Assembly: GCF_900142125.1 (NCBI RefSeq)
Contig: NZ_FQZT01000003.1
Location: 248,001 to 312,000 of the forward strand
Origin: Malonomonas rubra DSM 5091
Lineage (GTDB): Bacteria > Desulfobacterota > Desulfuromonadia > Desulfuromonadales > Geopsychrobacteraceae
DNA length: 64,000 nucleotides
Direction: 5' to 3'
The notes under the pieces are model-generated. The model was not told the origin of the DNA. It saw nothing but the letters and a program-made list of their open reading frames with translations, and ran no database searches. Shown here piece by piece: positions 1 through 64,000 of the stretch. Each line of letters begins with the position of its first letter. Positions within the stretch are counted from its first letter, which is position 1. Position numbers and translations under genes: made by a program.

Positions 1-1051
1 CCGCCGGCCTTTTCTTCGGTTTCTTTTTCGGCCGATCTTTGCCACGCGCAACAAAGCGTGCGTCTTCCACGGCGACCCGCAACACTTCGAGAAAAGGTGC
101 GGCCTGCTTGACACTGCGCCGCGGAAACAGCACCGAAAACTCCTCGCCGCCGTAGCGGAACACTTTACCGCCACCACTGACCGTCGCCAATCGCGATGCG
201 ACCATCTTCAGCACTTGGTCACCAACATCATGGCCGTGGGTATCGTTGAACTTTTTAAAGTGATCTATATCGACCATCGCTAGAGTGTATCGGCTGCCGA
301 GGCTATCCAAGGCTTCGTTGAGGGCCCTTCTACCCGGCAACCCGGTCAGTTCGTCACGGTAAGCCAGGGAATACGAGTTCTCCAGCACACCGAGCAACAA
401 AATCAATCCGGCACCCGCCAACGACAATCTCAGCGACTGGCCACCCGGGTTGGCAAAAGTACACAGCAGTAACAGCTGGCTCCAGAAGAAGGCGACTTCA
501 AAGGGCGCCGATCGCCGCAGCATACGCCAAAGAAAAACGACCAGAGCAAGCAAGTGAGCCAGCAATGCCGGCTGCTGTAAAGCAGACTTCTGAATCAAGG
601 AAAAATCAGCAAAAGAATGATCAAGCAAAGATAGGTAGGGAAAGTTTTGTCCCTGCCGAAACCAGAGAACAGCTGCCACCTCCGTCCCCAGCAAAAGCCA
701 CCAGATCAGGGCGCGCAAGTTCAACAATCCCCGCTCGCGAAAGCAGGCTAAGATCAATAAATTAAACGGCAACAGAATGGCGATCAGCTGGAAGAGCTGG
801 GTATCGTCGGGAAGGTATCTCAACCCGGCATCGACCAGCAAAAACAGAGCTACGGCATAAACCAAACGGCTGCGGTTAAAACGCCACCCCAGGAGAAGCG
901 CAATGACCGTCACTGCGAGGGGAAAAACCTGTAGCAGCGCAGAAAGCTCAGCCGGGAGCAGCTCCCGGCCGAGACCGTAAATCAACACCCCGCAAAGCAG
1001 CCCGTTCGGCAAAAGAAAAGGGGTGATAATTTTTTTCAGTACGGGACTCAA
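1..1051 (-). CDS. Membrane-anchored GGDEF diguanylate cyclase, C-terminus cut by window edge
   Basis: An open minus-strand frame runs from a TTG at 1051 off the left edge. The TTG has a GGAG-type ribosome site about 8 nt upstream and no in-frame ATG near it. The first ~190 residues are a series of hydrophobic, Leu-rich segments (probably six membrane helices). They are followed by a GGDEF domain that opens with DELTGLPGRRAL, then FKKFNDTHGHDVGD and an intact RYGGEEF active-site loop. Proteins of this type make cyclic di-GMP from two GTP at the inner membrane. No RxxD inhibitory site is visible five residues before GGEEF (the stretch is ATVSGGGKVFRY). The visible tail is Lys-rich. The gene runs in the same direction as the next upstream gene, 46 nt away. 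Confidence 0.85.
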   Translation of the reverse strand, partial: MSPVLKKIITPFLLPNGLLCGVLIYGLGRELLPAELSALLQVFPLAVTVIALLLGWRFNRSRLVYAVALFLLVDAGLRYLPDDTQLFQLIAILLPFNLLILACFRERGLLNLRALIWWLLLGTEVAAVLWFRQGQNFPYLSLLDHSFADFSLIQKSALQQPALLAHLLALVVFLWRMLRRSAPFEVAFFWSQLLLLCTFANPGGQSLRLSLAGAGLILLLGVLENSYSLAYRDELTGLPGRRALNEALDSLGSRYTLAMVDIDHFKKFNDTHGHDVGDQVLKMVASRLATVSGGGKVFRYGGEEFSVLFPRRSVKQAAPFLEVLRVAVEDARFVARGKDRPKKKPKKRPA

Positions 1052-1097
1052 ATGTGCTCCAGTCAGAAGAAATGTTCGACTGGGGGATTATAGCCTA

Positions 1098-3287
1098 TTA
1101 ATCCGGCAGGATAAAGTGTGGGCCTTCGGCAGGTTGGTTACTGAGGATATCGAGAGTGGCCTGAGCTGGCATTGCTTTGCCGTAAAGGTACCCCTGCACT
1201 TCGCTACACCCAAGATTACGCAGGTATTCCAGCTGCAGCAGGTTCTCCACCCCCTCTGCCGCCATATGCAGGTTCAGCCCTTTGGCCATCATTGCAATGG
1301 CGTCAACGGCACAAACTTTCGGCAACTCATCTTCAATTTCACGAACAAATGAGCGATCGATTTTCAAAGTATTGACCGGGAAGTTCTGCAACGAACTGAG
1401 CGACGAGTAGCCGCGGCCAAAATCGTCCAGCGCTACGGAGATTCCATATTCACGCAGTTGGCGCAGGTTCCGCACAGCCATCCCCTGCCCCCGCAGCAGG
1501 CCCTGCTCGGTCACTTCAAGCTCAAACACAGATGCCGGCAGATTGTGCTTCTGCAGGGTCTCGATAAATTTCTGGACGTAGTTAGGCCGTTCCAGTTGAA
1601 CCGGGGAAATGTTCAAGGAAATTTTCAGCTGCGGCAGTCTCTGCTTGCGCCAGCGCACCAGCTCCTCGCAAGTGCTTTCGAGTACCCAATCACCAATCGG
1701 AACAATCAGCTTTGACTCTTCGGCAATCCAGATAAAATCTCCGGGATAGATCAGGCCCTTTTCCGGATGATGCCATCGCAGCAGGGCTTCCATGCCAACA
1801 ATGATGTGGCTAAAGGGATCAACCCGCGGCTGGAAAAAAACCTCGAACTGATTCTGCTCCAGCGCCAGGTAGAGATCACGCTCGACCGACAGGTAACTCG
1901 AGTCCGTGCCTTCCATGGCATCACTGTAGAAGCAGTAGCTGTCTTTGCCGTTCGCCTTGACATGGTACATGGCTATATCAGCGCTCTGTAGCAGGCTTTC
2001 TTTGCTCTGGCCGGCGTTGGGATAAAGAGCGATACCGATACTGACGCTGAGGAAAAGTTCGTGATCTTTGATGCAAAGAGGCTCCCGTACCGCGCGGCCG
2101 ATCTTCTCCGCAACCGCGGCCACATTCTCCTTGCTCTCGACGTTCGGCAAAAGCAGGGCAAACTCGTCGCCACCGAAGCGGCAGAGAGTATCCTCAGCAC
2201 GCAGACATTCAAGAATCCGCTGCGACACCTGTTGCAGGACCAAGTCACCCATGGAGTGGCCGAGAGTATCGTTAATCTGCTTGAAGCGATCGAGATCGAG
2301 AAAGAGCAGGGCAAACTTCTGCCGGTTGCGACGGGCGTGAGCGAACACCTGGCTGATGCGGTCGTCGAACAGCACCCGGTTCGGTAAACTGGTCAGCAAA
2401 TCGTGATATGCCTGGTAGCTGATCTGGGCCTCACTGCGTTTACGCTCGGTAATGTCACGAGCGCAACCGAGAGTGCCGGCAAAAACTTTCGCCCCGGTTT
2501 CATCAATTTCATAAATACCGATGGCGTTCAACTCGACGATCAATTCGTAATTATCAAGACATTCAACCTGCTGACTCGACTGGTTGACCAGCAGACGGAT
2601 TTCTGTATTGCTGGTCGCCCGCTCGCCGCTGCGCTGCTCACAAAAGAAATTGTAGCTGTCGTCAGCATTATGCGGGTGTATCAGTTTCGAGAAGTGACAA
2701 CCGATCAGTTCGCTGCGCTTGTAGCCGAGCAGTTCTTCAACCTTGTCGTTAACGTAGGTAAAGACGCCTTGCGGGTTGAGCATGTAAATAAAATCGGGCG
2801 AGTTGTTGACGATGAAGCGATGGATCTTCTCCGAACGCTCCAGCGACTCTCCCGTGTGCTTCAACCGACGTGTCTGCCAATGATGTTCCAGTGCGTTATT
2901 GACCGTCGTCAGCAACTCTTCCGGATTGTACGGCTTGCGGATGAAATCATAGGCGCCGTTGCGCATGGCACTTTTGACAGCAAAAAAGGAAGACTCACCA
3001 CTGACCACGACAACCTCGACCTCAATCCGCTGCTGCATGATCACACGCAGCACTTCCTGGCCATCAAGGCCAGGCATCTGCAGGTCGAGCAACACCAGGT
3101 CGTAACTTTCCTGGATGAGCAGATCGAGGGCGACGGCGCCACTACTGACCGTCGTCACAACATAGCCGTTAATCCGCAGCAGGGCCTGCAGACTTTCCAA
3201 GACAGCTGGCTGATCATCGACAATCAGTATTTTCGAGCGCTTTATCCGCTCCGGCGTCAACCCGGAGTCAGCTCTTTTCACCTGCAT
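1098..3287 (-). CDS. Response regulator with PAS, GGDEF and EAL domains
   Basis: 729 residues. The N-terminal receiver (about 18-130) has the acidic pair in VDDQ, the phospho-Asp in LLDLQMPG and the Lys in RKPY. A PAS/PAC unit follows (about 150-283, ending in RDITERKR), then GGDEF (about 290-450) and EAL (about 465-715). The cyclase loop RFGGDEF is intact, and RAED lies five residues before it, matching the product-inhibition I-site. The EAL side keeps EALLRWHHP, DDFGRGYSSL and AAEGVE, so both synthesis and hydrolysis of c-di-GMP look chemically possible; which dominates cannot be told. The start is 9 nt after the stop of the HDOD-kinase gene, so the pair is probably co-transcribed as a two-component system. 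Confidence 0.93.
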   Translation of the reverse strand: MQVKRADSGLTPERIKRSKILIVDDQPAVLESLQALLRINGYVVTTVSSGAVALDLLIQESYDLVLLDLQMPGLDGQEVLRVIMQQRIEVEVVVVSGESSFFAVKSAMRNGAYDFIRKPYNPEELLTTVNNALEHHWQTRRLKHTGESLERSEKIHRFIVNNSPDFIYMLNPQGVFTYVNDKVEELLGYKRSELIGCHFSKLIHPHNADDSYNFFCEQRSGERATSNTEIRLLVNQSSQQVECLDNYELIVELNAIGIYEIDETGAKVFAGTLGCARDITERKRSEAQISYQAYHDLLTSLPNRVLFDDRISQVFAHARRNRQKFALLFLDLDRFKQINDTLGHSMGDLVLQQVSQRILECLRAEDTLCRFGGDEFALLLPNVESKENVAAVAEKIGRAVREPLCIKDHELFLSVSIGIALYPNAGQSKESLLQSADIAMYHVKANGKDSYCFYSDAMEGTDSSYLSVERDLYLALEQNQFEVFFQPRVDPFSHIIVGMEALLRWHHPEKGLIYPGDFIWIAEESKLIVPIGDWVLESTCEELVRWRKQRLPQLKISLNISPVQLERPNYVQKFIETLQKHNLPASVFELEVTEQGLLRGQGMAVRNLRQLREYGISVALDDFGRGYSSLSSLQNFPVNTLKIDRSFVREIEDELPKVCAVDAIAMMAKGLNLHMAAEGVENLLQLEYLRNLGCSEVQGYLYGKAMPAQATLDILSNQPAEGPHFILPD

Positions 3288-3296
3288 AGTCCCCCC

Positions 3297-5378
3297 CTAT
3301 ATCAGGCTCGCAGCGGAAAAATCATCATCTCCACAAGGTATCTGCAGATGAAATCCTGTTCCCGCTGCAGGTGAGCTATGATAGCTGATCCGTCCTCCCA
3401 GATCATCGACCATTCCCTTGACGATACTTAAACCGACACCGGCATGCCCCGGCCCTTTCGTGCTGACCACCGGGCGAAACAGCTGGTCCTTGACCTGCGA
3501 ATCGATTCCGCCGCCATTGTCCTGCACCACCACCTCGACAAAACGACCACCATCGGAGCAGTAGCTGTCACGGGTCGCCAGCTGAATTTCACCGCCTTCG
3601 GTAACAGCTTCGGCTGCATTTTTGAGCAGGTTGACAAGAATTTGTTTCACCAGCACACCGTTGGTTGACACCTTGGCCAGATCGTTTTTCAGGTTGAAGC
3701 GAACATCGATCCGGCGCGGCTGCAACTCCCCTTCCTGCAGTGCATCGACCGCCTCGTAAACCAGCTGGTTGAGGCTGATATCTCGATCCGGGAAGGGCGG
3801 TAGCTCCTGCTGGTTGAGATAGTAATTGAGCACATCATCAACCCGGCGCACTTCCCGTTTGATCGCATCGGTAAACTCGCGGTGCTCATCATCCGGCAGC
3901 AAGTGACCGATCACTTCGGCATAATTACCGATGATCGTCAGCGGATTGCTCAACTCGTGGCTGACCCGCCGTAACTGGGCGCTGCCTTCAAAGAAATTAT
4001 CGGGCACATCGTTCGACAACTGCGCAATCGACTCACTGACGACTTGACCGAACATACGCAAGCGCAGCAGGTGCAGCGTACTCATCTCTTCTTCACGATC
4101 GACACTTAGCACCACGGCGCCGAGCAAGCGGCCATCGAGCAGAAACGGTTGACAGAAAAAACCACGTTTTCCGCCGATGCGCAGCAGCAACTGGTCGGTC
4201 ACCGACAACGGCTGTTTGGCACTGAAACTATTGTTGGTTTCACCGCTGACCAGCGCCTGCACCACCAAGCTGAGCGAAGCATCGAGCGGGACCTTCAACT
4301 CGCTGATCAGGCGTGCCTGGCCTTCAGCGACAATGCCGGCGAGCTGATTATTTTTATGATCGACCAGCATGAAAATCGCTTCCCCTGCCGGGCTGTTTTC
4401 CAGATAAAGATGGCGCGCTTCAGTGGCCAGCAACTCTGGTCGATTGTTGCCAAGCAAACGCGCCCGCGCGCCCTCCTGGTCTGCCAGCGCGAAGATCAGA
4501 TCGATTAAACGGCCGCGCGCCTCTTTCAACTGCTCGCGCAGTTTTTCCGGATCCTCAAGTGCTGGAATGGCGCCCTTATACAGCCCTTTAGCCCAGGAGA
4601 ACAGGTAATCGATCTCACTCCGGCTGAACTGAAATAATCGTTCCGCCAGTTGTCGCACGTCATCCGTCAGTTCAAGTGGATGCTGACAGATCTGATGTGA
4701 CAACCGGGCAATTTTTAATAACTGGCTACTGTTTTCAATCTGCACGACATCCTGATGTAAAAAACGGACGGCATCGATCAGAAAGGAATCCAGTTTCCAG
4801 GGCTCGATCACGTCTTCTGCGACATGCAGGTGATCCTGCTGATAGCTTTGCAGTTCGCGCTGACTCAACGCAGGTGAGCTTTTGCTTTCCGCTGCCAATT
4901 CAGCGTAGTCGTCACCATGCTTGGAGAACAAGGTATATAAGCCAAGGTTAAGCAGCAGGCCACTGAGTTGAGCTTCCTCAACATGAAGATAACTGACAGT
5001 CGGCGACAGGCAGCGCGCAAATTGACCGGCGACACGCGAGGAGAACCAGAGACTATTGAGAAAATGTAACGAGGTATCAGTAAAATCGTGAGCGACAACC
5101 TGCTTGGCGGCCTGCAGTGCAATACCGGTAACGACTGGCAAACCGAGCTGCTGGATGGCTGAAGTAACCGGTTCAGCGGCATCGATGCGCGTGCTTCCTG
5201 CCTTGCTGGCAGCATTGATCACACGCGCAGAGAGAGCCGCATCCTGAAGGACGATTTCAGCCAACTCCGGGACACCTGCTCCCGAAAGGCAAGACTCGAT
5301 CAGCGTCACCAGTGTCTGTGGCATGCAGAACAGGTTGGCAATATCCTGTTCGCCGTATTTAATCGCAGCAACACCCAT
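3297..5378 (-). CDS. HDOD-GAF-histidine kinase fusion
   Basis: 693 residues. The N-terminal ~215 residues match an HDOD domain (LPQTLVTLIES, VLQDAALSARVINAAS). A GAF-like segment (about 300-450) comes next, then a histidine kinase core: the H-box VSHELSNPLTIIGNYAE, an N-box ILVNLLKNAAEAV, G1 VQDNGGGID and G2 GHAGVGLSIVKG. HDOD domains usually act as signalling scaffolds without catalysis; joining one to a kinase is uncommon. No membrane segment is seen, so it is probably cytoplasmic. The likely partner is the REC-PAS-GGDEF-EAL protein encoded immediately downstream. ATG start with AGGTTG 6 nt upstream. Confidence 0.9.
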   Translation of the reverse strand: MGVAAIKYGEQDIANLFCMPQTLVTLIESCLSGAGVPELAEIVLQDAALSARVINAASKAGSTRIDAAEPVTSAIQQLGLPVVTGIALQAAKQVVAHDFTDTSLHFLNSLWFSSRVAGQFARCLSPTVSYLHVEEAQLSGLLLNLGLYTLFSKHGDDYAELAAESKSSPALSQRELQSYQQDHLHVAEDVIEPWKLDSFLIDAVRFLHQDVVQIENSSQLLKIARLSHQICQHPLELTDDVRQLAERLFQFSRSEIDYLFSWAKGLYKGAIPALEDPEKLREQLKEARGRLIDLIFALADQEGARARLLGNNRPELLATEARHLYLENSPAGEAIFMLVDHKNNQLAGIVAEGQARLISELKVPLDASLSLVVQALVSGETNNSFSAKQPLSVTDQLLLRIGGKRGFFCQPFLLDGRLLGAVVLSVDREEEMSTLHLLRLRMFGQVVSESIAQLSNDVPDNFFEGSAQLRRVSHELSNPLTIIGNYAEVIGHLLPDDEHREFTDAIKREVRRVDDVLNYYLNQQELPPFPDRDISLNQLVYEAVDALQEGELQPRRIDVRFNLKNDLAKVSTNGVLVKQILVNLLKNAAEAVTEGGEIQLATRDSYCSDGGRFVEVVVQDNGGGIDSQVKDQLFRPVVSTKGPGHAGVGLSIVKGMVDDLGGRISYHSSPAAGTGFHLQIPCGDDDFSAASLI

Positions 5379-5796
5379 AACAACCTAAATAAAAGAAGAA
5401 CGAGACTAGGGCATTTCACCCATAAAAACCGGACTTAACACCCTCTTTGTCACTATCGATTATCAACCAAAAAGCTCAAAACAGCAACTGAATAATCGAT
5501 AAATTCTCTTAATATCCAAGCACTTAGCAGATCAGCAAAGTGCCAGCCGAAACCTCATTAGAAAAACAGAAGGGCAAGATTAGCAAAATAGGTGAATTTA
5601 ACTAGCAGGACTTTTTAACCGACTGAAAAAAGGGGGCTATTGAAAAGGAAAAATCCCAGTCTTCTCATTTTGGATGACAAATCAAATGGCAGAAAGCCGA
5701 TTTAACAGCAAGAGATTTGAAAACAATCATGAATAAAAGCGCCAATCATGGAGTCCGAAAACTATCTAAAAGGGAAAAAATCGCCCTTATTTCCCC
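5379..5796. other. AT-rich intergenic region between two minus-strand units
   Basis: 418 nt without a convincing gene. It must hold the promoter of the HDOD-kinase gene (which starts at 5378) and the end of the CHASE2/HD-GYP transcript. The only structure I can see is a 6-bp inverted repeat GCACTT/AAGTGC (5520-5525 with 5538-5543) and a weak AAGGG/CCCTT hairpin near 5772-5797 just after the HD-GYP stop. No c-di-GMP riboswitch consensus was recognised. It is visibly more AT-rich than the flanking genes. Confidence 0.6.
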
Positions 5797-7809
5797 TCAA
5801 AGCTCAATATTACGGTATTCATTGCTGATCGCAGCGAAGCGTTCTTCGCTGGACAGAAAGGCTCGAACAATCTCCGGGTCGAAAAGCTCACCACTCTTGC
5901 TCAGGATATATTCCCGTGCCTGCAAATGGGTCATCGCTTCTTTATAGCTGCGCTCGCTGACCAGCGCATCATAGACATCAGCCAGCGCCATCAAGCGGCC
6001 CGCAAGCGGTATCTCCTCCCCTTTGAGCCCCTTCGGATAACCGGAACCATCCCAACGCTCATGATGCGTCTCCGCCATCTGTCGTGCGTAATGCAAATAA
6101 GCCGAATCCTCCGGTAACTCCAACGCATCAGCCGTGCACCCCAACGCCATGGCACCAAGCTGCGGATGCTCCCGCATCACAACGATCTCTTCGTCGGTCA
6201 AGGTGCCGCTTTTCAACAAAATCCGGTCAGGAATACCGACCTTACCAATATCGTGCAACGGTGCCGACTGAAACATCATTTCGGCATCTTCCTCACTGAT
6301 CTCTGACGCATAACTGGAGTCTGTACGCAACTGCTCTGCCAGCTCGCGGACAAAACGTTGAGTCCGCAGGATGTGGGCACCGGTATCGCTGTCCCGGGTC
6401 TCTGCCAGCGTGATCAGGCTGACGATAGTTGCATCCTGCGCTTTCAGTAACGACCTGCTGCGTTTCCGCAGGTTTTTTGCAGCAATGCCATAGCGCACCA
6501 ATCCGAGCAGACCAGCGTTAAGCAAAAGTACTAAAACAGGCATCGTCGGCGAAACAAAATAATGACCGGAGCGAAACAGCATCATCGAGCCCCAGAAAAA
6601 CAGGCCCGCAACGACGGCCGACAGAACAAGTGGCACAGTCAAACGGAAACGGCTGAGCAACCAGGCTGAGCAGAAACCAAACAACAGCACTGTCCAGAAT
6701 TCGGCCCCACGTGCCCAGACCGGGTGCGAATACCAACTTGAATTAAGCAGGTTTGATGCAATCACAGCATGAATCTCAACTCCGGGAAAGTTGCGCTGGA
6801 GCGGAGTAACGTGGCGATCCCCCAATCCTTCAGCAACGGCACCAACAAAGACCACTGCCCCCTGCAGCTCACCATCAGGCAACGTACCTTCAAGCAATTC
6901 GGCAGCAGAAACATAGCGGTAACCACCGGCCCCCGAGTACCCAAGCAACATATTACCGCCCTGATCAAGAGGGACTGTGCGCCCGGCAAATTCCAGAGCG
7001 GCCTCCTGCTGCCAGACATCGAAATGCAGCTGCCCGCCGCCAACGGCCTGAAGCACAGTCGCCAAGGCCAGGCTCGGATAATAGCGCCCGGCAAAGCCCT
7101 GCAACAGGGGCATCCGCCGCACGACCCCATCGCGATCGGAGGCAGCATTAACAAAACCTGACGCCGCTGCAGCCGACTGCAACACCTCAAGGCTGCCCAG
7201 AACCCCTTGTGGCTCGCGCCAGGGCATTTCCCCTCTTTCATTGCGAATGACAACACCGGGCAAAGCAGGTGGCAATACGTCGACAGGCTCCGCGTCAGCA
7301 TGGGAAAGAAACTTGAAACCGAGAACGGAAGACGTCGCAGCCAAGACCCTGGCCAGCAAGAGATCGTTACTCTCCCTTTCCTGCAGAGCAGGGAGCAGAC
7401 CGCAATCTTCCCCTAAATCACGCCTGCGCTCGCGCAGAATCAAATCGAGAGAGGTGCGGTCTTCTTCCGGCATCAGAAGGTCGACCCCGACCGCAGCCAC
7501 TCCATGCTGCTGCAATTCATCCAGAAGCTTTGCCAATCGGTAACGCGGCCACGGCCACTGGCCATAACGCGCCAAACTCTGTTCATCAATCCCAACGACG
7601 ACCGGTTGCTGTGACAACGACTGTTCCGGTTGGCCGGAAAGCATAAGATCGTAGATGCGGAAATCGAAGAAACGAAGAAGTTGCGGGGGATAAAAAAGGA
7701 GAACAACAGCTGCCAGGGTGATCAACAGACCACACGCCAACACGCCGGAGCGTGCCTCCGCTAAAGGACTGAGGCGGAAAGCGGCTTTTTTCTGTCGACG
7801 CAGGCTCAT
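5797..7809 (-). CDS. CHASE2-domain membrane protein with HD-GYP phosphodiesterase output
   Basis: 670 residues. One N-terminal membrane helix (about 23-42) precedes a CHASE2 sensor (about 50-350; FDFRIYDLMLSG, VGIDEQSLARYGQWPWPR, VGVDLLMPEED). Three closely spaced membrane helices follow (about 365-445). The C-terminal HD-GYP domain keeps LHDIGKVGIPD and HHERWDGSGYPKGLKG, so hydrolysis of cyclic di-GMP (or a related dinucleotide) is expected in the cytoplasm in response to a periplasmic signal. It is the last gene of a FecR-OmpA-CHASE2 operon; the start lies 15 nt after the OmpA stop. CHASE2 with FecR and OmpA is a recurring association, more often with a cyclase or kinase output. Confidence 0.93.
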   Translation of the reverse strand: MSLRRQKKAAFRLSPLAEARSGVLACGLLITLAAVVLLFYPPQLLRFFDFRIYDLMLSGQPEQSLSQQPVVVGIDEQSLARYGQWPWPRYRLAKLLDELQQHGVAAVGVDLLMPEEDRTSLDLILRERRRDLGEDCGLLPALQERESNDLLLARVLAATSSVLGFKFLSHADAEPVDVLPPALPGVVIRNERGEMPWREPQGVLGSLEVLQSAAAASGFVNAASDRDGVVRRMPLLQGFAGRYYPSLALATVLQAVGGGQLHFDVWQQEAALEFAGRTVPLDQGGNMLLGYSGAGGYRYVSAAELLEGTLPDGELQGAVVFVGAVAEGLGDRHVTPLQRNFPGVEIHAVIASNLLNSSWYSHPVWARGAEFWTVLLFGFCSAWLLSRFRLTVPLVLSAVVAGLFFWGSMMLFRSGHYFVSPTMPVLVLLLNAGLLGLVRYGIAAKNLRKRSRSLLKAQDATIVSLITLAETRDSDTGAHILRTQRFVRELAEQLRTDSSYASEISEEDAEMMFQSAPLHDIGKVGIPDRILLKSGTLTDEEIVVMREHPQLGAMALGCTADALELPEDSAYLHYARQMAETHHERWDGSGYPKGLKGEEIPLAGRLMALADVYDALVSERSYKEAMTHLQAREYILSKSGELFDPEIVRAFLSSEERFAAISNEYRNIEL

Positions 7810-7824
7810 ACGAACAGGCTCATA

Positions 7825-8424
7825 CTAGCGAACGATCACCTCGACCCGGCGATTACGCGGCTCGGCAACACCATCAGCAGTTGGTATCAACGGGTTGCCT
7901 TCACCATGAGAATCGAGATCGATCGCCTTCACGTCGACCCCGCGCTCCTGCAACAGGTCACGAACGGCCTCCGCCCGCTGCAACGACAAGCGCAGATTGT
8001 ACTCATCAGAACCGGTGCGGTCACTATGACCATAAATACCGAGAGAGTTCGCGTTTCGCTCGGCGACTTCATTTACAATCTGCGTTAAAAGCCCCTCGGA
8101 AGCTGATGTCAAATTGGTTGAGCCCTGTTCAAAGTAAAGTAAAAAGCGGGCGGGTGCTTCCGGCTCGACAGCCAGAACCTGTGCATATTTCTGCTCAATG
8201 TCTTCGCGACTGACAATAACGGGTGCCGAGGGTGCCGAGGCACCGCTGACGACAGTCATTTGTCCTGCCTCCTCAAGCAGTGCCACTCCTTTTTCCGTCA
8301 CCACCTCCACTTTACCAACCGAGCCATCAGCATCAGGCAAAAGCACAACTTCGCTCTGCTGACCGGAATCGAGCAGAATTCCGGCAACAAACACAGCAAA
8401 CAAAACCAACGGGGCAGCCCCCAT
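7825..8424 (-). CDS. OmpA-family peptidoglycan-binding protein
   Basis: 199 residues. A hydrophobic N-terminus (APLVLFAVFVAGILL) can serve as signal or anchor; no lipobox cysteine is present. The C-terminal ~105 residues are an OmpA-like domain: LLYFEQGSTNLT, IYGHSDRTGSDEYN, LSLQRAEAVRDLL, SHGEGNPL and the closing RNRRVEVIVR. Such domains bind the diaminopimelate of peptidoglycan. The middle (about 25-95) shows no recognised domain. It lies between the FecR and CHASE2 genes in one transcription unit; ATG preceded by GGAGGTGAG. Confidence 0.9.
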   Translation of the reverse strand: MGAAPLVLFAVFVAGILLDSGQQSEVVLLPDADGSVGKVEVVTEKGVALLEEAGQMTVVSGASAPSAPVIVSREDIEQKYAQVLAVEPEAPARFLLYFEQGSTNLTSASEGLLTQIVNEVAERNANSLGIYGHSDRTGSDEYNLRLSLQRAEAVRDLLQERGVDVKAIDLDSHGEGNPLIPTADGVAEPRNRRVEVIVR

Positions 8425-8459
8425 AACTCACCTCCAGCAGCAGTAAGAATATTTGAGAA

Positions 8460-8894
8460 TCAGTTGCTCACCTTGATGAGAACCCGGGTACCACGTACAG
8501 CAATAGTCGAGTCTGGCGTCTCCAGTTCGATCGAATCGGGCGCCAATTTGCCGATAACCCCGGAAACATAAAGGAACGTCCCTTTCAGCATTTTCAGGAT
8601 CATGGAAAAACGATTCTGCTTCGGCTCAAAAACAAAGGCCCGCAAAAGCAGTTCACTGTCCGGCCCGAGCGAGACAGTCGTATCGTCCTGCAGAATCAGC
8701 CCGAGGCTGCCATCGGCACGTGTCACCACCCTGTCAGCGACCTGAAGCGGGGCGCCGACTTCCAGCTCAACCACCTCCCCCTGACGTTCAACAAAAGCCG
8801 AACCTGTCAGTGTCTTCACCGTTCCGATAGACTGTGCCGCCGATAGCGTTGCAGCAAAAAACAAAACCAGCAAAAGCCCAAACACGTAACGCAT
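8460..8894 (-). CDS. Secreted FecR-domain protein
   Basis: 144 residues. A clear signal peptide (RYVFGLLLVLFFAATLSAAQ) is followed by one FecR domain: GTVKTLTGSAFVERQG, LQVADRVVTRADGSLGLIL, DDTTVSLGPDSEL and TPDSTIAVRGTRVLI. No anti-sigma cytoplasmic segment or membrane helix is present, so this is the free periplasmic type rather than an iron-signalling FecR. It is the first gene of the FecR-OmpA-CHASE2/HD-GYP operon and probably supplies part of the periplasmic input. ATG with GGAGGT upstream. Confidence 0.9.
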   Translation of the reverse strand: MRYVFGLLLVLFFAATLSAAQSIGTVKTLTGSAFVERQGEVVELEVGAPLQVADRVVTRADGSLGLILQDDTTVSLGPDSELLLRAFVFEPKQNRFSMILKMLKGTFLYVSGVIGKLAPDSIELETPDSTIAVRGTRVLIKVSN

Positions 8895-8983
8895 CAGAAA
8901 CCTCCGAGCAAAACTAACAGACAGGCTTAAATGTTAACAAATTTCAAATATTTGTCAGCCCAAAAGGCAATGTTTCTCAAAGA

Positions 8984-9012
8984 TTGACAGCAACAAAACA
9001 CGCAGATAAACT
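8984..9012 (+). promoter_or_regulatory. Sigma-70-type promoter for the three-GAF AAA+ gene
   Basis: A perfect -35 TTGACA (8984-8989), a 17-nt spacer and a -10 TAAACT (9007-9012) lie about 30 nt before the ATG at 9042. Transcription would start near 9019. It diverges from the FecR operon start at 8894. Confidence 0.7.
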
Positions 9013-9041
9013 CAGCCGAGTAAAAAAACTACTTACTCTCA

Positions 9042-11867
9042 ATGGGGCAAAGTATGCTAAACGATACCTCGTCGCAGGTTGAACAGCTCATCAGCCAGAT
9101 CGACCGTTTCGGCAAAGAAAATCTTGAGGAAATTCTGCACAAGCTGATCGAAGTGGTGCAGCTGCTGACCGAGGGCCGATACCGCATCTATCTTGAAGAC
9201 CTGACGCACGGCGCCCTGAGCTGCGTCGCTGCTGCCGGTGGCGAAGTGGGACGGGTACGGGAAAAATCCTTTCCAATCAACGACAGCAACTACCTCGTTG
9301 TCCAGGCATACCAGAGCAAGGAAGATTTAGCGGTCGATGATCTGAGCCTGCACCCAGACGACCTGCCGATCACAAGCGGCCGCCGTGCCGGAGCAAGCTA
9401 CCTGATGCCGCTGATCCACCGCAACCGTGCCATCGGCGTGCTCTGTCTTGACCGCAGTCGGCCAATGCACTTTCCCAGCGAAAGCAGCCTACAGCAGATC
9501 AGGCAACTGCTCACCATTGCCACCCCCACCCTCGACCGGGCGCGGAAGTATCACCAGCAGCTGCAGCTGGCACGCCGGGTCGATGAAGCGAAAAAACGAG
9601 AAGCTGCACTCTTCATGGTCAAATCAGCGGCCCAACTGGTCGAACAGGTGGCGCTGGCCTCTGTGCTGATTCCGACGACCGCAGGGGAAGACGGCGAACG
9701 CACATTGCAGATCCTCGCCGCATACTCAAAAGAAACTGAAGCTGGCAAGCTTTACAAACAGGATCGCCAGATAAATTTAAGCCCCGGCCAATCGTTAATC
9801 TCACGCTTTATCGACCGGGCGGGAGTGATTGTCGATGACAATCTGCTCTCCCCTCTCTACATCGCGGACCTGGAAACGGAAACCCTGCAGAAGCAATTCC
9901 TGACTGAAGAGCTGGGGCTGAAATCGATTTACATGGTGCCACGTTTCGACCAACGCAGCCGCCGCCTGATCTGCCTGGTCAACTACTACACCAAAGAGAC
10001 CTATCAGTTTACCCCCTTCGAGAAAGCATTGCTCGAATCTCACGCCGAGATGGCACAGCGCGTTGTCCAGGAGATCGGCGACGAACACCTCGAGGTGCAG
10101 ATTCTTTCCGAGATCGGCGACCTGCTGCAGCAATCGAGCGACGGGCTACAGCCATTTCTGCGCCGGGTGCTATCAAAAGCGACCCAGTTGATCGGTGCCG
10201 ACACCGGCAGCATTGCCCTGGTGCGTAAGAAACAGGGCGAACGCTGGCTGCTGGTCGATGACGAACAGGGCAACCTAATCGGCGCGAAAAACAAGGACTG
10301 GTTAAAAAAATACATTCCGCCAATCCGCGTGGGTGGGGAAGAACTTCCGGAAGGTCAGCGCAGCCTGACCGGCTCGGTGGCCGCGTCCGGAAAGCCGGCC
10401 ATCATTTCCGACACACACGAACTGAACGCGAACAACGGCTATTACCTGCAGGTCACAGAGGCAATCCGCAGCGAAATTGCCGTTCCGGTGATTTACGATG
10501 AAGAGGTGCTGGCTGTTATCTGCCTCGACAGCCTGCGGCCCTACTACTTTACCGGTGAGCACCGACGGATCCTGCTGATCATCGAGCGAATGATCGGCCA
10601 CCACCTGGCGATTCTGCAAAAAGTCGAGCAGCTGACCGGGGAAATCGACCGCCTGCGGCAGGATGTCGATTACAAAGACCCGAGCATCTCCTCCTACCGC
10701 CTCGGCAACATTATCGGCAACTCGGCGAAAGCCCAGTCAATCATTGAAACCATCCAGCGCATCACCCCGCCCCTTTGTCAGCGGCTGGCCATGTGGAAGC
10801 AGTCTGACATCCACGAAAAAGGGGAGTCGCTCGGCCTGCCCTCGATCCTGCTGACCGGCGAAACCGGCGCTGGCAAGGAGTTCCTGTTCAACAACCTTTT
10901 CACCCAGCTCAACCGCATCTATCGGGAGCTGCTGCCGGGCCAGGGCTCGTTGCCGCTGAAAAAAACCAACATCGCTGCCTATAGCGGTGAGCTGACCTAC
11001 TCCGAGCTGTTCGGCCACAAAAGAGGTGCCTTTACCGGGGCATCAGCAGACCGTCGCGGCATTCTGGAAGAAGCGAATGGCGGCGTGGTCTTCCTCGACG
11101 AGATCGGTGACGCCGATCCAAAGACCCAGGTCCAGTTGCTTCGCTTCCTCGACAGCGGCGAATTCGTCCGTCTCGGCGAAAACATCACTCGCCACTCACA
11201 GGCGCTGCTGGTCGCCGGAACCAATCGCGACCTGCGTCAACTGATCGCCGCAGGCAAATTCCGCGAAGACCTTTACCATCGCCTGTCGGAATTGATCATC
11301 GAAGTACCATCGCTCAACCAGCGGCGCGAAGACATCCCCGACCTTGCGGTCCACTTTTTGGGCCGGTTGTTTCAGGTCTACCGGCAACCGGAGCAAACCA
11401 GCGAAGACGCCCCGATCCTCACCCCCGACGCCAAGCAGTGCCTGTCACAGCACCACTACACCGGGAACATGCGCGAATTGCGCAGCATCCTGCTGCGAGC
11501 AATGCTTTTCCGTGGCGGCCGTTTTATCCAACTGGAAGACATCGAGCAAGCTCTGCAGCCACACAGCAGCCAGCCACAAGGCAGCAAGCAGGCACTGGAA
11601 AAACAGCTTGGTGATGAAATCGTCGAGAAAATAGAGCGCGAAAAGCAGGATTTCTGGCAGGCGATCTACCAGCCCTATACAAACAAAGAGATCACCCGGG
11701 AAGTGGTGTTGAAAATCATCGAGGACGCCCGAAGCAAAGGGGCGAGCAGCATGCCAAAACTGGCCCGGCAGTTGCGCGCCTGCGACCCAGCCGACACCTC
11801 AGCCGAAGGGCGCAAGCTGTTTTTCCGCTTCAAAAACTTCCTTTACAAGACGATCAGGATCAGCTAG
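9042..11867 (+). CDS. Triple-GAF sensor with sigma-54-type AAA+ domain
   Basis: 941 residues. Three GAF-like segments (about 20-175, 185-345, 355-520) precede an AAA+ core with Walker A GETGAGKE, the sigma-54 contact loop GAFTGA, Walker B GGVVFLDEIGD and KFREDLYHRL with SLNQRREDIPDL. The segment between Walker A and GAFTGA departs from the usual VNCAA form (it reads KKTNIAAYSGELTYSELFGH). The C-terminus (about 830-941) lacks a recognisable Fis-type helix-turn-helix and carries an acidic/basic helical segment instead. It probably activates sigma-54 promoters in response to ligands on the GAFs; the target genes are unknown. An alternative ATG lies at 9054. The 3' end overlaps the convergent hydrolase gene by 8 nt. 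Confidence 0.88.
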   Translation: MGQSMLNDTSSQVEQLISQIDRFGKENLEEILHKLIEVVQLLTEGRYRIYLEDLTHGALSCVAAAGGEVGRVREKSFPINDSNYLVVQAYQSKEDLAVDDLSLHPDDLPITSGRRAGASYLMPLIHRNRAIGVLCLDRSRPMHFPSESSLQQIRQLLTIATPTLDRARKYHQQLQLARRVDEAKKREAALFMVKSAAQLVEQVALASVLIPTTAGEDGERTLQILAAYSKETEAGKLYKQDRQINLSPGQSLISRFIDRAGVIVDDNLLSPLYIADLETETLQKQFLTEELGLKSIYMVPRFDQRSRRLICLVNYYTKETYQFTPFEKALLESHAEMAQRVVQEIGDEHLEVQILSEIGDLLQQSSDGLQPFLRRVLSKATQLIGADTGSIALVRKKQGERWLLVDDEQGNLIGAKNKDWLKKYIPPIRVGGEELPEGQRSLTGSVAASGKPAIISDTHELNANNGYYLQVTEAIRSEIAVPVIYDEEVLAVICLDSLRPYYFTGEHRRILLIIERMIGHHLAILQKVEQLTGEIDRLRQDVDYKDPSISSYRLGNIIGNSAKAQSIIETIQRITPPLCQRLAMWKQSDIHEKGESLGLPSILLTGETGAGKEFLFNNLFTQLNRIYRELLPGQGSLPLKKTNIAAYSGELTYSELFGHKRGAFTGASADRRGILEEANGGVVFLDEIGDADPKTQVQLLRFLDSGEFVRLGENITRHSQALLVAGTNRDLRQLIAAGKFREDLYHRLSELIIEVPSLNQRREDIPDLAVHFLGRLFQVYRQPEQTSEDAPILTPDAKQCLSQHHYTGNMRELRSILLRAMLFRGGRFIQLEDIEQALQPHSSQPQGSKQALEKQLGDEIVEKIEREKQDFWQAIYQPYTNKEITREVVLKIIEDARSKGASSMPKLARQLRACDPADTSAEGRKLFFRFKNFLYKTIRIS

Positions 11868-12591
11868 TTCCCATTCTGTCTCTGGCAGCAGCAACAAAGG
11901 TTTCGAACAAGCGAACGTAGTGCGGGAAACGCTTGGTCAAGGCTTCCGGGTGGGCTTGGATACCGATAATAAAGGGAGCAGTTTCCGACTCAATCGCCTC
12001 GATGACACCATCGTCCGAGTAGGCCGAGGCACGGAAACCGGGAGCCACCCTTCTGACCGCCTGGTTGTGGAAAGAATTGATCTCCAGTTTTTCCAGCTGG
12101 AAAATCTCGAACAGCTTGCTCTCCGGCGCGATATTGATGAGGTGATGCAATTCGCACATCAACGTGGTTGCTGTATAGTGATTACAGCAGCCCTCAATCT
12201 GGTCGCACACGCTTTGGTAAAGACTCCCCCCTTCCGCCACGTTGATCACCTGGCAACCGCGGCAGATACCGAGAATCGGTTTGCCTGCTGCCTTGAAGTG
12301 CCGGTATAGAGAAAACTCCCACTCATCCCGCTCGGGATTAATCTGACAGAGCGCTTTACAGATCGACTCACCATAGTTCGCCGGATCGATATCATCATCG
12401 CCACCGGAAATAATGATGCCATCAAGCCGGGCAACCAAATCTTTAGCTAAACTCTGGTTATCGAATATCGGCAGCAGAATGGGCAAAGCTCCTGCCAACT
12501 CAAGTGAGTTCCCGTAATAGTTGGTCGCTTTATTATAGGTGCGCGTTTTAATTTTTGCGGCACCGGTGGTAATCCCGATCAATGGTCGCAT
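11860..12591 (-). CDS. Gamma-glutamyl hydrolase, peptidase C26 / PuuD-like
   Basis: 243 residues from the ATG at 12591, which has GGGGGGAT just upstream. The frame stays open further upstream, but that part only shadows the transporter gene. It begins RPLIGITTGAAK and has GIIISGGDDDIDP, the nucleophile in GICRGCQVINVAEGG and the His/Glu pair in IQAHPEA: the class I glutamine amidotransferase fold as used by enzymes that cleave gamma-glutamyl bonds (for example gamma-glutamyl-GABA hydrolase). It is the last gene of the peptide ABC transporter operon, 10 nt after dppF, so it may process an imported gamma-glutamyl compound. That substrate link is inference. Confidence 0.88.
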   Translation of the reverse strand: MRPLIGITTGAAKIKTRTYNKATNYYGNSLELAGALPILLPIFDNQSLAKDLVARLDGIIISGGDDDIDPANYGESICKALCQINPERDEWEFSLYRHFKAAGKPILGICRGCQVINVAEGGSLYQSVCDQIEGCCNHYTATTLMCELHHLINIAPESKLFEIFQLEKLEINSFHNQAVRRVAPGFRASAYSDDGVIEAIESETAPFIIGIQAHPEALTKRFPHYVRLFETFVAAARDRMGTS

Positions 12592-12601
12592 AAATCCCCC
12601 A

Positions 12602-13579
12602 CTACTCCTGAATATCCCGCCAGTAATGGCAGGCAACCTGATGCTCTTCCCCTGCGCACTCGAGTTTTGGGGCCTCGCTGCGGCAACGATCTGTTGCATG
12701 CGGGCAGCGGGTTTGAAACTTACAGCCGGGCGGCGCGTTGAGCGGAGACGGTATTTCCCCCTGCAACGGTACCTTCTCCGAGCGTTTGCGCGGATCGGGG
12801 ATCGGCACACTGGCGAACAGAGCTTTAGTATAAGGGTGCAGCGGCTTGCGGTACAACTCTCCCGTCTCGCAAACCTCCACCAAACTGCCGAGATACATGA
12901 CGCCGACACGGTCAGAGATATGTTTGACAACCGACAGATCGTGGGCGATGAACAGGTAGGACAGTCCGAGTTCGCGCTGCAGAGTTTTCATCAGGTTGAT
13001 GATCTGCGACTGGATGGAAACATCGAGGGCGGAAACCGGCTCGTCAGCGATAATGATTTGCGGCTTACAGGCGAGTGCGCGGGCGATGCCGATACGTTGG
13101 CGCTGACCTCCGGAGAACTCGTGCGGGTAACGCAGCAGGTACTCTTTGCGCAGCCCGGCCATCTCCATGTATTCGACAACTTCCGCGCTGACATCTGCCT
13201 CCGGCCGATGAAAACGGATCGGCTCGGCAATGATATCGGCGATGGTCATTCGCGGGTTGAGCGAGGAATAAGGGTCCTGAAAAATCATCTGCATGCATGA
13301 GCGCAGCGGCAGCATCTCGAGTGGGCTCAGGTGGGTGATCTCCCGCCCCTGGCAGAAGATTTTGCCACCGAAACTTGGCTCCAGCCGGACTATCGCTTTA
13401 CCGGTGGTGGTTTTGCCACAACCCGATTCGCCGACCAGGCCGAAGGTTTCTCCTCGGCGCAGCTCGAAACTGACGCCATCGACCGCTTTAACATGGCCGA
13501 CGGTGCGCTTAAGCACCCCCTTCTTTACCGGAAAGTAGACCTGCAGATCCTCGACTTTCAGCACGCAGCTCTCAGGCAT
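12602..13579 (-). CDS. dppF: Oligopeptide ABC transporter ATP-binding protein (DppF/OppF type)
   Basis: 325 residues: Walker A GESGCGKTT, signature FSGGQRQRIGIARAL, Walker B IIIADEPVSALD and the His-switch region IAHDLSVVKH. The C-terminal oligopeptide-transporter tail has the GCKFQTRCP cluster (cysteines that in related proteins hold an iron-sulfur cluster or metal). It powers import together with DppD. The ATG overlaps the dppD stop by 8 nt, and the hydrolase follows 10 nt downstream. Substrate class (di- or oligopeptide, or other) cannot be read from the sequence. Confidence 0.93.
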   Translation of the reverse strand: MPESCVLKVEDLQVYFPVKKGVLKRTVGHVKAVDGVSFELRRGETFGLVGESGCGKTTTGKAIVRLEPSFGGKIFCQGREITHLSPLEMLPLRSCMQMIFQDPYSSLNPRMTIADIIAEPIRFHRPEADVSAEVVEYMEMAGLRKEYLLRYPHEFSGGQRQRIGIARALACKPQIIIADEPVSALDVSIQSQIINLMKTLQRELGLSYLFIAHDLSVVKHISDRVGVMYLGSLVEVCETGELYRKPLHPYTKALFASVPIPDPRKRSEKVPLQGEIPSPLNAPPGCKFQTRCPHATDRCRSEAPKLECAGEEHQVACHYWRDIQE

Positions 13580-14561
13580 CGGTGCCTCCCTCGGCGTAAA
13601 GCCAGCAGCGTGCGTAGTGAGTTTCAGAGAATGAGATCGCAGGCGGTTCTTCGCAGCAACGATCCATCACCTGCGGACAGCGTGGGCGGAAGGGGCATCC
13701 GGACGGCAGCTTGAGCGGGTTCGGCACCATGCCTTCGATAGTGTACAGCTCTTCCTCTTCAACATCGAGGCGCGGCATCGATCTCTTCAAACCCTCCAAG
13801 TAGGGATGCTTGGCCTGATGGAAGATTTCATCGACGCTGCCGTACTCGACAATCCGGCCACCGTACATTACCGCCACCGAATCCGCGGTTTCCGCCACGA
13901 CCGCCAGGTCGTGAGTGATCATGATGACCGACATGCCAAGCTGCTGCTGCAATTTGCGGATCAGATTCAGAATCTGCGCCTGGATGGTGACATCGAGGGC
14001 GCTGGTCGGCTCGTCGGCAATCAAAACACGCGGATTGCAGGCGAGCGCCATGGCGATCATCACCCGCTGCTTCATGCCACCACTGAGCTGATGGGGGAAC
14101 TCGTTGATCCGCTGTTCGGCCGAAGGGATACCGACCAACTCCAGCAGCTCGATGACCCGCGCCCGGGTCGCCGCTTTGCCAAGTTCTGGCTGATGCAGTT
14201 GCAGCGACTCGCCGATCTGCCGACCGACAGTCAGCACCGGGTTAAGAGATGTCATCGGTTCCTGAAAAATCATCGCGATCTGGTTGCCGCGAATCTTACG
14301 CATCTGCTTTTCCGTCGCCTGCACCAGATCGATCCCGTCGAACAGAATCTGTCCGCCGACAATCTTTCCCGGCGGCTCGGGGATCAGCCGCAGAATCGAC
14401 ATCGCCGTCACCGACTTGCCGGAACCGGATTCGCCGACCACCGCGAGTGTCTCACCTTTTTTCAGGCTGTAACTGACGCCGTTGCAGCCTTTCACCACCC
14501 CCTCCTCGGTGATGAAAACCGTCTGCAGATCTTTGACTTCGAGTATCAGGTCGCTGCTCAA
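13572..14561 (-). CDS. dppD: Oligopeptide ABC transporter ATP-binding protein (DppD/OppD type)
   Basis: 329 residues. I place the start at the TTG at 14561 ([12 protein letters not shown] follows; GGGAAG just upstream), because the longer open frame runs into dppC and reads as non-family sequence. Walker [25 protein letters not shown], Walker [23 protein letters not shown] and the C-terminal [10 protein letters not shown] motif are all present. It forms the ATPase heterodimer with DppF. Operon neighbours are dppC upstream (10 nt) and dppF downstream (8-nt overlap). Confidence 0.92.
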
Positions 14562-14571
14562 AATCTTCCCT

Positions 14572-15585
14572 TTACTGGGTAATGCGCGAGTCGAGCGCAT
14601 CGCGCAGACCATCGCCGAACAGGTTAAAAGCGAGCACGATCAGCAGGATGACACTGCCAGGCACGATCGACATGTAGATATTTTCGTACAAAAACTGCTG
14701 GCCGTTGGCAAGCATGCTGCCGAGACTCGGCATCGGCGGCTGAACGCCCAACCCGAGGAACGACAATCCGGCAATGGTCAGAATGGTTTCACCGATGCGC
14801 AGGGTCGCCATGACGATGATCGGCGCCAGGCAATTCGGCAGAATGTGACGGCGCAGAATCTGCCGGTTGGGAATCCCCATCACCCGCGCGGCATTAACAT
14901 AATCGGCTTTTTTCAGCAGCTGTGAATCGCCGCGAATGATGCGGGCGAATTCGAGAATACCAGTCAGGCTGACCACCAGTACAAGATTAAACAGACCGCT
15001 GCCGAGCGCCGCCATCAGTGCGATTGCCAGCAGGATAAAAGGAATCGAATTCCAGAATTCGAGCAGACGCATGATGATATTGTCGGTCTTGCCGCCGTAA
15101 TAACCGGCCAGCAAGCCGAGGCTGGTGCCGAGCAACGAGTTGAGCACCACCGCCAGCAGGCCGATACCCATAGCAACGCGCGTGGCGTAAATGGTGCGCG
15201 CCAGCGTATCGCGGCCCATCTCGTCGGTGCCGAGCCAATGGCCTGCAGTCGGGCCTAAAGACATCGCCCCCCAATCCATATTGTAGGGATCGACCGGCAC
15301 CAGGAAAGGAGCCAGGATCGCCACGTAGCAGAGCGCCGTGACCACCCACATGCCGGCCATCGCCGATTTGTTACGCCTGAGCTTGCGCCACATCAGATCC
15401 CAGGCAGTGCGGATATCGTCCTCACGCTGCTTTCTGCGCCGTGACATTACCAACTGCATCACTCCGAGCAGAACCGTCAGCAGCAGAAAGATGCCATAGG
15501 AGACGATGGTATCGGTGTTGGTTTTCGCTTCGCCCACGAACCAGAGCAGCAGGACGACATTGAAGATCAGTACAAATCGCAGCAT
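14572..15585 (-). CDS. dppC: Oligopeptide ABC transporter permease (DppC/OppC type) with extra N-terminal helices
   Basis: 337 residues from the ATG at 15585 (GAGG 5 nt upstream; a longer start would overlap dppB). The family part begins near residue 60 (DLMWRKLRRNKSAMAGMWVV), followed by GHWLGTDEMGRDTLART, several membrane helices and the EAA-type loop YVNAARVMGIPNRQILRRHILPN. Before it are two additional hydrophobic helices (about 2-18 and 27-47) not typical of DppC, which normally has one helix ahead of the core. It pairs with DppB to form the channel. Confidence 0.92.
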   Translation of the reverse strand: MLRFVLIFNVVLLLWFVGEAKTNTDTIVSYGIFLLLTVLLGVMQLVMSRRRKQREDDIRTAWDLMWRKLRRNKSAMAGMWVVTALCYVAILAPFLVPVDPYNMDWGAMSLGPTAGHWLGTDEMGRDTLARTIYATRVAMGIGLLAVVLNSLLGTSLGLLAGYYGGKTDNIIMRLLEFWNSIPFILLAIALMAALGSGLFNLVLVVSLTGILEFARIIRGDSQLLKKADYVNAARVMGIPNRQILRRHILPNCLAPIIVMATLRIGETILTIAGLSFLGLGVQPPMPSLGSMLANGQQFLYENIYMSIVPGSVILLIVLAFNLFGDGLRDALDSRITQ

Positions 15586-15595
15586 CTCGTCCTCA

Positions 15596-16534
15596 CTAGT
15601 CGTAACTGATTTGCGGGTTGAGGAAACCATAGAGCAGATCGACCAGCAGGTTGATCACCACGTAAACCACCGCCATCAACAGCACGCAGCCGAACACCAG
15701 CGGCTCGTCACGGCGGAAGATAGCGTTTACCGCCAAACGGCCCACACCGGGCCAGGCAAAAACGGTTTCGGTCAAAACGGCCCCGGCGAACATCCGTGCG
15801 ACCTGGTTGCCGATGTTGGTGGCAATAGGAATCAGCGCATTCTTGAAGGCGTGGAACATCACCACCATGAAGCGGCTCACCCCCTTGGCGCGCGCGGTAC
15901 GGATGTAATCCTGATGGATCACTTCGAGCATCGCCGAACGGGTCAAGCGGGTGGTGGACGCCATCAGCACGAAGGAGAGCGACAAGGCCGGCAGGATCAT
16001 GTGGCGCAAACCTTCAATTGTCCAGAAGTGGCCACCGTAGCCGGACGCGGGCAACCATTTGAGGATGACGGCGAACAGGTAAATGAGCAGAATCCCGGTG
16101 AAAAAAACCGGGATGGAAACGCCGAACATCGCCATCGACATGGAGGCGTAATCGAAAAAAGAGTTGCGCTTGACCGCTGAAATGATACCGACCGGGATCG
16201 AGACGATCACCGCGATCAGCAGCGACAGCAGACCCAGCTCCAGCGTTGCCGGCAAGCGATGCAGCACCACCGAAAGCACGTTGTCTTTGTGGAAAATCGA
16301 TTGCAGGTCGCCGTTGAAAAAGTTGGCCATCATATGGACGTACTGCACCGGCAGCGGCTCGTCCAGCGCGTACTTGGCGCGCGCCAACGCGATCGCTTCT
16401 TCGGTTGCCTGATCGCCGAGCAACGCCGTTGCCGGGTCGCCCGGCGTCAGTTTGAGAATGGCAAAAACGAACAGCGATACGAATATCAACAGGGGGATCA
16501 GCAGCAGCAGTCTTCGGATCGCGTAATTGAGCAA
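15596..16534 (-). CDS. dppB: Oligopeptide ABC transporter permease (DppB/OppB type)
   Basis: 312 residues, from a TTG start with GAGG about 9 nt upstream. It opens with LNYAIRRLLLLIPLLIFVSLFVF and LTPGDPA, has six likely membrane helices, the EAA loop YIRTARAKGVSRFMVVMFHAFKN, and ends in FLNPQISYD, all as in DppB. It sits 70 nt after the dppA stop and 10 nt before dppC. Confidence 0.93.
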   Translation of the reverse strand: MLNYAIRRLLLLIPLLIFVSLFVFAILKLTPGDPATALLGDQATEEAIALARAKYALDEPLPVQYVHMMANFFNGDLQSIFHKDNVLSVVLHRLPATLELGLLSLLIAVIVSIPVGIISAVKRNSFFDYASMSMAMFGVSIPVFFTGILLIYLFAVILKWLPASGYGGHFWTIEGLRHMILPALSLSFVLMASTTRLTRSAMLEVIHQDYIRTARAKGVSRFMVVMFHAFKNALIPIATNIGNQVARMFAGAVLTETVFAWPGVGRLAVNAIFRRDEPLVFGCVLLMAVVYVVINLLVDLLYGFLNPQISYD

Positions 16535-16603
16535 AGGAAAGCCTCGTACAAGAAAATCCGGCGCAGGCAGGCCACGCCGGATCGATTTAGTACAGATTGA
16601 AAC

Positions 16604-18142
16604 TTATTTCAGGTCGACGTTCCGCTTCGCTGTCACCAGGTGAACGTACTTCTCCGGAGAGGGTTCAAAACCAACCACTTTTTTGCTCATAACATTGGTG
16701 GTGTTGAGGAAAGCAACCGGGATGTGAATGAAATCCTCAACCAGAGCTTTGCGCATGGCGGTCTTATAGTACTCGGACCGTTTTACCGGGTCGCTGGCGG
16801 AGCGGCCCTGTTTCAGCGCCTCGGTAACGATCGGCTCGTCATACTGGGAGAAGTTCATGTTGGAATCGGGGATGAAAATCTTGTAGGTCCAGCGGTCCGG
16901 GTCAGGTACCGAACCCCAGCCCATGGCGTACATGTCGCACTGGCCCTGCTTCAGCATCGGGAACAGGGTGGCCCACTCCGGAGTCTCCACCTTGACGGTA
17001 ATGCCGAACTGACGCAACTGGGTGCTGACCACGGTGGCAATCTTCTTGCGCTGCGGATCCTGTGGGCTGTAAATGGTGAACTCGAACTTCTCCGGCATCA
17101 CGCCATCTTTTTTCAGCTCATCGAACAGCGCCTTCGCCTTGGCCATGTCGAACGGCAGGGTGCGGCTCTTCATGTAATCGACATCGTCACCGAGGACACC
17201 GACCGGAATCCAGGAGTAAGCACGGTCGCCCGCTTCACGGAAGATACCGGGGATCGCCTGATCGAAAGGCACGGCGTGGTAGACCGCTTTACGGAAACGC
17301 AGGTCGGAGAACGGCTTACGTTTGGCGTTGAAACCGAGGTAACGGGAGGTTAAACCGGGAACCGACTTCACAACCAGCCCCTCCTTCTTCATCCGATCGA
17401 TATCCTGCGGCAACAGTTCGCCACCAAGGTCGAGGCCACCGGAAAGCAGCTCGGCTGCCATGGTTTCCGGCTTGGGGATGGGCCGGAAAACAACTTTATC
17501 CAGCTTCGGCTCAGCAATGAAGTAATCCTTGTTTTTCTCCAGCACGATCTTGTCATCAGGTGCCCACTCGACAAACTTGAACGGGCCAGTCCCGATCGGT
17601 GACCGGCTGAACTTTTCCATACCGACCGCTGCCGCAGCCCTGGACGGCAGGATGCCGCAGGTCTGGCTGCCAAGAGCAAGCAGGAAAGGCGCGTAAGGCG
17701 CATCCAGGGTAATGACGATGGTCTGTGCATCAGGCGTTTCGATCTTTTGAATCGGCTTGAAGAACTGTGCGCTCGGCGAGGCGTTTTTCTCGTTCATAAT
17801 CTCGTCGAGAGTGTATTTGACATCAGCGGAAGTGAAAGCATCGCCATTATGAAACTTCACATCGTTACGCAGTTTGAAAGTATAAACTTTGCCGTCGGCG
17901 GAAATAGTCCAGCTTTTCGCCAGCAAAGGAGCCGCTTCCTTTGCACTTTCTTTGAAAGAGACCAGCGTATCGAAGATATTGCCGGCAATCGATTCACCGT
18001 AGACACCATGAATCAGCACCGGATTCAGGTTGGCCGGTTCCTTGGAAATACCAACCTTCAGCACTTTTTCAGCCGCAGCGTTGCCGACAAACAGACTGGT
18101 TACCAGCAGCATAGTTGCCAAAACGGCAAAAATCTTTTTCAT
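16604..18142 (-). CDS. dppA: Periplasmic peptide-binding protein (family 5 solute-binding protein)
   Basis: 512 residues. The signal peptide ends near VGNAAAE (no lipobox, so a soluble periplasmic protein). The SBP_bac_5 features follow: LKVGISKEPANLNPVL, LAKSWTISADGKVYTFKLR, VKFHNGDAFTSADVKYTL and GTGPFKFVEWAPDDKIVL. It is the first gene of the dppABCDF-like operon, with AAAGGAGAT before the ATG. Family 5 proteins bind di- or oligopeptides, nickel, glutathione or sugars; the ligand here is not evident. Confidence 0.93.
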   Translation of the reverse strand: MKKIFAVLATMLLVTSLFVGNAAAEKVLKVGISKEPANLNPVLIHGVYGESIAGNIFDTLVSFKESAKEAAPLLAKSWTISADGKVYTFKLRNDVKFHNGDAFTSADVKYTLDEIMNEKNASPSAQFFKPIQKIETPDAQTIVITLDAPYAPFLLALGSQTCGILPSRAAAAVGMEKFSRSPIGTGPFKFVEWAPDDKIVLEKNKDYFIAEPKLDKVVFRPIPKPETMAAELLSGGLDLGGELLPQDIDRMKKEGLVVKSVPGLTSRYLGFNAKRKPFSDLRFRKAVYHAVPFDQAIPGIFREAGDRAYSWIPVGVLGDDVDYMKSRTLPFDMAKAKALFDELKKDGVMPEKFEFTIYSPQDPQRKKIATVVSTQLRQFGITVKVETPEWATLFPMLKQGQCDMYAMGWGSVPDPDRWTYKIFIPDSNMNFSQYDEPIVTEALKQGRSASDPVKRSEYYKTAMRKALVEDFIHIPVAFLNTTNVMSKKVVGFEPSPEKYVHLVTAKRNVDLK

Positions 18143-18184
18143 TCGCCATCTCCTTTACCAATAAACAGGAATAAATACGGGGAA

Positions 18185-18211
18185 AAGCCGCAGAGAGTAA
18201 CTCCGCGGCTT
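18185..18211 (-). terminator. Terminator after the M16 peptidase gene
   Basis: On the minus strand a 7-bp stem AAGCCGC/GCGGCTT with a 13-nt loop is followed by TTCCCC. It lies between the peptidase stop (18279) and the dppA start (18142), so it separates the two units. Confidence 0.6.
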
Positions 18212-18278
18212 AAAGAAAAAGCTTAGCTAAGGGAGGCTGCTAATGCAAACAGGTAAACAGAAAAACAGCTGTAAAATC

Positions 18279-19571
18279 TTATTTGTTTGCAGAGAATTCG
18301 TTCAGCATTTTTTCAACGACAGGCTTGTCCGCCGGATTCCATGGTCCGGTCACCACCAGCTTGAGACCTTCTCCATGAAACACGTCTTTGGCAACTTGTT
18401 GCAAACGTTCCGCTGTCAACTGCTGCAGTTCATGGCAATCGACATCCAGCGGCCGTAAATAGTCGGCCTGCAGACCCCAGCCATAACGGATCGCCATCGC
18501 TTCGGTCTGATCTCGAGAGAAATCCAGATCAAACTTATAGCTGCGGAGAACGGCTGCCAGCTCCTCCTGCGGCACTGGCAGTTCACATAACTCGTCCAGC
18601 ACGTTCAGCAGTTCGGCCATGGCCCTTTGCAGGTTTTCCGAGGCCACTGCCAGATCGATAGCGAGGTAACCGGTATCGTCCAGCATCGAGCAATTTGCCT
18701 CGACCGCGTAGGTCAGGCCCAGTTGTTCCCGTAAGCGAAGCGGCAGGCGCGCCCCACCTCCCCAGGAAAGCACCCTGCGCAGCACCCGCAACGGCAAGGT
18801 CCGTTCATCCTTGCGGCCGTGCAGAGGGAAAGCCAGCTGAACACTCACCTGCGAATCAGAGTCGGCAACCCAGCAACACTCAGGCGCACCGCTGGCAATC
18901 TCCGGTGCCGGCAGGGGCTTCGCTTGCTCTCGCACCGGCCAGTCGCCAAACTCAGCTTCGGCCATTTGCCGAAACTGTTCCCGGTCCACACGGCCACAGG
19001 CACAGATCACCAGGTTCTGCGGCAGATACCACTGCTGGTAATAGTTTTCCAGCGCTTTTCGGTCGATGCGGGCCAAGGTTTCCGGGGTACCGATCAAGGA
19101 GTCACCGAGGGGGTGATCAGGCCAGAGCATGCTGACCATCAGGTTGTCGAGATTGATCTGCACGCCCTTCTCGTTGTAATCCTCGCGCGCTTCTTCAAGG
19201 ATGATACGCCGCTCGACATCGATATCCTGAAACAGCGGCCGCCTTAGCATCGAGGCAAACAGGGCAACCCCTTCGCCCAGATAATCAGGATGCAGACGGG
19301 AGTGAAAGCAGGTGGTTTCAGCGTCGGTCGAAGCATTCACAGCACCACCGATGGCCTCGAAAGCACGCTCAAGCTCTGTACTCGTCGCGTATTCAGCAGT
19401 GCCGCGGAAAATCATATGCTCAAGGAAATGGGAGATGCCGGAAAGCTCCTGCGGTTCGTTACGACCGCCGACAGCCATATAACAAACCAGTTCAGCAGCG
19501 TGCAGCTGCGGCATCGGCACCGTCACTAGGCGGATTCCGTTTTCAAGGGTATCAATGAAATAATCGGGCAT
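18279..19571 (-). CDS. M16-family zinc peptidase
   Basis: 430 residues from the ATG at 19571. The inverted zinc motif SHFLEHM is present, followed about 70 residues later by the third ligand region (IILEEAREDYNEKG), then the M16 middle and C-terminal regions. The N-terminal DYFIDTLENGIRLVTVPMP is typical of the processing-peptidase-like bacterial members (PqqL/YmxG group). No signal peptide is seen. Substrate unknown. It lies downstream of hemB but is separated from it by a strong terminator, so it is probably its own transcription unit. Confidence 0.92.
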   Translation of the reverse strand: MPDYFIDTLENGIRLVTVPMPQLHAAELVCYMAVGGRNEPQELSGISHFLEHMIFRGTAEYATSTELERAFEAIGGAVNASTDAETTCFHSRLHPDYLGEGVALFASMLRRPLFQDIDVERRIILEEAREDYNEKGVQINLDNLMVSMLWPDHPLGDSLIGTPETLARIDRKALENYYQQWYLPQNLVICACGRVDREQFRQMAEAEFGDWPVREQAKPLPAPEIASGAPECCWVADSDSQVSVQLAFPLHGRKDERTLPLRVLRRVLSWGGGARLPLRLREQLGLTYAVEANCSMLDDTGYLAIDLAVASENLQRAMAELLNVLDELCELPVPQEELAAVLRSYKFDLDFSRDQTEAMAIRYGWGLQADYLRPLDVDCHELQQLTAERLQQVAKDVFHGEGLKLVVTGPWNPADKPVVEKMLNEFSANK

Positions 19572-19640
19572 AAATTCCAACAGTTGAAAAGGTTACCGGC
19601 GAAAAGTAAAACAGCCCGGCAAAAAAAGCCAGCAAAACAG

Positions 19641-19670
19641 AAAAAGGCCCCTCAACCGAGGAGCCCTTTT
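19641..19670 (-). terminator. Rho-independent terminator of the heme operon
   Basis: Just past the hemB stop the minus strand has a GC-rich stem (AAGGGC-CCTC paired with GAGG-GCCTTTTT) with a 4-nt loop and a run of T. It ends the tetrapyrrole operon before the M16 gene. Confidence 0.8.
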
Positions 19671-19694
19671 CCGCAGATGTTTTACCAGATAGGT

Positions 19695-20669
19695 TTAGCC
19701 GTTCAGCAGCTTTGCCGCCTCTTTGGCGTGATAGGTGATAATCAGATCGGCGCCGGCACGCTTCATCCCGAGCAGAGTCTCCATCATCACCCGGTCACCG
19801 TCAATCCAGTCCTTTTCAGCGGCGGCTTTGACCATCGAGTACTCGCCGGAAACATTGTAGGCAACCAGCGGCAGGTCGAAGTTATCTTTCAGCTCGCGCA
19901 GCACATCGAGATACGCCAATGCTGGCTTGACCATCAGAAAGTCGGCCGCTTCGGCGACATCCTGATTCGCTTCACGCAGCGCTTCCATGCGGTTGGCCGG
20001 GTCCATTTGGTAGGTACGGCGATCACCGAAAGCCGGGGTACTCTCGGCGGCGTCACGGAAGGGGCCGTAGTAGGCGCTGGCGTACTTGACGGCGTAACTC
20101 ATCACCGGGATGTGCTCAAAGCCGTTCTCGTCGAGGATGTCGCGCAGGGCGGCAATGCGGCCATCCATCATGTCGGAGGGAGCAACGATATCAGCCCCGG
20201 CCTGAGCGTGGGAGAGAGCCTCTTTTGCCAGCAATTCAAGGGTCGAGTCGTTGTCGACATCGTTATCCTTGATGATGCCGCAATGGCCATGGTCGGTGTA
20301 CTCACACATGCAGACGTCGGTGATCACCGTCAGCTTCGGCACCTCTTTTTTAATCGCCCGGATAGTGTTCTGGATGATGCCATTTGCGCAATAAGCATCA
20401 GAACCGACAGCATCTTTCTCTTCCGGGATACCGAACAGGATCACCGCCGGAATACCGAGCTCGTAAACCTCTTTTGCCTCGGCGACAATATGCTCGATCG
20501 ACTGCTGATAAATACCGGGCATGGAAACGATCTCTTTTTTGATGTTTTCGCCGAAAGCGGAAAACATCGGGTAGATCAGGTCATCGACACGCAGGTGAGT
20601 TTCACGCACCATACGGCGGATATTTTCGTTACGACGCAGACGACGAGGACGGTAACTGGGAAAATACAT
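19695..20669 (-). CDS. hemB: Delta-aminolevulinic acid dehydratase (porphobilinogen synthase)
   Basis: 324 residues from the ATG at 20669, which has AGGAGA upstream; a longer frame to 20726 adds only non-family residues. It condenses two 5-aminolevulinate molecules to porphobilinogen. Visible marks are the zinc-type cysteine cluster [14 protein letters not shown], the two active lysines in [17 protein letters not shown] and [10 protein letters not shown], and PFRDAAES. It is the last gene of the heme operon, 53 nt after the cobA/hemD stop. Confidence 0.97.
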
Positions 20670-20689
20670 AAATTGTCTCCTATCTAATT

Positions 20690-20716
20690 TCTTCCCCTCC
20701 CCTGGAGGGAGAGGAA
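20690..20716. repeat. Short inverted repeat between cobA/hemD and hemB
   Basis: The spacer carries CTTCCCCTCCCC next to GGAGGGAGAGGAA, a purine/pyrimidine inverted repeat able to form a hairpin. It lies directly before the hemB ribosome-binding region on the minus strand. It could affect transcript stability or translation, or be an extragenic repeat; no second copy was noticed in this window. Confidence 0.4.
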
Positions 20717-20722
20717 ACAAGA

Positions 20723-22240
20723 TCATTTTTGATAATATTCGACCATCGCCGCAACCAAATCGTCAATGGTAAATTTCTCCGGCTGCAACGCTACTTCGAA
20801 ACCATTTTTGCGGATGGTCTCCGTGGTGATCGACCCGATGGAGAAAAACTCCGCCCGCCCCTTCAGCTCTTTCAATTCATCACCGAACATCTTGAGCAGG
20901 TTCTCGAAAGTAGACGATGAGGTAAAACAGACTGCATCCAGTTCACTTTCGCTGAGCAGATGCCGAATCATCTCTTCCTTGCCAGTCGGCCGCACATTCT
21001 GGTAGGCAACCGGCGCCACCACCTCGGCCCCTGCACTTTTCAACCCTTCGCTCAGCACCGGTCGCACAACTTTTGCCCGCGGATAAAGGAAACGTTTCCC
21101 CTCAACACCTTCGGCCAGCAGTTCTTCCACCAGGCCTTCGGCCTGATAGCGTTCCGGAACCAGGTCGGGACGCAGCCCGTGCTTTTCAATCGTCTCTGCG
21201 GTTTTCGGACCGACCGCTATCAGCTGGATTCCGGCCAGACAGCGTACATCTTTTTTATTCTCCGCCAGGCGTGCGAAGAAAGCCTCAACACCGTTGGCCG
21301 AAGTCAAAATCAGGCTGTCAAAATCAGAAATGTTGCTGATCGCGTCATCAAGCGGCTGCAAATCGTCCGGCGGGGCAATTTCGATGGTCGGAATGCAGAT
21401 TGTCTCCGCCCCCTGCTGCTGCAGCTTGTAGATAAATTCTGTCGCCTGCGCGCGTGGACGAGTGATCAGAAAACGTTTACCAAATAGCGGCAGGTTGTCG
21501 TACCAACGCAGGTTTTCACGGTAGCCGACCACTTCACCAACAATGATCACTGCCGGCGGCTCGATGCCCTCGCGGACAACGTCATCAGCAATAGTTTCCA
21601 ACGTCCCGACCAGCGTCCGCTGGCGTGGCAGGGTCGCCCACTGCACCACCGCCACAGGTGTCTTGGGTGAGCGGCCGTGCTCGATCAACTGCTCGCTGAT
21701 CATGCGCAGATTGGTCATGCCCATGTAAAAAATCAGCGTGCCGAGACCGGTCGCAAGTTTTTCCCAATCGAGGCTGGAGAGTTTGCGTTCGGGACGCTCA
21801 TGGCCTGTCATCAACGCCAGGCTAGTGGTGATATCACGATGCGTCAGGGGAATACCGGCATAGGCAGCGGCGGCAAAACCAGCGGTGACACCGGGCACCA
21901 CCTCGAATGGAATGTTTCGCTCTTTCAGGTAGGCCGCTTCTTCGCCACCGCGACCAAAGATGTAGGGGTCTCCCCCTTTCAGCCGCACCACCTGCTTACC
22001 TTCGGCAGCTTTCTCCGCCAGCAGGGCATTGGTCTGTTCCTGCGGCAGATGATGATTGCCACGCACCTTGCCAACATAAATCTTCTCGGCATGCTCCGGG
22101 GCATAACCAAGCAGCAGCGGATTGGCCAGATAATCGTAGATAACGACATCGGCCTGAGTCAGGCAGAGCTGGCCCTTGATGGTCAACAGGCCGGGATCAC
22201 CCGGCCCGGCCCCGACCAGATAGACTTTTCCATTTGCCAA
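20723..22240 (-). CDS. cobA-hemD: Uroporphyrinogen-III C-methyltransferase / uroporphyrinogen-III synthase fusion
   Basis: 505 residues, from a TTG start with AAGGAAT upstream. Residues 1-~245 are the SAM-dependent methyltransferase ([52 protein letters not shown]) that makes precorrin-2. About 250-505 is HemD ([36 protein letters not shown]) that closes uroporphyrinogen III. The fusion places the heme/siroheme branch point on one polypeptide, common in anaerobes. It starts 5 nt after the hemC stop. Confidence 0.96.
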
Positions 22241-22245
22241 GGAAA

Positions 22246-23196
22246 TTATTCCTTCTCTTCGAATGTCTGGCAGCCGTAGACCTCGTTGAGAATCGGACCG
22301 GCACCCTCTTCCAGCAGTTGCTTGGCCAACGCGACGCCAGTCTCATAGGACTGGTCGACATGGCAGGTGACAGTCTTCTTGATCATCTGTTTGCCTTCAA
22401 CATCTGAAACTAGAGCAGTCAATTCCAGCTGATCACCCTCGACGGTACCGAACGCGGCGATCGGCACCTGGCAACCGCCTTCGAGGGTTGAGAGCACGGC
22501 ACGCTCGGCGGTCACAGCATAAGCTGTCGGCGGGTGGTTGAAGAAATCGATCAGCTCGTTGGTGACATCATCATCGATCCGGCTTTCCAGCCCGAGTGCG
22601 CCCTGGCCGATCGCCGGCAGACAGGTTTTGGCTTCGAAATACTCGCCGATCTGATCGCCGAAGCCGAGGCGGTGCATCCCGGCAGCTGCCAGAATAACAG
22701 CGTCGAGGTTATCGCTTTCCAGCTTGCTGATGCGGGTCTGCACGTTGCCGCGGATGTCGACCATCTCCAGGTCGGGGCGCATGTTCAGCAGCTGGGCCTT
22801 GCGGCGCAACGAGCTGGTGCCGATGCGACCGTTCTGGCGGATTTCGCTGAAGCTTGTGACGCCTTCTTTCAGTACGGCGATATCGCGCGGATCTTCCCGT
22901 TCTGTGATGCAACGCAGCCCGGTTCCTTCCGGGAAGAAGGTCGGCACGTCTTTCATCGAGTGCACGGCGATGTCAATCTCGTTGCGCAGCATCGCCTCCT
23001 GAATCTCTTTGACGAACAGCCCTTTGCCACCGACCATCGCCAATGGCACGTCGAGGATCTTGTCGCCCTGGGTTTTGATTTTCGTCAAGGTGACGGTCAG
23101 GTCAGGATATTTCTTTTCCAGCTCCTGCTTGACCCAGTTGGCCTGCCAGAGTGCGAGGGCGCTTGCGCGGGTACCGATACGAAGGGTACGGGACAT
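22246..23196 (-). CDS. hemC: Porphobilinogen deaminase (hydroxymethylbilane synthase)
   Basis: 316 residues from the ATG at 23196 with AAGGAGC upstream; the open frame continues upstream into hemA but that is overlap. It polymerises four porphobilinogens. Seen are RIGTRASALALWQA, VGGKGLFVKEI, IAVHSMKDVPT, IGTSSLRRKAQLL and the dipyrromethane-cofactor cysteine in LEGGCQVPIAAFG. It starts 13 nt after the hemA stop. Confidence 0.97.
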   Translation of the reverse strand: MSRTLRIGTRASALALWQANWVKQELEKKYPDLTVTLTKIKTQGDKILDVPLAMVGGKGLFVKEIQEAMLRNEIDIAVHSMKDVPTFFPEGTGLRCITEREDPRDIAVLKEGVTSFSEIRQNGRIGTSSLRRKAQLLNMRPDLEMVDIRGNVQTRISKLESDNLDAVILAAAGMHRLGFGDQIGEYFEAKTCLPAIGQGALGLESRIDDDVTNELIDFFNHPPTAYAVTAERAVLSTLEGGCQVPIAAFGTVEGDQLELTALVSDVEGKQMIKKTVTCHVDQSYETGVALAKQLLEEGAGPILNEVYGCQTFEEKE

Positions 23197-23209
23197 AAAA
23201 AGCTCCTTA

Positions 23210-24523
23210 TTATTTGTCGTCCAACTCTTCAGCGACGTCCTGCTGATCGTTGGTATTTTCCGGCAGATCGAACAGAGTCCGCACAGCATCGATATAGATA
23301 TCGCCGCCGCTGCCTTCTTGTGATTGTTTCAGGATATTTGTCGGGTGGTGCAGGATCTTGTTGACGATCGCGTTGGCCATAGCCTCGATCGCTTTCTGCT
23401 CTTTCTTGCCCAGCCCGTTCAGGTTGGACAAGGTCTTCTCAACTTCAGCCTTGCGCACTTCATCCAGCTTGCGCCGCAGGCCGACGATAGTCGGTTTGAC
23501 TTCGAGGCTCGACATCCACTTCTGGAACTGGACGATCTCACCGTCGATTATCTTCTCCGCCTTGGCCGCTTCTTTTTCCCGCTCTTTCAGATTGGCCTGG
23601 ACAACGCCCTGCAGATCGTCGACATCATACAGGTAGATGCCATCCAGCTTGTTGGCCAGAGGGTCGATGTCGCGCGGTACGGCGATGTCGATCAGAAACA
23701 TCGGCTTATAACGACGCGCCTTGATAATCTCTTTGACCTTCTTCGACTCCAGCACGTAATCGGGTGCGCCAGTCGAGGAAAGGACGATATCGACCCGGTG
23801 CAACTGCTCGCGGAAGTTCTCGAAAGAGACCGGGATACCGCCGTCAAACTCGGCCGCCAGCTTTTCGGCACGGGCGAAAGTCCGGTTGGTGACCATCACC
23901 TTTTTAACGCCGTTGTTGACAAAATGCTTGGCCGCCAGTTCACACATCTCACCGGCGCCGATCAGCATGACGGTTTTATCATCGAGGGTATCGAAGATTT
24001 TCCGCGCCAGTTCGACTGCGGCAAAGGAGACCGAGACGGCACTGCTGGCGATGGCGGTTTCCGTACGCACCCGTTTGGCAACAGAGAAGGCCTTGTGCAG
24101 GAAACGGTTGAGGATCACACCCGCAGTTTTGAACTCGGTGGCGTAACCGTAAGCGGTTTTGATCTGGCCGAGAATCTGTGGCTCGCCAATCACCATCGAA
24201 TCAAGGCTGGCAGCAACCCGTAGCACGTGGCGGATGGCGTCCTCACCTTCATAATCATACAGATGCGGTGTCAACTGTTCCGCAAGCAGCCGATGCTGCT
24301 CGGCCAGAAATTTTTTCAACTCGATGATCGCCGACTCCGGCGTACGGCTGGCAGCATACAGTTCAACCCTGTTACAGGTGGAAACAATGACTGCTTCGGA
24401 AATCGCCGGCAGGGCCAGCATCCTCCGCAAAGGTGCTTCCATTTCGGTGGGGGCAAAGGCGACTTTTTCTCGAATTTCGACTGGAGCCGTTTTGTGACTC
24501 AGTCCCACTACAACAATATTCAT
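23210..24523 (-). CDS. hemA: Glutamyl-tRNA reductase
   Basis: 437 residues. First committed step of C5-pathway heme synthesis, reducing glutamyl-tRNA to glutamate-1-semialdehyde. Marks: [15 protein letters not shown], the nucleophile in [30 protein letters not shown]-binding [16 protein letters not shown] and the C-terminal dimerisation helices. No heme-regulatory N-terminal KK pair or other degradation tag was recognised. It starts 20 nt after the ccsA stop. Confidence 0.97.
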
Positions 24524-24543
24524 GGTCTGTCAGTCAGCTCCGT

Positions 24544-25380
24544 TTAGAGTTTAGTAAAAGCGTCAAAGGTGTGCTGCCCCCCAAGCAGCAGGTTGACACC
24601 AAGATAAGTGAACAGCAGGAACATAAAACCGATAATGGCATAAATTGCAGCCCTGCGACCACGCCAGCCGACAGTCAAGCGACCGTGCAAAAGTCCGGCG
24701 TAGAGGAACCAGGTGATCAGCGCCCAGGTTTCTTTCGGATCCCAACTCCAGTAAGTCCCCCAGACGGTATTGGCCCAGACTGCGCCACTAATAATGCCGA
24801 GCGTCATCAACGGAAAACCGACGCTCAGGCAGGTGTAGTTAACCTTGTCCAGAGTATCGAGAGAGGGCAGCAACTGGTAAATCCCGTTAAAACGTTTACT
24901 TTTCAGCATCCGGTCCTGAATCAGGTACATTACCCCGGCACCGAAGGAGAGGGCGAAGGCGGCATTGCCTAAAAAAGCGAAAGCGATGTGGACCGGAAAA
25001 AGCCAGCTGCGCAGCATCGGGTTGAGCTGCACCACCATGTCGGGGCTGAACGCACTGCCGACCATCAGCAAAAAAGCCACGGGCGCAGCAAAAGCCCCCA
25101 TTACCGAGAGGCGGAAACGCAAATCGAGCAGCAGGTAAAGCAGCACCAAACACCAGGCAAAGAATGATAATGATTCATGCAAGGTGGTCACCGGCGTTCC
25201 ACCAGCGGTCGAATGGCGCACACCAAAACTGGCAGCGTGTAGCACGACACCGGCAACCAGAACCCAGCGCCCGGCTTTTCCGGCCTGCGTCTGCTTGCCG
25301 ATCATGGCGACCAGGTAAAGGACACTAGCAACCAGGTAGATCAGAAGGGTTGCATTAAACAATAACGGAAGAATACTCAT
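24544..25380 (-). CDS. ccsA: Cytochrome c assembly protein of the CcsA/HemX type
   Basis: 278 residues with about eight membrane helices. The tryptophan-rich heme-handling motif WGTYWSWDPKETWALITW is intact, and conserved histidines lie on either side (HESLSFFAWC, HIAFAFLGNAAFA, LLHGRL). Such proteins handle heme for System II cytochrome c maturation or, as HemX, influence glutamyl-tRNA reductase levels. Its place directly before hemA fits both. No ResB partner is seen next to it. The ATG overlaps the sirC stop (ATGA). Confidence 0.9.
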   Translation of the reverse strand: MSILPLLFNATLLIYLVASVLYLVAMIGKQTQAGKAGRWVLVAGVVLHAASFGVRHSTAGGTPVTTLHESLSFFAWCLVLLYLLLDLRFRLSVMGAFAAPVAFLLMVGSAFSPDMVVQLNPMLRSWLFPVHIAFAFLGNAAFALSFGAGVMYLIQDRMLKSKRFNGIYQLLPSLDTLDKVNYTCLSVGFPLMTLGIISGAVWANTVWGTYWSWDPKETWALITWFLYAGLLHGRLTVGWRGRRAAIYAIIGFMFLLFTYLGVNLLLGGQHTFDAFTKL

Positions 25381-26057
25381 GACATCCCTTCCGGCAGCTG
25401 CACCTGCAACTGCTCAAGAGAAAATTCCTTCCCAAAGGTTTCAATTAACAACTGATTAATTTTATTTCTGTTTTTCTGTTCCAGCTGCGGCAGCAACTGC
25501 TCCGCCCAGAAACGACGTAAAACCTGTTGATTATATTGAGCCCCGTTCGGAAGCGTCAACCACTTTCGCCGCACCGCTGCCATCAGATCTAATGAAACGC
25601 CCCAGCAGTCTGGAACATGACGCTGCAGCCGATCACGCATCTCTGCAGCCAGGGTCGGGCTGCCGCCCCCCGTGGAAACAGCAACGGTCAGTGCTCCTTG
25701 ACGAAACAAAGCCGGTAAAGCAAAATCTCCATCCTCCGGCAGATCCGCACGGCAACAAAACACTGACTGTCTCCTGGCTGCGTCCGCAACCTGTGCATTG
25801 ATATTTTTCTTGTCGGTGCAGGCGAAAACCAGCGTTGCCCCTTGCAGATCGGATTCTTCGAATTCACGTGCCAGAAACTCCAGGTTATCCATGCAGCTTA
25901 CAGGCTCCTGCGGATCGATCAGCCGCACCTGTGCTCCCGCCTGCAACAGACCATCGACTTTTCTGAGCCCGACTGGTCCGGCGCCAACGACAACAGCTAA
26001 TCTCCCCTGCAGGTCGAGAAAAATCGGATAACCGAACGACGCCCTGGCTTCAGACAT
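25377..26057 (-). CDS. Precorrin-2 dehydrogenase / sirohydrochlorin ferrochelatase-type protein
   Basis: 226 residues, matching the N-terminal part of CysG (SirC/Met8 family): YPIFLDLQGRLAVVVGAGPVGLRK (NAD site), VFACTDKKNINAQVADAARR and FALPALFRQGALTVAVSTGGGSP. It oxidises precorrin-2 to sirohydrochlorin and may insert iron, feeding siroheme or anaerobic heme. The C-terminal ~75 residues are less typical. It begins directly at the stop of the SIS gene and ends in a 4-nt overlap with ccsA. Confidence 0.93.
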   Translation of the reverse strand: MSEARASFGYPIFLDLQGRLAVVVGAGPVGLRKVDGLLQAGAQVRLIDPQEPVSCMDNLEFLAREFEESDLQGATLVFACTDKKNINAQVADAARRQSVFCCRADLPEDGDFALPALFRQGALTVAVSTGGGSPTLAAEMRDRLQRHVPDCWGVSLDLMAAVRRKWLTLPNGAQYNQQVLRRFWAEQLLPQLEQKNRNKINQLLIETFGKEFSLEQLQVQLPEGMS

Positions 26058-26636
26058 TCAAACCCCGAACAATTCCGACTCGACCAGCTCACAAAGCAAC
26101 TGACCGGCAAACAGTGCCAATTCAAGCTGTCGCGGACGAGATCCCGTTGGCAGGGCCAGGCAAGTTTCAATACCGTCACGGCAGAGAGCATCCGCAGCGC
26201 CCGTGGCGGACACCAGTGCGACCAACTGCTCATTCTCCAGCACCTCGTCCCGTAAAATCTGCAGCGCGGGAGAGTTTCCTCCATCGCTGAACAATAACAG
26301 CAGCTGCTTGCCGCCAGTCAGCGAGCGATAGTGACGCACCAGGTGCTGATCGGCCTCTCCGCTGCTGACCATTAACGCAGCCAAAACCGGATCACTACCG
26401 ATAGCAATTGCCGGCAACGCAGGGCGGTCAAAACCGAGGCGATAGGTGAAATGGCCAGCCAGCAACTGAACCACCGGTTGAAAGGCCGCATTTCCCGCCA
26501 ACAACAATTGCCCGCCGCCGGCAAATAAAGAGGCCACTTGCTGTGCTAATCGCGTCAGCATATCTCCCTGCTGATTGCAGAATTCATCCAGCAAACCCTG
26601 TAATTGACTGCGGGAGGCAGATATTTTTTGATTCAT
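26058..26636 (-). CDS. SIS-domain protein (GmhA/DiaA-like), first gene of the heme operon
   Basis: 192 residues. A single SIS domain: helical N-terminus, GGGQLLLAGNAAFQPVVQLLAGHF, RPALPAIAIGSDPVLAALM, and FSDGGNSPALQIL at the phosphosugar site. It resembles phosphoheptose isomerase GmhA and the replication factor DiaA, but the usual STSGNS loop reads SDGGNS and the GmhA metal residues are not evident, so catalysis is uncertain. Stop codon and sirC ATG are adjacent, so it is co-transcribed with tetrapyrrole genes; a role there is not established. Confidence 0.8.
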   Translation of the reverse strand: MNQKISASRSQLQGLLDEFCNQQGDMLTRLAQQVASLFAGGGQLLLAGNAAFQPVVQLLAGHFTYRLGFDRPALPAIAIGSDPVLAALMVSSGEADQHLVRHYRSLTGGKQLLLLFSDGGNSPALQILRDEVLENEQLVALVSATGAADALCRDGIETCLALPTGSRPRQLELALFAGQLLCELVESELFGV

Positions 26637-26690
26637 GATTGTCCTCTAAAGCTGACTGTTTCACCATGCAGCCCGAATAAAGAATGTCGC

Positions 26691-26719
26691 ATGATATGAA
26701 GCAGCCTGCAGACTGTCAA
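26691..26719 (-). promoter_or_regulatory. Sigma-70-type promoter of the siroheme/heme operon
   Basis: On the minus strand a perfect -35 TTGACA (26719-26714), a 17-nt spacer and -10 TATCAT (26696-26691) lie 55 nt before the SIS gene ATG. Transcription would start near 26684 and could run through seven genes to the terminator at 19641-19670. Confidence 0.75.
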
Positions 26720-26748
26720 GCAACAGGCTTGCCAAACCAGATTGCTTC

Positions 26749-26776
26749 TTGATATTTTCAGAAAGCTCTATATATT
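26749..26776 (+). promoter_or_regulatory. Putative promoter of trxA
   Basis: TTGATA (26749-26754), 16-nt spacer, TATATT (26771-26776), about 50 nt before the trxA ATG. It diverges from the heme operon promoter in the same 189-nt gap. Confidence 0.55.
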
Positions 26777-26825
26777 TATTTGAATATCGATTCTGTTCCC
26801 TCCAAGACCGAAAAAGGAGAACCTA

Positions 26826-27155
26826 ATGGCTGGAGATAAAGTCGTAGAATTCACTGATGACAACTTCGATGCTGAAGTCCTGAAGTCTTCCGTTCCTGTT
26901 CTGGTTGATTTCTGGGCCACCTGGTGCGCGCCCTGTAAAGCGATTGCCCCGGTCATCGACCAACTGGCCGAAGAATTTGACGGTAAAGTCAAGATCGGCA
27001 AGGTCAATGTTGACGAAAATCCGGCGACCCCGGGCCAGTACGGTGTCCGTGGCATCCCGACCATGATCCTGTTCAAGGATGGTCAGATTGTCGATCAACT
27101 GGTTGGCGCTGTGCCGAAGAACCAGCTTGAAGGGCTGCTGCAAAAAGCTCTGTAA
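26826..27155 (+). CDS. trxA: Thioredoxin
   Basis: 109 residues, full length for thioredoxin 1. The active site is WCAPC (W33, C34, C37) instead of the common WCGPC, a variant that usually remains active. DFWATWCAPCK, the KVNVDENP segment and the cis-proline in VRGIPTMILFKDG are present. Cytoplasmic dithiol reductant. ATG with AAGGAGA at optimal spacing; monocistronic, with its own promoter and terminator. Confidence 0.96.
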   Translation: MAGDKVVEFTDDNFDAEVLKSSVPVLVDFWATWCAPCKAIAPVIDQLAEEFDGKVKIGKVNVDENPATPGQYGVRGIPTMILFKDGQIVDQLVGAVPKNQLEGLLQKAL

Positions 27156-27160
27156 AAAAT

Positions 27161-27188
27161 GAGGGGCTCCGACCGGAGCCCCTTTTTC
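27161..27188 (+). terminator. Strong terminator between convergent trxA and DUF4124 gene
   Basis: GGGGCTCC, 4-nt loop, GGAGCCCC, then TTTTT right after the trxA stop. The flanking A-run (GTAAAAAATGA) means it may also work on the minus strand for the convergent operon. Confidence 0.85.
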
Positions 27189-27708
27189 ATTTATTTTTTA
27201 TGTCCTGCAAAATCGCTTCTATTTCTTGGCGATCCTGACTTGCGAGGTTCTGCTCTTCTATTTCCAGCAGAAGCTCCTCTTTCTCTCCCACCAAATCAGC
27301 CAGATCAATTTTCAGCTGCTTCAGTTTCTGCCGCGAACGATTATCCCAGATGCGCCGTGCCCGACTCATCTCATCTTTTATTTGCAGATAATTCCGATGT
27401 AACTCTTCCGCCTCTTGCTTAAACCGTGCTGCCGTTTCAGATTTCAGACGCTCTTCACGCTCGACCCGGCGAACCGCACGCTGGAAGTCTCGATCGGCTT
27501 GTGCTGGCAACTTTGTTGCGGGAACATATTGCAGGTTATCGATCGGACCCGGTTTAACTACCTGCTCTTTACCGAGACATTCCTCGGGCAGCCCCTGCAG
27601 ATTGTCGGAAAAGTGGATCTGCCCGGCACTGTCACGGCATGAGTAAGTTTTCGCCGCCACAGGCAGCGACAAACAGAGAAAAATGGAAAGCAGCAACAAA
27701 ATACGCAT
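27187..27708 (-). CDS. Secreted DUF4124 protein with coiled coil
   Basis: 173 residues. Signal peptide (RILLLLSIFLCLSLPVAA), then a short DUF4124 unit: KTYSCRDSAGQIHFSDNLQGLPEEC, whose two cysteines could pair. From about residue 65 it is highly charged and helical (ERLKSETAARFKQEAEELHR...), a probable coiled coil. Function unknown; DUF4124 proteins are periplasmic. Last gene of the dapF-HAD-nfo-dtd unit, 12 nt after dtd. Confidence 0.85.
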   Translation of the reverse strand: MRILLLLSIFLCLSLPVAAKTYSCRDSAGQIHFSDNLQGLPEECLGKEQVVKPGPIDNLQYVPATKLPAQADRDFQRAVRRVEREERLKSETAARFKQEAEELHRNYLQIKDEMSRARRIWDNRSRQKLKQLKIDLADLVGEKEELLLEIEEQNLASQDRQEIEAILQDIKNK

Positions 27709-27720
27709 AGCGACCTCCCC

Positions 27721-28170
27721 CTAAAACAACCGATGACTGTCAAGCATAATAGTGACCGGCCCGTCATTAACCAGATCGACCGCCATTTCAGCGCGGAAGC
27801 GGCCAGTTTGCGCCGGCAGGCCCTGCTTGCGCAAACGCTCGACAAAATAATCGCAAAGCGGCTCGGCCATTTCCGGCAACGCTGCTTGACTGAAGCCGGG
27901 GCGTCGCCCCTTGCGGCAATCCGCCAGCAGGGTAAATTGTGACACAACCAGGAGCTCTCCACCGATGTCACTGACCGACAGGTTCATTTTACCAGCCTCG
28001 TCCTCGAAAATCCTTAAATTCGCAACTTTATCAGCGATATAATCGGCTGCCTTTTCATCATCCCCCTGTTCGACTCCGAGCAGAACCAGCAGGCCTTGAC
28101 CGATAGCAGAAATTTTTTCACCATCAACGGTCACTCCGGCCCGGGTCACCCGCTGCACGACAGCACGCAT
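27721..28170 (-). CDS. dtd: D-aminoacyl-tRNA deacylase
   Basis: 149 residues from the ATG at 28170, preceded by GAGGAGGTG; the longer frame overlaps nfo. It removes D-amino acids (and glycine from mischarged tRNA-Ala) from tRNA. Seen are [32 protein letters not shown] and the Gly-cisPro active motif in [11 protein letters not shown]. The start sits within 2 nt of the nfo stop. Confidence 0.96.
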
Positions 28171-28171
28171 T

Positions 28172-29038
28172 TCACACCTCCTCGCCATTTGCCAAACGGC
28201 GCAGAAACGCCAAATTGGCAAAATCATCACAATGATCCTCACCCGGCGGTGTCTCGATAATCTTTGCCACGGCTGTAAAACGCCAGTCCTGCATCAAGGC
28301 GGCGAAGCCATCTGGGCCAATCAACCCGCGCCCGACATGATCGTGCCGATCGACCCGCGAACCGAGTGGCTTTTTGCTGTCATTGGCGTGAAACAGGGCA
28401 ATCTTATCGCAACCGATCAGGCGGTCGAACCGGTCCATGGTTTCTGCGTAGACCTCGGCGGAGGTCAAATCGTAACCGGCGGTGAAGGCATGACAGGTAT
28501 CGAAGCAAATAGCAAGCTTGTGACTCGGCAAACGATCAAGAATTTCAGCTAGTTCTTCAAAGCGGGCGCCCAAACAGGTTCCCTGTCCGGCGGTGTTTTC
28601 CACCAGCACACGGACATCATCAGGAGCCTGAGAAAAAATTCTGTGGAAACTTTCGATCAGCGTGTTCATACCCGATTCCGGGCCGGCACCGACATGGGCA
28701 CCTGGGTGCATCACCAAATCCTCGATACCAAGCTGCGAGCAACGCTCCATCTCATCGATAAATGCAGCGATCGATTTATTGCGCAGCTCGGGGTCGGGGC
28801 TGGCGAGATTGATCAGGTAGCTGTCGTGGGCAGCAACGTACCCGATATTGCTTTCTTGACGGGCATCATGAAAAGCGACAATCGATTTTTCCGTCAGTGG
28901 TTTCGCCTGCCAGCGGCTGGCATTGCGGGTAAACACCTGGATTGCGGTGCAGCCGACGGCTTCACCGCGCGCGAACGCTTTTTCGATGCCACCGGCGATA
29001 GAAACGTGGGCACCGATCAGCAAAGGGGGGGCGCCCAT
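28172..29038 (-). CDS. nfo: Endonuclease IV (AP endonuclease)
   Basis: 288 residues from the ATG at 29038, overlapping the upstream HAD stop as TGATG. It cuts DNA at abasic sites and 3'-blocked ends, using three metal ions. Zinc-binding segments are visible: [77 protein letters not shown] and IIETP. A TTG one codon earlier is an alternative start. Confidence 0.96.
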
Positions 29039-29676
29039 CAACGACTCCAGCTGTTGAGCAGAGCCCCGAGTTGCGCCGGTCGGGCCAGTTTGGCATCGAC
29101 GTAAGAATAATCGTTTTTGCAGTATTCGCCGACCAGTACCGTCTTCATTCCCAACTCTTTGGCTGTTTGCAGGTTCTGCGGCTGGTCTTCAACCATCACG
29201 CACTCCGCACCCGACAGGCCGATTTTCCCGAGCACCTGCAGGTAGGGGTCGGGGTTCGGTTTCGGCTGGTAGTTGGCGATACGGATATCGAAAATATCGG
29301 CAAACACCCCATCCAGTCCAAGAGCAGCCACCACCCGATCGACATGGCAGCGAGAGCCGTTAGTGAACACGTAACTCGGCACAGGCAAGGCTTCAATACT
29401 ACAACGCAGTTCATCATCAGCCGACAAACGGCTGCCGACATCGACCTCATGGACATAACTCAGGTAGTCCTCGGGATCGACTTCATGGTGGCGGATCAAA
29501 CCCTGCAAGGTCGTACCATAATCTTTCCAATACTTCCGCCGCAGGCCATCAACATCCTGCAGCTTGATACCGACCTGCGTCTGCATGTAATGATTAATGC
29601 GCACGTCGATCAGCGAGAAGAGATCCTTCTCTGCCGGGTAGAGCGTATTATCCAGATCGAAAAGTACCGCTTTCAT
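29038..29676 (-). CDS. HAD-family hydrolase, pyrimidine 5'-nucleotidase-like
   Basis: 212 residues. HAD motif I FDLDNTLYP, motif II in VFTNGS, motif III Lys in NYQPKPNPDPY and motif IV VEDQPQNLQTAKELGMKTV. Overall closest by eye to the pyrimidine 5'-nucleotidase (SDT1-like) branch, which dephosphorylates UMP/CMP-type substrates; exact substrate uncertain. Sits 9 nt after dapF and overlaps nfo. Confidence 0.88.
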   Translation of the reverse strand: MKAVLFDLDNTLYPAEKDLFSLIDVRINHYMQTQVGIKLQDVDGLRRKYWKDYGTTLQGLIRHHEVDPEDYLSYVHEVDVGSRLSADDELRCSIEALPVPSYVFTNGSRCHVDRVVAALGLDGVFADIFDIRIANYQPKPNPDPYLQVLGKIGLSGAECVMVEDQPQNLQTAKELGMKTVLVGEYCKNDYSYVDAKLARPAQLGALLNSWSR

Positions 29677-29685
29677 ATTGCTATC

Positions 29686-30525
29686 CTAACGCGGATTGAA
29701 GTCGCCGGAAAAAACCTCGACCGCCGGGCCGGTCATCATCACCGGGCCCTCTTCCAACCATTCCATCTGCAGGTCCCCCCCACGCAGATGATTGATGATT
29801 TTTCTTTCCGTGCGCCCGGTCAGCACCCCGGCCACCGTCACCGCCGAGGCTCCGGTGCCGCAAGCCAGGGTTTCTCCGGCACCCCGTTCCCAAGTCCGCT
29901 GGATCACTTCCGTGCGATTGACCACCTGGACGAACTCGACATTGATACGGTTCGGAAAATACTCATGATTTTCCAGCAAAGGGCCGATGGTTTCCAGCGC
30001 GCAATTTTCGACATCATCAACAAAAACCACGCAGTGCGGGTTACCCATTGAGAGGCAGGTCGCTTCGACCTCGCCCTGCGCCAAGGGAAGGGTGACGGCG
30101 ATCGCCTGCTCATTGGCAGGACCAGTCATCGGCAGCTCGCTCCGCATCAGTTTTGGCGGCCCCATGTTGACACTGACCCGCTCAACCAAGCCGGAGCCCC
30201 CTGTGAACAGATCGAGTGCCAACACACCGTTGCCGGTTTCAACATCAATGTTCAGTTTCTTGACCAGGCCGTGATCATACACATATTTGGCAACACAGCG
30301 AATGCCGTTGCCACACATCTCACCCTCACTGCCATCCGGGTTGAACATGCGCATGCGCACATCGGCTTTGTCGGACGGCATGATCAGAATCAGCCCGTCT
30401 GAACCGATACCGAAGTTGCGGTTGCTGACCCGTTGGGAAAGAATCACCGGGTCATCGACCTTCTCTTCGAAACAATTAATATAAACATAATCGTTGCCGG
30501 CGCCGTGCATTTTGGTGAATTTCAT
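29686..30525 (-). CDS. dapF: Diaminopimelate epimerase
   Basis: 279 residues. It converts LL- to meso-diaminopimelate for lysine and peptidoglycan. FTKMHGAGNDYVYIN, the first active cysteine in CGNGIRCVAKY and the second in ACGTGASAV, GNPHCVVFVDD and ERGAGET are present. First gene of a five-gene minus-strand unit; GGAGGAAAT before the ATG. Confidence 0.97.
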   Translation of the reverse strand: MKFTKMHGAGNDYVYINCFEEKVDDPVILSQRVSNRNFGIGSDGLILIMPSDKADVRMRMFNPDGSEGEMCGNGIRCVAKYVYDHGLVKKLNIDVETGNGVLALDLFTGGSGLVERVSVNMGPPKLMRSELPMTGPANEQAIAVTLPLAQGEVEATCLSMGNPHCVVFVDDVENCALETIGPLLENHEYFPNRINVEFVQVVNRTEVIQRTWERGAGETLACGTGASAVTVAGVLTGRTERKIINHLRGGDLQMEWLEEGPVMMTGPAVEVFSGDFNPR

Positions 30526-30544
30526 TTATTTCCTCCGGTTGTTG

Positions 30545-30573
30545 TTGACCTGAAGTCTCTGATACTATAAACA
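30545..30573 (+). promoter_or_regulatory. Putative promoter of the small gene / MBL unit
   Basis: TTGACC (30545-30550), 17-nt spacer and TAAACA (30568-30573), overlapping a TATAAA at 30566. About 40 nt before the ATG at 30612, in the 86-nt gap divergent from dapF. Confidence 0.45.
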
Positions 30574-30611
30574 CCCACAGACAGGCTCACAACTGAATTT
30601 ACGGAGATGAT

Positions 30612-30836
30612 ATGGCTTTTAACCTGATTACCAAAGTCTGGCAAACCGGTGCCCTCGATTGGTGGGGAATGATCGATGGTGAAGATGTTTACCTCGGCAA
30701 CCGCGAATTCCCCCTGCCACCGGAAAACGGTGATGAATGGCTGGTGCGTGCTACCGGCGACCGCTTCAAAGTCATTGAAGGCGAGATCAAACTGATCGCC
30801 AAAGAGGAGCCTCCTGAGCCGTGGAAGAGTTATTGA
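30612..30836 (+). CDS. Small conserved-looking hypothetical protein
   Basis: 74 residues, acidic, no signal peptide or membrane helix. Tryptophan-rich first half (VWQTGALDWWGMIDG) and GDEWLVRATGDRFKVIEGEI later suggest a small beta-barrel. I do not recognise the family. ACGGAGATGAT before the ATG gives a plausible ribosome site. Its 3' end overlaps the GTG start of the MBL hydrolase by 16 nt, so the two are translationally coupled and may act together. Confidence 0.7.
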   Translation: MAFNLITKVWQTGALDWWGMIDGEDVYLGNREFPLPPENGDEWLVRATGDRFKVIEGEIKLIAKEEPPEPWKSY

Positions 30837-31438
30837 TCGTCCAGCTGGATGCCAGTGAGATGGATAATTTTTCCTACTTGGTCTACTGCCCCAAAACCAT
30901 GCAGGGTGCAGCGGTCGATCCTTCGATGCGTCCAGAAGTCCTGCTGGCGGAGGCCGAACGTTTGGGCGTCCATTTGAACCTGCTGCTGAACACTCACGGT
31001 CACCAGGATCATGTCGCCGGAAACCCAAAAATTTTGGCGCAGGGCAATATTAAACTGGCTGCCAGCCCAATTGATGTCGAAAATCCCGACATTCCCCTAG
31101 CGGAGGGAGCCAAAATTCCTCTCGGCGCGGGCGAGATTGACGTGCTGCATACCCCTGGCCACACACCCGGCTCAGTGGTGTTTAAAATCGGTCGCAACAT
31201 TATCACCGGCGACACTCTCTTCGTCAGTCGCTGCGGCCGCGCAGACCTTCCGGGCAGCAAAGTAGACGATTTGTACACCAGCCTGCTGCGTTTGAAAAAA
31301 CTCCCCCCGGAGACGAAAGTTTATCCCGGTCACGACTACGGCCCGACACCGACCTCGACGATCGGTTGGGAGCTACAAAACAACGATTTCCTCAAATGTC
31401 CCGATCTCGACAGTTTCATCAAACTTCGTCTCGGGTAA
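30821..31438 (+). CDS. MBL-fold metallo-hydrolase (glyoxalase II / persulfide dioxygenase-like)
   Basis: 205 residues from a GTG start with GAGGAG upstream. Metal ligands: THGHQDH (H59, H61, D63, H64), HTPGHTPGS, TGDTLF and PGHDYGP. The segment SRCGRADLPGS resembles the glyoxalase II/ETHE1 side of the superfamily, which handles glutathione thioesters or persulfides; the reaction here is uncertain. Coupled to the preceding small gene; followed by a strong terminator. Confidence 0.9.
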   Translation: MEELLIVQLDASEMDNFSYLVYCPKTMQGAAVDPSMRPEVLLAEAERLGVHLNLLLNTHGHQDHVAGNPKILAQGNIKLAASPIDVENPDIPLAEGAKIPLGAGEIDVLHTPGHTPGSVVFKIGRNIITGDTLFVSRCGRADLPGSKVDDLYTSLLRLKKLPPETKVYPGHDYGPTPTSTIGWELQNNDFLKCPDLDSFIKLRLG

Positions 31439-31444
31439 ACGAAA

Positions 31445-31482
31445 AACGGCTCTGCAATAAATCTGCAGAGCCGTTATCTTTT
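31445..31482 (+). terminator. Terminator between convergent MBL and RDD genes
   Basis: A perfect 12-bp stem AACGGCTCTGCA / TGCAGAGCCGTT with a 7-nt loop followed by ATCTTTT, 6 nt after the MBL stop. A preceding A-run means it could serve both strands. Confidence 0.82.
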
Positions 31483-31506
31483 CAAACGTTTAAATTCCCG
31501 TCACCG

Positions 31507-32994
31507 TCACCCGTCTTCTGCAATCGCTTTGAGTGAAATCAAACGGGTCCCCGCCAGTCGATCGTTCCAGCCACGCCTTTCTGCGCTCGTGAGAATCGCT
31601 AGATAACCGAGCCCAAAGGGTAACAGCTGCAGCAAGCCACCGACACTGCGAAGGAAGGCCTGCGAAAACAATAATGATTCGCCATTGGCCGATTCAACCC
31701 GCAAACCTGCCAGCATCTTCCCTGGAGTTTGTCCGGCGAGAAAATGAAACAGCGTAAAATAGCCAAATGCGAGAGAGAACAGCACAAGAAAATAAGGGAT
31801 GGACAGGGCGAGCAAACTCTCGAATGTCGGCAACAGGCCACCAGCCGGGGAGATTGCCGCCTCGGCTGCAATCAGGAAGCTGATGGCAACAAAGAGCAAT
31901 AAAGTTAAATCACAAGCAAAAGCAACGACCCGCGTACCGGTTGCTGGCAACAGGGGATCAACGTCCTCCTCTGCATTTTCAACGATCGACTCAGGCTCTT
32001 CGCTCTCCCCCGCCACAGCACCGATGGCAGCAACAGACACTGCAGTCGCAGCGGCAACTGCCCCAGGCTCACCCATCTCTGTCTGGGGTGTGGATAGAGC
32101 AACAGTTCCATTCCCCTCCAGCAATTCGTCTTCACCTGCAGGAGTGACGGCTGCATCCTCAACCGGCTGCGGAGGTGGGAAAAAATCACCCTGGAGGGAA
32201 TCTTCGTCATCCTGAAGGTATTCGTCCAAAGAAAGTGATGACGCTTCAGAACGCACCTCAGCCGACAGAAAATCGTCCTCTTCTATGTCAGCGACTTCTG
32301 TTTCGGTATCGAGAGAATGGGGCGTTGTAATGGAATCCGATTCCGGAGCCTCCTCATCCTGAGAAGACTCCGGTAATTCAAAAGGGTCTTTAGGGTCCTC
32401 CTTGGCCCCTGCGCCCTCTTCTTCATCATCAAAATTAACGGTGTCAGGCTCAAACGAGAGATCGTCCTCGATAGGCTCCTCAATTTCTCCACCGGGATCA
32501 AAACCGAAATCATCTTCCAGTTCATCACCTCCACCGGCGACTTCGCTATCACTATCCACATCGAAGCTGAAATCATCGCCGCTCGCGGCCCCTCCCTCCT
32601 GTTCGGGAGAAGGTAGAGTCTCTTCGACATCTTCATCGGCAGAAGCCTCTTCAAACAGTTCGTCGAAAGAGAGATCTTCCTCTTCTTCGCTATCGCCCAT
32701 AAAGTCAAAGCCGAAATCATCGCCTTCGTTACTGTCTTCAGCACTATCGGCCGCCTCGTTGACGGCCTGTTCTTCAGCGACAGCTTCCGGTGCAGCTGTG
32801 GCCGCAGCAGCGACCACTTCTTCAGCAATGCTGTCGTCTGCTTCAGACGGAAGTGCTCCTGGCGAAGCCATCTGCCCTGGAAAAAGGACACTTACTATCC
32901 CGAAACGTTGCTTGTGCTCAGCCAGATCCTTACCGCACTTTTTGCAACTGTCGAGATAGTCAAAACTGTTGTAGCCGCATTTAGGGCATCTCAT
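31507..32994 (-). CDS. Zinc-ribbon protein with long acidic linker and C-terminal RDD membrane domain
   Basis: 495 residues. The N-terminus is a four-cysteine ribbon (MRCPKCGYNSFDYLDSCKKCGKD). Residues ~60-330 are extremely Glu/Asp/Ser-rich with imperfect repeats of the type DDFGFD / DDFSFD / EDDLSFE, probably disordered. The last ~150 residues are an RDD domain: GTRVVAFACDLTLLLFVAISFL, a second pair of helices, and QTPGKMLAGLRVES. The RDD part lies in the membrane; the ribbon and acidic tail should be cytoplasmic. Function unknown. Overlaps the rsmE stop by 4 nt (ATGA). Confidence 0.85.
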   Translation of the reverse strand: MRCPKCGYNSFDYLDSCKKCGKDLAEHKQRFGIVSVLFPGQMASPGALPSEADDSIAEEVVAAAATAAPEAVAEEQAVNEAADSAEDSNEGDDFGFDFMGDSEEEEDLSFDELFEEASADEDVEETLPSPEQEGGAASGDDFSFDVDSDSEVAGGGDELEDDFGFDPGGEIEEPIEDDLSFEPDTVNFDDEEEGAGAKEDPKDPFELPESSQDEEAPESDSITTPHSLDTETEVADIEEDDFLSAEVRSEASSLSLDEYLQDDEDSLQGDFFPPPQPVEDAAVTPAGEDELLEGNGTVALSTPQTEMGEPGAVAAATAVSVAAIGAVAGESEEPESIVENAEEDVDPLLPATGTRVVAFACDLTLLLFVAISFLIAAEAAISPAGGLLPTFESLLALSIPYFLVLFSLAFGYFTLFHFLAGQTPGKMLAGLRVESANGESLLFSQAFLRSVGGLLQLLPFGLGYLAILTSAERRGWNDRLAGTRLISLKAIAEDG

Positions 32995-33758
32995 GACTCA
33001 TCCTTTCCTTGGTCCGCAGCTCCTTCGCTGCCCCAGCCTTTCGCTAAATCACCATAAAGATATTGTAAAATTGTCATAATCGCAAGTCCAGCGGTCTCGG
33101 TACGCAAGATTCTCGGCCCCAGACTGACGGCCTGATAGCCCGCAGAGCGAGCCTGCTCAGCCTCCTGCTTACTGATTCCACCTTCAGGTCCAACAAGAAC
33201 GGCAACGCTTTTCGGCAAGCCTTTTGTCAACAGCTGGCCGAGCGGTTGCTGGCTTTCTTCCCACAACATTAATTTGAGATCGGCATCAACCGCATGAAGA
33301 GCCGACAACAGGTTCTGTTCGAGCTGCAGCTGTGGCAAATGTGGCTGTCCCGACTGTCGAGCTGCCTCCTGAACAATTTTCCGCCAGCGGGTCAGCCGTT
33401 TTTGTTCGCGTTCACCTTTCAGCTTACCGACACTGCGCTCCATCTGTGTTGGCAAAAAATGATTGACGCCCAGCTCGGTTCCTTTTTGCAGCACCAGTTC
33501 CAGCTTCTCCCCCTTCGGCAGCCCCTGGATCAATTTCAGCCGGCATTCAGGTTCCGGACACTGGTGACGTGAAATGATCTCGGCACTGAAATCCTCCCGG
33601 ATCACCACCCGCGCAACCTGGCCACGGCCGTCAAAAAGATCAACTTCAGTACCGGGCGAGATCCGCAGTACGGTGCGCAGATGCCTGAGAACATCCTCCG
33701 GAAGCTCAACCCGTGACTGCACTGTGCCGGGCAAATCTTCGACAAAAAATCGCTGCAT
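32991..33758 (-). CDS. rsmE: 16S rRNA m3U1498 methyltransferase
   Basis: 255 residues. An N-terminal PUA-like part (QRFFVEDLPG, HLRTVLRISPGTEVDLFDGRG) precedes a SPOUT knot: KGTELGVNHFLPTQMERSV, LVGPEGGISKQEAEQA and LGPRILRTETAGLAIMTILQY. Methylates U1498 of 16S rRNA using SAM. Start codon abuts the prmA stop, a common pairing. Confidence 0.95.
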   Translation of the reverse strand: MQRFFVEDLPGTVQSRVELPEDVLRHLRTVLRISPGTEVDLFDGRGQVARVVIREDFSAEIISRHQCPEPECRLKLIQGLPKGEKLELVLQKGTELGVNHFLPTQMERSVGKLKGEREQKRLTRWRKIVQEAARQSGQPHLPQLQLEQNLLSALHAVDADLKLMLWEESQQPLGQLLTKGLPKSVAVLVGPEGGISKQEAEQARSAGYQAVSLGPRILRTETAGLAIMTILQYLYGDLAKGWGSEGAADQGKDES

Positions 33759-34676
33759 CTATTTCCGCCGGTAGAGCAAACAAATCCACTCGTCCTGAAA
33801 CTCTGTCGGGTACGACTCTAGCGGCAGATCAGCAAAGCCCTGTCGCACCAGGCTTTCTTTCTCTCGCAGAATCCCGGACAACACCAGCCAACCGCCTGGC
33901 CGCAGATGCTCGAGAAAATCATTTTTCAAACGGATATTCTCTTCAGCCAGGATATTAGCGACCAGCAGATCATATTCACCCGGCAGTTCTTCCAGTGGCT
34001 GAGAGCTGATTTCGATGCAATCCTGATAGCCGTTTTTGACCACATTTTCCGTCGCCACCCGGCAGGCCAACGGATCGATATCATTCGCCAAGATTTTAGG
34101 GCAACCTAAAGCCGCAGCCCCTAAAGCGAGGATCCCGGAGCCGGTGCCAACATCAAGCATATCGCTTGGAGGGTTGTCAGCAGCGAGCAGATCAGCAATC
34201 GTCTTCAGACAGAGCATGGTGGTTCCATGCGTACCGGTGCCGAAAGCCATACCGGGGTCGATCTCGATGGCTACTTCTCCGTTCTCAGTCTGGTAATCCT
34301 CCCAGCTAGGGTGAATCACCAGGCGCGATCCGATTCGCATGGTAGAGAAATTCTGCTTCCAGTTCTCTGCCCAATCTTCCATGTGAACCTGCTTCGGCTC
34401 ACTCACATTAAACTGTTCGGCCAGCAATGCCGGCAGCTCTGCCAACTCCTGTTCAATCGTTTCCTTAAGCGAAGAAATATTAGCAATCTCTTCAAAGTAA
34501 ACTTTCAGGCAGTAACTTTTTTCCGGGTCGAGATCTTCATCCGGGACAACAAAAGTGTCCAGCTGCCGCTCTTCAACAACAGTCCCTCCGGCACCCAATT
34601 CCGCGACGACCGCGCCTGCAAGCTCGACCCAGCGACCCGGCATATCAATTTCTATAACAACCCACTCGTTATCCAT
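33759..34676 (-). CDS. prmA: Ribosomal protein L11 methyltransferase
   Basis: 305 residues. N-terminal substrate-recognition part, then the SAM-binding fold: GMAFGTGTHGTTMLCL, DMLDVGTGSGILALGAAALG, ANDIDPLACRVATENV and LLVANILAE (the NPPY-like motif II). Trimethylates lysines of L11. First gene of a three-gene unit with rsmE and the RDD gene; TAGGTCGTT before the ATG. Confidence 0.95.
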   Translation of the reverse strand: MDNEWVVIEIDMPGRWVELAGAVVAELGAGGTVVEERQLDTFVVPDEDLDPEKSYCLKVYFEEIANISSLKETIEQELAELPALLAEQFNVSEPKQVHMEDWAENWKQNFSTMRIGSRLVIHPSWEDYQTENGEVAIEIDPGMAFGTGTHGTTMLCLKTIADLLAADNPPSDMLDVGTGSGILALGAAALGCPKILANDIDPLACRVATENVVKNGYQDCIEISSQPLEELPGEYDLLVANILAEENIRLKNDFLEHLRPGGWLVLSGILREKESLVRQGFADLPLESYPTEFQDEWICLLYRRK

Positions 34677-34863
34677 AACGACCTAATGAATAGTGCAAAC
34701 AAGATTGATAACGGAGCAAACCAAGAAAAAAGTTGACACAATCGGCAAACTCCGGCTATTCCTAAATTTAGCCCAATGAGACGGCTACTCCTTTTTGAAA
34801 TCAGGAGTTTATCACATTTTTCTAGCAAAAAAAGCAGATAATTAAAAAAATTTATCATCTTGC

Positions 34864-34892
34864 TTGCACTTATTAATCCTCTCTGTTAAAGT
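34864..34892 (+). promoter_or_regulatory. Putative promoter of the OmpR-type two-component operon
   Basis: TTGCAC (34864-34869), a 17-nt spacer and TAAAGT (34887-34892). If used, the message has a leader of about 170 nt before the ATG at 35070. The rest of the 393-nt gap upstream (34677-34863) is AT-rich with nothing else recognised. Confidence 0.45.
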
Positions 34893-35069
34893 TAGGGCTG
34901 ATTTTCATGAGCAGACCCTATAAAAAATCAGAGCCATCGACGCAAAGTCGATGCAACACCTTGAAATATTAAGAAAATAGTAGCTGTTTCAGGCAGCGAT
35001 CAGAATCTGATAAAAATTGAGACGCGAGGCGCTGCATGACCTCGACATCTTGCACTGAAGGAGAATTCA
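34893..35069 (+). promoter_or_regulatory. Structured 5' leader of the two-component operon
   Basis: Several pairings are visible: TAGGG/CCCTA (34893-34897 with 34916-34920), interlocked with CTGATTTT/AAAATCAG (34898-34905 with 34924-34931), so the two compete; CATCGAC/GTCGATG with loop GCAAA (34935-34941 with 34947-34953); GCAGCG/CGCTGC (34993-34998 with 35030-35035), which competes with CGAGG/CCTCG (35025-35029 with 35040-35044). The last lies shortly before the AAGGAGA ribosome site. No known riboswitch class was recognised. Confidence 0.4.
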
Positions 35070-35744
35070 ATGCGCATCCTGGTAGTTGAAGACGAAAAGA
35101 AGGTTGCCAGCTTTATCAAGCGGGGTCTGGAAGAAGAAGAATTTGCCGTCGACGTTGCCTACGATGGCGAAGAAGGCGTCTACATGGCGGAAAACAACAC
35201 CTATGATCTGATCCTGATGGACGTCATGCTGCCGAAAAAAGACGGTTTGAGCGCTATCAGGGAGATCCGGGAAAAGAATATCCCGGTACCGATCCTCTGC
35301 CTCACGGCAAAAGATACGGTCGATGACATCGTTTCTGGCCTCGATATCGGCAGCGACGACTACCTGACCAAGCCGTTCGCCTTTGCCGAACTGGTCGCTC
35401 GCGTGCGCGCCCTGATCCGCCGTGGTTCGCAGGACCGTGGTGCTGAGCTCTATTTTGCAGACCTGCGGCTCGACCCGGTTGGGCACAAAGTCTGGCGCAG
35501 CAGCAAGGAGATCGATCTCACTGCTAAAGAGTACGCCCTGCTCGAATACTTCATGCGCAACCCGAACCAGGTCCTCACCCGGACCATGATTGCCGAGCAC
35601 GTCTGGGACTACACCTTCGATTCCTTCACCAACATTATCGATGTGTACGTCAACTACCTGCGTAAGAAGATCGACCGGGACTTCGACAAAAAGCTGATCC
35701 ACACCGTACGTGGCGTCGGTTACGTGCTCAAGGAGTCAGATTAA
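35070..35744 (+). CDS. OmpR-family response regulator
   Basis: 224 residues. Receiver: VVEDEKKV acidic pocket, phospho-Asp in LILMDVMLP, Thr in CLTAKD and Lys in LTKPF. Winged-helix DNA-binding domain: IDLTAKEYALLEYFMRNPNQVLTR and the C-terminal HTVRGVGYVLK. By eye it resembles the CusR/CopR-type regulators paired with heavy-metal sensors, but the signal is not known. Its stop codon is directly followed by the TTG of the kinase gene. Confidence 0.94.
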   Translation: MRILVVEDEKKVASFIKRGLEEEEFAVDVAYDGEEGVYMAENNTYDLILMDVMLPKKDGLSAIREIREKNIPVPILCLTAKDTVDDIVSGLDIGSDDYLTKPFAFAELVARVRALIRRGSQDRGAELYFADLRLDPVGHKVWRSSKEIDLTAKEYALLEYFMRNPNQVLTRTMIAEHVWDYTFDSFTNIIDVYVNYLRKKIDRDFDKKLIHTVRGVGYVLKESD

Positions 35745-37175
35745 TTGCCGACCGGCACTAAGCTGAGAAACCGCCTCACCCTCTGGAGCTTTGTTCTGCT
35801 TTCCATGCTCCTGGGTGTGGGCGGTTTTTTTTGTTATAACGCTCATCAGCAGGAGCAGCTCCGTAATCTGGACAGGCAACTGCTGTTTATCGCCCGAAAT
35901 TTTGCCTGCAGTTACCGCGAAGTTGCACCGCTGGAATCTGTTCAGAGCGAGTTCTGCAGCGACTTCAATCGGCTGGCGATCCACCAGGCAGGTGCGCAGG
36001 CAATAGCCCTTTACTCGGCCGAGGGGAAAATCCTCTGCAGCAATCGGCATCCCGTATCCCACCTGCTACAGCTGGACGAAAATGCACAGAAGAACTCATC
36101 GACAGGCAAGGCCTACTTTGAAACTCTGAACGATATCGACGAGCAAAAAATCCGCCGGCTGACCTTTCCAGTCATCCAGCAGGACCAGGCCTTTTATCAC
36201 CTGCAGCTTGGCCATCCCCTTGATCAGCTCGAAGCGGAATTAGCCGGATACGGATTAATCCTGACGGCCATCGGCCTTTCTTTCGCCTGTTTGCTGACGC
36301 TGGCCCAATGGCTTTTCCTTGGCAGCCTTTTTTCACCGATCCAGCGCTTGTCAATACAGATGGATGAAACATCCGAAGAGAACCTGAGACAAAGGTTCAG
36401 ACCGCCTTTTTTAGCAGGGGCCGAAATACAACAATTGGCCGCCAGCTATAACGGCTTTACCGAACGGATAACCAGCATCCTGAAGCGTTCTCGCCAATTT
36501 GCCACTGATGTCACTCACGAACTACGCACCCCCTTGACCATCATGCGCGGAGAAACGGAACTTGCTCTGCGCGGTGACAAAACGGCCGAAGAGTTGAAGC
36601 AAGTCCTCAACTCCAACCTGGAAGAACTCAGTCGCATGGGGCACCTGGTCGATGACCTTCTGCTGTTATCGAAAAGTGAGCTTGGCGAAATACCGTTGAA
36701 AATGGAAGCCCTCAATTTGAACGGACTGCTCGAAGAGCTGCATTTTCACGGCACCATTATCGCCGAGCCGAAACAGATTACCGTCAACTTAAAGGGGCCG
36801 GAAAAGCAGGTCAGCCTTTTCGCCGATGCCAACCGCATCCGCCAAGTCTTCCTCAACCTGCTGACAAATGGTATCAAATATACCCCTGAAGGCGGCAGCG
36901 TCACCATCGACTGGACAGTCCAGGAAGAAACCGCACGGATTATTTTCCAGGATACTGGCATCGGCATCGACAGTGAACATCAGCAACATATTTTCGACAG
37001 ATTCTACCGCATCAACAAAACTGGCAACCGCAACGATGGCGGCTCGGGATTGGGATTGGCCATCGCCAAGTGGCTGGTCGAGGCCCACGGCGGCTCAATC
37101 ATGGTCTGTTCAGTTCCGGGCGAAGGCAGTAGCTTCGCCATAACGCTGCCGCTGACTCACAAGCCGGACAAATGA
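35745..37175 (+). CDS. Membrane sensor histidine kinase
   Basis: 476 residues from a TTG start adjacent to the regulator stop, with AAGGAG 9 nt upstream. Two membrane helices (about 12-32 and 170-195) flank a ~135-residue periplasmic part with four cysteines or so (FACSYREV, SEFCSDFN). A HAMP region follows, then H-box TDVTHELRTPLTIMRGE, N-box FLNLLTNGIKYTPEGG, FQDTGIGID and GGSGLGLAIAKW. It should phosphorylate the preceding regulator. No terminator directly follows; the nearest is at 37292. Confidence 0.93.
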   Translation: MPTGTKLRNRLTLWSFVLLSMLLGVGGFFCYNAHQQEQLRNLDRQLLFIARNFACSYREVAPLESVQSEFCSDFNRLAIHQAGAQAIALYSAEGKILCSNRHPVSHLLQLDENAQKNSSTGKAYFETLNDIDEQKIRRLTFPVIQQDQAFYHLQLGHPLDQLEAELAGYGLILTAIGLSFACLLTLAQWLFLGSLFSPIQRLSIQMDETSEENLRQRFRPPFLAGAEIQQLAASYNGFTERITSILKRSRQFATDVTHELRTPLTIMRGETELALRGDKTAEELKQVLNSNLEELSRMGHLVDDLLLLSKSELGEIPLKMEALNLNGLLEELHFHGTIIAEPKQITVNLKGPEKQVSLFADANRIRQVFLNLLTNGIKYTPEGGSVTIDWTVQEETARIIFQDTGIGIDSEHQQHIFDRFYRINKTGNRNDGGSGLGLAIAKWLVEAHGGSIMVCSVPGEGSSFAITLPLTHKPDK

Positions 37176-37250
37176 AAATAGGCGAGTAATCTCAGAATAT
37201 TGCAAAGCGAGAATTAAATAATCATTTTTCAGTTCACTTTTACCCGCAGG

Positions 37251-37337
37251 TATTATATATCTCTGCAGATGAAACCTCTTACGAGGTTTCGCGCCCCGAA
37301 GACCTCCCCCCCCTCCAGGTCTTTGGGGCGTTTTTAT
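37251..37337 (+). ncRNA. Candidate small RNA with two hairpins and a C-rich terminator loop
   Basis: A -10-like TATTAT (37251-37256, with a weak TTCAGT-like -35 16 nt before) would start a transcript near 37263. It would contain a perfect 8-bp hairpin GAAACCTC/GAGGTTTC with loop TTAC (37271-37290). Next is a 14-bp stem (37292-37305 with 37317-37330) closed by a loop of eight C then TCC, and then TTTTTATTT. The CCUCC in an exposed loop could pair with Shine-Dalgarno sites. Alternatively this is only the terminator of the kinase operon plus a leader hairpin of the next gene. Confidence 0.5.
37292..37337 (+). terminator. Strong rho-independent terminator
   Basis: Stem CGCCCC-G-AAGACCT paired with AGGTCTT-T-GGGGCG (one G-U), 11-nt C-rich loop, T-run. 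Ends the two-component operon and any small RNA starting at ~37263; it lies 89 nt upstream of the thiolase-like gene, so it could also act as an attenuator for it. Confidence 0.8.
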
Positions 37338-37425
37338 TTGTCCTTCGTTAAATCGTCTTCCTTATCTTTACCGCAACGAGCCTCCACCGCTATGATGCAG
37401 AGAACCTTTGCCTTTGGGAGGAAAG

Positions 37426-39033
37426 ATGAAACGCACATTCCAGCCTCGCCCGGTTTTTCTGGCCGACTCCTTCATGCTGCCGGTCGGCAAGTATAACGGC
37501 AAGCACCGCGAAAAACTCAGTTTTCTGGAATTAGTAGACGCCCTCACCCCACTGATCGACAACGCCCCTGTTGAAAAGGAAAAAATCAGCTGCGTAGTGG
37601 TCGGAAGCCAAAATCCCTTTGCATTTTCAGGTATCGACAACGTCGCAGCGAAGGTATGTGGCCGTCTCGGCATCAGCGGAGCGAAATCGTTGCTGGTTGA
37701 CACCGCCTCATCGTCTGGTGCCAGCGCTTTCGAAGCGGCCTATCTGGAGGTTGCATCCGGCCAGCATGAACACGTCCTGGCTATCGGTGTACAAAAAATG
37801 AGCGACGTCAGCACGCTCGATGCGACAAAAATCGTTGCCGGAGTGATCGATCGCGATGAAGCGGAATACGGCCTGACCATGCCAGCCTGTGGTGCACTGG
37901 TCGCCCAATCGCTGATGACTGAATTTGGTCTCAATGAAAAAGAGTGGACAGATTACTCGGCTCGCTGGACCGAGCGGGCACAGCATTTTGCTGCGCAGAA
38001 CCCAAACGCTCATTTCAATTTTGAAATTCCGGCGGAAAAATATTTCGCGGATATCGAAAGTGGCAAAAACTACCTCTACTACAACCCACTGCGCTATTAC
38101 GATTTCTGCCCCATGTCGGACGGCATCGCAGCCTGCCTGCTCACTGCCGCTGAAAACCGGGTGCGGGTAGCCGGAGTCGGCTCCGGCACAGACATCCCAA
38201 CCATTGCCGACCGCCTGACCTTCACAAGCTTTCCGGCCACCCTGATCGCACTGCGGCAAGCTCTTGGGCTGGCCGGCCTTGAAAACCTGCAGCAACTGGA
38301 AGGAAATATCCACATCAACATGCACGACCCGTTCAATGGCTTCGGCCCGATCAACCTGGTCGATCTGGGCGTGGTCCCGCGCGAGCGACTTTTCGAAGGA
38401 CTTCTCGACCCTGCCCTGACCGGACCAAACGGCAGCTACCCAACCAACCTGACCGGCGGGCTGAAAGGTCGGGGGCATCCACTCGGCGCAACCGGCATGG
38501 TGCAGATCGTCGAAAATCATCAGCTTCTGTGCGAAGGCCGCTACAAAGCCGCTCTTTCTCACTCGATCGGTGGCCCAATCAACAACAACGTGGTTGTCCT
38601 GCTGGAAGAGAATCAGCACTACCAGCAAAGGAACGCAGAACCTTATCAACCGGAACGCCTGCAGCAACTCGGCCACCTGAAACCGAGCGAAATCAACCTC
38701 GAAACGCTGCTTGGCAAAGACCAGAAGTTTACTGGCCGTTTGTTGGCAAAAACCTCAAAATTCGATTACCGCAGCGGTGAACCAGAGCGGACTCTTCTGC
38801 TTTTCTCCACCAGCTACGGAAAAGAAAAGTACCGTTTCCTGATCGGCGTCGATCCCCAGGCGACCGAAGCCCTTGACGGATTGTCAGCGGGTGAGAAAAT
38901 TCAGTTGCAGCAGGTTGATGGCGAGCTACGCGTCAACGACGTTCCGATTCGCCGCTTCTACCGCAAAACAATTTCCGGCGTGGTCGAACTGGCTGACAGC
39001 GCGTTCCGCCATCTGCGGCGTAAAAAGCGATAA
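37426..39033 (+). CDS. Thiolase-superfamily protein with Ser in place of the nucleophilic Cys
   Basis: 535 residues from the ATG at 37426 (GGGAGGAAAG upstream). The first ~415 residues follow the thiolase fold: SGIDNVAAKVCGRLGI, DTASSSGASAFEAAY, GGLKGRGHPLGATGMVQ and SHSIGGPINNNVVVLLE. The position normally holding the acyl-accepting Cys (CASG) is Ser in ASSSGAS, and the third motif (CxGxG) reads HSIGGP. The catalytic His of GHP is kept. A ~115-residue C-terminal domain (from about residue 420) is not thiolase and looks beta-rich, possibly OB-like. It is more likely a non-decarboxylating or binding homologue than a true acetyl-CoA acetyltransferase. Monocistronic. Confidence 0.8.
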   Translation: MKRTFQPRPVFLADSFMLPVGKYNGKHREKLSFLELVDALTPLIDNAPVEKEKISCVVVGSQNPFAFSGIDNVAAKVCGRLGISGAKSLLVDTASSSGASAFEAAYLEVASGQHEHVLAIGVQKMSDVSTLDATKIVAGVIDRDEAEYGLTMPACGALVAQSLMTEFGLNEKEWTDYSARWTERAQHFAAQNPNAHFNFEIPAEKYFADIESGKNYLYYNPLRYYDFCPMSDGIAACLLTAAENRVRVAGVGSGTDIPTIADRLTFTSFPATLIALRQALGLAGLENLQQLEGNIHINMHDPFNGFGPINLVDLGVVPRERLFEGLLDPALTGPNGSYPTNLTGGLKGRGHPLGATGMVQIVENHQLLCEGRYKAALSHSIGGPINNNVVVLLEENQHYQQRNAEPYQPERLQQLGHLKPSEINLETLLGKDQKFTGRLLAKTSKFDYRSGEPERTLLLFSTSYGKEKYRFLIGVDPQATEALDGLSAGEKIQLQQVDGELRVNDVPIRRFYRKTISGVVELADSAFRHLRRKKR

Positions 39034-39109
39034 TTATTGGCTGAACAGGCAATCGCAGACTGCGTATCTGCACAGTGTATTTCGTCTCTTATCGTGTTAG
39101 GCTGCGCCA

Positions 39110-40480
39110 ATGCGCATAACGATTAAACAACAAGTCCTGCTCGCCCCGGCGACCGTGCTGCTGCTGCTGATACTGCTGCTCGGCTTCATGCACTACACCT
39201 ACTGGGACCTGTCGAGCAAACGGGAACAGGCGAAGCAAATCGGCAATACTTTTGTTGCCGTTGCTGAAGCCGACATGGCGGCCCGACGGCTGCATGTGCT
39301 GATCCGCACTCTGCAGCATACCGGCATGGCGACACCGGAAGACATGGCGCTGGTCACGGATCTTTACGACCGACTGGCATCCGCGGTCGACCGGATTGAA
39401 CCTTTCGGCCCCCTGAAAGAGACCAATGATGTTGACGAGTTGCAGCGCCTCGTGGAAAAGCTCAACCCGTCAATCAGCGTTGAACCGGAGTTGACTGCAG
39501 AATTGTTTGCACATTTCCGGGGCAGGCTCTCCAATCTTTCCAACACAACCCAGCTGCATCGCAACAAATTGCGCCACCTGCACAGCCAGGACATCAACAC
39601 ACTGATGGAACACACGGTGCTGGTATCGATCAGCGTGCTGGTGCTGGCGATCCTGCTCTGTTTGCTGATTGCCACCTACTTCAGTCGCCGAATCATGGTA
39701 CGGATCCAGAAATTGTCGGACAATGCCGGCCGGATTGCTGCGGGGGATCTGGAGTTGCCACCAGCGCCGAAACGGATCAATGACGAACTGGACGCGCTGG
39801 CATTATCGATCAACCGGATGACCAATCGCCTGATTCAGGTGGTCGGCACGGAAAAGCTGCTGGAAGGTGCTGAAGAGGAACGCAGGCGGATTGCCATGGA
39901 CCTGCACGATCAATCACTGGCGGACCTTTCCTCGGTGCTACGCGGTCTGCAGAACCTTTCGGCGAAAGCTCCCGATCAGCAAACCGAACACAGCGTCATA
40001 ACCCTTGAACAGGACCTCGACCGTGCTATTACCAACCTGCGTGACATCATGAACAACCTGCACCCGCAGGCGCTCGACATTCTTGGTCTGGGTGCAGCAA
40101 TCGAGGCCCATCTCGATCAGCACTGTTTCCGTGAAGGTTTACCGGAATACAATCTCTACATCGACCCACGCAGCAGTGACCTTGACCTGAGCCGCGTGCA
40201 GAAACTAAGCATTTACCGCATCGCCCTGGAAGCGATTCAAAACGTCCTCAAGCACGCCGCTGCCAGCCGCTACGAAGTCAACCTGGAGGTGCGTGACAAG
40301 CTGCTGGTGATGTCGGTTGAAGACAACGGTAAAGGTTTCGATTGCAACCGAGTCTCCGATGGGGGACGCGGCCTTAACAACATCCGCGAACGTGCCCGTG
40401 CCATCGGTGCAGACGTCAGCTGGCAACCATCCCGTTTTTCCAGCGGCACCCGCTTCGAACTTGCCCTCCCAACCACTTGA
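39110..40480 (+). CDS. NarX-type membrane sensor histidine kinase (HisKA_3)
   Basis: 456 residues. Two membrane helices (about 10-30 and 168-190) enclose a helical periplasmic region. A HAMP segment (RIMVRIQKLSDNAGRIAAGDLEL) follows, then the HisKA_3 box EERRRIAMDLHDQSLADLSSVLRGLQ with the phosphorylated His in LHDQ. An HATPase core has EAIQNVLKHAAAS, VEDNGKGF and GGRGLNNIRERA. It pairs with the regulator gene 15 nt downstream. No clear Shine-Dalgarno before the ATG. Confidence 0.93.
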   Translation: MRITIKQQVLLAPATVLLLLILLLGFMHYTYWDLSSKREQAKQIGNTFVAVAEADMAARRLHVLIRTLQHTGMATPEDMALVTDLYDRLASAVDRIEPFGPLKETNDVDELQRLVEKLNPSISVEPELTAELFAHFRGRLSNLSNTTQLHRNKLRHLHSQDINTLMEHTVLVSISVLVLAILLCLLIATYFSRRIMVRIQKLSDNAGRIAAGDLELPPAPKRINDELDALALSINRMTNRLIQVVGTEKLLEGAEEERRRIAMDLHDQSLADLSSVLRGLQNLSAKAPDQQTEHSVITLEQDLDRAITNLRDIMNNLHPQALDILGLGAAIEAHLDQHCFREGLPEYNLYIDPRSSDLDLSRVQKLSIYRIALEAIQNVLKHAAASRYEVNLEVRDKLLVMSVEDNGKGFDCNRVSDGGRGLNNIRERARAIGADVSWQPSRFSSGTRFELALPTT

Positions 40481-40495
40481 TTCTTGGAGATCCTG

Positions 40496-41248
40496 ATGGA
40501 ATCACTGGAAATTCTGATAGCAGAAGACAACCCGAAAGATTTTGAATTTCTCGAGCAGGTGCTGGCCGAATGGGAAGAAGAGGTGAAGATCACCCGTGCT
40601 CCAAACGGCAAGGTGGCGCTGGAGATGGGCTTGGAACGAAGCAACCCGCTGGTGATCAGCGATATCCAGATGCCGGAGATGAACGGCATCGATTTTGCCC
40701 GCAGCCTGTGGGAAAAACAGCCGGAAGCCCGTATCGTTTTCTGGAGCCAGTTCAAAGACGAAATGTACGTCCGCGCACTGGCAAAAGTGGTGCCGCCGGA
40801 GACGGTCTATGGCTACATCCTCAAATCGAGCGCGCGCGACCGTATCGCTTCGGCTATCCGCACCGTGCTGTTGGAAGAACAGTGCTGGATCGCGCCGGAA
40901 GTACGCAAGGTGCAAGGGCGGGCGGGACACAGCTTAACTGCGCTGTCCGACATTGAATACGAAGCGCTGCTTGACATCTCTCTCGGCCTCACCGACAACC
41001 TGATCGCCCAGCGCCGCTACCTTTCCCGACGCGGCGTCCAGAGCCGGCTCAACTCGCTCTACAACAAGCTGGGGCTGGATCAGGAGCAGTTCCACTGCAA
41101 GAAAGTCGGTGACTCCTTCAACCTGCGCAACCGCGCCGTCGCCGTTTCTCTGGCACGCGGGCTGATCAATGCCTTTGAAATGGAGCGGGAAGAAAAAGAT
41201 TTCCAGCTTTGGTTCAAACGCTTCCAGCAGAGCAACACACCCAAATAA
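40496..41248 (+). CDS. Response regulator with LuxR-like output
   Basis: 250 residues from the ATG at 40496 (TTGGAGAT upstream). Receiver: LIAEDNPKDF, phospho-Asp in LVISDIQMPEMNG and Lys in YILKSS. The output segment LSDIEYEALLDISLGLTDNLIAQRRYLSRRGVQSRL...KLGLD resembles a LuxR helix-turn-helix, though several consensus positions differ. It ends with a basic/aromatic tail (EEKDFQLWFKRFQQ). Partner of the NarX-type kinase immediately upstream. Confidence 0.87.
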   Translation: MESLEILIAEDNPKDFEFLEQVLAEWEEEVKITRAPNGKVALEMGLERSNPLVISDIQMPEMNGIDFARSLWEKQPEARIVFWSQFKDEMYVRALAKVVPPETVYGYILKSSARDRIASAIRTVLLEEQCWIAPEVRKVQGRAGHSLTALSDIEYEALLDISLGLTDNLIAQRRYLSRRGVQSRLNSLYNKLGLDQEQFHCKKVGDSFNLRNRAVAVSLARGLINAFEMEREEKDFQLWFKRFQQSNTPK

Positions 41249-41277
41249 CTCCTGCAGCTGAACTGGTATGACCGGAA

Positions 41278-41311
41278 AAGAGGACTTTCTTCGAGCAAGA
41301 AAGTCCTCTTT
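41278..41311 (+). terminator. Long perfect hairpin after the two-component pair
   Basis: A 14-bp perfect stem AAGAGGACTTTCTT / AAGAAAGTCCTCTT with a 5-nt loop, 30 nt after the regulator stop. The following tract (TGCGCTC) has few T, so termination may be weak; on the minus strand it would be preceded by no gene. Confidence 0.6.
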
Positions 41312-41345
41312 GCGCTCTCACTTCTTGTTATTTCTCCCGAAGCTA

Positions 41346-41363
41346 TGGTAAAAGGTCTTACCA
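41346..41363. promoter_or_regulatory. Palindromic operator candidate of the FadR-type regulator
   Basis: TGGTAA-AAGGTC-TTACCA is a perfect 6+6 palindrome with a 6-nt centre, ending 18 nt before the regulator's own ATG. FadR-subfamily GntR proteins bind TGGT-type/ACCA half-sites, so autoregulation is likely. Inference from position and consensus. Confidence 0.6.
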
Positions 41364-41381
41364 AGAAGCTCGGAGGAGAAT

Positions 41382-42119
41382 ATGGCCACTGTGTTTAAAC
41401 CGATCCGCCCCAAAAAACTGTCTGAAGAGATCGTCGATCAGATCAAAGAACTGATCTCCCGAGGAGAGTTGAAGCCGGGCCAGCGCATACCATCCGAACG
41501 TGAACTCGCATCCTTTCTCGGCGTCAGCCGCCCATCGGTTCGTGAAGCGATCATGGTTCTGGAAGCGATGGGTTTTCTCGAGTCGCGGCAGGGCGGCGGC
41601 ACCTACGTCCGCTCTCTCGCAGATGTCACCATGGCCGACCCGCTGGCCAACATGGTCGAACGGCGCGACCCGCGCATGCTGCACGCACTCACCGAAGTTC
41701 GCATCGGACTGGAAACTTGGTCGGCATATTTAGCTGCGAAGCGAGCGGAAGATTCTGAAATCGAGCGCTTGCGTGAACTTTACTCCATCATGGAGGATCA
41801 GGCACAAACCGGCGGCTGGGATGCCGATATCGATTCGCAATTCCACCTGACCATCACCGCAGCGACCCACAACACGCTGCAGGTGCATGTTCTCGATACC
41901 ATCCAGTCACTGTTCCAGACCACCATCATGGTTGCTCTGAGCGAATTTTACAGCAAGGAAGGTTACATTGAATTGCTGCTGAACCATCACCGCGAAATCA
42001 TGGAAGCGATCGCTGACCGTGATCCCGAACGTGCCCGCGATAAAATGATGGAACACCTGACGCTGGTGGAAGAAAAACTTGCCCTTTTCCTGCAGAAAGA
42101 ACGACCGGACACGGTTTAG
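41382..42119 (+). CDS. FadR-subfamily GntR transcriptional regulator
   Basis: 245 residues. Winged helix: LSEEIVDQIKELISRGELKPGQRIPSERELASFLGVSRPSVREAIMVLEAMGFLESRQGGGTYV. The FCD ligand domain (about 90-235) has FHLTITAATHN and NHHREIMEAIADRDPERARDKMMEHL, with the Asp/His residues that bind metal and carboxylate ligands. Similar to LldR/PdhR-type repressors, which answer to lactate or pyruvate; the ligand here is unknown. CGGAGGAG before the ATG; single-gene unit with its own terminator. Confidence 0.93.
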   Translation: MATVFKPIRPKKLSEEIVDQIKELISRGELKPGQRIPSERELASFLGVSRPSVREAIMVLEAMGFLESRQGGGTYVRSLADVTMADPLANMVERRDPRMLHALTEVRIGLETWSAYLAAKRAEDSEIERLRELYSIMEDQAQTGGWDADIDSQFHLTITAATHNTLQVHVLDTIQSLFQTTIMVALSEFYSKEGYIELLLNHHREIMEAIADRDPERARDKMMEHLTLVEEKLALFLQKERPDTV

Positions 42120-42140
42120 AAAATACATAGACATGAGAAG

Positions 42141-42168
42141 AGGCTGCCAGAACCGGGCAGCCTTTTTT
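42141..42168 (+). terminator. Terminator of the GntR gene
   Basis: AGGCTGCC / GGCAGCCT stem with a 7-nt loop and TTTTTT, 21 nt after the stop codon, between convergent genes. Confidence 0.85.
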
Positions 42169-42192
42169 ACTTTCACTGCAAAACGAGAAAAA

Positions 42193-43050
42193 TCAGGATT
42201 CTTTCTCCGGCAGGAAAATATTAGGAGCCGCCACCACCCTGTTGCGTCCCTGGTCTTTCGCCTGGTAAAGCGCTTTATCGGCCTGCTTAAGCAATTGCTG
42301 GGAACTGGTTAATTCAGGCGCCAGCGTTGACACACCGATACTCACCGTCACCTGCAGGTCCTCTTCCAGGTCAGACTCCCCCTTTTTCACTAGGACCGTA
42401 TTTTCAATGGCAAAACGTAAGCGTTCCGCCAGCAGGTGCGCGTTATCCCCCCTGGTATGCGGAAGGATCAGCAGCAGCTCCTCGCCACCGTAGCGCGCCA
42501 CGACATCCGATTCCCGCACCGTTGTCACGATCAATTCAGCGAGCCGCTTAAGCACAATATCACCTACGGGGTGGCCAAAACGATCGTTCACCAGTTTGAA
42601 ACGGTCAATATCAACCATAAGCAGTGACATGGGAAAATCGTAGCGCTTGGAACGAAAGAATTCCTCGTGAAGCCGTTTCTCCAGAAAACGGCGATTGTAA
42701 ATTCCCATCAGAGAGTCGGTTGTACTCTCATATTCAAGGGTGAAAATACGCTTGATATCGTTGGCGGTATTAAGTGAAAGATTACAGACCAGCAGCACAA
42801 AGAGTGCACCGAAAAAGAAAATCAACGGCACGATCAGGTCAACGAACCCCTCATAAACGCCCCAATGCAAAATGGCGTAGCTGACATACCCGGCAACGAA
42901 AAAGGAGATCAGAATGGAGAGAGCCTGCCACCAGGTACGAACCGGACCCGGCGGAAGCTGCAGAATCAATCGCCCGACCGGAACAACTGCCGACAACAGC
43001 ATCAGGGTCCCGCCCAGCAGCAGAACACTTATCAGTAAACTCATCCCCAT
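42193..43050 (-). CDS. Membrane GGDEF diguanylate cyclase
   Basis: 285 residues. Three N-terminal membrane helices (about 3-24, 40-62, 70-95) precede a GGDEF domain: DSLMGIYNRRFLEKRLHEEF, VDIDRFKLVNDRFGHPVGD and RYGGEELLLILP. The signature reads GGEEL (Leu for Phe), a tolerated change. RESD five residues before it matches the inhibitory I-site. Makes c-di-GMP at the membrane; no separate sensor domain besides the helices. An alternative ATG lies at 43044 with GGGG just upstream. Confidence 0.92.
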   Translation of the reverse strand: MGMSLLISVLLLGGTLMLLSAVVPVGRLILQLPPGPVRTWWQALSILISFFVAGYVSYAILHWGVYEGFVDLIVPLIFFFGALFVLLVCNLSLNTANDIKRIFTLEYESTTDSLMGIYNRRFLEKRLHEEFFRSKRYDFPMSLLMVDIDRFKLVNDRFGHPVGDIVLKRLAELIVTTVRESDVVARYGGEELLLILPHTRGDNAHLLAERLRFAIENTVLVKKGESDLEEDLQVTVSIGVSTLAPELTSSQQLLKQADKALYQAKDQGRNRVVAAPNIFLPEKES

Positions 43051-43222
43051 AGAGCTGTTATAACCTCACAATCATCCCCCCGGCATTGTTGACAAGAAAA
43101 GTATATTAATGCGAGCCAATAAAATCAAGTTCCTTCATAAAGATCTTTGAAAATATTCCCTGCGCACACCAGCCGCCGCATGCTAAAGTGCTTCGACTTC
43201 AGATAGCGATAAAGAGGAAAGA

Positions 43223-43498
43223 ATGGAACGTGAACAGCTCTATCAGGCGACGATCAAAAAATGGGGCGAAGATGCCCAGTATGATCAGGCAGTTGAGGAA
43301 TGTGCCGAACTGATTGCCGCACTGAAACATTTCCGTCGCGGTAAAATCGACAAGCAGTCAGTGATCAGCGAGCTGGCGGACGTCAGTTTAATGCTCGGCC
43401 AACTCTGCTGGATGTTTGGACAAGCAGAGGTTGACGACGCCATCCGGGAAAAATTGAAAAAACTGGACAAGCTGCTGAGCGACGAGGAAGGAATCTGA
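43223..43498 (+). CDS. MazG-like nucleotide pyrophosphohydrolase-fold protein
   Basis: 91 residues. All-alpha MazG-like fold: QYDQAVEECAELIAALKHFRRGK with the EExxE-type metal motif, then SELADVSLMLGQLCWMF with the second acidic pair. Such proteins hydrolyse non-canonical or excess NTPs. AAGAGGAAAG before the ATG. The TGA overlaps the ATG of the MaoC gene. Confidence 0.85.
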   Translation: MEREQLYQATIKKWGEDAQYDQAVEECAELIAALKHFRRGKIDKQSVISELADVSLMLGQLCWMFGQAEVDDAIREKLKKLDKLLSDEEGI

Positions 43499-43983
43499 TG
43501 ATGACAACTGCCGCAATTGCCGAGCTGCTTAACTATCTGCAGCCTCAAATCGGACAGGAAATTCATGTCGGCCCCTGGTTGGAGATCGATCAGCAGCGAA
43601 TCGACAAATTTGCCGAGGTGACCGGCGACCTGCAGTGGATTCACATCGATCCCGAACGGGCGGAAAAAGAATCGCCTTACGGCAGCACCATCGCCCACGG
43701 CTACCTGACGCTGTCACTACTGCCCTTCCTGACCGAAAGCAACCATCCTGACTTTTTCCAGAAGAACTATCCTGGCATGAAATACCGGGTCAACTACGGA
43801 CTGAACAAAGTCCGCTTCCCCTCGCCGGTCAAAGTCGGCAGCAGGTTAAGAGCACGGACAGTCATCGATCAGGTCGATGAGGTTAAAAAAGGGGTGCAAA
43901 TCTGCTACCGGATCACCGTCGAAATCGACGGCAGCGAAAAACCGGCCTGCGTCGCCGAATTTCTTGCCCGGGTTTACCCATAA
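43498..43983 (+). CDS. MaoC-family hot-dog dehydratase
   Basis: 161 residues. Hydratase 2 motif: KFAEVTGDLQWIHIDPERA with Asp and His, PYGSTIAHGYLTLSLLP, then the beta-rich core VNYGLNKVRFPSPVKVGSRLRAR. Typical for (R)-specific enoyl-CoA hydratases or related thioester enzymes. Start in the TGATGATG overlap with the MazG-like gene (43498 or 43501). Confidence 0.92.
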   Translation: MMTTAAIAELLNYLQPQIGQEIHVGPWLEIDQQRIDKFAEVTGDLQWIHIDPERAEKESPYGSTIAHGYLTLSLLPFLTESNHPDFFQKNYPGMKYRVNYGLNKVRFPSPVKVGSRLRARTVIDQVDEVKKGVQICYRITVEIDGSEKPACVAEFLARVYP

Positions 43984-44015
43984 AAAGAGGAGAGGCACTC
44001 GGCCTCTCCTCTTTT
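43983..44015. terminator. Bidirectional terminator
   Basis: AAAAGAGGAGAGGC / GCCTCTCCTCTTTT, a 14-bp perfect stem with a 5-nt loop, between the convergent MaoC and DUF4405 genes; A-run on one side, T-run on the other. Confidence 0.88.
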
Positions 44016-44019
44016 CTCA

Positions 44020-44844
44020 CTATTTCTGCAGCTGATAAATCTCGGCGTAAAGTGTATGTGGATCGATACCGTTGGCAGCAGCGATATCTTTCATCTGCTG
44101 GTCCAGCTGCGCACTGATGTTTTTCGCCGCCAGTCCCTGAATGATCTCCGCCGGGTTCAAACCGTACATTTCACAGATTTGTGCCAGCGTTCTCTTGCCA
44201 GTGCCTCCCAGGGCTTCTTCCGGCATCGTCTCAGCTGCACTCTGCTCGACCTGCGGTTTGATCGTCAGGTAAATAGCCTGCGGCGACAGGCCGTTGGCAT
44301 CGGCAATCTCCTGCATCGGCTGCTGCGGGCTATCCAGCTTGATCCCAGCCTTCTGCAGCAACTCCAGCGCAATTTCCAGCTCAACATCAACTTTCTTGGC
44401 AAAGTCTGCCAACGGCGATAATTCAGCGTGTCCATAAGGCGGCTCGCCGTACGTCAGGTTCGCTTTTTCGCTGATCGTTTCGCCCAGATGAATCACCGAG
44501 CTCATCGGTGGAATCCCGGCCAGTGTCCCCCAGAAAACGACGAGAGTGACCAGCAGCGAAACATTGAATTCGGGTGTAAAAACCCGGACCTGTTTCGACT
44601 TGTTCTTCATGTAAGTGACAATCGGTGTCCAGTTGTAATAAATGTGCAGCAGAATAGAAATCAGGAAAAGGACACCGAGGTTGATGTGGACGTTGCCCCA
44701 CTCAACCTTGCTCATTCCCCAGAGCTGGTAGCCGGACCAGTAGGCCACCCGACCCGCCGGTACGATGTAAAGCACCACGCTGGTCAGCATCAGCAGGACG
44801 AACGAGATCAAAGCGGTCAAAGAAGTAATTCTACGCATATTCAT
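44020..44844 (-). CDS. DUF4405 membrane protein with C-terminal helical repeats
   Basis: 274 residues. The first ~120 residues carry three membrane helices (about 8-30, 50-72, 94-117) with histidines at HINLGV and ILLHIYYNW, as in DUF4405/cytochrome b-like proteins that may bind heme. Residues ~140-274 are soluble and contain repeated short helical units: LSPLADFAKKVDVELEIAL, MQEIADANGLSPQAIYLTI, LAQICEMYGLNPAEIIQGL and MKDIAAANGIDPHTLYAEI. Each looks like a small helix-turn-helix-shaped module. Function unknown. Single gene with AGGGGATT before the ATG. Confidence 0.8.
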   Translation of the reverse strand: MNMRRITSLTALISFVLLMLTSVVLYIVPAGRVAYWSGYQLWGMSKVEWGNVHINLGVLFLISILLHIYYNWTPIVTYMKNKSKQVRVFTPEFNVSLLVTLVVFWGTLAGIPPMSSVIHLGETISEKANLTYGEPPYGHAELSPLADFAKKVDVELEIALELLQKAGIKLDSPQQPMQEIADANGLSPQAIYLTIKPQVEQSAAETMPEEALGGTGKRTLAQICEMYGLNPAEIIQGLAAKNISAQLDQQMKDIAAANGIDPHTLYAEIYQLQK

Positions 44845-44948
44845 AAATAATCCCCTGTAGAAGTTTTATTTTTAGGAATTATATCAATATCTACATGTTT
44901 AGATGTGTAAAGATTTGTAAAAATTTTACCTTGCAAAAATATCAGTTT

Positions 44949-45461
44949 CTAAACCGGCTTCAAGCGTCCACCACATTCACGATGCAGATATTTTCCCCGC
45001 CGGTTCAACCGCCGCAACCGGCGCAGCTCAAAACCGCATCGGCTGCAGACGGCAACAACCTTCAAGCGCTCAGCATACAAGCTGTCCAGTTGTTCGCTGC
45101 GACCAGTGACCTGCGGCTCTATCCCCAGGGCTAGCGCCCATCGACACCACTGCGGGCCGTGCGCGCGAGAATACTTCCCCCGCCCTTTGCGGGAAAGATG
45201 ATCGCAGGCGTGAGCAACTTCGTGCAGAAAAGTTTCCGCCAGCAGCTCCGCTTCCTGGGCAAATTGCAGGCGGATGCAGACCGGCTTCCCCAAACGGGAG
45301 ACATAACAACCGAGCCTGCGCACCGCACGACTGCGATGGACAGGCACTGATTCCAGCTCCAGCAACAATTCTTTTGCCGCCCGGCGGTCAAGCTGTTCAT
45401 CGAGCGCGCGCAGAATCTGCGACCAGAGACCTGATTTAATTGCGAATGTTTTTACCGTCAT
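44949..45461 (-). CDS. SprT-like zinc metalloprotease-family protein
   Basis: 170 residues from the ATG at 45461 (a TTG three codons earlier is possible; neither has a clear Shine-Dalgarno). Zinc motif LHEVAHACDH and a later HGPQWCRW supply the ligands. The C-terminus is a zinc ribbon: VCSRCGFELRR ... HRECGGRL. Resembles SprT/Spartan-like proteins, whose bacterial members are poorly understood. Close to the divergent rhomboid gene. Confidence 0.88.
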   Translation of the reverse strand: MTVKTFAIKSGLWSQILRALDEQLDRRAAKELLLELESVPVHRSRAVRRLGCYVSRLGKPVCIRLQFAQEAELLAETFLHEVAHACDHLSRKGRGKYSRAHGPQWCRWALALGIEPQVTGRSEQLDSLYAERLKVVAVCSRCGFELRRLRRLNRRGKYLHRECGGRLKPV

Positions 45462-45514
45462 AGTGAACAAAAAAAGCTGATGACCATACCTGCCGCTTCT
45501 GCCAAGATAGCCGT

Positions 45515-46459
45515 ATGGATCAGGAAGAAATTAGCGTTGAACAGCTCGACTGGATTCCCGTCCCGTCCCAGTTGCGCGACGGCTTACAGAATCAGCCACT
45601 GTCGAAACGCCAGATGCGTAACTGGAGTCTGGTGCTGCAGTCCCGTCGTATCCGCTTCCGTATTCGCCGCGTGCAACAGGGTTGGCAGCTGCAGGTTCCA
45701 GTCGAACGATACCAGAAAGCGCTGGACGAGCTACGGACATTCGAACAGGCGAACCGTAACTGGCCGCCACCGTTGCCGCAGCTGCCACAACAAAAAGAGA
45801 ATACCGCCAGCACCATCTGGGTGCTGATCTGCCTCGGCCTTTTCCATATTCTAACCCAGAAACAGGTCTCATTGTTAGGCCATGCAGCTGTCGACTGGTA
45901 CGGGCTCGGCAACGCCGATGCCGGGAAAATTCTCGACGGCCAGTGGTGGCGGCTGGTCACCGCCCTCACCCTGCACTCCGGCGGGGTGCACCTGACCGGA
46001 AATATTGTTGTCGGCGGCATCTTCGCCAATCGGCTTTGCCGTGAACTGGGCGGCGGAGTAGGCTGGAGTCTGCTGCTGCTCTGCGGTGCAGGCGGCAACC
46101 TGCTTAACGCCCTAATGCAATCCCCCAGCCACCGCTCGATCGGCGCGTCAACTGCGGTTTTCGCCGCCGTCGGCCTGCTCGCCGCCATCAACATGATGCG
46201 ATACCGCGGCAACCTGCGCCACCGCTGGCCGCTGCCGGTCGCTGCAGCGCTTGGCCTGCTGGCACTGCTCGGCGTCGGTGGCGAAAACACCGATATCGGG
46301 GCCCACCTGTTCGGCTTCGCCTGCGGCACCCTTGCAGGCATTCTCTACGGAAAATTTGCCAGCGACACCCCGCCATCCGGCAAGGTCAACCTGTTACTGG
46401 TTTTGTTCAGTCTTCTGCTGCCGCTATCCTGCTGGCTGCTTGCCCTGCTATTCGGCTGA
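45515..46459 (+). CDS. Rhomboid-family intramembrane serine protease
   Basis: 314 residues. A ~95-residue cytoplasmic N-terminal region (basic, QSRRIRFRIRRVQQGWQLQVP) precedes six or so membrane helices. Conserved marks: GQWWRLVTALTLHSGGVHLTGN, the catalytic Ser in IGASTAVFAAVG and the His in IGAHLFGFACG. Cleaves substrates within the membrane; substrate unknown. The 3' end overlaps the convergent dinB gene by 53 nt. Confidence 0.92.
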   Translation: MDQEEISVEQLDWIPVPSQLRDGLQNQPLSKRQMRNWSLVLQSRRIRFRIRRVQQGWQLQVPVERYQKALDELRTFEQANRNWPPPLPQLPQQKENTASTIWVLICLGLFHILTQKQVSLLGHAAVDWYGLGNADAGKILDGQWWRLVTALTLHSGGVHLTGNIVVGGIFANRLCRELGGGVGWSLLLLCGAGGNLLNALMQSPSHRSIGASTAVFAAVGLLAAINMMRYRGNLRHRWPLPVAAALGLLALLGVGGENTDIGAHLFGFACGTLAGILYGKFASDTPPSGKVNLLLVLFSLLLPLSCWLLALLFG

Positions 46460-47552
46460 TTGCAAGCCCCTCTTCGAACGGCAGTTCCATCTGCAACGAC
46501 TCAACGACCGGGATATCTGTCGTCAAATGGGAGATGGTCAGGCCCAACAAACGCACGGCTCGTTGCCCGGCTGCTGTCTTTTTCAGCAGCTCTTCAGCCA
46601 ACGGCAGCATCTCAACTGCATCGGAAATCGGTTCATCCCGGGTATAAGAACGGGTGACAGTCTGGAAATCGGCGTACTTCACTTTCAGGGTGATAGTCTG
46701 GCCGCTGGTTTCTTTCGCCTGCAGCAGCGCAGCAACCCGTTCGGCAAGATCGCCGAGGATGGTTAGCATCTGGCCGATATCGGCAACATCTTCGCTCAGG
46801 GTCGTCTCTTTACCGATCGATTTGCGTACCCGGTTCGGCGTCACCGGGCGCAGGTCGATGCCGCGGGCGATGTGATAATAGTAGCCGCCCGCTTTGCCGA
46901 AATGGCGGTCCAGTTCCTGCCGCGAACGCTGCTTGAGATCGACCCCGGTCAGAATACCGAGGTTATTCATCCGCTTCTCCGTCACCCGGCCGATCCCGTG
47001 GAACCGGCGAACCGGCAAAGAATCGATTACCTGCTGCGCCTGCTCCGGCGTAACCACGGTCAAACCATCGGGCTTCTGCATGTCAGAGGCAAGCTTGGCG
47101 AGAAACTTGTTGTATGACACCCCGGCCGATGCGGTCAGTTTCGTGACGTCCCGAATCGACTGGCGGATCTCCTGTGCCACCCAGGTCGCTGATTTTATGC
47201 CCGGCTTGTTTTCACTGACATCGAGATAAGCTTCATCGAGGGAAAGCGGTTCGACCAGATCGGTGTAGCGATGAAAAATCTCGCGGATCTGCATCGATGC
47301 TTCACGGTAGGCTGCAAAACGCGGGCGGACAAAAATCGCCTGCGGGCAAAGCCGGTAAGCACGAGCACAGGACATGGCGGAGTGGATGCCGAACCGACGA
47401 GCCTCGTAGGAGCAGGTCGCCACTACCCCCCGACCTCCGGGGTCGCCACCTACGATTACCGGCCGGCCACGCAGTTGCGGATTGTCCCGCTGCTCAACCG
47501 AAGCGTAGAAGGCATCCATATCGACGTGAATGATTTTTCGCTGCGTACTCAT
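46407..47552 (-). CDS. dinB: DNA polymerase IV (Y family)
   Basis: 381 residues. Translesion polymerase: HVDMDAFYASVEQRDNP (first catalytic Asp), VVATCSYEARRFGI, PLSLDEAYLDVS (Asp-Glu pair) and ASAGVSYNKFLAKLASDMQKP, with the HhH segment IGRVTEKRMNNLGI and the little-finger domain. The C-terminus has no clear beta-clamp motif that I can name with certainty (LQMELPFEE is the nearest). Damage-induced expression is usual for the family but no LexA box was recognised. Confidence 0.95.
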   Translation of the reverse strand: MSTQRKIIHVDMDAFYASVEQRDNPQLRGRPVIVGGDPGGRGVVATCSYEARRFGIHSAMSCARAYRLCPQAIFVRPRFAAYREASMQIREIFHRYTDLVEPLSLDEAYLDVSENKPGIKSATWVAQEIRQSIRDVTKLTASAGVSYNKFLAKLASDMQKPDGLTVVTPEQAQQVIDSLPVRRFHGIGRVTEKRMNNLGILTGVDLKQRSRQELDRHFGKAGGYYYHIARGIDLRPVTPNRVRKSIGKETTLSEDVADIGQMLTILGDLAERVAALLQAKETSGQTITLKVKYADFQTVTRSYTRDEPISDAVEMLPLAEELLKKTAAGQRAVRLLGLTISHLTTDIPVVESLQMELPFEEGLAISRIAGQAASRIAAAED

Positions 47553-47577
47553 GTGCTTATTGGAAAAAGCAAAAGAA

Positions 47578-47604
47578 AAGCTGCCTCCAATGTTGGGGCA
47601 GCTT
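47578..47604 (-). terminator. Terminator of the selenoprotein gene
   Basis: On the minus strand AAGCTGCC / GGCAGCTT with an 11-nt loop is followed by TTCTTTT. It lies 24 nt past the stop and before the dinB start. Confidence 0.75.
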
Positions 47605-47627
47605 CCCGCTAAGTTAATCAGAAATCG

Positions 47628-47966
47628 CTACTTGACCCAATCCTGATACATATCCAGGTTGAACCCGACGACATAATCGTTGCCAACACGGTAAGTCGGT
47701 GCCCGCAGGTTGCCACTTGGGCCCATAACATTTTTAAGTACCATCTCTTTTTCTGCAGCGACATCCTCGAATCGCTGCACCTTCTTGCCCTTTGCCACGC
47801 TGATCGAATCCGCACCCTGTATCATTGCCCATGCTTGATCGGCGTCGATCCGCTCTTTGCGCGCATCGGTCACTTCATCCGTCTCTACTTTGGCGTTCTC
47901 AAGAAACTCTTGAGCATTTTTACAGGACGTTCAGCCCTTTCTCAAGTAAGCCCAATCAATTTTCAT
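47628..47966 (-). CDS. ArsC-family selenoprotein (in-frame UGA read as selenocysteine)
   Basis: 112 residues if the TGA at 47933-47931 is read as Sec. Reading from the ATG at 47966 (GAAGGAGGTTGTG upstream) gives MKIDWAYLRKG-U-TSCKN, so Sec12 and Cys15 form a UxxC redox motif at the start of a thioredoxin/ArsC-like fold. The rest includes RIDADQAWAMIQGADS, APTYRVGNDYVVGF (cis-Pro region) and ends DMYQDWVK. An ordinary ORF call starts only at 47873 and loses the active site. A perfect hairpin CTCAAGA/TCTTGAG begins 16 nt after the UGA. Function: probably thiol-dependent redox; arsenate reduction is not shown. Confidence 0.87.
47898..47914 (-). promoter_or_regulatory. Putative bacterial SECIS hairpin
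   Basis: In the mRNA, CUCAAGA-GUU-UCUUGAG forms a 7-bp stem with a 3-nt loop starting with G, 16 nt downstream of the UGA. Position, small loop and the G in the loop agree with the general bacterial SECIS form recognised by SelB. Confidence 0.7.
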
Positions 47967-48026
47967 CACAACCTCCTTCGGTTCTAGTTCGAGAAAAGAT
48001 ACCACACCCGGAGGCCAAAACAAAAA

Positions 48027-48057
48027 CAGGCACGGTCACATTTTGCAACCGCGCCTG
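48027..48057 (-). terminator. Terminator of the FKBP gene
   Basis: Minus strand CAGGCGCGG / CCGTGCCTG (one mismatch) with a 13-nt loop, then TTTTTGTTTT, 25 nt after the FKBP stop. Confidence 0.8.
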
Positions 48058-48081
48058 CAATATCAGCCTGAACTTCTCTGC

Positions 48082-48507
48082 TTAGAGAATTTCCACCAGC
48101 TCCAGCTCAAAGTTGAGATCTTTCCCCGCCATCGGGTGGTTGGCATCCATAACAACCTTGTCGCCATCAACCTCTTTTACCACCAGGTACATCGGCTGGC
48201 CATCCGGGGTTTCCGCCTGGAACTGCTGACCAACTTCCGGGGTTACACCTTCTGCAAACTGACTCATGTCGGTGGAGAACATCAACTCCGGGTTATGGGG
48301 GCCATAAGCATCTGTCTCAGGAATCCGCACTTTTTTCGTTTCGCCGACGGCCATGCCGACAATCGCTTGGTCGAAACCGGGAATCACCTGCCCTGCGCCG
48401 AGTTCGAACTCGAGCGGATCGGTCTGGCGGGAGGAATCGAAAACCTCACCGTCATCGAAGCTACCGGTGTAGTGAACTTTGACTTTTTTTCCTGCTTCTG
48501 CAGTCAT
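48082..48507 (-). CDS. FKBP-type peptidyl-prolyl isomerase, SlyD-like
   Basis: 141 residues from the ATG at 48507 with AGGAGATATC upstream; the longer frame adds non-family residues. VKVHYTGSFDDGEVFDSS, EFELGAGQVIPGFDQAIVGM and the inserted flap domain typical of SlyD (about 65-120), then VMDANHPMAGKDLNFELELVEI. The metal-binding His/Cys-rich tail of E. coli SlyD is absent. Cytoplasmic foldase/chaperone. A second gene of the same family lies at 56850. Confidence 0.93.
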   Translation of the reverse strand: MTAEAGKKVKVHYTGSFDDGEVFDSSRQTDPLEFELGAGQVIPGFDQAIVGMAVGETKKVRIPETDAYGPHNPELMFSTDMSQFAEGVTPEVGQQFQAETPDGQPMYLVVKEVDGDKVVMDANHPMAGKDLNFELELVEIL

Positions 48508-48752
48508 GATATCTCCTGATTTGTGTTGAATCGGCCCACTTCGGCCCGACTTTTCTAACCTTGCCCTGCAGACTTGCATTGCCGGCCGATAAAATCAACC
48601 GGGAAAAGGAAAAAAACTCTTTCATCTTTTTCTCATACAATGCTCACTCTAACTAAAAACATTTATCCAAACTAAAAGCGTTGCTGGAATTTCCACAAAA
48701 CTTATGCTAAAAATTAAGAATTAAATGTAAACGCAGGAAAGGAGAGAGAACC

Positions 48753-48908
48753 GTGAAAAAAGAAGATCAAGAACGCAGAATGGCTATTCGTGCAATTAAA
48801 GAAAATACCCCCAAAGAGGTTGAGGCCGAGCTGCTCAACCTGATCGAGAACGGTTACAAACTGAACGACCTGCATAAGTCTGGGTATTCACAACATCTGA
48901 ACAGATAA
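48753..48908 (+). CDS. Small basic hypothetical protein
   Basis: 51 residues from a GTG start with AAAGGAGAGAG upstream. Highly charged and helical (KKEDQERRMAIRAIKENTPKEV), then LLNLIENGYKLNDLHKSGY. Not recognised. A good ribosome site and a terminator 42 nt downstream support a real short gene. The gap before it (48508-48752) is AT-rich and must hold its promoter. Confidence 0.6.
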   Translation: MKKEDQERRMAIRAIKENTPKEVEAELLNLIENGYKLNDLHKSGYSQHLNR

Positions 48909-48950
48909 ACTCACAACGACTGAAAAAACAGGTTTCAACCGAAATTCAAA

Positions 48951-48984
48951 AAGGGCCACGTGATCATAGATCGACGTGGCCCTT
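48951..48984. terminator. Terminator between two small convergent genes
   Basis: AAGGGCCACGT / ACGTGGCCCTT, an 11-bp perfect stem with a 12-nt loop, followed by GGTTTA on the plus strand and by TTTTTGAATTTC on the minus strand, so it could serve both sides. Confidence 0.7.
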
Positions 48985-49039
48985 GGTTTATCACCATCGG
49001 ACTGGTAGCCGGAACAAATAAAGGACCTACCTTTTTTGT

Positions 49040-49180
49040 TTACGGCTTATTGCGTGAATTGCGGGTCTGCATCGTCAACCAGCGAAAGGAACGTTTACTG
49101 CGCCGGGAAAACCTCACCTGCGGTTCTTCGTCATGAAACAGTTTGCTGGTCGCTTGCTTGATTGTCTGATACAAGTTCAT
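49040..49180 (-). CDS. Very small basic hypothetical protein
   Basis: 46 residues from the ATG at 49180 with AAGAGGTAAGC upstream. Begins MNLYQTIKQATSKLFHDEEP; the second half is strongly basic (FSRRSKRSFRWLTMQTRNSRNK). Could bind RNA or DNA. Not recognised; based only on the ribosome site, composition and position opposite the 51-residue gene. Could be chance. Confidence 0.4.
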   Translation of the reverse strand: MNLYQTIKQATSKLFHDEEPQVRFSRRSKRSFRWLTMQTRNSRNKP

Positions 49181-49497
49181 TGCTTACCTCTTCTGGCTTT
49201 TCTGTTTTCAATTCCTACTTCAGTAGTCAGCAAACAACATACCAAGATGGATAAAAAACGAAAATTCAATAGTTTCAATGAGCTTGGAGCTATCAATGAA
49301 AAAGGTCTGCAATTCCCGAGTGGACAACTTGTCATTTGGCCGAAATTAGACTGGCCAAATGACAGAATCAGTCAACAAACGAAAAAACTGCGATCATTAA
49401 AAATATTGTCCTACAATGGCTTTCCATATATATTGAATGGATAATTTTAGTTTTTTAATGTTTGTTCCAAAAACAATGCCCCGAGAGAACAGTCCAG
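49181..49497. other. AT-rich upstream region of the HDOD-GGDEF gene
   Basis: 317 nt with no gene I accept (a 103-residue plus-strand frame across it has no family look). It holds the long palindrome at 49330-49364 and a weak promoter-like pair TTGTCC ... TATTGA near 49408-49436. Confidence 0.5.
49330..49364. repeat. 12-bp perfect inverted repeat
   Basis: TGTCATTTGGCC and GGCCAAATGACA separated by the 11-nt GAAATTAGACT, about 135 nt before the HDOD-GGDEF ATG. No T-run follows, so it is not a standard terminator; an operator or RNA hairpin is possible. Confidence 0.7.
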
Positions 49498-51012
49498 ATG
49501 CCGCGCAAGATTGAAAAATTAATCAAAAAAGAAATTCAATTTCCTTCGCTACCGGCAATTGCCGTCGAAATTCTCGATACCGTCAACAAGGACGATGCCA
49601 CCCTTACTCAACTGGGTGACCTGATCGCTCTCGACCCCGCCCTTTCGGCAAAAATGCTCAAAATTGCGAACTCCGGTATTTTCTCCGGCGCACGCGAGAT
49701 CAGCAACCTGAACCGGGCGATGGCTATTCTCGGAACCAACACCATCCGCAGCATCGCCCTGTCGTTCGTCATATCCTCCGACCTGTGCAGCAAAAGACCG
49801 GGATACAATATCGAGGATTTCTGGAAGCGGTCAGCGATTTCTGCCGTGGCCGCGGAGCTGATCGCCAAATGCGTCCAACATCGGGATGAAGACCTCTTTT
49901 TGACCGGCCTGCTGCAGGACCTGGGAGTCCTGACGATTCTACTGACCAAGGGGGATGAGTACCGCATCCTGCTCGACAGTTATAAAGATATGCAGCAGGA
50001 TCTGAAAACTTTGGAACAGGAGAAGTACGGCTTCGATCATCAGCAGGTCGGCAATGCGTTGTTGAGCAGCTGGAATCTACCGGAATCGATCACTACACCA
50101 ATCCGCTATCACCACTGTCCAAACGAAGCGCCAAGTCAGTACGAAACGTCCACCCGCATCCTCGATTTTGCCAATAAGCTGGGGGAACTCTACACCAGCA
50201 ACGAAGACTCACAGAATGTGCGCATTATTCAGAATGAGATGGCAGAACAGTTCGACATCTGCCCTGACGACACTCTGGAACTGATCGACCAGGTGGCAGA
50301 AAAAGGGCGCGAGCTCATCGCCATGTTTGACCTTGATCCGAGCGATATCAAGCCTTACACCCAACTTCTACAGGATGCGAACAGGCAACTTGAACAGCTG
50401 AACCTGACCAATGCACAGATGATCTTGGAATTGCAGGATGCAAAAAAGAAAGTCGATCGGCTGGTATTGAAGCTGCAGGAAAGCAACAGCCGTCTGCGGG
50501 AACTGGTTTACCAGGACGCCCTGACCGGACTGTACAACCACCGCTACTTCCAAGAAACCCTCGAGAGCGAAATGGCACGCGCCAAAAGATACCAAGCTTC
50601 GCTGTCTCTGGTGCTGTTCGATATCGACAATTTCAAAGCTGTCAACGACAGTTTTGGCCATCCGGCAGGAGACCTGGTGCTGATGAATATCGCAACAGCG
50701 GTCAAGGGCGCGGTGCGCAACAGCGATGTGGTTGCCCGCTTCGGTGGTGACGAGTTTGCCATCATCCTCCCCTCGACCAATGCCGCCGGGGCAAAAACTT
50801 TTGCCGAGAATCTACGCCTGGCGGTCGAAGGGATCGCCAGCCTGATCGACGGCCAGGCAATCAGCGCCACCGTCAGCCTAGGGGTTGTAACTGTCCTGCC
50901 GAGCCAGGCCAGTATGAGCAAAAGCGAGCTGATCGAAATCGCCGACAACAACCTCTACCAGGCAAAGCAACAGGGCCGCAACCGGGTCACCTGCTCAACC
51001 GTCGGCAGCTAG
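49498..51012 (+). CDS. HDOD-GGDEF protein
   Basis: 504 residues from the ATG at 49498 (a TTG at 49462 is an alternative; GAGAG precedes the ATG). HDOD domain (about 5-210): FPSLPAIAVEILDTVNKDDA, ALDPALSAKMLKIANSG and AMAILGTNTIRSIALSF. A coiled coil (about 285-340) joins it to GGDEF (about 345-500): DALTGLYNHRYF, FDIDNFKAVNDSFGHPAGD and intact RFGGDEFAIILP, with RNSD at the I-site. Probably an active cyclase controlled by HDOD partner binding. Confidence 0.93.
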   Translation: MPRKIEKLIKKEIQFPSLPAIAVEILDTVNKDDATLTQLGDLIALDPALSAKMLKIANSGIFSGAREISNLNRAMAILGTNTIRSIALSFVISSDLCSKRPGYNIEDFWKRSAISAVAAELIAKCVQHRDEDLFLTGLLQDLGVLTILLTKGDEYRILLDSYKDMQQDLKTLEQEKYGFDHQQVGNALLSSWNLPESITTPIRYHHCPNEAPSQYETSTRILDFANKLGELYTSNEDSQNVRIIQNEMAEQFDICPDDTLELIDQVAEKGRELIAMFDLDPSDIKPYTQLLQDANRQLEQLNLTNAQMILELQDAKKKVDRLVLKLQESNSRLRELVYQDALTGLYNHRYFQETLESEMARAKRYQASLSLVLFDIDNFKAVNDSFGHPAGDLVLMNIATAVKGAVRNSDVVARFGGDEFAIILPSTNAAGAKTFAENLRLAVEGIASLIDGQAISATVSLGVVTVLPSQASMSKSELIEIADNNLYQAKQQGRNRVTCSTVGS

Positions 51013-51017
51013 GCAAA

Positions 51018-51710
51018 TCACAGCCCGACCGGCAGAAAAACAGCTGTTGCTGCGCCGTGCACGACTTGGTTGATCACCCGGTTCCACTTTTCTGCCGACA
51101 CCTGCGCCAGCAAGTCCTGATGGGCGATCAGCTTGCCAAACAGCCTCTCGAAGCTTAAATTACTCTCCTCTTCCGGCAAACTGTTGGTCAGCAACAGAGG
51201 CCGGCCGTCAGGACCGAGACGGCTCTTCAGCCGCCAGACCAGCACCTCGATGTTGCGCGCACAATTGTAGAGCTTCTGTGGCTCCAGGCTGTCAAGCATG
51301 AAAAATTCAGGCTGATCGTTGTAGGCGCTGCGAATCATACTGGTCAGGCCGACCATAATGGCGAAAACCCGGTCACCGGCATAATCCACTTCAAGCGCAG
51401 GAAGAATCGCCGCGACGCCGCGGTTGTATTCCAGCTCTTCAAACTGCACGTTTCGATCGGCGGAAAAAAGCTGCTGCAACCGGCTTTCGATGGTCGCCCC
51501 GGCAACCTTTTTCAGTTCATCCGGGTTGCGCCGGTAGAGCTTTCCGGTCAATTCCTGCAGCAGTTCTTCGCTGCGATGCAGGTGGGCATCGACCACCATG
51601 TCGATATCCGACTTCAGCAGATTTTTCAGTTGTGGCTGGCGATCGCCACATGCAGTTAAAACAAGCAGGCACAGAAGCAGGGCAGGTAAAATAAATCTGT
51701 TCGCAGGCAT
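51018..51710 (-). CDS. Hypothetical lipoprotein
   Basis: 230 residues from the ATG at 51710 (a TTG at 51746 is possible). Signal peptide with lipobox LVLTACGD, so a lipid-anchored envelope protein. The mature part is helical (DMVVDAHLHRSEELLQELTGKLYRRNPDELKK) and contains YNRGVAAILPALEVDYAGDRVFAIMVGL and LYNCARNIEVLVWRLKSR. Family not recognised. Ends 5 nt after the convergent HDOD-GGDEF gene. Confidence 0.75.
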   Translation of the reverse strand: MPANRFILPALLLCLLVLTACGDRQPQLKNLLKSDIDMVVDAHLHRSEELLQELTGKLYRRNPDELKKVAGATIESRLQQLFSADRNVQFEELEYNRGVAAILPALEVDYAGDRVFAIMVGLTSMIRSAYNDQPEFFMLDSLEPQKLYNCARNIEVLVWRLKSRLGPDGRPLLLTNSLPEEESNLSFERLFGKLIAHQDLLAQVSAEKWNRVINQVVHGAATAVFLPVGL

Positions 51711-51804
51711 CAGCAATCCAAACAAATATTTAAGCTTTAATTTCAACGTTGCTTTCTATTACAATTTTTTCCCGTATTCGACAAGCAACAAACAGGAGGA
51801 GGTC

Positions 51805-51972
51805 ATGGACGAGGAAATCCCCAGCTGTGCTTTGTGCGGTCAGCCGTTGACGGAAGAAGAAATAGAGCAGTGCGAAAAACAAACGGAGCGGTTCTCCAAC
51901 CAGTACCTCTGTTTTGCCCACCAACGCCGCTTTTGTGGCTGTCCCGGCGTGCGCAGCCAGACCCTGCCCTAA
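51805..51972 (+). CDS. Small cysteine-rich, probably zinc-binding protein
   Basis: 55 residues from the ATG at 51805, preceded by a strong AGGAGGAGGT. CALCGQPLTEEEI, QCEKQTER, YLCFAHQRRFCGCPG: six cysteines and one histidine suggest a zinc finger. Family not recognised. The stop overlaps the convergent endonuclease V gene by 4 nt. Confidence 0.65.
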   Translation: MDEEIPSCALCGQPLTEEEIEQCEKQTERFSNQYLCFAHQRRFCGCPGVRSQTLP

Positions 51973-52661
51973 GCAGAGTCTTCATCCAGCAAACGCTGCC
52001 GGTTGCAGGCAGCATGGGCTGCGCGAATCGGTTCGGGTAAACGATAGCGAGTGCAGCAAGCCAGCGCCAGCTCGGTCGCGCTGGCAAGCGAAACCCTGTG
52101 CCCGGGTGAAATGTAGAGCGGTTTGACCTTGTTCCGCGTACGCAGCAAGCTGCCAATTTCCTCGCCGTCTTTATCACGCAGCGGCGTCTGTGCCCCCTTC
52201 TCATCCCCCACCTCATCATGTTCACCGTAAAGACGGCTTTTGCCGCAGCCGATCGTCGGCAGATCAAGCCACAGCCCAAGATGACAGGCCAGGCCAAAAC
52301 GGCGCGGATGAGCCAGGCCCTGGCCATCGACCAGCAACAGGTCTGGACTGCGTTGAAGCTTTTCCGCCGCCTGCAGAATCACCGGAAGTTCGCGGAAAGA
52401 GAGCAATCCGGGGACGTAAGGGAAATCGATGTCGAGACTTGCGGTAACCGTCTCCAGCAGCTGCATTCCGGGGAAACCGAGAAGAACCACTGCCGCGTGA
52501 AAACGGCGACCGTGCAATCGGCAGGAAACATCGACCCCGGCAATGGTTTTGATCGGCCGGGGCGAAGTATCCTGCAGAAGCACGCACTGCGCCAGCTGCC
52601 GTTGTAACGCGATCGCTTCGGCAGGCGCCAGTGACCAATCATGCAGTACGGGAAAATCCAT
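51969..52661 (-). CDS. nfi: Endonuclease V
   Basis: 230 residues. Repair of deaminated bases (inosine in DNA). TIAGVDVSCRLHGRRFHAAVVLL (first Asp), YVPGLLSFRELPVIL, LLLVDGQGLAHPRRFGLACHLG, IGCGKSRLYG and YISPGHRVSLASA follow the family. GGAGGTGC about 10 nt before the ATG. Confidence 0.95.
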   Translation of the reverse strand: MDFPVLHDWSLAPAEAIALQRQLAQCVLLQDTSPRPIKTIAGVDVSCRLHGRRFHAAVVLLGFPGMQLLETVTASLDIDFPYVPGLLSFRELPVILQAAEKLQRSPDLLLVDGQGLAHPRRFGLACHLGLWLDLPTIGCGKSRLYGEHDEVGDEKGAQTPLRDKDGEEIGSLLRTRNKVKPLYISPGHRVSLASATELALACCTRYRLPEPIRAAHAACNRQRLLDEDSA

Positions 52662-52732
52662 CTATCAGCTTGCACCTCCCCCAAACCTGCCTGTGGCAGC
52701 TATACTTGACGGCATGACGACAGGAGATAAAA

Positions 52733-53263
52733 ATGAACGCGAAAATCGAAATTATTCAGGCAGATATTACCACACTGCAGGTCGCGGCCATCGTCAATGC
52801 CGCCAACAACAAATTGCTCGGCGGCGGTGGCGTCGATGGTGCCATTCATCGTGCAGCCGGGCCTGGGCTCCTGGAAGAGTGCCGAAGCTTGAATGGCTGC
52901 CCGACCGGTGAGGCAAAAATGACCGCGGGTTACCAGCTCCCGGCCAGGCATGTTATCCACACCGTCGGTCCCGTCTGGCATGGTGGTGGCAAAAAGGAAG
53001 CTGAATTGCTGGCCGGCTGCTACCGCAACAGTTTGCATTTGGCGACGGAAGCAAAGCTTGACAGCATTGCCTTCCCTTCGATCAGCACCGGTATTTACGG
53101 CTACCCGATCGAGTAGGCCTGCCGTATTGCCCTGACGGAAACGCTGAAGTTTCTACGGCAGCCAGGTTCACTTCAACGTGTCATCTTCTGCTGCTTTTCA
53201 ATCGAAGATTGCGCTATTTACCGACAGACACTGGAAGAGTTGTCAAATCAATTTGCTCGATAA
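52733..53263 (+). pseudogene. Macrodomain ADP-ribose hydrolase gene interrupted by an amber codon
   Basis: The frame from the ATG at 52733 (CAGGAGAT upstream) reads as a macrodomain: [60 protein letters not shown] and [17 protein letters not shown] at 53114-53116 stops it, yet the same frame continues as family-like sequence (ACRIALTETLKFL ... VIFCCFSIEDCAIYRQTLEEL) to a TAA at 53261-53263, 176 codons in all. A CAG-to-TAG change would explain it. Product without readthrough: 127 residues lacking the C-terminal strand and helix. Intact relatives remove ADP-ribose or hydrolyse O-acetyl-ADP-ribose. Confidence 0.82.
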
Positions 53264-53775
53264 CTGTTGCGATGGATTTTTACATCCGGCAGTGATTCGC
53301 GACTGTGCCCAGCTTTCTCTTCATCCGGGTAGCCGATGCCGATCACCATCGGCGCCTCGAAGCCGTCCGGCAGGTCGACCAGCTTGCGTACGTACTCCGA
53401 CGCACTCGCCTCGCCCTTGTGTGGCCGCAGTCGCAGCTGCGCCCAGCAGCTTTTCAGCCCCAGCTCCTCCGCTGCCAGCTGAACGGTGAAGGCCGCAATC
53501 GAACAATCCTCCACCCAGACATCTGATTTCTGAGGGTCGGCAGCAATGACGATAGCCAGCGTTGCGGATTGCAAAAAGGCGGTGCCGTGCGCTTTTGCTG
53601 TGGCCAGTTTCTGCAACAACCCCGGCTCATCAACAAAAACGAATTCGCAGGGCTGGAAGTTGCGCGAGGTCGGAGCTCGGAGGATCGCCTCGCAGAGCTG
53701 ATCAACTTTCTCCGCCTCAATTTTTTTCTCCGTAAATTTACGGATGCTGCGGCGTTGCCGTAACAGGGTGAGCAT
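53248..53775 (-). CDS. Nitroreductase-family flavoprotein
   Basis: 175 residues. RRSIRKFTEKKIEAEKVDQLCEAILRAPTSRNFQPCEFVFV at the N-terminus and the C-terminal GFEAPMVIGIGYPDEEK are typical FMN-binding parts. Uses NAD(P)H to reduce nitro compounds, quinones or similar; substrate unknown. TTGGAGGAG before the ATG. It is 30 nt after ybaK, and its 3' end overlaps the macrodomain remnant by 16 nt on the other strand. Confidence 0.92.
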   Translation of the reverse strand: MLTLLRQRRSIRKFTEKKIEAEKVDQLCEAILRAPTSRNFQPCEFVFVDEPGLLQKLATAKAHGTAFLQSATLAIVIAADPQKSDVWVEDCSIAAFTVQLAAEELGLKSCWAQLRLRPHKGEASASEYVRKLVDLPDGFEAPMVIGIGYPDEEKAGHSRESLPDVKIHRNSYRAN

Positions 53776-53805
53776 CTGTCTTCTCCTCCAAGTGTTCGAT
53801 TCGTC

Positions 53806-54273
53806 TCAGGCCGGATCGCAGACTTCGACCGGCTTACCGCCGGTCAGTTGTTCCAGTTGAGCAAAGGTGACCGGCACTGCTGAGTAATCGTTGCCGGCAG
53901 CCGCATATACCTTTTCAAAACGTTGCATCGAGGTGTCAAGCAAAACCGGCAGATCGGCCCGCAGCAGGAAGGGGCAAACACCACCCGGTGCGTAACCAGT
54001 GTATTCGAGCACGTCCTCCGCCTGAGGCAGTTTGACTTTGCCGGAGAGCCCGGCAGCCTTTTTCAGCAGCGAACTTTTCACCTTCATATCACCACAGGTG
54101 ACCACCACGGCGGGTTTGCCACCAACAAGAAATAATAACGTTTTGGCGATTTCCGCCGGGGTGCAACCGACTGCCGCTGCAGCGGTTTCACAGGTCGGAG
54201 TTGGCTGTTCATATTCCCAAACGTCAACCTGATGACCGGCGAGATAGTTTTTCACATCGTCAATGCTCGGCAT
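53806..54273 (-). CDS. YbaK/EbsC-type aminoacyl-tRNA deacylase
   Basis: 155 residues. TPTCETAAAAVGCTPAEIAKTLLFLV, VVTCGDMKVKSSLLKKAAG and TGYAPGGVCPFLL follow the YbaK/Cys-tRNA-Pro deacylase family, which clears mischarged tRNA. It starts 3 nt after the TPR gene stop, so it is in the same transcript. Confidence 0.93.
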   Translation of the reverse strand: MPSIDDVKNYLAGHQVDVWEYEQPTPTCETAAAAVGCTPAEIAKTLLFLVGGKPAVVVTCGDMKVKSSLLKKAAGLSGKVKLPQAEDVLEYTGYAPGGVCPFLLRADLPVLLDTSMQRFEKVYAAAGNDYSAVPVTFAQLEQLTGGKPVEVCDPA

Positions 54274-54276
54274 GAG

Positions 54277-55542
54277 CTACCCCTTCTGCGCCGCCAGCCA
54301 TTCCCTGGCTTCCTGCTGCAGCTGTGGCTCGAGATTCGGATCATCGACCACCCTGCTCAGCAGATCGACGCCCTCTTTTTTCCAGTTGCGAGCAATGTAG
54401 GTCTGTGCCGCACGCAGTTGCCAGCGAGGGTTCTGCGGATCCTGGCGACAGGCCGCATTAAAGGTGTCGAGGACTTTTCCCAGTTCACGTTTCTGCCGCA
54501 GCAGGAACTCGGCGAGGTGCAGGTTCATCCCACTCCCCCCGCAACTACTCCCGGCGGGGATGCGGCGCAGCAGCGCTTCCGCCTCGTCCAGTTCTCCGGA
54601 CTGCTCCATCAGCGACGCGGCCAGCTGCATGAAACCGGGATCAGCTACGCCGATTGCCAACGCATTGCGGGCGTGCTCCAGGGCCTGCGGCAGTTTCTTT
54701 TGCTGCAAGCGCACCAGAGTCATCTGCACGTGACAGAAATCAGGTTGCTGCCCTTCGTCCAGCATCTTCTCCAACCGCTTCAAAGCAGCATTCGCATCGC
54801 CGAGGGAAACCTGGACCTGAATCAGCATCTCGGTCGCCGGGATCATGGTCGGATTCAGCTCAACCGCTTTTTCCAAACTTTTTCGCCCCTGTTTCGGCTG
54901 CCCGGCCCGCACCTGCGAGGCCCCCAGTTCGAACCAGTACAGATCATCACGCTCTTTATCCGGCACCTGTTTCCAGAAATCGATGGCACCTTTATCTTCG
55001 CCCGACTGGGAGTACATGAACGCCTGCAGGAAAGCATTGCCCTTTTGGCGATAGCGCTCGGCAATTTCCGGCGGATAGGAAACCAGGGTCAGCTCAAGCT
55101 GAGTTTCCAGGTCAGGCAGGTCGATATCATCACCACTCAAGGGGGTCATTTCCTGCGGGCCACAGCTGGCACAGGAACCGCCAGAATGCTTTTTCACCGG
55201 GGCTTCAACCTGCGGCTTCAGCGGCGTCTCTTTTTGCGCTTTTTCGATCTCTTTTTTCAGCTCGGAACTGAACACCTGCTGCAACGCCAGCTCGAAATGT
55301 TCGCTCGCCTGCTCCGCGTCACCGTTACGCTGACAGCCACGCGCTTCATCCAGGTTCAGCTGCGCCAACCCATCACCGGCCGCAGCCTGCAACTGCTCGA
55401 CCTCGGCCTTTTCGGCCAGATCATCCTGCTCCAACAGTTCTTCTGCCATCACCCTGGCATCGGCAAAACGTTTTTGCGCAACGGCTTTGCGCAACCCCTC
55501 AAGAGAGGTTCCGCCGCCGAACAGTTTTGAAAAAAAGCCCAT
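54277..55542 (-). CDS. TPR-repeat protein with central cysteine motif
   Basis: 421 residues, cytoplasmic, no signal peptide. Helical repeats occur at both ends (LRKAVAQKRFADARVMAEELLEQ near the start; ELGASQVRAGQPKQGRKSLEKAVELNP and PRWQLRAAQTYIARNWKKEG later). Between them a stretch HSGGSCASCGP and later AGSSCGGSG may bind metal or form disulfides. No catalytic domain seen; a scaffold is likely. Placed between the DRTGG ATPase gene (33 nt upstream) and ybaK. Confidence 0.85.
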   Translation of the reverse strand: MGFFSKLFGGGTSLEGLRKAVAQKRFADARVMAEELLEQDDLAEKAEVEQLQAAAGDGLAQLNLDEARGCQRNGDAEQASEHFELALQQVFSSELKKEIEKAQKETPLKPQVEAPVKKHSGGSCASCGPQEMTPLSGDDIDLPDLETQLELTLVSYPPEIAERYRQKGNAFLQAFMYSQSGEDKGAIDFWKQVPDKERDDLYWFELGASQVRAGQPKQGRKSLEKAVELNPTMIPATEMLIQVQVSLGDANAALKRLEKMLDEGQQPDFCHVQMTLVRLQQKKLPQALEHARNALAIGVADPGFMQLAASLMEQSGELDEAEALLRRIPAGSSCGGSGMNLHLAEFLLRQKRELGKVLDTFNAACRQDPQNPRWQLRAAQTYIARNWKKEGVDLLSRVVDDPNLEPQLQQEAREWLAAQKG

Positions 55543-55575
55543 AAATACAAATCCTTTAAAACATGAAAAAGTAGA

Positions 55576-56667
55576 TCAGAAAAGCGAATCGATGGTTTCG
55601 AAATCGAGGTCGTTCTCGGCCAGGCGCTGCACCAGGCCGATCTTCTGGTCATCATCGGCGCGAATTTTCGCGACATCCGCCTGAATGGCTGTGTAAACAT
55701 CCGCCGAGGATTCAGTGGTGCGCATATAAGGCACTTCGGCATCCTCGAGCACCCGCTGAACGATATCGGCCACAGGCGATATGCCGGCGATCAGCAGGCC
55801 AGCAATCTTTCCTTTGAACTCAGGCAGGTGGTAGAGGGTCGCCAGCATGACAATCACCTCGTCGCGGCTGCTGGTGACAATGATCAGGCTCGATTCCGCC
55901 AGTTTGTCAACCACTCGCTGGGTCGAAGCGGCTCCAAGCTGGACATTCATGACAATGCGGCTGCCCTGTTCCTGATCAGCGTGCAGCTTCAACTTCAGCA
56001 GTGAGGCCAGGTAGCGTAGGGTCGGGTTGGCGAGGATCGGAGAATAGTTGAAGCCACCAACCACTTTAATGCCCAGGTCGCGGAAAGCCAGATCGAGATA
56101 ATGCAGAGTCATCTCGCGCTTCGACTGTAGCAGCTTGTTCGGCAGGATCGCGCGCACTTCGGCACCGGCTTCACGGAAAGTCGACAAGTTGAGATGGATA
56201 TCATCGATGACACTGCCGACACCACCACCAGAGACCATCAGCACCGGTGCGTTTAGTCTTTTAGCGACATGGGCATTACCGAGGCCAACCACGGAACCGA
56301 CGCCGGAGTGACCCGCGCCCTCGATGATGAGAAAATCACACTGTTCCTCCAACGCTGCTACTGCCTCTTCGATCTGCGTCAGGTAGCCATCAGCGCTGAT
56401 CCGGCCATCGAGCACTTTCCGCGTCGTCTGCGAGTGCAGTACCACCGGAGACATCAGCTGCAGGTCATCTTCCATGTCATAAACATGCGCCACCAGCGCC
56501 GCATCGACATCGACATCCTGCCCCAGGTAGTTGATCACCTTCGGCCCGAACGGCTTGATAAAACCGATCCGCTGGTATTTCTTACGCGCCAGGTGCAGCA
56601 GCGAAATGCTGGTGGTGGTCTTGCCAGTGTTCTGGCCGGTCGAAGCGACGAAGATTTTTTTGCACAT
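55576..56667 (-). CDS. AAA ATPase with DRTGG domain (phosphotransacetylase N-terminal-like)
   Basis: 363 residues. BioD-like P-loop part: KIFVASTGQNTGKTTTSISLL, FLIIEGAGHSGVGSVVGLGNAHVAKRL and VLMVSGGGVGSVIDDI. The C-terminal ~150 residues form a DRTGG domain (RIVMNVQLGAASTQRVVDKL, LIIVTSSRDEVIVMLA, AGLLIAGISPV, VPYMRTTESSADVYTAI). Same layout as the regulatory front of long Pta proteins, here free-standing without the acetyltransferase. Probably nucleotide- or ligand-sensing. Confidence 0.9.
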   Translation of the reverse strand: MCKKIFVASTGQNTGKTTTSISLLHLARKKYQRIGFIKPFGPKVINYLGQDVDVDAALVAHVYDMEDDLQLMSPVVLHSQTTRKVLDGRISADGYLTQIEEAVAALEEQCDFLIIEGAGHSGVGSVVGLGNAHVAKRLNAPVLMVSGGGVGSVIDDIHLNLSTFREAGAEVRAILPNKLLQSKREMTLHYLDLAFRDLGIKVVGGFNYSPILANPTLRYLASLLKLKLHADQEQGSRIVMNVQLGAASTQRVVDKLAESSLIIVTSSRDEVIVMLATLYHLPEFKGKIAGLLIAGISPVADIVQRVLEDAEVPYMRTTESSADVYTAIQADVAKIRADDDQKIGLVQRLAENDLDFETIDSLF

Positions 56668-56790
56668 ACCGGTTCCCGCAAAGCATAGAGTGAAGTTCTT
56701 AAAACATCATATGCGACAGCAGTGAAACTATCACGCCTGCGCATACCGCATCAAGATATGATGACTCAAGGGACTGTGAGCCAAAACGAA

Positions 56791-56822
56791 AACAGCCCCA
56801 GCGGATAAATGCCGGGGCTGTT
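56791..56822 (-). terminator. Terminator of the second FKBP gene
   Basis: Minus strand AACAGCCCC / GGGGCTGTT, 14-nt loop, then TTCG; 28 nt after the FKBP stop and upstream of the DRTGG gene. Confidence 0.75.
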
Positions 56823-56849
56823 CCATGATGTCTTCCCTGTAAAGCGGCT

Positions 56850-57341
56850 TTAGTGCAACGGGCCTCCCTCAAGGGCTGCACTAAAAAGGGGCGGAAGCTC
56901 TTTGGGGGGATCGGTATTAACGTCGAGCATCTCGATCTCAAATGTCAGCGTTTTGCCCGCCAATGGGTGATTGGCATCGAGAGTAACCGTCTCTTCTGTA
57001 ACCTTGTTGATCATGAGCAGCAACAGGCTGCCATCCCCCTGGGTCACTTCCAGCTGCCTGCCTTCAACCAGTTCGACATTGTCCGGCAGAGCAGCACGTT
57101 TAATTTCTTCGATCAGTTCGGGCTTGGATGCCCCGTACGCCTGATCTGGCTCGATGACGACGGTTTTCACCTCGCCCTGGGCCATATTCAGAACCGCGGC
57201 CTCAAACCCCTTGATCACCTCTCCCCTACCGATGATGAATTGCAAAGGGCTGTCTTCGGGGGAGGCATCAAAGATAGTTCCGTCAGCAAGTTTGCCGGTA
57301 TATTTAACCGTTACAGTGTTGTTGTGGGCTGCGCGAATCAT
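56850..57341 (-). CDS. FKBP-type peptidyl-prolyl isomerase, SlyD-like (second copy)
   Basis: 163 residues from the ATG at 57341 with AAAGAGGTG upstream. VTVKYTGKLADGTIFDASPED, QFIIGRGEVIKGFEAAVLNM, flap region (about 65-125) and VTLDANHPLAGKTLTFEIEM. It has a longer C-terminal tail than the copy at 48082 (PPKELPPLFSAALEGGPLH) and no His-rich metal tail. The two copies clearly differ in sequence, so this is not a recent duplication. Confidence 0.93.
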   Translation of the reverse strand: MIRAAHNNTVTVKYTGKLADGTIFDASPEDSPLQFIIGRGEVIKGFEAAVLNMAQGEVKTVVIEPDQAYGASKPELIEEIKRAALPDNVELVEGRQLEVTQGDGSLLLLMINKVTEETVTLDANHPLAGKTLTFEIEMLDVNTDPPKELPPLFSAALEGGPLH

Positions 57342-57509
57342 ATTCACCTCTTTCAATCTGAGCGTCAATTCTACCGGGGGACAAAAAGCACCCCCGCAAA
57401 GGCTCTATGCTTAACAAGACCCTCCGCATTGGTCAAATGTTTTCAGTAGATGGCAACGACCACGAATGGCCTGATGTGGCCACGCAGCTGCCTGTTCCCT
57501 TCGCCAAAG

Positions 57510-57881
57510 CTATTTTTTTTGCCCGAACCGCCAAAAATAAATCCCCGTCGCAAACAGCATGATCGCTGTCACCAGGAACGACCAGCGAAAAGAATAAAGG
57601 TAACCGTAAAGGGTAAAAGACCAGTCGTGCAAACTGTTGCCGGCCGGGTCAAACTCGTTGGTCGTTTGCAGCAGGTCGAGTGCAGAGACCAGCCAGCCCA
57701 TCAGTGGAATCAGGCAGAGAGTCGCTGCAAAGACAGAAATCAGCACGGCATAAACAACGTTGACTTCGTACTTTTGCAGATACTTCGCCATGCGCGGCTT
57801 AAACCAGAAAGGCAGAAGAAACATTGCAGCTGCAACTAAAATGGATACCAACAGAAAAGGAAAAAAGAAAGTCGTGTTCAT
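57510..57881 (-). CDS. Small hypothetical membrane protein
   Basis: 123 residues from the ATG at 57881 (TGAGGG upstream; the longer frame is probably not used). Three membrane helices (about 3-25, 43-65, 95-115). A polar loop of about 30 residues (LLQTTNEFDPAGNSLHDWSF) lies between the last two. Family not recognised. Gap 57342-57509 downstream shows only TGGCC/GGCCA around 57472-57482. Confidence 0.65.
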   Translation of the reverse strand: MNTTFFFPFLLVSILVAAAMFLLPFWFKPRMAKYLQKYEVNVVYAVLISVFAATLCLIPLMGWLVSALDLLQTTNEFDPAGNSLHDWSFTLYGYLYSFRWSFLVTAIMLFATGIYFWRFGQKK

Positions 57882-58242
57882 ACAGCAGTCCCTCACGGAA
57901 GAAATTTCAAGACAGCAAACCGTGCCAGTATCAGGGAGAGGTCTTTTTTTGTCAAAACTTTGCAGACGGAACACGCCGTCAACTGCTTCGCTGATACAAA
58001 ACTTGGTTTGTTTATTATTCCCCAGCGGTTCCACACATCATTTTCAGCGCTAGGTCTCGCTGCTTGCAGGCCACTGAAATCATCTTTTTCGGCCCCTCTA
58101 GAAGACTGCCGCTCCATACTCTAACTCACGGAAAAACAAACTTAGCAGGAAAATTAAATTGATTGACAAAACTTTATTGATATATGCTAATATTTAATAA
58201 AACAGTATTTTACCTAGACCCTCTCCTTCTGAGGTTGCCGAC
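57882..58242. other. Divergent intergenic region before the chemotaxis receptor
   Basis: 361 nt without a gene. It holds a GACGG/CCGTC hairpin near 57963-57978 and, at 58163-58193, TTGACA with a 19-nt spacer to TGC-TAATAT, a possible promoter for the receptor gene 50 nt downstream. No flagellar sigma-28 consensus was convincing. Confidence 0.45.
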
Positions 58243-60036
58243 ATGAATTTTTTCGTAGCTCTCTACCAAGGACTTGAAAGTCGCTTTTTCAACAGCCTGA
58301 CAAAAAAACTGGGGGGAAACTTCCTGTTCCTCGTCGTCCTGCAGGTCTGTATCGGGATTATCCTGTGGCGCAATATCAACAAACTGGAAAACCCTGCCGG
58401 GGCAACCGAACTACTGCAGCAGGCCGCTGAAGTCGAGGCCGCGAGCGGGATGCTCTGGCTTTGCTTCTGGCTTTGCTTGGTCTCCGCCGTCGCCATGATC
58501 ATCGCGTTCCTGTTTTTGCGCTACATGATCGTCAGGCCGATCCGGCAACTGAACCGGCAACTCAAAGAAATGACAACCGACAATGCCGATCTGTCGGTAG
58601 AACTTCAGGCAAACAGCCATGACGAGCTTGCAGACTTGGCCGAAAGCTACAACCAATTCATTTCCCGGTTGCGTAAAACCATCCTGACCATCCGCAGGAT
58701 GGGTATGGGCATTGCCGTCAGTTCGGCCAAAGTTGTCAACAGCGTCGATGATTCCGCCGACAAAGCAGCCAACCAGGGAGAGTTGGCGAATATCATTTTC
58801 CTTTCAAGTGACGAAGCAACCCGTTCGATCAACACTATCTCCGACAACACCCAGACGATTTCATCATCAACTTCTGACAGTCTGGAGAACGCGCGCAACT
58901 CGTATCAATCGTTACAGGAACTCCGCAGCGACATCGGCCGGATGCAGAGACAAATCAGCGATCATGACTCAACGATTCAGCAAATGGGTGAGCGGTCGCG
59001 CGATATCAGCAAGATTATCCGGACGATTCAGGAGATCTCCTTTCAGACCGGCCTTCTCGCCCTGAACGCCGCTGTCGAAGCCGCCCGTGCCGGGGAAGCC
59101 GGGCGGGGCTTTTCCGTTGTCGCCGGAGAAGTGAAAACCCTGGCCGAGCAAGCGAGTAAGTCGAGCGAAGAGATCGCCATGCAGCTGAACTCGGTCATGG
59201 AAATGGTCGAAACCGCGACCAAAGAAGCGGCCAACATCAACCAGTACGCCAACGAAACCTCAGCTGTTGCCGAATCCTCCTGCCAGAGCTTTGACGCCCT
59301 GATCCAGGAATTCGAACAGAACCATACCCGGCTGACCGACATCAATAGCTCTGCGCAGGAGGTCACCGGGGCGAATGCCACCATGCATGATAATGTTGGT
59401 CAGATCCGTGATCTGAGCCATCACGTTCATCAGCAAATGCAGGAATCGACACAGGTTGCCCGCGATCTGCAGCAGAACACGGAAAAAATGCAGCAGCTTG
59501 TTGCCTGCTTTAAAACCGGCAGCGGCCCCTTCGAAAAAGTCCTGGCGGCTGCACAGGAATTTCAGCGTCAGGCAGCAGAACAGATCGGTAGACTGCAACA
59601 ACAGGGTATCAACGTGTTCGACACCAACTACCAGATGATCCCCGGCACCGAGCCGGCCAAATATCACACCTGCTACGATCGCCACTTTGAGCAGAACTTC
59701 AAGCAACTCTACGACCATATCCTGCAGCAGGTCGCCGGCGGAGCCTTTGCTCTTTGCGTCGACAGTAACGGTTACGGCCCGACCCATAACAGCAAATACG
59801 CTAAACCGATGACCGGCGACCCACAGGTCGACCTGCTCAACAGCCGGGACAAGCGGATTTTCAACGATCCGACCGGACTGCGCAGCGCAAGAAATCGCGA
59901 AGAGTTCTTGCTGCAAACCTACATGCGCGACACTGGCGACATCCTCAGCGACCTCTCGATGCCAATTATCCTGAACGGACAGCATTGGGGAGCCATCCGC
60001 ATCGGCTTCGACTCCCTGGTGATGCTGCAAAGCTAG
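58243..60036 (+). CDS. Methyl-accepting chemotaxis protein with C-terminal sensor domain
   Basis: 597 residues. Membrane helices at about 26-44 and 68-92 with only ~25 residues between them, so there is almost no periplasmic domain. HAMP (about 92-145), then the signalling hairpin with [40 protein letters not shown]. After the coiled coil (from about 445) comes a ~150-residue cytoplasmic domain: [53 protein letters not shown] and [13 protein letters not shown]. It looks like a PAS/Cache-type sensor at an unusual position. No CheR-tethering pentapeptide is seen. Confidence 0.92.
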
Positions 60037-60065
60037 CGCAGATCAATTTCGACACGCAGAATCCC

Positions 60066-60115
60066 GGCCACTTGCCAGTCCTCGCTTCAAGAGGTTTTGG
60101 TCAGTGGCCTTTTTT
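60066..60115 (+). terminator. Terminator of the chemotaxis receptor gene
   Basis: GGCCACT (60066-60072) pairs with AGTGGCC (60103-60109), with inner pairing CCTC/GAGG, followed by six T. Confidence 0.7.
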
Positions 60116-60270
60116 GTTGGAGATAATTCTCGGCATCCGGCCCTTATTGCAAGCCGATTCGCCAGTTTGTTCTCAGGCGTGAGCGAGCTACCGACTGAGC
60201 GTGACAGGCAAAACAGCCCTGGTTCCAGCAGCGGCTGGGTGTCGTTTTCTTTATTTGTTGCGGGGAATGA

Positions 60271-61128
60271 TCAGGAAAGGAAAAGTGTACGTTCTTTGAC
60301 GAACTCAGAGTAAAACTTGTCGAGCATCTCATCGACGACCATCATGTTGGCTTCCAACGCCAGCGTCCCTCTGTTCATCGACAGGTCGGTTTCATCATCA
60401 GAGCCAGCGCAGCCGATACCGTAAAAGCGACAGAAGTCACTCGCCATGGCGAGCACAGCGCAGAGCGTGAAAGCTTCTGGATCTTTTTCACGCAAGCTTT
60501 CAAATTCGTGATGGTGCAGGGTCGCTTTAACGATCACCTTCGGATAATCCCAGTAATCCAGCAACGCCGCTCCGACCAGCTCATGCGAATAGGCAAACAG
60601 GCCGCGCTCGACATCACGCAGACTGCCGAGGCCAGAATCAGCGATACGCATCACTTCTTTGTAGAGATCCTTATCCCGGTTCACCATCACCACTTTGCCG
60701 ATGTGATGCTGCAGACCACAAAGATAGGCTTCGCTCGGGTCGATATCGGTGATCCGGCCTGCGATCATACGACAGGCAACGGCACTACCGATTGAGCCCT
60801 CCCACAGCCGTCTCTCCAGCAAGCCATAGGTTTTGTGCGCGCCGCGCAGACTGCACTCCATCGCCAGGTTTTTCAGGACATCTTCACCGATAACGATGAT
60901 CGCCCGATCGACAGAGTTGATCTGCTTCTGCTGGTCGTAAAATGCTGAGTTGGCCATCCGCAGCAGACGCGCGGAGATCGCCGGGTCGAGGGAAACAGCA
61001 TTGGCGAGATCTTTGATCCTCAGGTCGGGGTCACGCAGCAGATCAAGGATTTTCTGTGCCACGATCGGTGAGGGGGGCAGATCCCCCATGTTTTTGACGA
61101 TGGTGTCGAAGTCGGTAAAGTTTCTCAT
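60271..61128 (-). CDS. HDOD-domain protein
   Basis: 285 residues, one HDOD domain over most of its length: LPPSPIVAQKILDLLRDPDLRIKDLANAVSLDPAISARLLRMANSAF, AIIVIGEDVLKNLAMECS and YLCGLQHHIGKVVM. A remnant HD-like histidine pair (LQHHIGK) and LHHHEFES occur, but HDOD proteins generally lack the catalytic HD pair. No output domain, so a stand-alone adaptor. Follows threonine aldolase by 26 nt on the minus strand. Confidence 0.92.
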   Translation of the reverse strand: MRNFTDFDTIVKNMGDLPPSPIVAQKILDLLRDPDLRIKDLANAVSLDPAISARLLRMANSAFYDQQKQINSVDRAIIVIGEDVLKNLAMECSLRGAHKTYGLLERRLWEGSIGSAVACRMIAGRITDIDPSEAYLCGLQHHIGKVVMVNRDKDLYKEVMRIADSGLGSLRDVERGLFAYSHELVGAALLDYWDYPKVIVKATLHHHEFESLREKDPEAFTLCAVLAMASDFCRFYGIGCAGSDDETDLSMNRGTLALEANMMVVDEMLDKFYSEFVKERTLFLS

Positions 61129-61154
61129 TTATCTGCTTTTCAGCGACAGCCTGA

Positions 61155-62192
61155 TTAAAGAGAGGCTGCGAGTTTTTTCAGTTCGGTCCCAAATTGCAGG
61201 ATATCATCTTCCTTGCTCTGCCAGGAACACATAAAACGCGCATGACCAGAGCCGATGAAGGTATAAAAATGCCAGCCGGCAGCATGGAGCGCCTCGACCA
61301 GAGTTTCAGGCATCTGCACAAAAACAGCGTTGGCCTGCACCTGGTGCATCAGTGTGACACCGTCGACGTTGAGCAACTGTTCGGCCAGCAACTTGGCGCA
61401 TTTGTTGGCGTGCGCGGCATTTTTCAGCAAGGTCCCCTGCTCCAGCATGCCGACCCAGGGTGCCGCCAGGTAACGCATCTTCGAAGCCAGCTGCCCCGCC
61501 TGCTTGCAGCGATAGTCGAACTCCTCGGCCAATGATTTGTCGAAAAAGACGACCGCTTCGCCAACCGGCATGCCGTTTTTGGTCCCGCCAAACGTCAGCA
61601 CATCGACACCGGCCTTCCAAGTCAATTCAGCTGCCGGAACCCCGAGCGTCGCCAGCGCATTAGAGAACCGTGCACCATCCATATGCAGTTTCAGCTGATG
61701 ATGTTTCGCCAGTTCGCCAACAGCCTGCAGTTCATCAATCGAGTAGACCGTCCCCAACTCTGTCGCCTGGGTGATGGAAAGCACCTTCGGTTTGGGGTAA
61801 TGGATATCGCTACGCCGCTCAACCGTATGGGTGACTGCTGCTGGATCAATCTTGCCCTCATCCCCGCCAACCAGCAGAACCTTGGTGCCGTTGGAGAAGA
61901 ATTCGACAGCCCCGCACTCGTCCGTTTCAACGTGAGCCATGTCGTGGCAGATTATGCTGTGGTAGGAGCGGCAGAGTGATGCCAACGCCAGAGAATTGGC
62001 CGCAGTGCCGTTGAAAGCAAAAAACACTTGGCAATCGGTCTCGAAAAAATCGCGCAGTGCATCGCAGGCCTTTGCCGTCCAGATGTCATCTCCGTAAGAG
62101 TTGGCGTAACCGTCGTTCGCAACCATCATCGCCTGCCAGGCCTCCGGGCAGACACCACTGTAGTTGTCGCTGGCAAACATGTTCTTGTCCAT
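61155..62192 (-). CDS. ltaE: Low-specificity L-threonine aldolase
   Basis: 345 residues from the ATG at 62192 (GGAGG 8 nt upstream). PLP enzyme splitting threonine or allo-threonine to glycine and acetaldehyde. FASDNYSGVCPEAW, FAFNGTAANSLALA, HVETDECGAVEFF, LHMDGARFSNALA and the PLP lysine in TFGGTKNGMPVG. Probably co-transcribed with the HDOD gene. Confidence 0.94.
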   Translation of the reverse strand: MDKNMFASDNYSGVCPEAWQAMMVANDGYANSYGDDIWTAKACDALRDFFETDCQVFFAFNGTAANSLALASLCRSYHSIICHDMAHVETDECGAVEFFSNGTKVLLVGGDEGKIDPAAVTHTVERRSDIHYPKPKVLSITQATELGTVYSIDELQAVGELAKHHQLKLHMDGARFSNALATLGVPAAELTWKAGVDVLTFGGTKNGMPVGEAVVFFDKSLAEEFDYRCKQAGQLASKMRYLAAPWVGMLEQGTLLKNAAHANKCAKLLAEQLLNVDGVTLMHQVQANAVFVQMPETLVEALHAAGWHFYTFIGSGHARFMCSWQSKEDDILQFGTELKKLAASL

Positions 62193-62494
62193 GGGCAGAT
62201 CCTCCATTAGCGCAACATAACAAAGCGTCACTCTTGGGTATACTAAAAAAACCGGAGGCGAAAACCAAAGACAATAATCGGTCTACTCTAATCAAATCGG
62301 GCAGGTGCAGAGAAAGCCTTAAAAAATCCTTTTTTGATTATATCAAACAATAGATTGAACCCATAAAACGGCGTTATAAAGCCCTTGATGAGAATCTGAT
62401 GCGCTGATATTATGGCCGCTCTTTTTTAGCCTGATCAAACTCAGGTTGGACACTACTGTCTTTTTCTGCACTGTTTTTGAAGGACGAAACATTC
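62193..62494. other. Divergent gap between ltaE and livG
   Basis: 302 nt without a gene. The plus-strand promoter at 62385 and a CCTGA/TCAGG inverted repeat near 62430-62446 are the only elements recognised. Confidence 0.5.
62385..62413 (+). promoter_or_regulatory. Putative promoter of the livG unit
   Basis: TTGATG (62385-62390), 17-nt spacer, TATTAT (62408-62413), about 80 nt before the livG ATG. Confidence 0.6.
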
Positions 62495-63307
62495 ATGCCC
62501 TCGGCACAAACACTACTTCAGGTTGACGATATTTCCCTTTCCTTCGGCGGCGTCAAAGCCCTGCAGGGAGTCAGCTTCGATGTCAAAGCAGGGGAATTGT
62601 TTTCGATTATCGGACCTAACGGCGCTGGCAAAACCTCGATGCTCAACTGCGTCTCCGGCCGCTACCACCCCCAGGTCGGCAGCATCCGTTTCCGCGAGAA
62701 AGAAATCACCCGGCTCAAACCGAACCAGCGTTGCAACCTCGGCATCGGCCGGACCTTTCAGAACCTGGCCTTGTTCAATCACATGTCGGTCCTCGACAAC
62801 ATCATGGTCGGACGGCATCACCTGCTGAAGAACAACTTCCTCACCGGTGGACTCTACTGGTTGACCGGCGCGCGCAAGGAGGAACTGGAGCATCGCCGCC
62901 AGGTCGAGGAGATCATCGACTTTCTCGAGATCGCTCATATCCGTAAAGCGCAGGCGGGTACCCTCTCCTACGGTCTGCGCAAGCGGGTCGAACTGGCCCG
63001 CGCCGTCGCTCTCAAACCGGACCTGATCCTGCTCGACGAGCCGATGGCCGGGATGAACCACGAAGAGAAAGAGGACATGGCCCGTTACATCATCGACCTC
63101 AACGAAGAGTGGGGGATGACAGTGGTGATGATTGAACACGACATGGGCGTGGTCATGGACCTGTCCCACCGGGTGATGGTGCTCGACTTCGGCAAGAAGA
63201 TCGCCGCCGGACTACCGGATGAAATCATGGCCAACGCGACGGTGAAAAAAGCCTACCTCGGTGAAGAGGATGACGACCTCGTCGATAGTGAAGGAGAGGT
63301 CGCCTGA
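62495..63307 (+). CDS. livG: Branched-chain-amino-acid-type ABC transporter ATPase (LivG)
   Basis: 270 residues from the ATG at 62495. Walker A IIGPNGAGKTSMLN, Q-loop IGRTFQNLALFNHMSVLDNIMVG, signature LSYGLRKRVELARAV, Walker B LILLDEPMAGMN and IEHDMGVVM. LivG family imports branched-chain amino acids, amides, urea or aromatic acids. The TGA overlaps the ATG of an acyl-CoA-type ligase, pointing to carboxylate uptake coupled to activation. Confidence 0.93.
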   Translation: MPSAQTLLQVDDISLSFGGVKALQGVSFDVKAGELFSIIGPNGAGKTSMLNCVSGRYHPQVGSIRFREKEITRLKPNQRCNLGIGRTFQNLALFNHMSVLDNIMVGRHHLLKNNFLTGGLYWLTGARKEELEHRRQVEEIIDFLEIAHIRKAQAGTLSYGLRKRVELARAVALKPDLILLDEPMAGMNHEEKEDMARYIIDLNEEWGMTVVMIEHDMGVVMDLSHRVMVLDFGKKIAAGLPDEIMANATVKKAYLGEEDDDLVDSEGEVA

Positions 63308-64000
63308 TGACACATCACCATCCCGACATTAGCGTCTACGATACCTTTCCCAAGCTGCTCGCCTACAACGCCGAGCAGTATCCGAACGACATCGCCATAC
63401 GCGAAAAAGCCTTCGGCATCTGGAAACAGTTGACCTGGACTGATTACAATGAACTGGTCCGCAATATGGCCCTCGGCCTGCAGTCCCTCGGCCTCAGCCG
63501 CGGCGATTCCGCCGGACTTATCGGTGACAACCGGCCGGAGTGGGTCGCCGGCGAAATCGCAGTCCACGCCGTCGGCGGCATGATCTTCGGTATCTACCAG
63601 GATTCGCTCAACGACGAGGTTGCCTACCTGATCAACTACGCCGGTGCGAAGGTCATCCTCGCCGAAGATGAAGAGCAGGTCGACAAGGTGCTGGAGATCA
63701 CCGAGCAGTGCCCCTGCGTCGAGCACATCATCTACAGCGATCCGCGCGGCATGCGCAAGTATGATGATCCGCGTCTGATGCCGCTGGAAGAACTGCTGAA
63801 GCTGGGAGCTGAGCTGCACGAAAAAGAACCAAACACCTACAGCGAGATGATCGCCGTCGGCAAAGGCGATGATGTCGCCATTCTCTGCCCGACCTCCGGC
63901 ACCACCAGCAAACCGAAGCTGGCGATGCTGCAGGCCGGTGCTCTGCTCGACCACTGCGTTTACTACCTGCAGGCCGACTCACGCCAACCGGGTGACAACT
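63307..64000 (+). CDS. AMP-forming acyl-CoA synthetase family protein, cut by window edge
   Basis: The first 231 codons are visible. AMP-binding enzyme start: TFPKLLAYNAEQYPNDIAIREK, GLQSLGLSRGDSAGLIGDNRPEWV and the P-loop LCPTSGTTSKPKLAM near the end of the visible part. Resembles long-chain fatty-acid/aromatic-acid CoA ligases. Starts inside the livG stop (TGATG). Confidence 0.9.
   Translation, partial: MTHHHPDISVYDTFPKLLAYNAEQYPNDIAIREKAFGIWKQLTWTDYNELVRNMALGLQSLGLSRGDSAGLIGDNRPEWVAGEIAVHAVGGMIFGIYQDSLNDEVAYLINYAGAKVILAEDEEQVDKVLEITEQCPCVEHIIYSDPRGMRKYDDPRLMPLEELLKLGAELHEKEPNTYSEMIAVGKGDDVAILCPTSGTTSKPKLAMLQAGALLDHCVYYLQADSRQPGDN

Follow-up and report, generated by a model that had tools for sequence, protein, structure and literature searches.

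Selenoproteins resembling the arsenate reductase ArsC have been recorded several times. The table entries of a 2006 survey include a 'distant ArsC homolog' selenoprotein in Desulfuromonas acetoxidans and an 'ArsC-like' one in Desulfotalea psychrophila (PMC1794560). A 2008 ocean survey describes in its table an 'Arsenate reductase 2' (cd03032) with a UxxC motif, for which it counts 42 selenoproteins and 238 Cys homologues (PMC2398784). The name 'Arsenate reductase-like protein', again with UxxC, is given under COG1393 in a 2022 review (PMC9312934) and, as family NF041106, in a table of prokaryotic selenoproteins in a 2026 review, which cites PMC2398784 (its reference 61) for it (PMC13188914). 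The parts of these reviews and surveys that cover the family state no function for it. Here we describe a gene of this kind from Malonomonas rubra DSM 5091. It lies in a stretch of 64,000 nucleotides, referred to below as the window.

Reading frame, family and translation across the UGA

The first-pass annotation of the window had reported, giving no strand, an ArsC-family frame readable only with UGA as selenocysteine (Sec). The gene lies on the minus strand, with the following features.

47628..47966, minus strand: selenoprotein gene of family NF041106 (ArsC_rel_Se_1), 112 amino acids and a TAG stop, from frame reading and profile match
47971..47978, minus strand: Shine-Dalgarno sequence AAGGAGGT, 4 nt upstream of the ATG, from the sequence
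47931..47933, minus strand: UGA codon 12, predicted Sec, from the TGA found at the motif in the homologues
47922..47933, minus strand: active-site motif U-T-S-C (Sec12, Cys15), from the read-through frame and the alignment

As had been annotated, an ATG (47966-47964) behind a good ribosome-binding site opens a frame that meets TGA at codon 12, within U-T-S-C, and runs on in frame to the TAG at 47630-47628. When TGA was read as Sec, a protein of 112 residues with U at position 12 was obtained. The only reading of this frame in the ordinary ORF listing is one of 81 amino acids from a GTG (47873-47628); it begins past the active site, as the first-pass annotation had pointed out, so that the ordinary ORF call cuts the active site off.

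The read-through protein scored 129.1 bits against the NCBIfam model NF041106, 'ArsC family (seleno)protein' (cut-off 85), residues 3-107 covering positions 1-107 of the 107 in the profile. The UxxC motif of that family is present as UTSC at residues 12-15 when TGA is taken as Sec. The Spx/MgsR model TIGR01617 gave 24 bits, below its cut-off of 75.05, and TIGR00014 (arsC, cut-off 106.05 bits) did not match the protein at E up to 1. In Pfam, three weak matches were seen below the cut-offs, two of them glutaredoxin-like. The gene is a further member of an already catalogued selenoprotein family.

Homologues were collected from the genomes of relatives, a survey of the phylum and a scan of named genomes. 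The named-genome scan gave 36 loci, mostly titled Desulfuromonadales, Desulfobulbaceae or other deltaproteobacteria, with Desulfopila aestuarii DSM 18488 and Desulforhopalus vacuolatus DSM 9700 among the carriers; 30 of the 36 matches of the phylum survey and all 30 of a 60-genome search were also taken. Altogether 96 loci were examined, 84 of them distinct in sequence. Every one of the 84 has TGA at the motif, with U-x-x-C in 82 and U-x-x-S in 2. The alignment check of position 12 proposed at first pass thus came out in favour of Sec; an unrelated residue or a late start in relatives had been named as evidence against it, and the long start and the TGA are common to them. Eighty of the 84 sequences were used for the alignment (A1), leaving out L012, which has an additional TAG at codon 20, L102, which is truncated at a contig end, and L066 and L067, which are below the family cut-off. 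All 80 match NF041106 at E up to 0.001. The invariant columns include W5, Y7, R9, G11, position 12, R88 and P90, and Cys15 is nearly invariant.

The extra TAG of L012 lies inside the hairpin described below; the locus (the same gene as in L073) comes from one metagenome-assembled genome, and is either a broken copy or a sequence error.

Selection on the part before the UGA was estimated from 29 sequences of the same order and from 76 sequences (the 77 with Sec at position 12, L102 excluded, minus L012). For codons 2-11, pN was 0.067 and pS 0.758 in the former set (pN/pS 0.088), and 0.073 and 0.79 in the latter (pN/pS 0.092). Because of these low ratios, we take the part before the UGA to be translated in frame. 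Two simpler readings of the locus must be judged against this. The true product could be the 81-residue protein from the GTG at 47873, which is what an ordinary ORF call returns, the part before the TGA being a leader or leftover. The mostly synonymous variation of codons 2-11 (pN/pS 0.09), reflecting strong selection at the protein level, argues against a start past the active site, as does the retention of the motif TGA throughout the 84 distinct sequences. Moreover, at position 32, where this GTG lies, GTG is the codon in only 16 of the 40 sequences that have Val (77 examined), and the first strand and active site of the predicted model would both be missing from the short form. This reading is very improbable. 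The other, a pseudogene with a chance stop, has nothing in its favour beyond the in-frame stop itself; it runs against the same conservation of the TGA and the strong purifying selection upstream of it, and is extremely unlikely. We conclude that the gene is almost certainly real, with an internal UGA that is apparently decoded as selenocysteine.

Downstream hairpin and selenocysteine machinery

A perfect 7-bp hairpin starting 16 nt past the UGA had been annotated, and it is found as described, with stem arms at 47914-47908 and 47904-47898.

47898..47914, minus strand: bacterial SECIS-like hairpin, 7-bp stem, GUU loop, 23 nt from UGA to loop, from folding, codon constraint and covariation

The 2026 review gives, among its criteria for bacterial SECIS elements, a stem of 4-16 bp, a loop of 3-9 nt with G in loop position 1 or 2, a loop 16-37 nt after the UGA and an energy at or below -7.5 kcal/mol (PMC13188914). 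Scored in this way, as the first-pass annotation had suggested, the hairpin fits in stem (7 bp), loop (3 nt, G first) and spacing (23 nt); its fold energy, -7.4 kcal/mol over 40-45 nt and -13.1 over 57 nt, is borderline against the limit of -7.5. Compared with shuffled sequences the fold energy was not unusual (z 0.17) and did not single the hairpin out. The case for the hairpin rests on its conservation.

Synonymous resampling of the window sequence produced a stem of 7 bp or more in 18 of 20000 trials. When the same 80 sequences as in the alignment were resampled, stems of 6 or more were present in 28 of the 80, against 3.1 expected, and the individual p for the stem was under 0.05 in 30. 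When only Watson-Crick pairs were counted and the SECIS loop rules applied, 20 of the 80 homologues had no stem longer than 4 bp. Codon choice was counted in the 77 sequences with Sec at position 12 (L102 excluded). Glu20 is GAG in 60 of 60 and Glu23 in 40 of 42, while Glu31, outside the stem, is split evenly (24 GAA, 24 GAG); Leu22 is CTT in 50 of 67, compared with 7 of 69 for Leu8, also outside the stem. The synonymous diversity follows the same pattern: in the 29 same-order sequences pS was 0.24 for codons 19-23, against 0.76 for codons 2-11, 0.54 for codons 13-18 and 0.73 for codons 24-36. The contrast was weaker over all 76 rows (0.52 for codons 19-23, against 0.76 for 13-18 and 0.74 for 24-36).

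For covariation, 52 of 81 rows (50 distinct) were picked by eye for the same hairpin register, a choice that favours structure. In these, 97.1 % of 350 cells pair, compared with a shuffled mean of 93.3 % and 34-62 % for a slid partner, and two-sided changes occur in three of the seven stem pairs, 10 cells in all. The further pair types, one of five covariation measures, were reached by 76 of 500 shuffles. The covariation supports the hairpin more than it proves it. In other lineages the hairpin seemingly lies about 3 nt nearer to the UGA with a GGC-type loop, as judged by eye; in 5 of the 80 rows a loop of 3 nt lies 20 nt past the UGA. Rfam returned nothing over the window at gathering thresholds, and an e-value search gave two weak matches below the gathering scores, to nuoG RNA and a snoRNA. 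Rfam SECIS_1 found nothing in the whole genome and was equally silent in control genomes, so this search is uninformative.

The first-pass annotation had proposed searching the genome for sel genes, whose absence would have told against Sec. They are present in Malonomonas rubra: selA (587.9 bits, cut-off 267.9), selB (352.7, cut-off 242.25), selD (358.1, cut-off 125) and tRNA-Sec (69.9, cut-off 47) were all found, with selA, selB and selD adjacent on one contig (C29). Only matches over cut-off were counted here, weaker ones occurring in many control genomes. The organism's own selD (L036, minus strand, within 1501-2475) is itself a Sec form, its in-frame TGA lying in U-A-A-K; SelD is tabled with UxxK in the 2022 review (PMC9312934).

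Distribution of the family and genomic setting

The gene was present in 30 of the 60 genomes that comprise Malonomonas rubra and its relatives, each copy with one TGA inside and one copy also with a TAG. It was seen in 29 of 37 genomes of the same family, Malonomonas rubra included, and in 1 of 23 from the other families of the order. Since selB is over its cut-off in 56 of the 60 genomes and tRNA-Sec in 53, a lack of machinery does not explain the absence of the gene from half of them.

In wider surveys, NF041106 matches over the cut-off were found in 28 of 395 genomes of the phylum, in 54 of 277 genomes of the class (56 places), in 13 of 22 genomes of a second class and in 30 of 148 of a third. 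These amount to 112 distinct places (13 seen only in the phylum survey, plus 56, 13 and 30), each with one in-frame TGA and one also with a TAG. The TGA was read directly at the motif for the 84 distinct sequences and four more, and for the other survey places it was taken from the listing of in-frame stops, which in the genome searches were counted within the matched range only. No Cys form was seen among the over-cut-off matches in the four surveys within the phylum. Below the cut-off, the phylum and third-class surveys gave matches both with and without TGA.

To our knowledge, Cys homologues exist for nearly all selenoproteins. NF041106 in this phylum could nevertheless be a Sec-only branch of the ArsC/Spx fold, and might form an obligate Sec redox enzyme or switch whose chemistry Cys cannot replace. 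We hold this to be doubtful, because the 2008 ocean survey, under a looser definition of homologue, tabulates so many Cys homologues (PMC2398784). Should Cys forms prove truly missing in the phylum, NF041106 would lend itself well to testing what Sec achieves beyond Cys.

Some side observations were made during these searches. One genome (G464) has three over-cut-off copies on three contigs and a listed contamination of 7 %, which may mean either duplication or a mixed assembly. L066 and L067 (match ranges L066:1501-1785 and L067:1501-1803) represent a second type of ArsC/Spx-like selenoprotein; their motif is U-T-T-C, the TGA falls at codon 11, and they have a hairpin resembling the one above. 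Scored at 80 bits, L066 is over the Spx/MgsR cut-off of 75.05, but its 39.4 bits against NF041106 fall short of the 85 required; L067 narrowly misses the Spx model, at 72.7 bits. The TGA of L066 sits just before its matched range and is thus absent from the in-range stop count. More below-cut-off matches with one TGA were seen in the third-class survey (148 genomes).

The neighbours of the gene, likewise on the minus strand, are a DinB-type Y-family DNA polymerase (PF00817, 46407-47552) and an FKBP-type prolyl isomerase (PF00254, 48082-48519). The spaces between hold the following.

47578..47604, minus strand: terminator-like stem of 8 bp with an 11-nt loop and then a run rich in T, between the gene and dinB, by eye and folding
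48026..48058, minus strand: terminator-like site between the FKBP gene and the selenoprotein gene, from a terminator scan

The scan gave two sites in 601 bases over both strands (0.7 expected), the other being the SECIS-like hairpin read on the plus strand; it takes loops of 3-8, and the stem at 47578..47604 is outside its reach. The site at 48026..48058 suggests that the FKBP gene and the selenoprotein gene are transcribed separately, and the terminator-like sites on both sides suggest a single-gene transcription unit. FKBP was matched in 4 and DinB in 5 of the 96 loci, which include copies of the window and of one another; the flanks of many loci do not exceed 1.5 kb. When 36 loci and the window were compared (counting ORFs of at least 80 amino acids and clusters spanning 4 loci or more, functions unannotated), no shared partner gene was seen. 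With frames that overlap the gene set aside, the largest neighbour clusters covered 4-5 loci, and none of the recurring neighbours in the loci compared points to a substrate.

Predicted fold, proposed function and comparison with known systems

The AlphaFold2 model of the protein had a pLDDT of 95.4 and a pTM of 0.88. With VIA-align 2, the nearest chains were Spx, an ArsC-related protein and YffB (Z 8.9-8.6, rmsd 2.6-2.8, 86-89 residues); six chains were at Z 8 or more, placing the model in the ArsC/Spx/YffB fold. Foldseek also placed Spx first, with a moderate best TM of 0.57, and gave four matches at E up to 0.001. The first-pass name 'ArsC family' is thus right for the fold, but does not extend to the arsenate reductase model TIGR00014.

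We propose that SelB, loaded with Sec-tRNA, binds to the hairpin a short way past the UGA, whereby selenocysteine would be inserted at position 12. The product would fold in the thioredoxin-like manner of the ArsC/Spx/YffB type. Sec12 would then be the attacking selenolate, with Cys15 as the resolving residue, and the protein would cycle between a reduced selenol/thiol and an Se-S bond, by analogy with other UxxC oxidoreductases. We consider it very probable that the gene encodes an NF041106 selenoprotein of 112 residues of this description, with hairpin-directed insertion of Sec12 by SelB, the ArsC/Spx/YffB-type fold and a Sec12/Cys15 redox cycle. What has been computed is the frame with its conservation, the constraint on the hairpin, the presence of the machinery genes and the fold prediction. 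The Sec-dependent thiol oxidoreductase of ArsC fold put forward in the first-pass annotation is supported by the homology, the TGA conservation, the hairpin and the Sec machinery, its redox activity being presumed; we infer a reductase rather than a regulatory role.

Two more specific functions were weighed. The protein might be a selenium-dependent arsenate reductase: it has an ArsC-type fold, its Sec presumably occupies the position of the catalytic Cys of ArsC, chains titled arsenate reductase (3fz4, 3rdw, 3f0i) appear at Z 7.8-7.4, and the genome has no TIGR00014 match at E up to 0.001, so that no classical enzyme was found. However, TIGR00014 leaves the protein unmatched even at E up to 1 and is absent from the nine families matched by members of the alignment at E up to 0.001, and E. 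coli ArsC itself (1sk0) reaches a Z of only 6.3, compared with 8.9-8.6 for Spx and YffB. We regard this function as quite unlikely. The second is a redox regulator of the Spx kind, which would bind RNA polymerase and sense through its Sec. Spx has a CxxC redox switch, and Spx chains top both fold lists and the profile search of solved structures. Against this, the Spx/MgsR score is far below its cut-off (24 bits against 75.05), and a fold in common proves no function; such a regulator is rather unlikely. The redox enzyme of the NF041106 type, as proposed above, remains the preferred reading.

Among solved structures, the Spx, YffB and ArsC-related proteins (3ihq, 1rw1, 3gkx) share the fold of the gene product over 86-89 residues, but with 15-22 % identity, and the gene product stays under the Spx/MgsR cut-off; where it has Sec, these three presumably have Cys. 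With the NF041106 family the likeness is complete in the whole-length match over the cut-off, the UxxC motif and the single Sec, and nothing was found that sets the Malonomonas rubra gene apart; its membership of this named selenoprotein family is well supported. 'Arsenate reductase 2' is, by its table description, likewise a UxxC ArsC-like selenoprotein, and differs in the Cys homologues counted there, 238 against none among the over-cut-off NF041106 matches here (PMC2398784). The proteins of the 2006 survey are, by their table entries, likewise ArsC-like selenoproteins of deltaproteobacteria, and some relatives of the present gene are titled Desulfuromonas or Desulfuromonadales; the survey's proteins are likely to be identical with NF041106 (PMC1794560).
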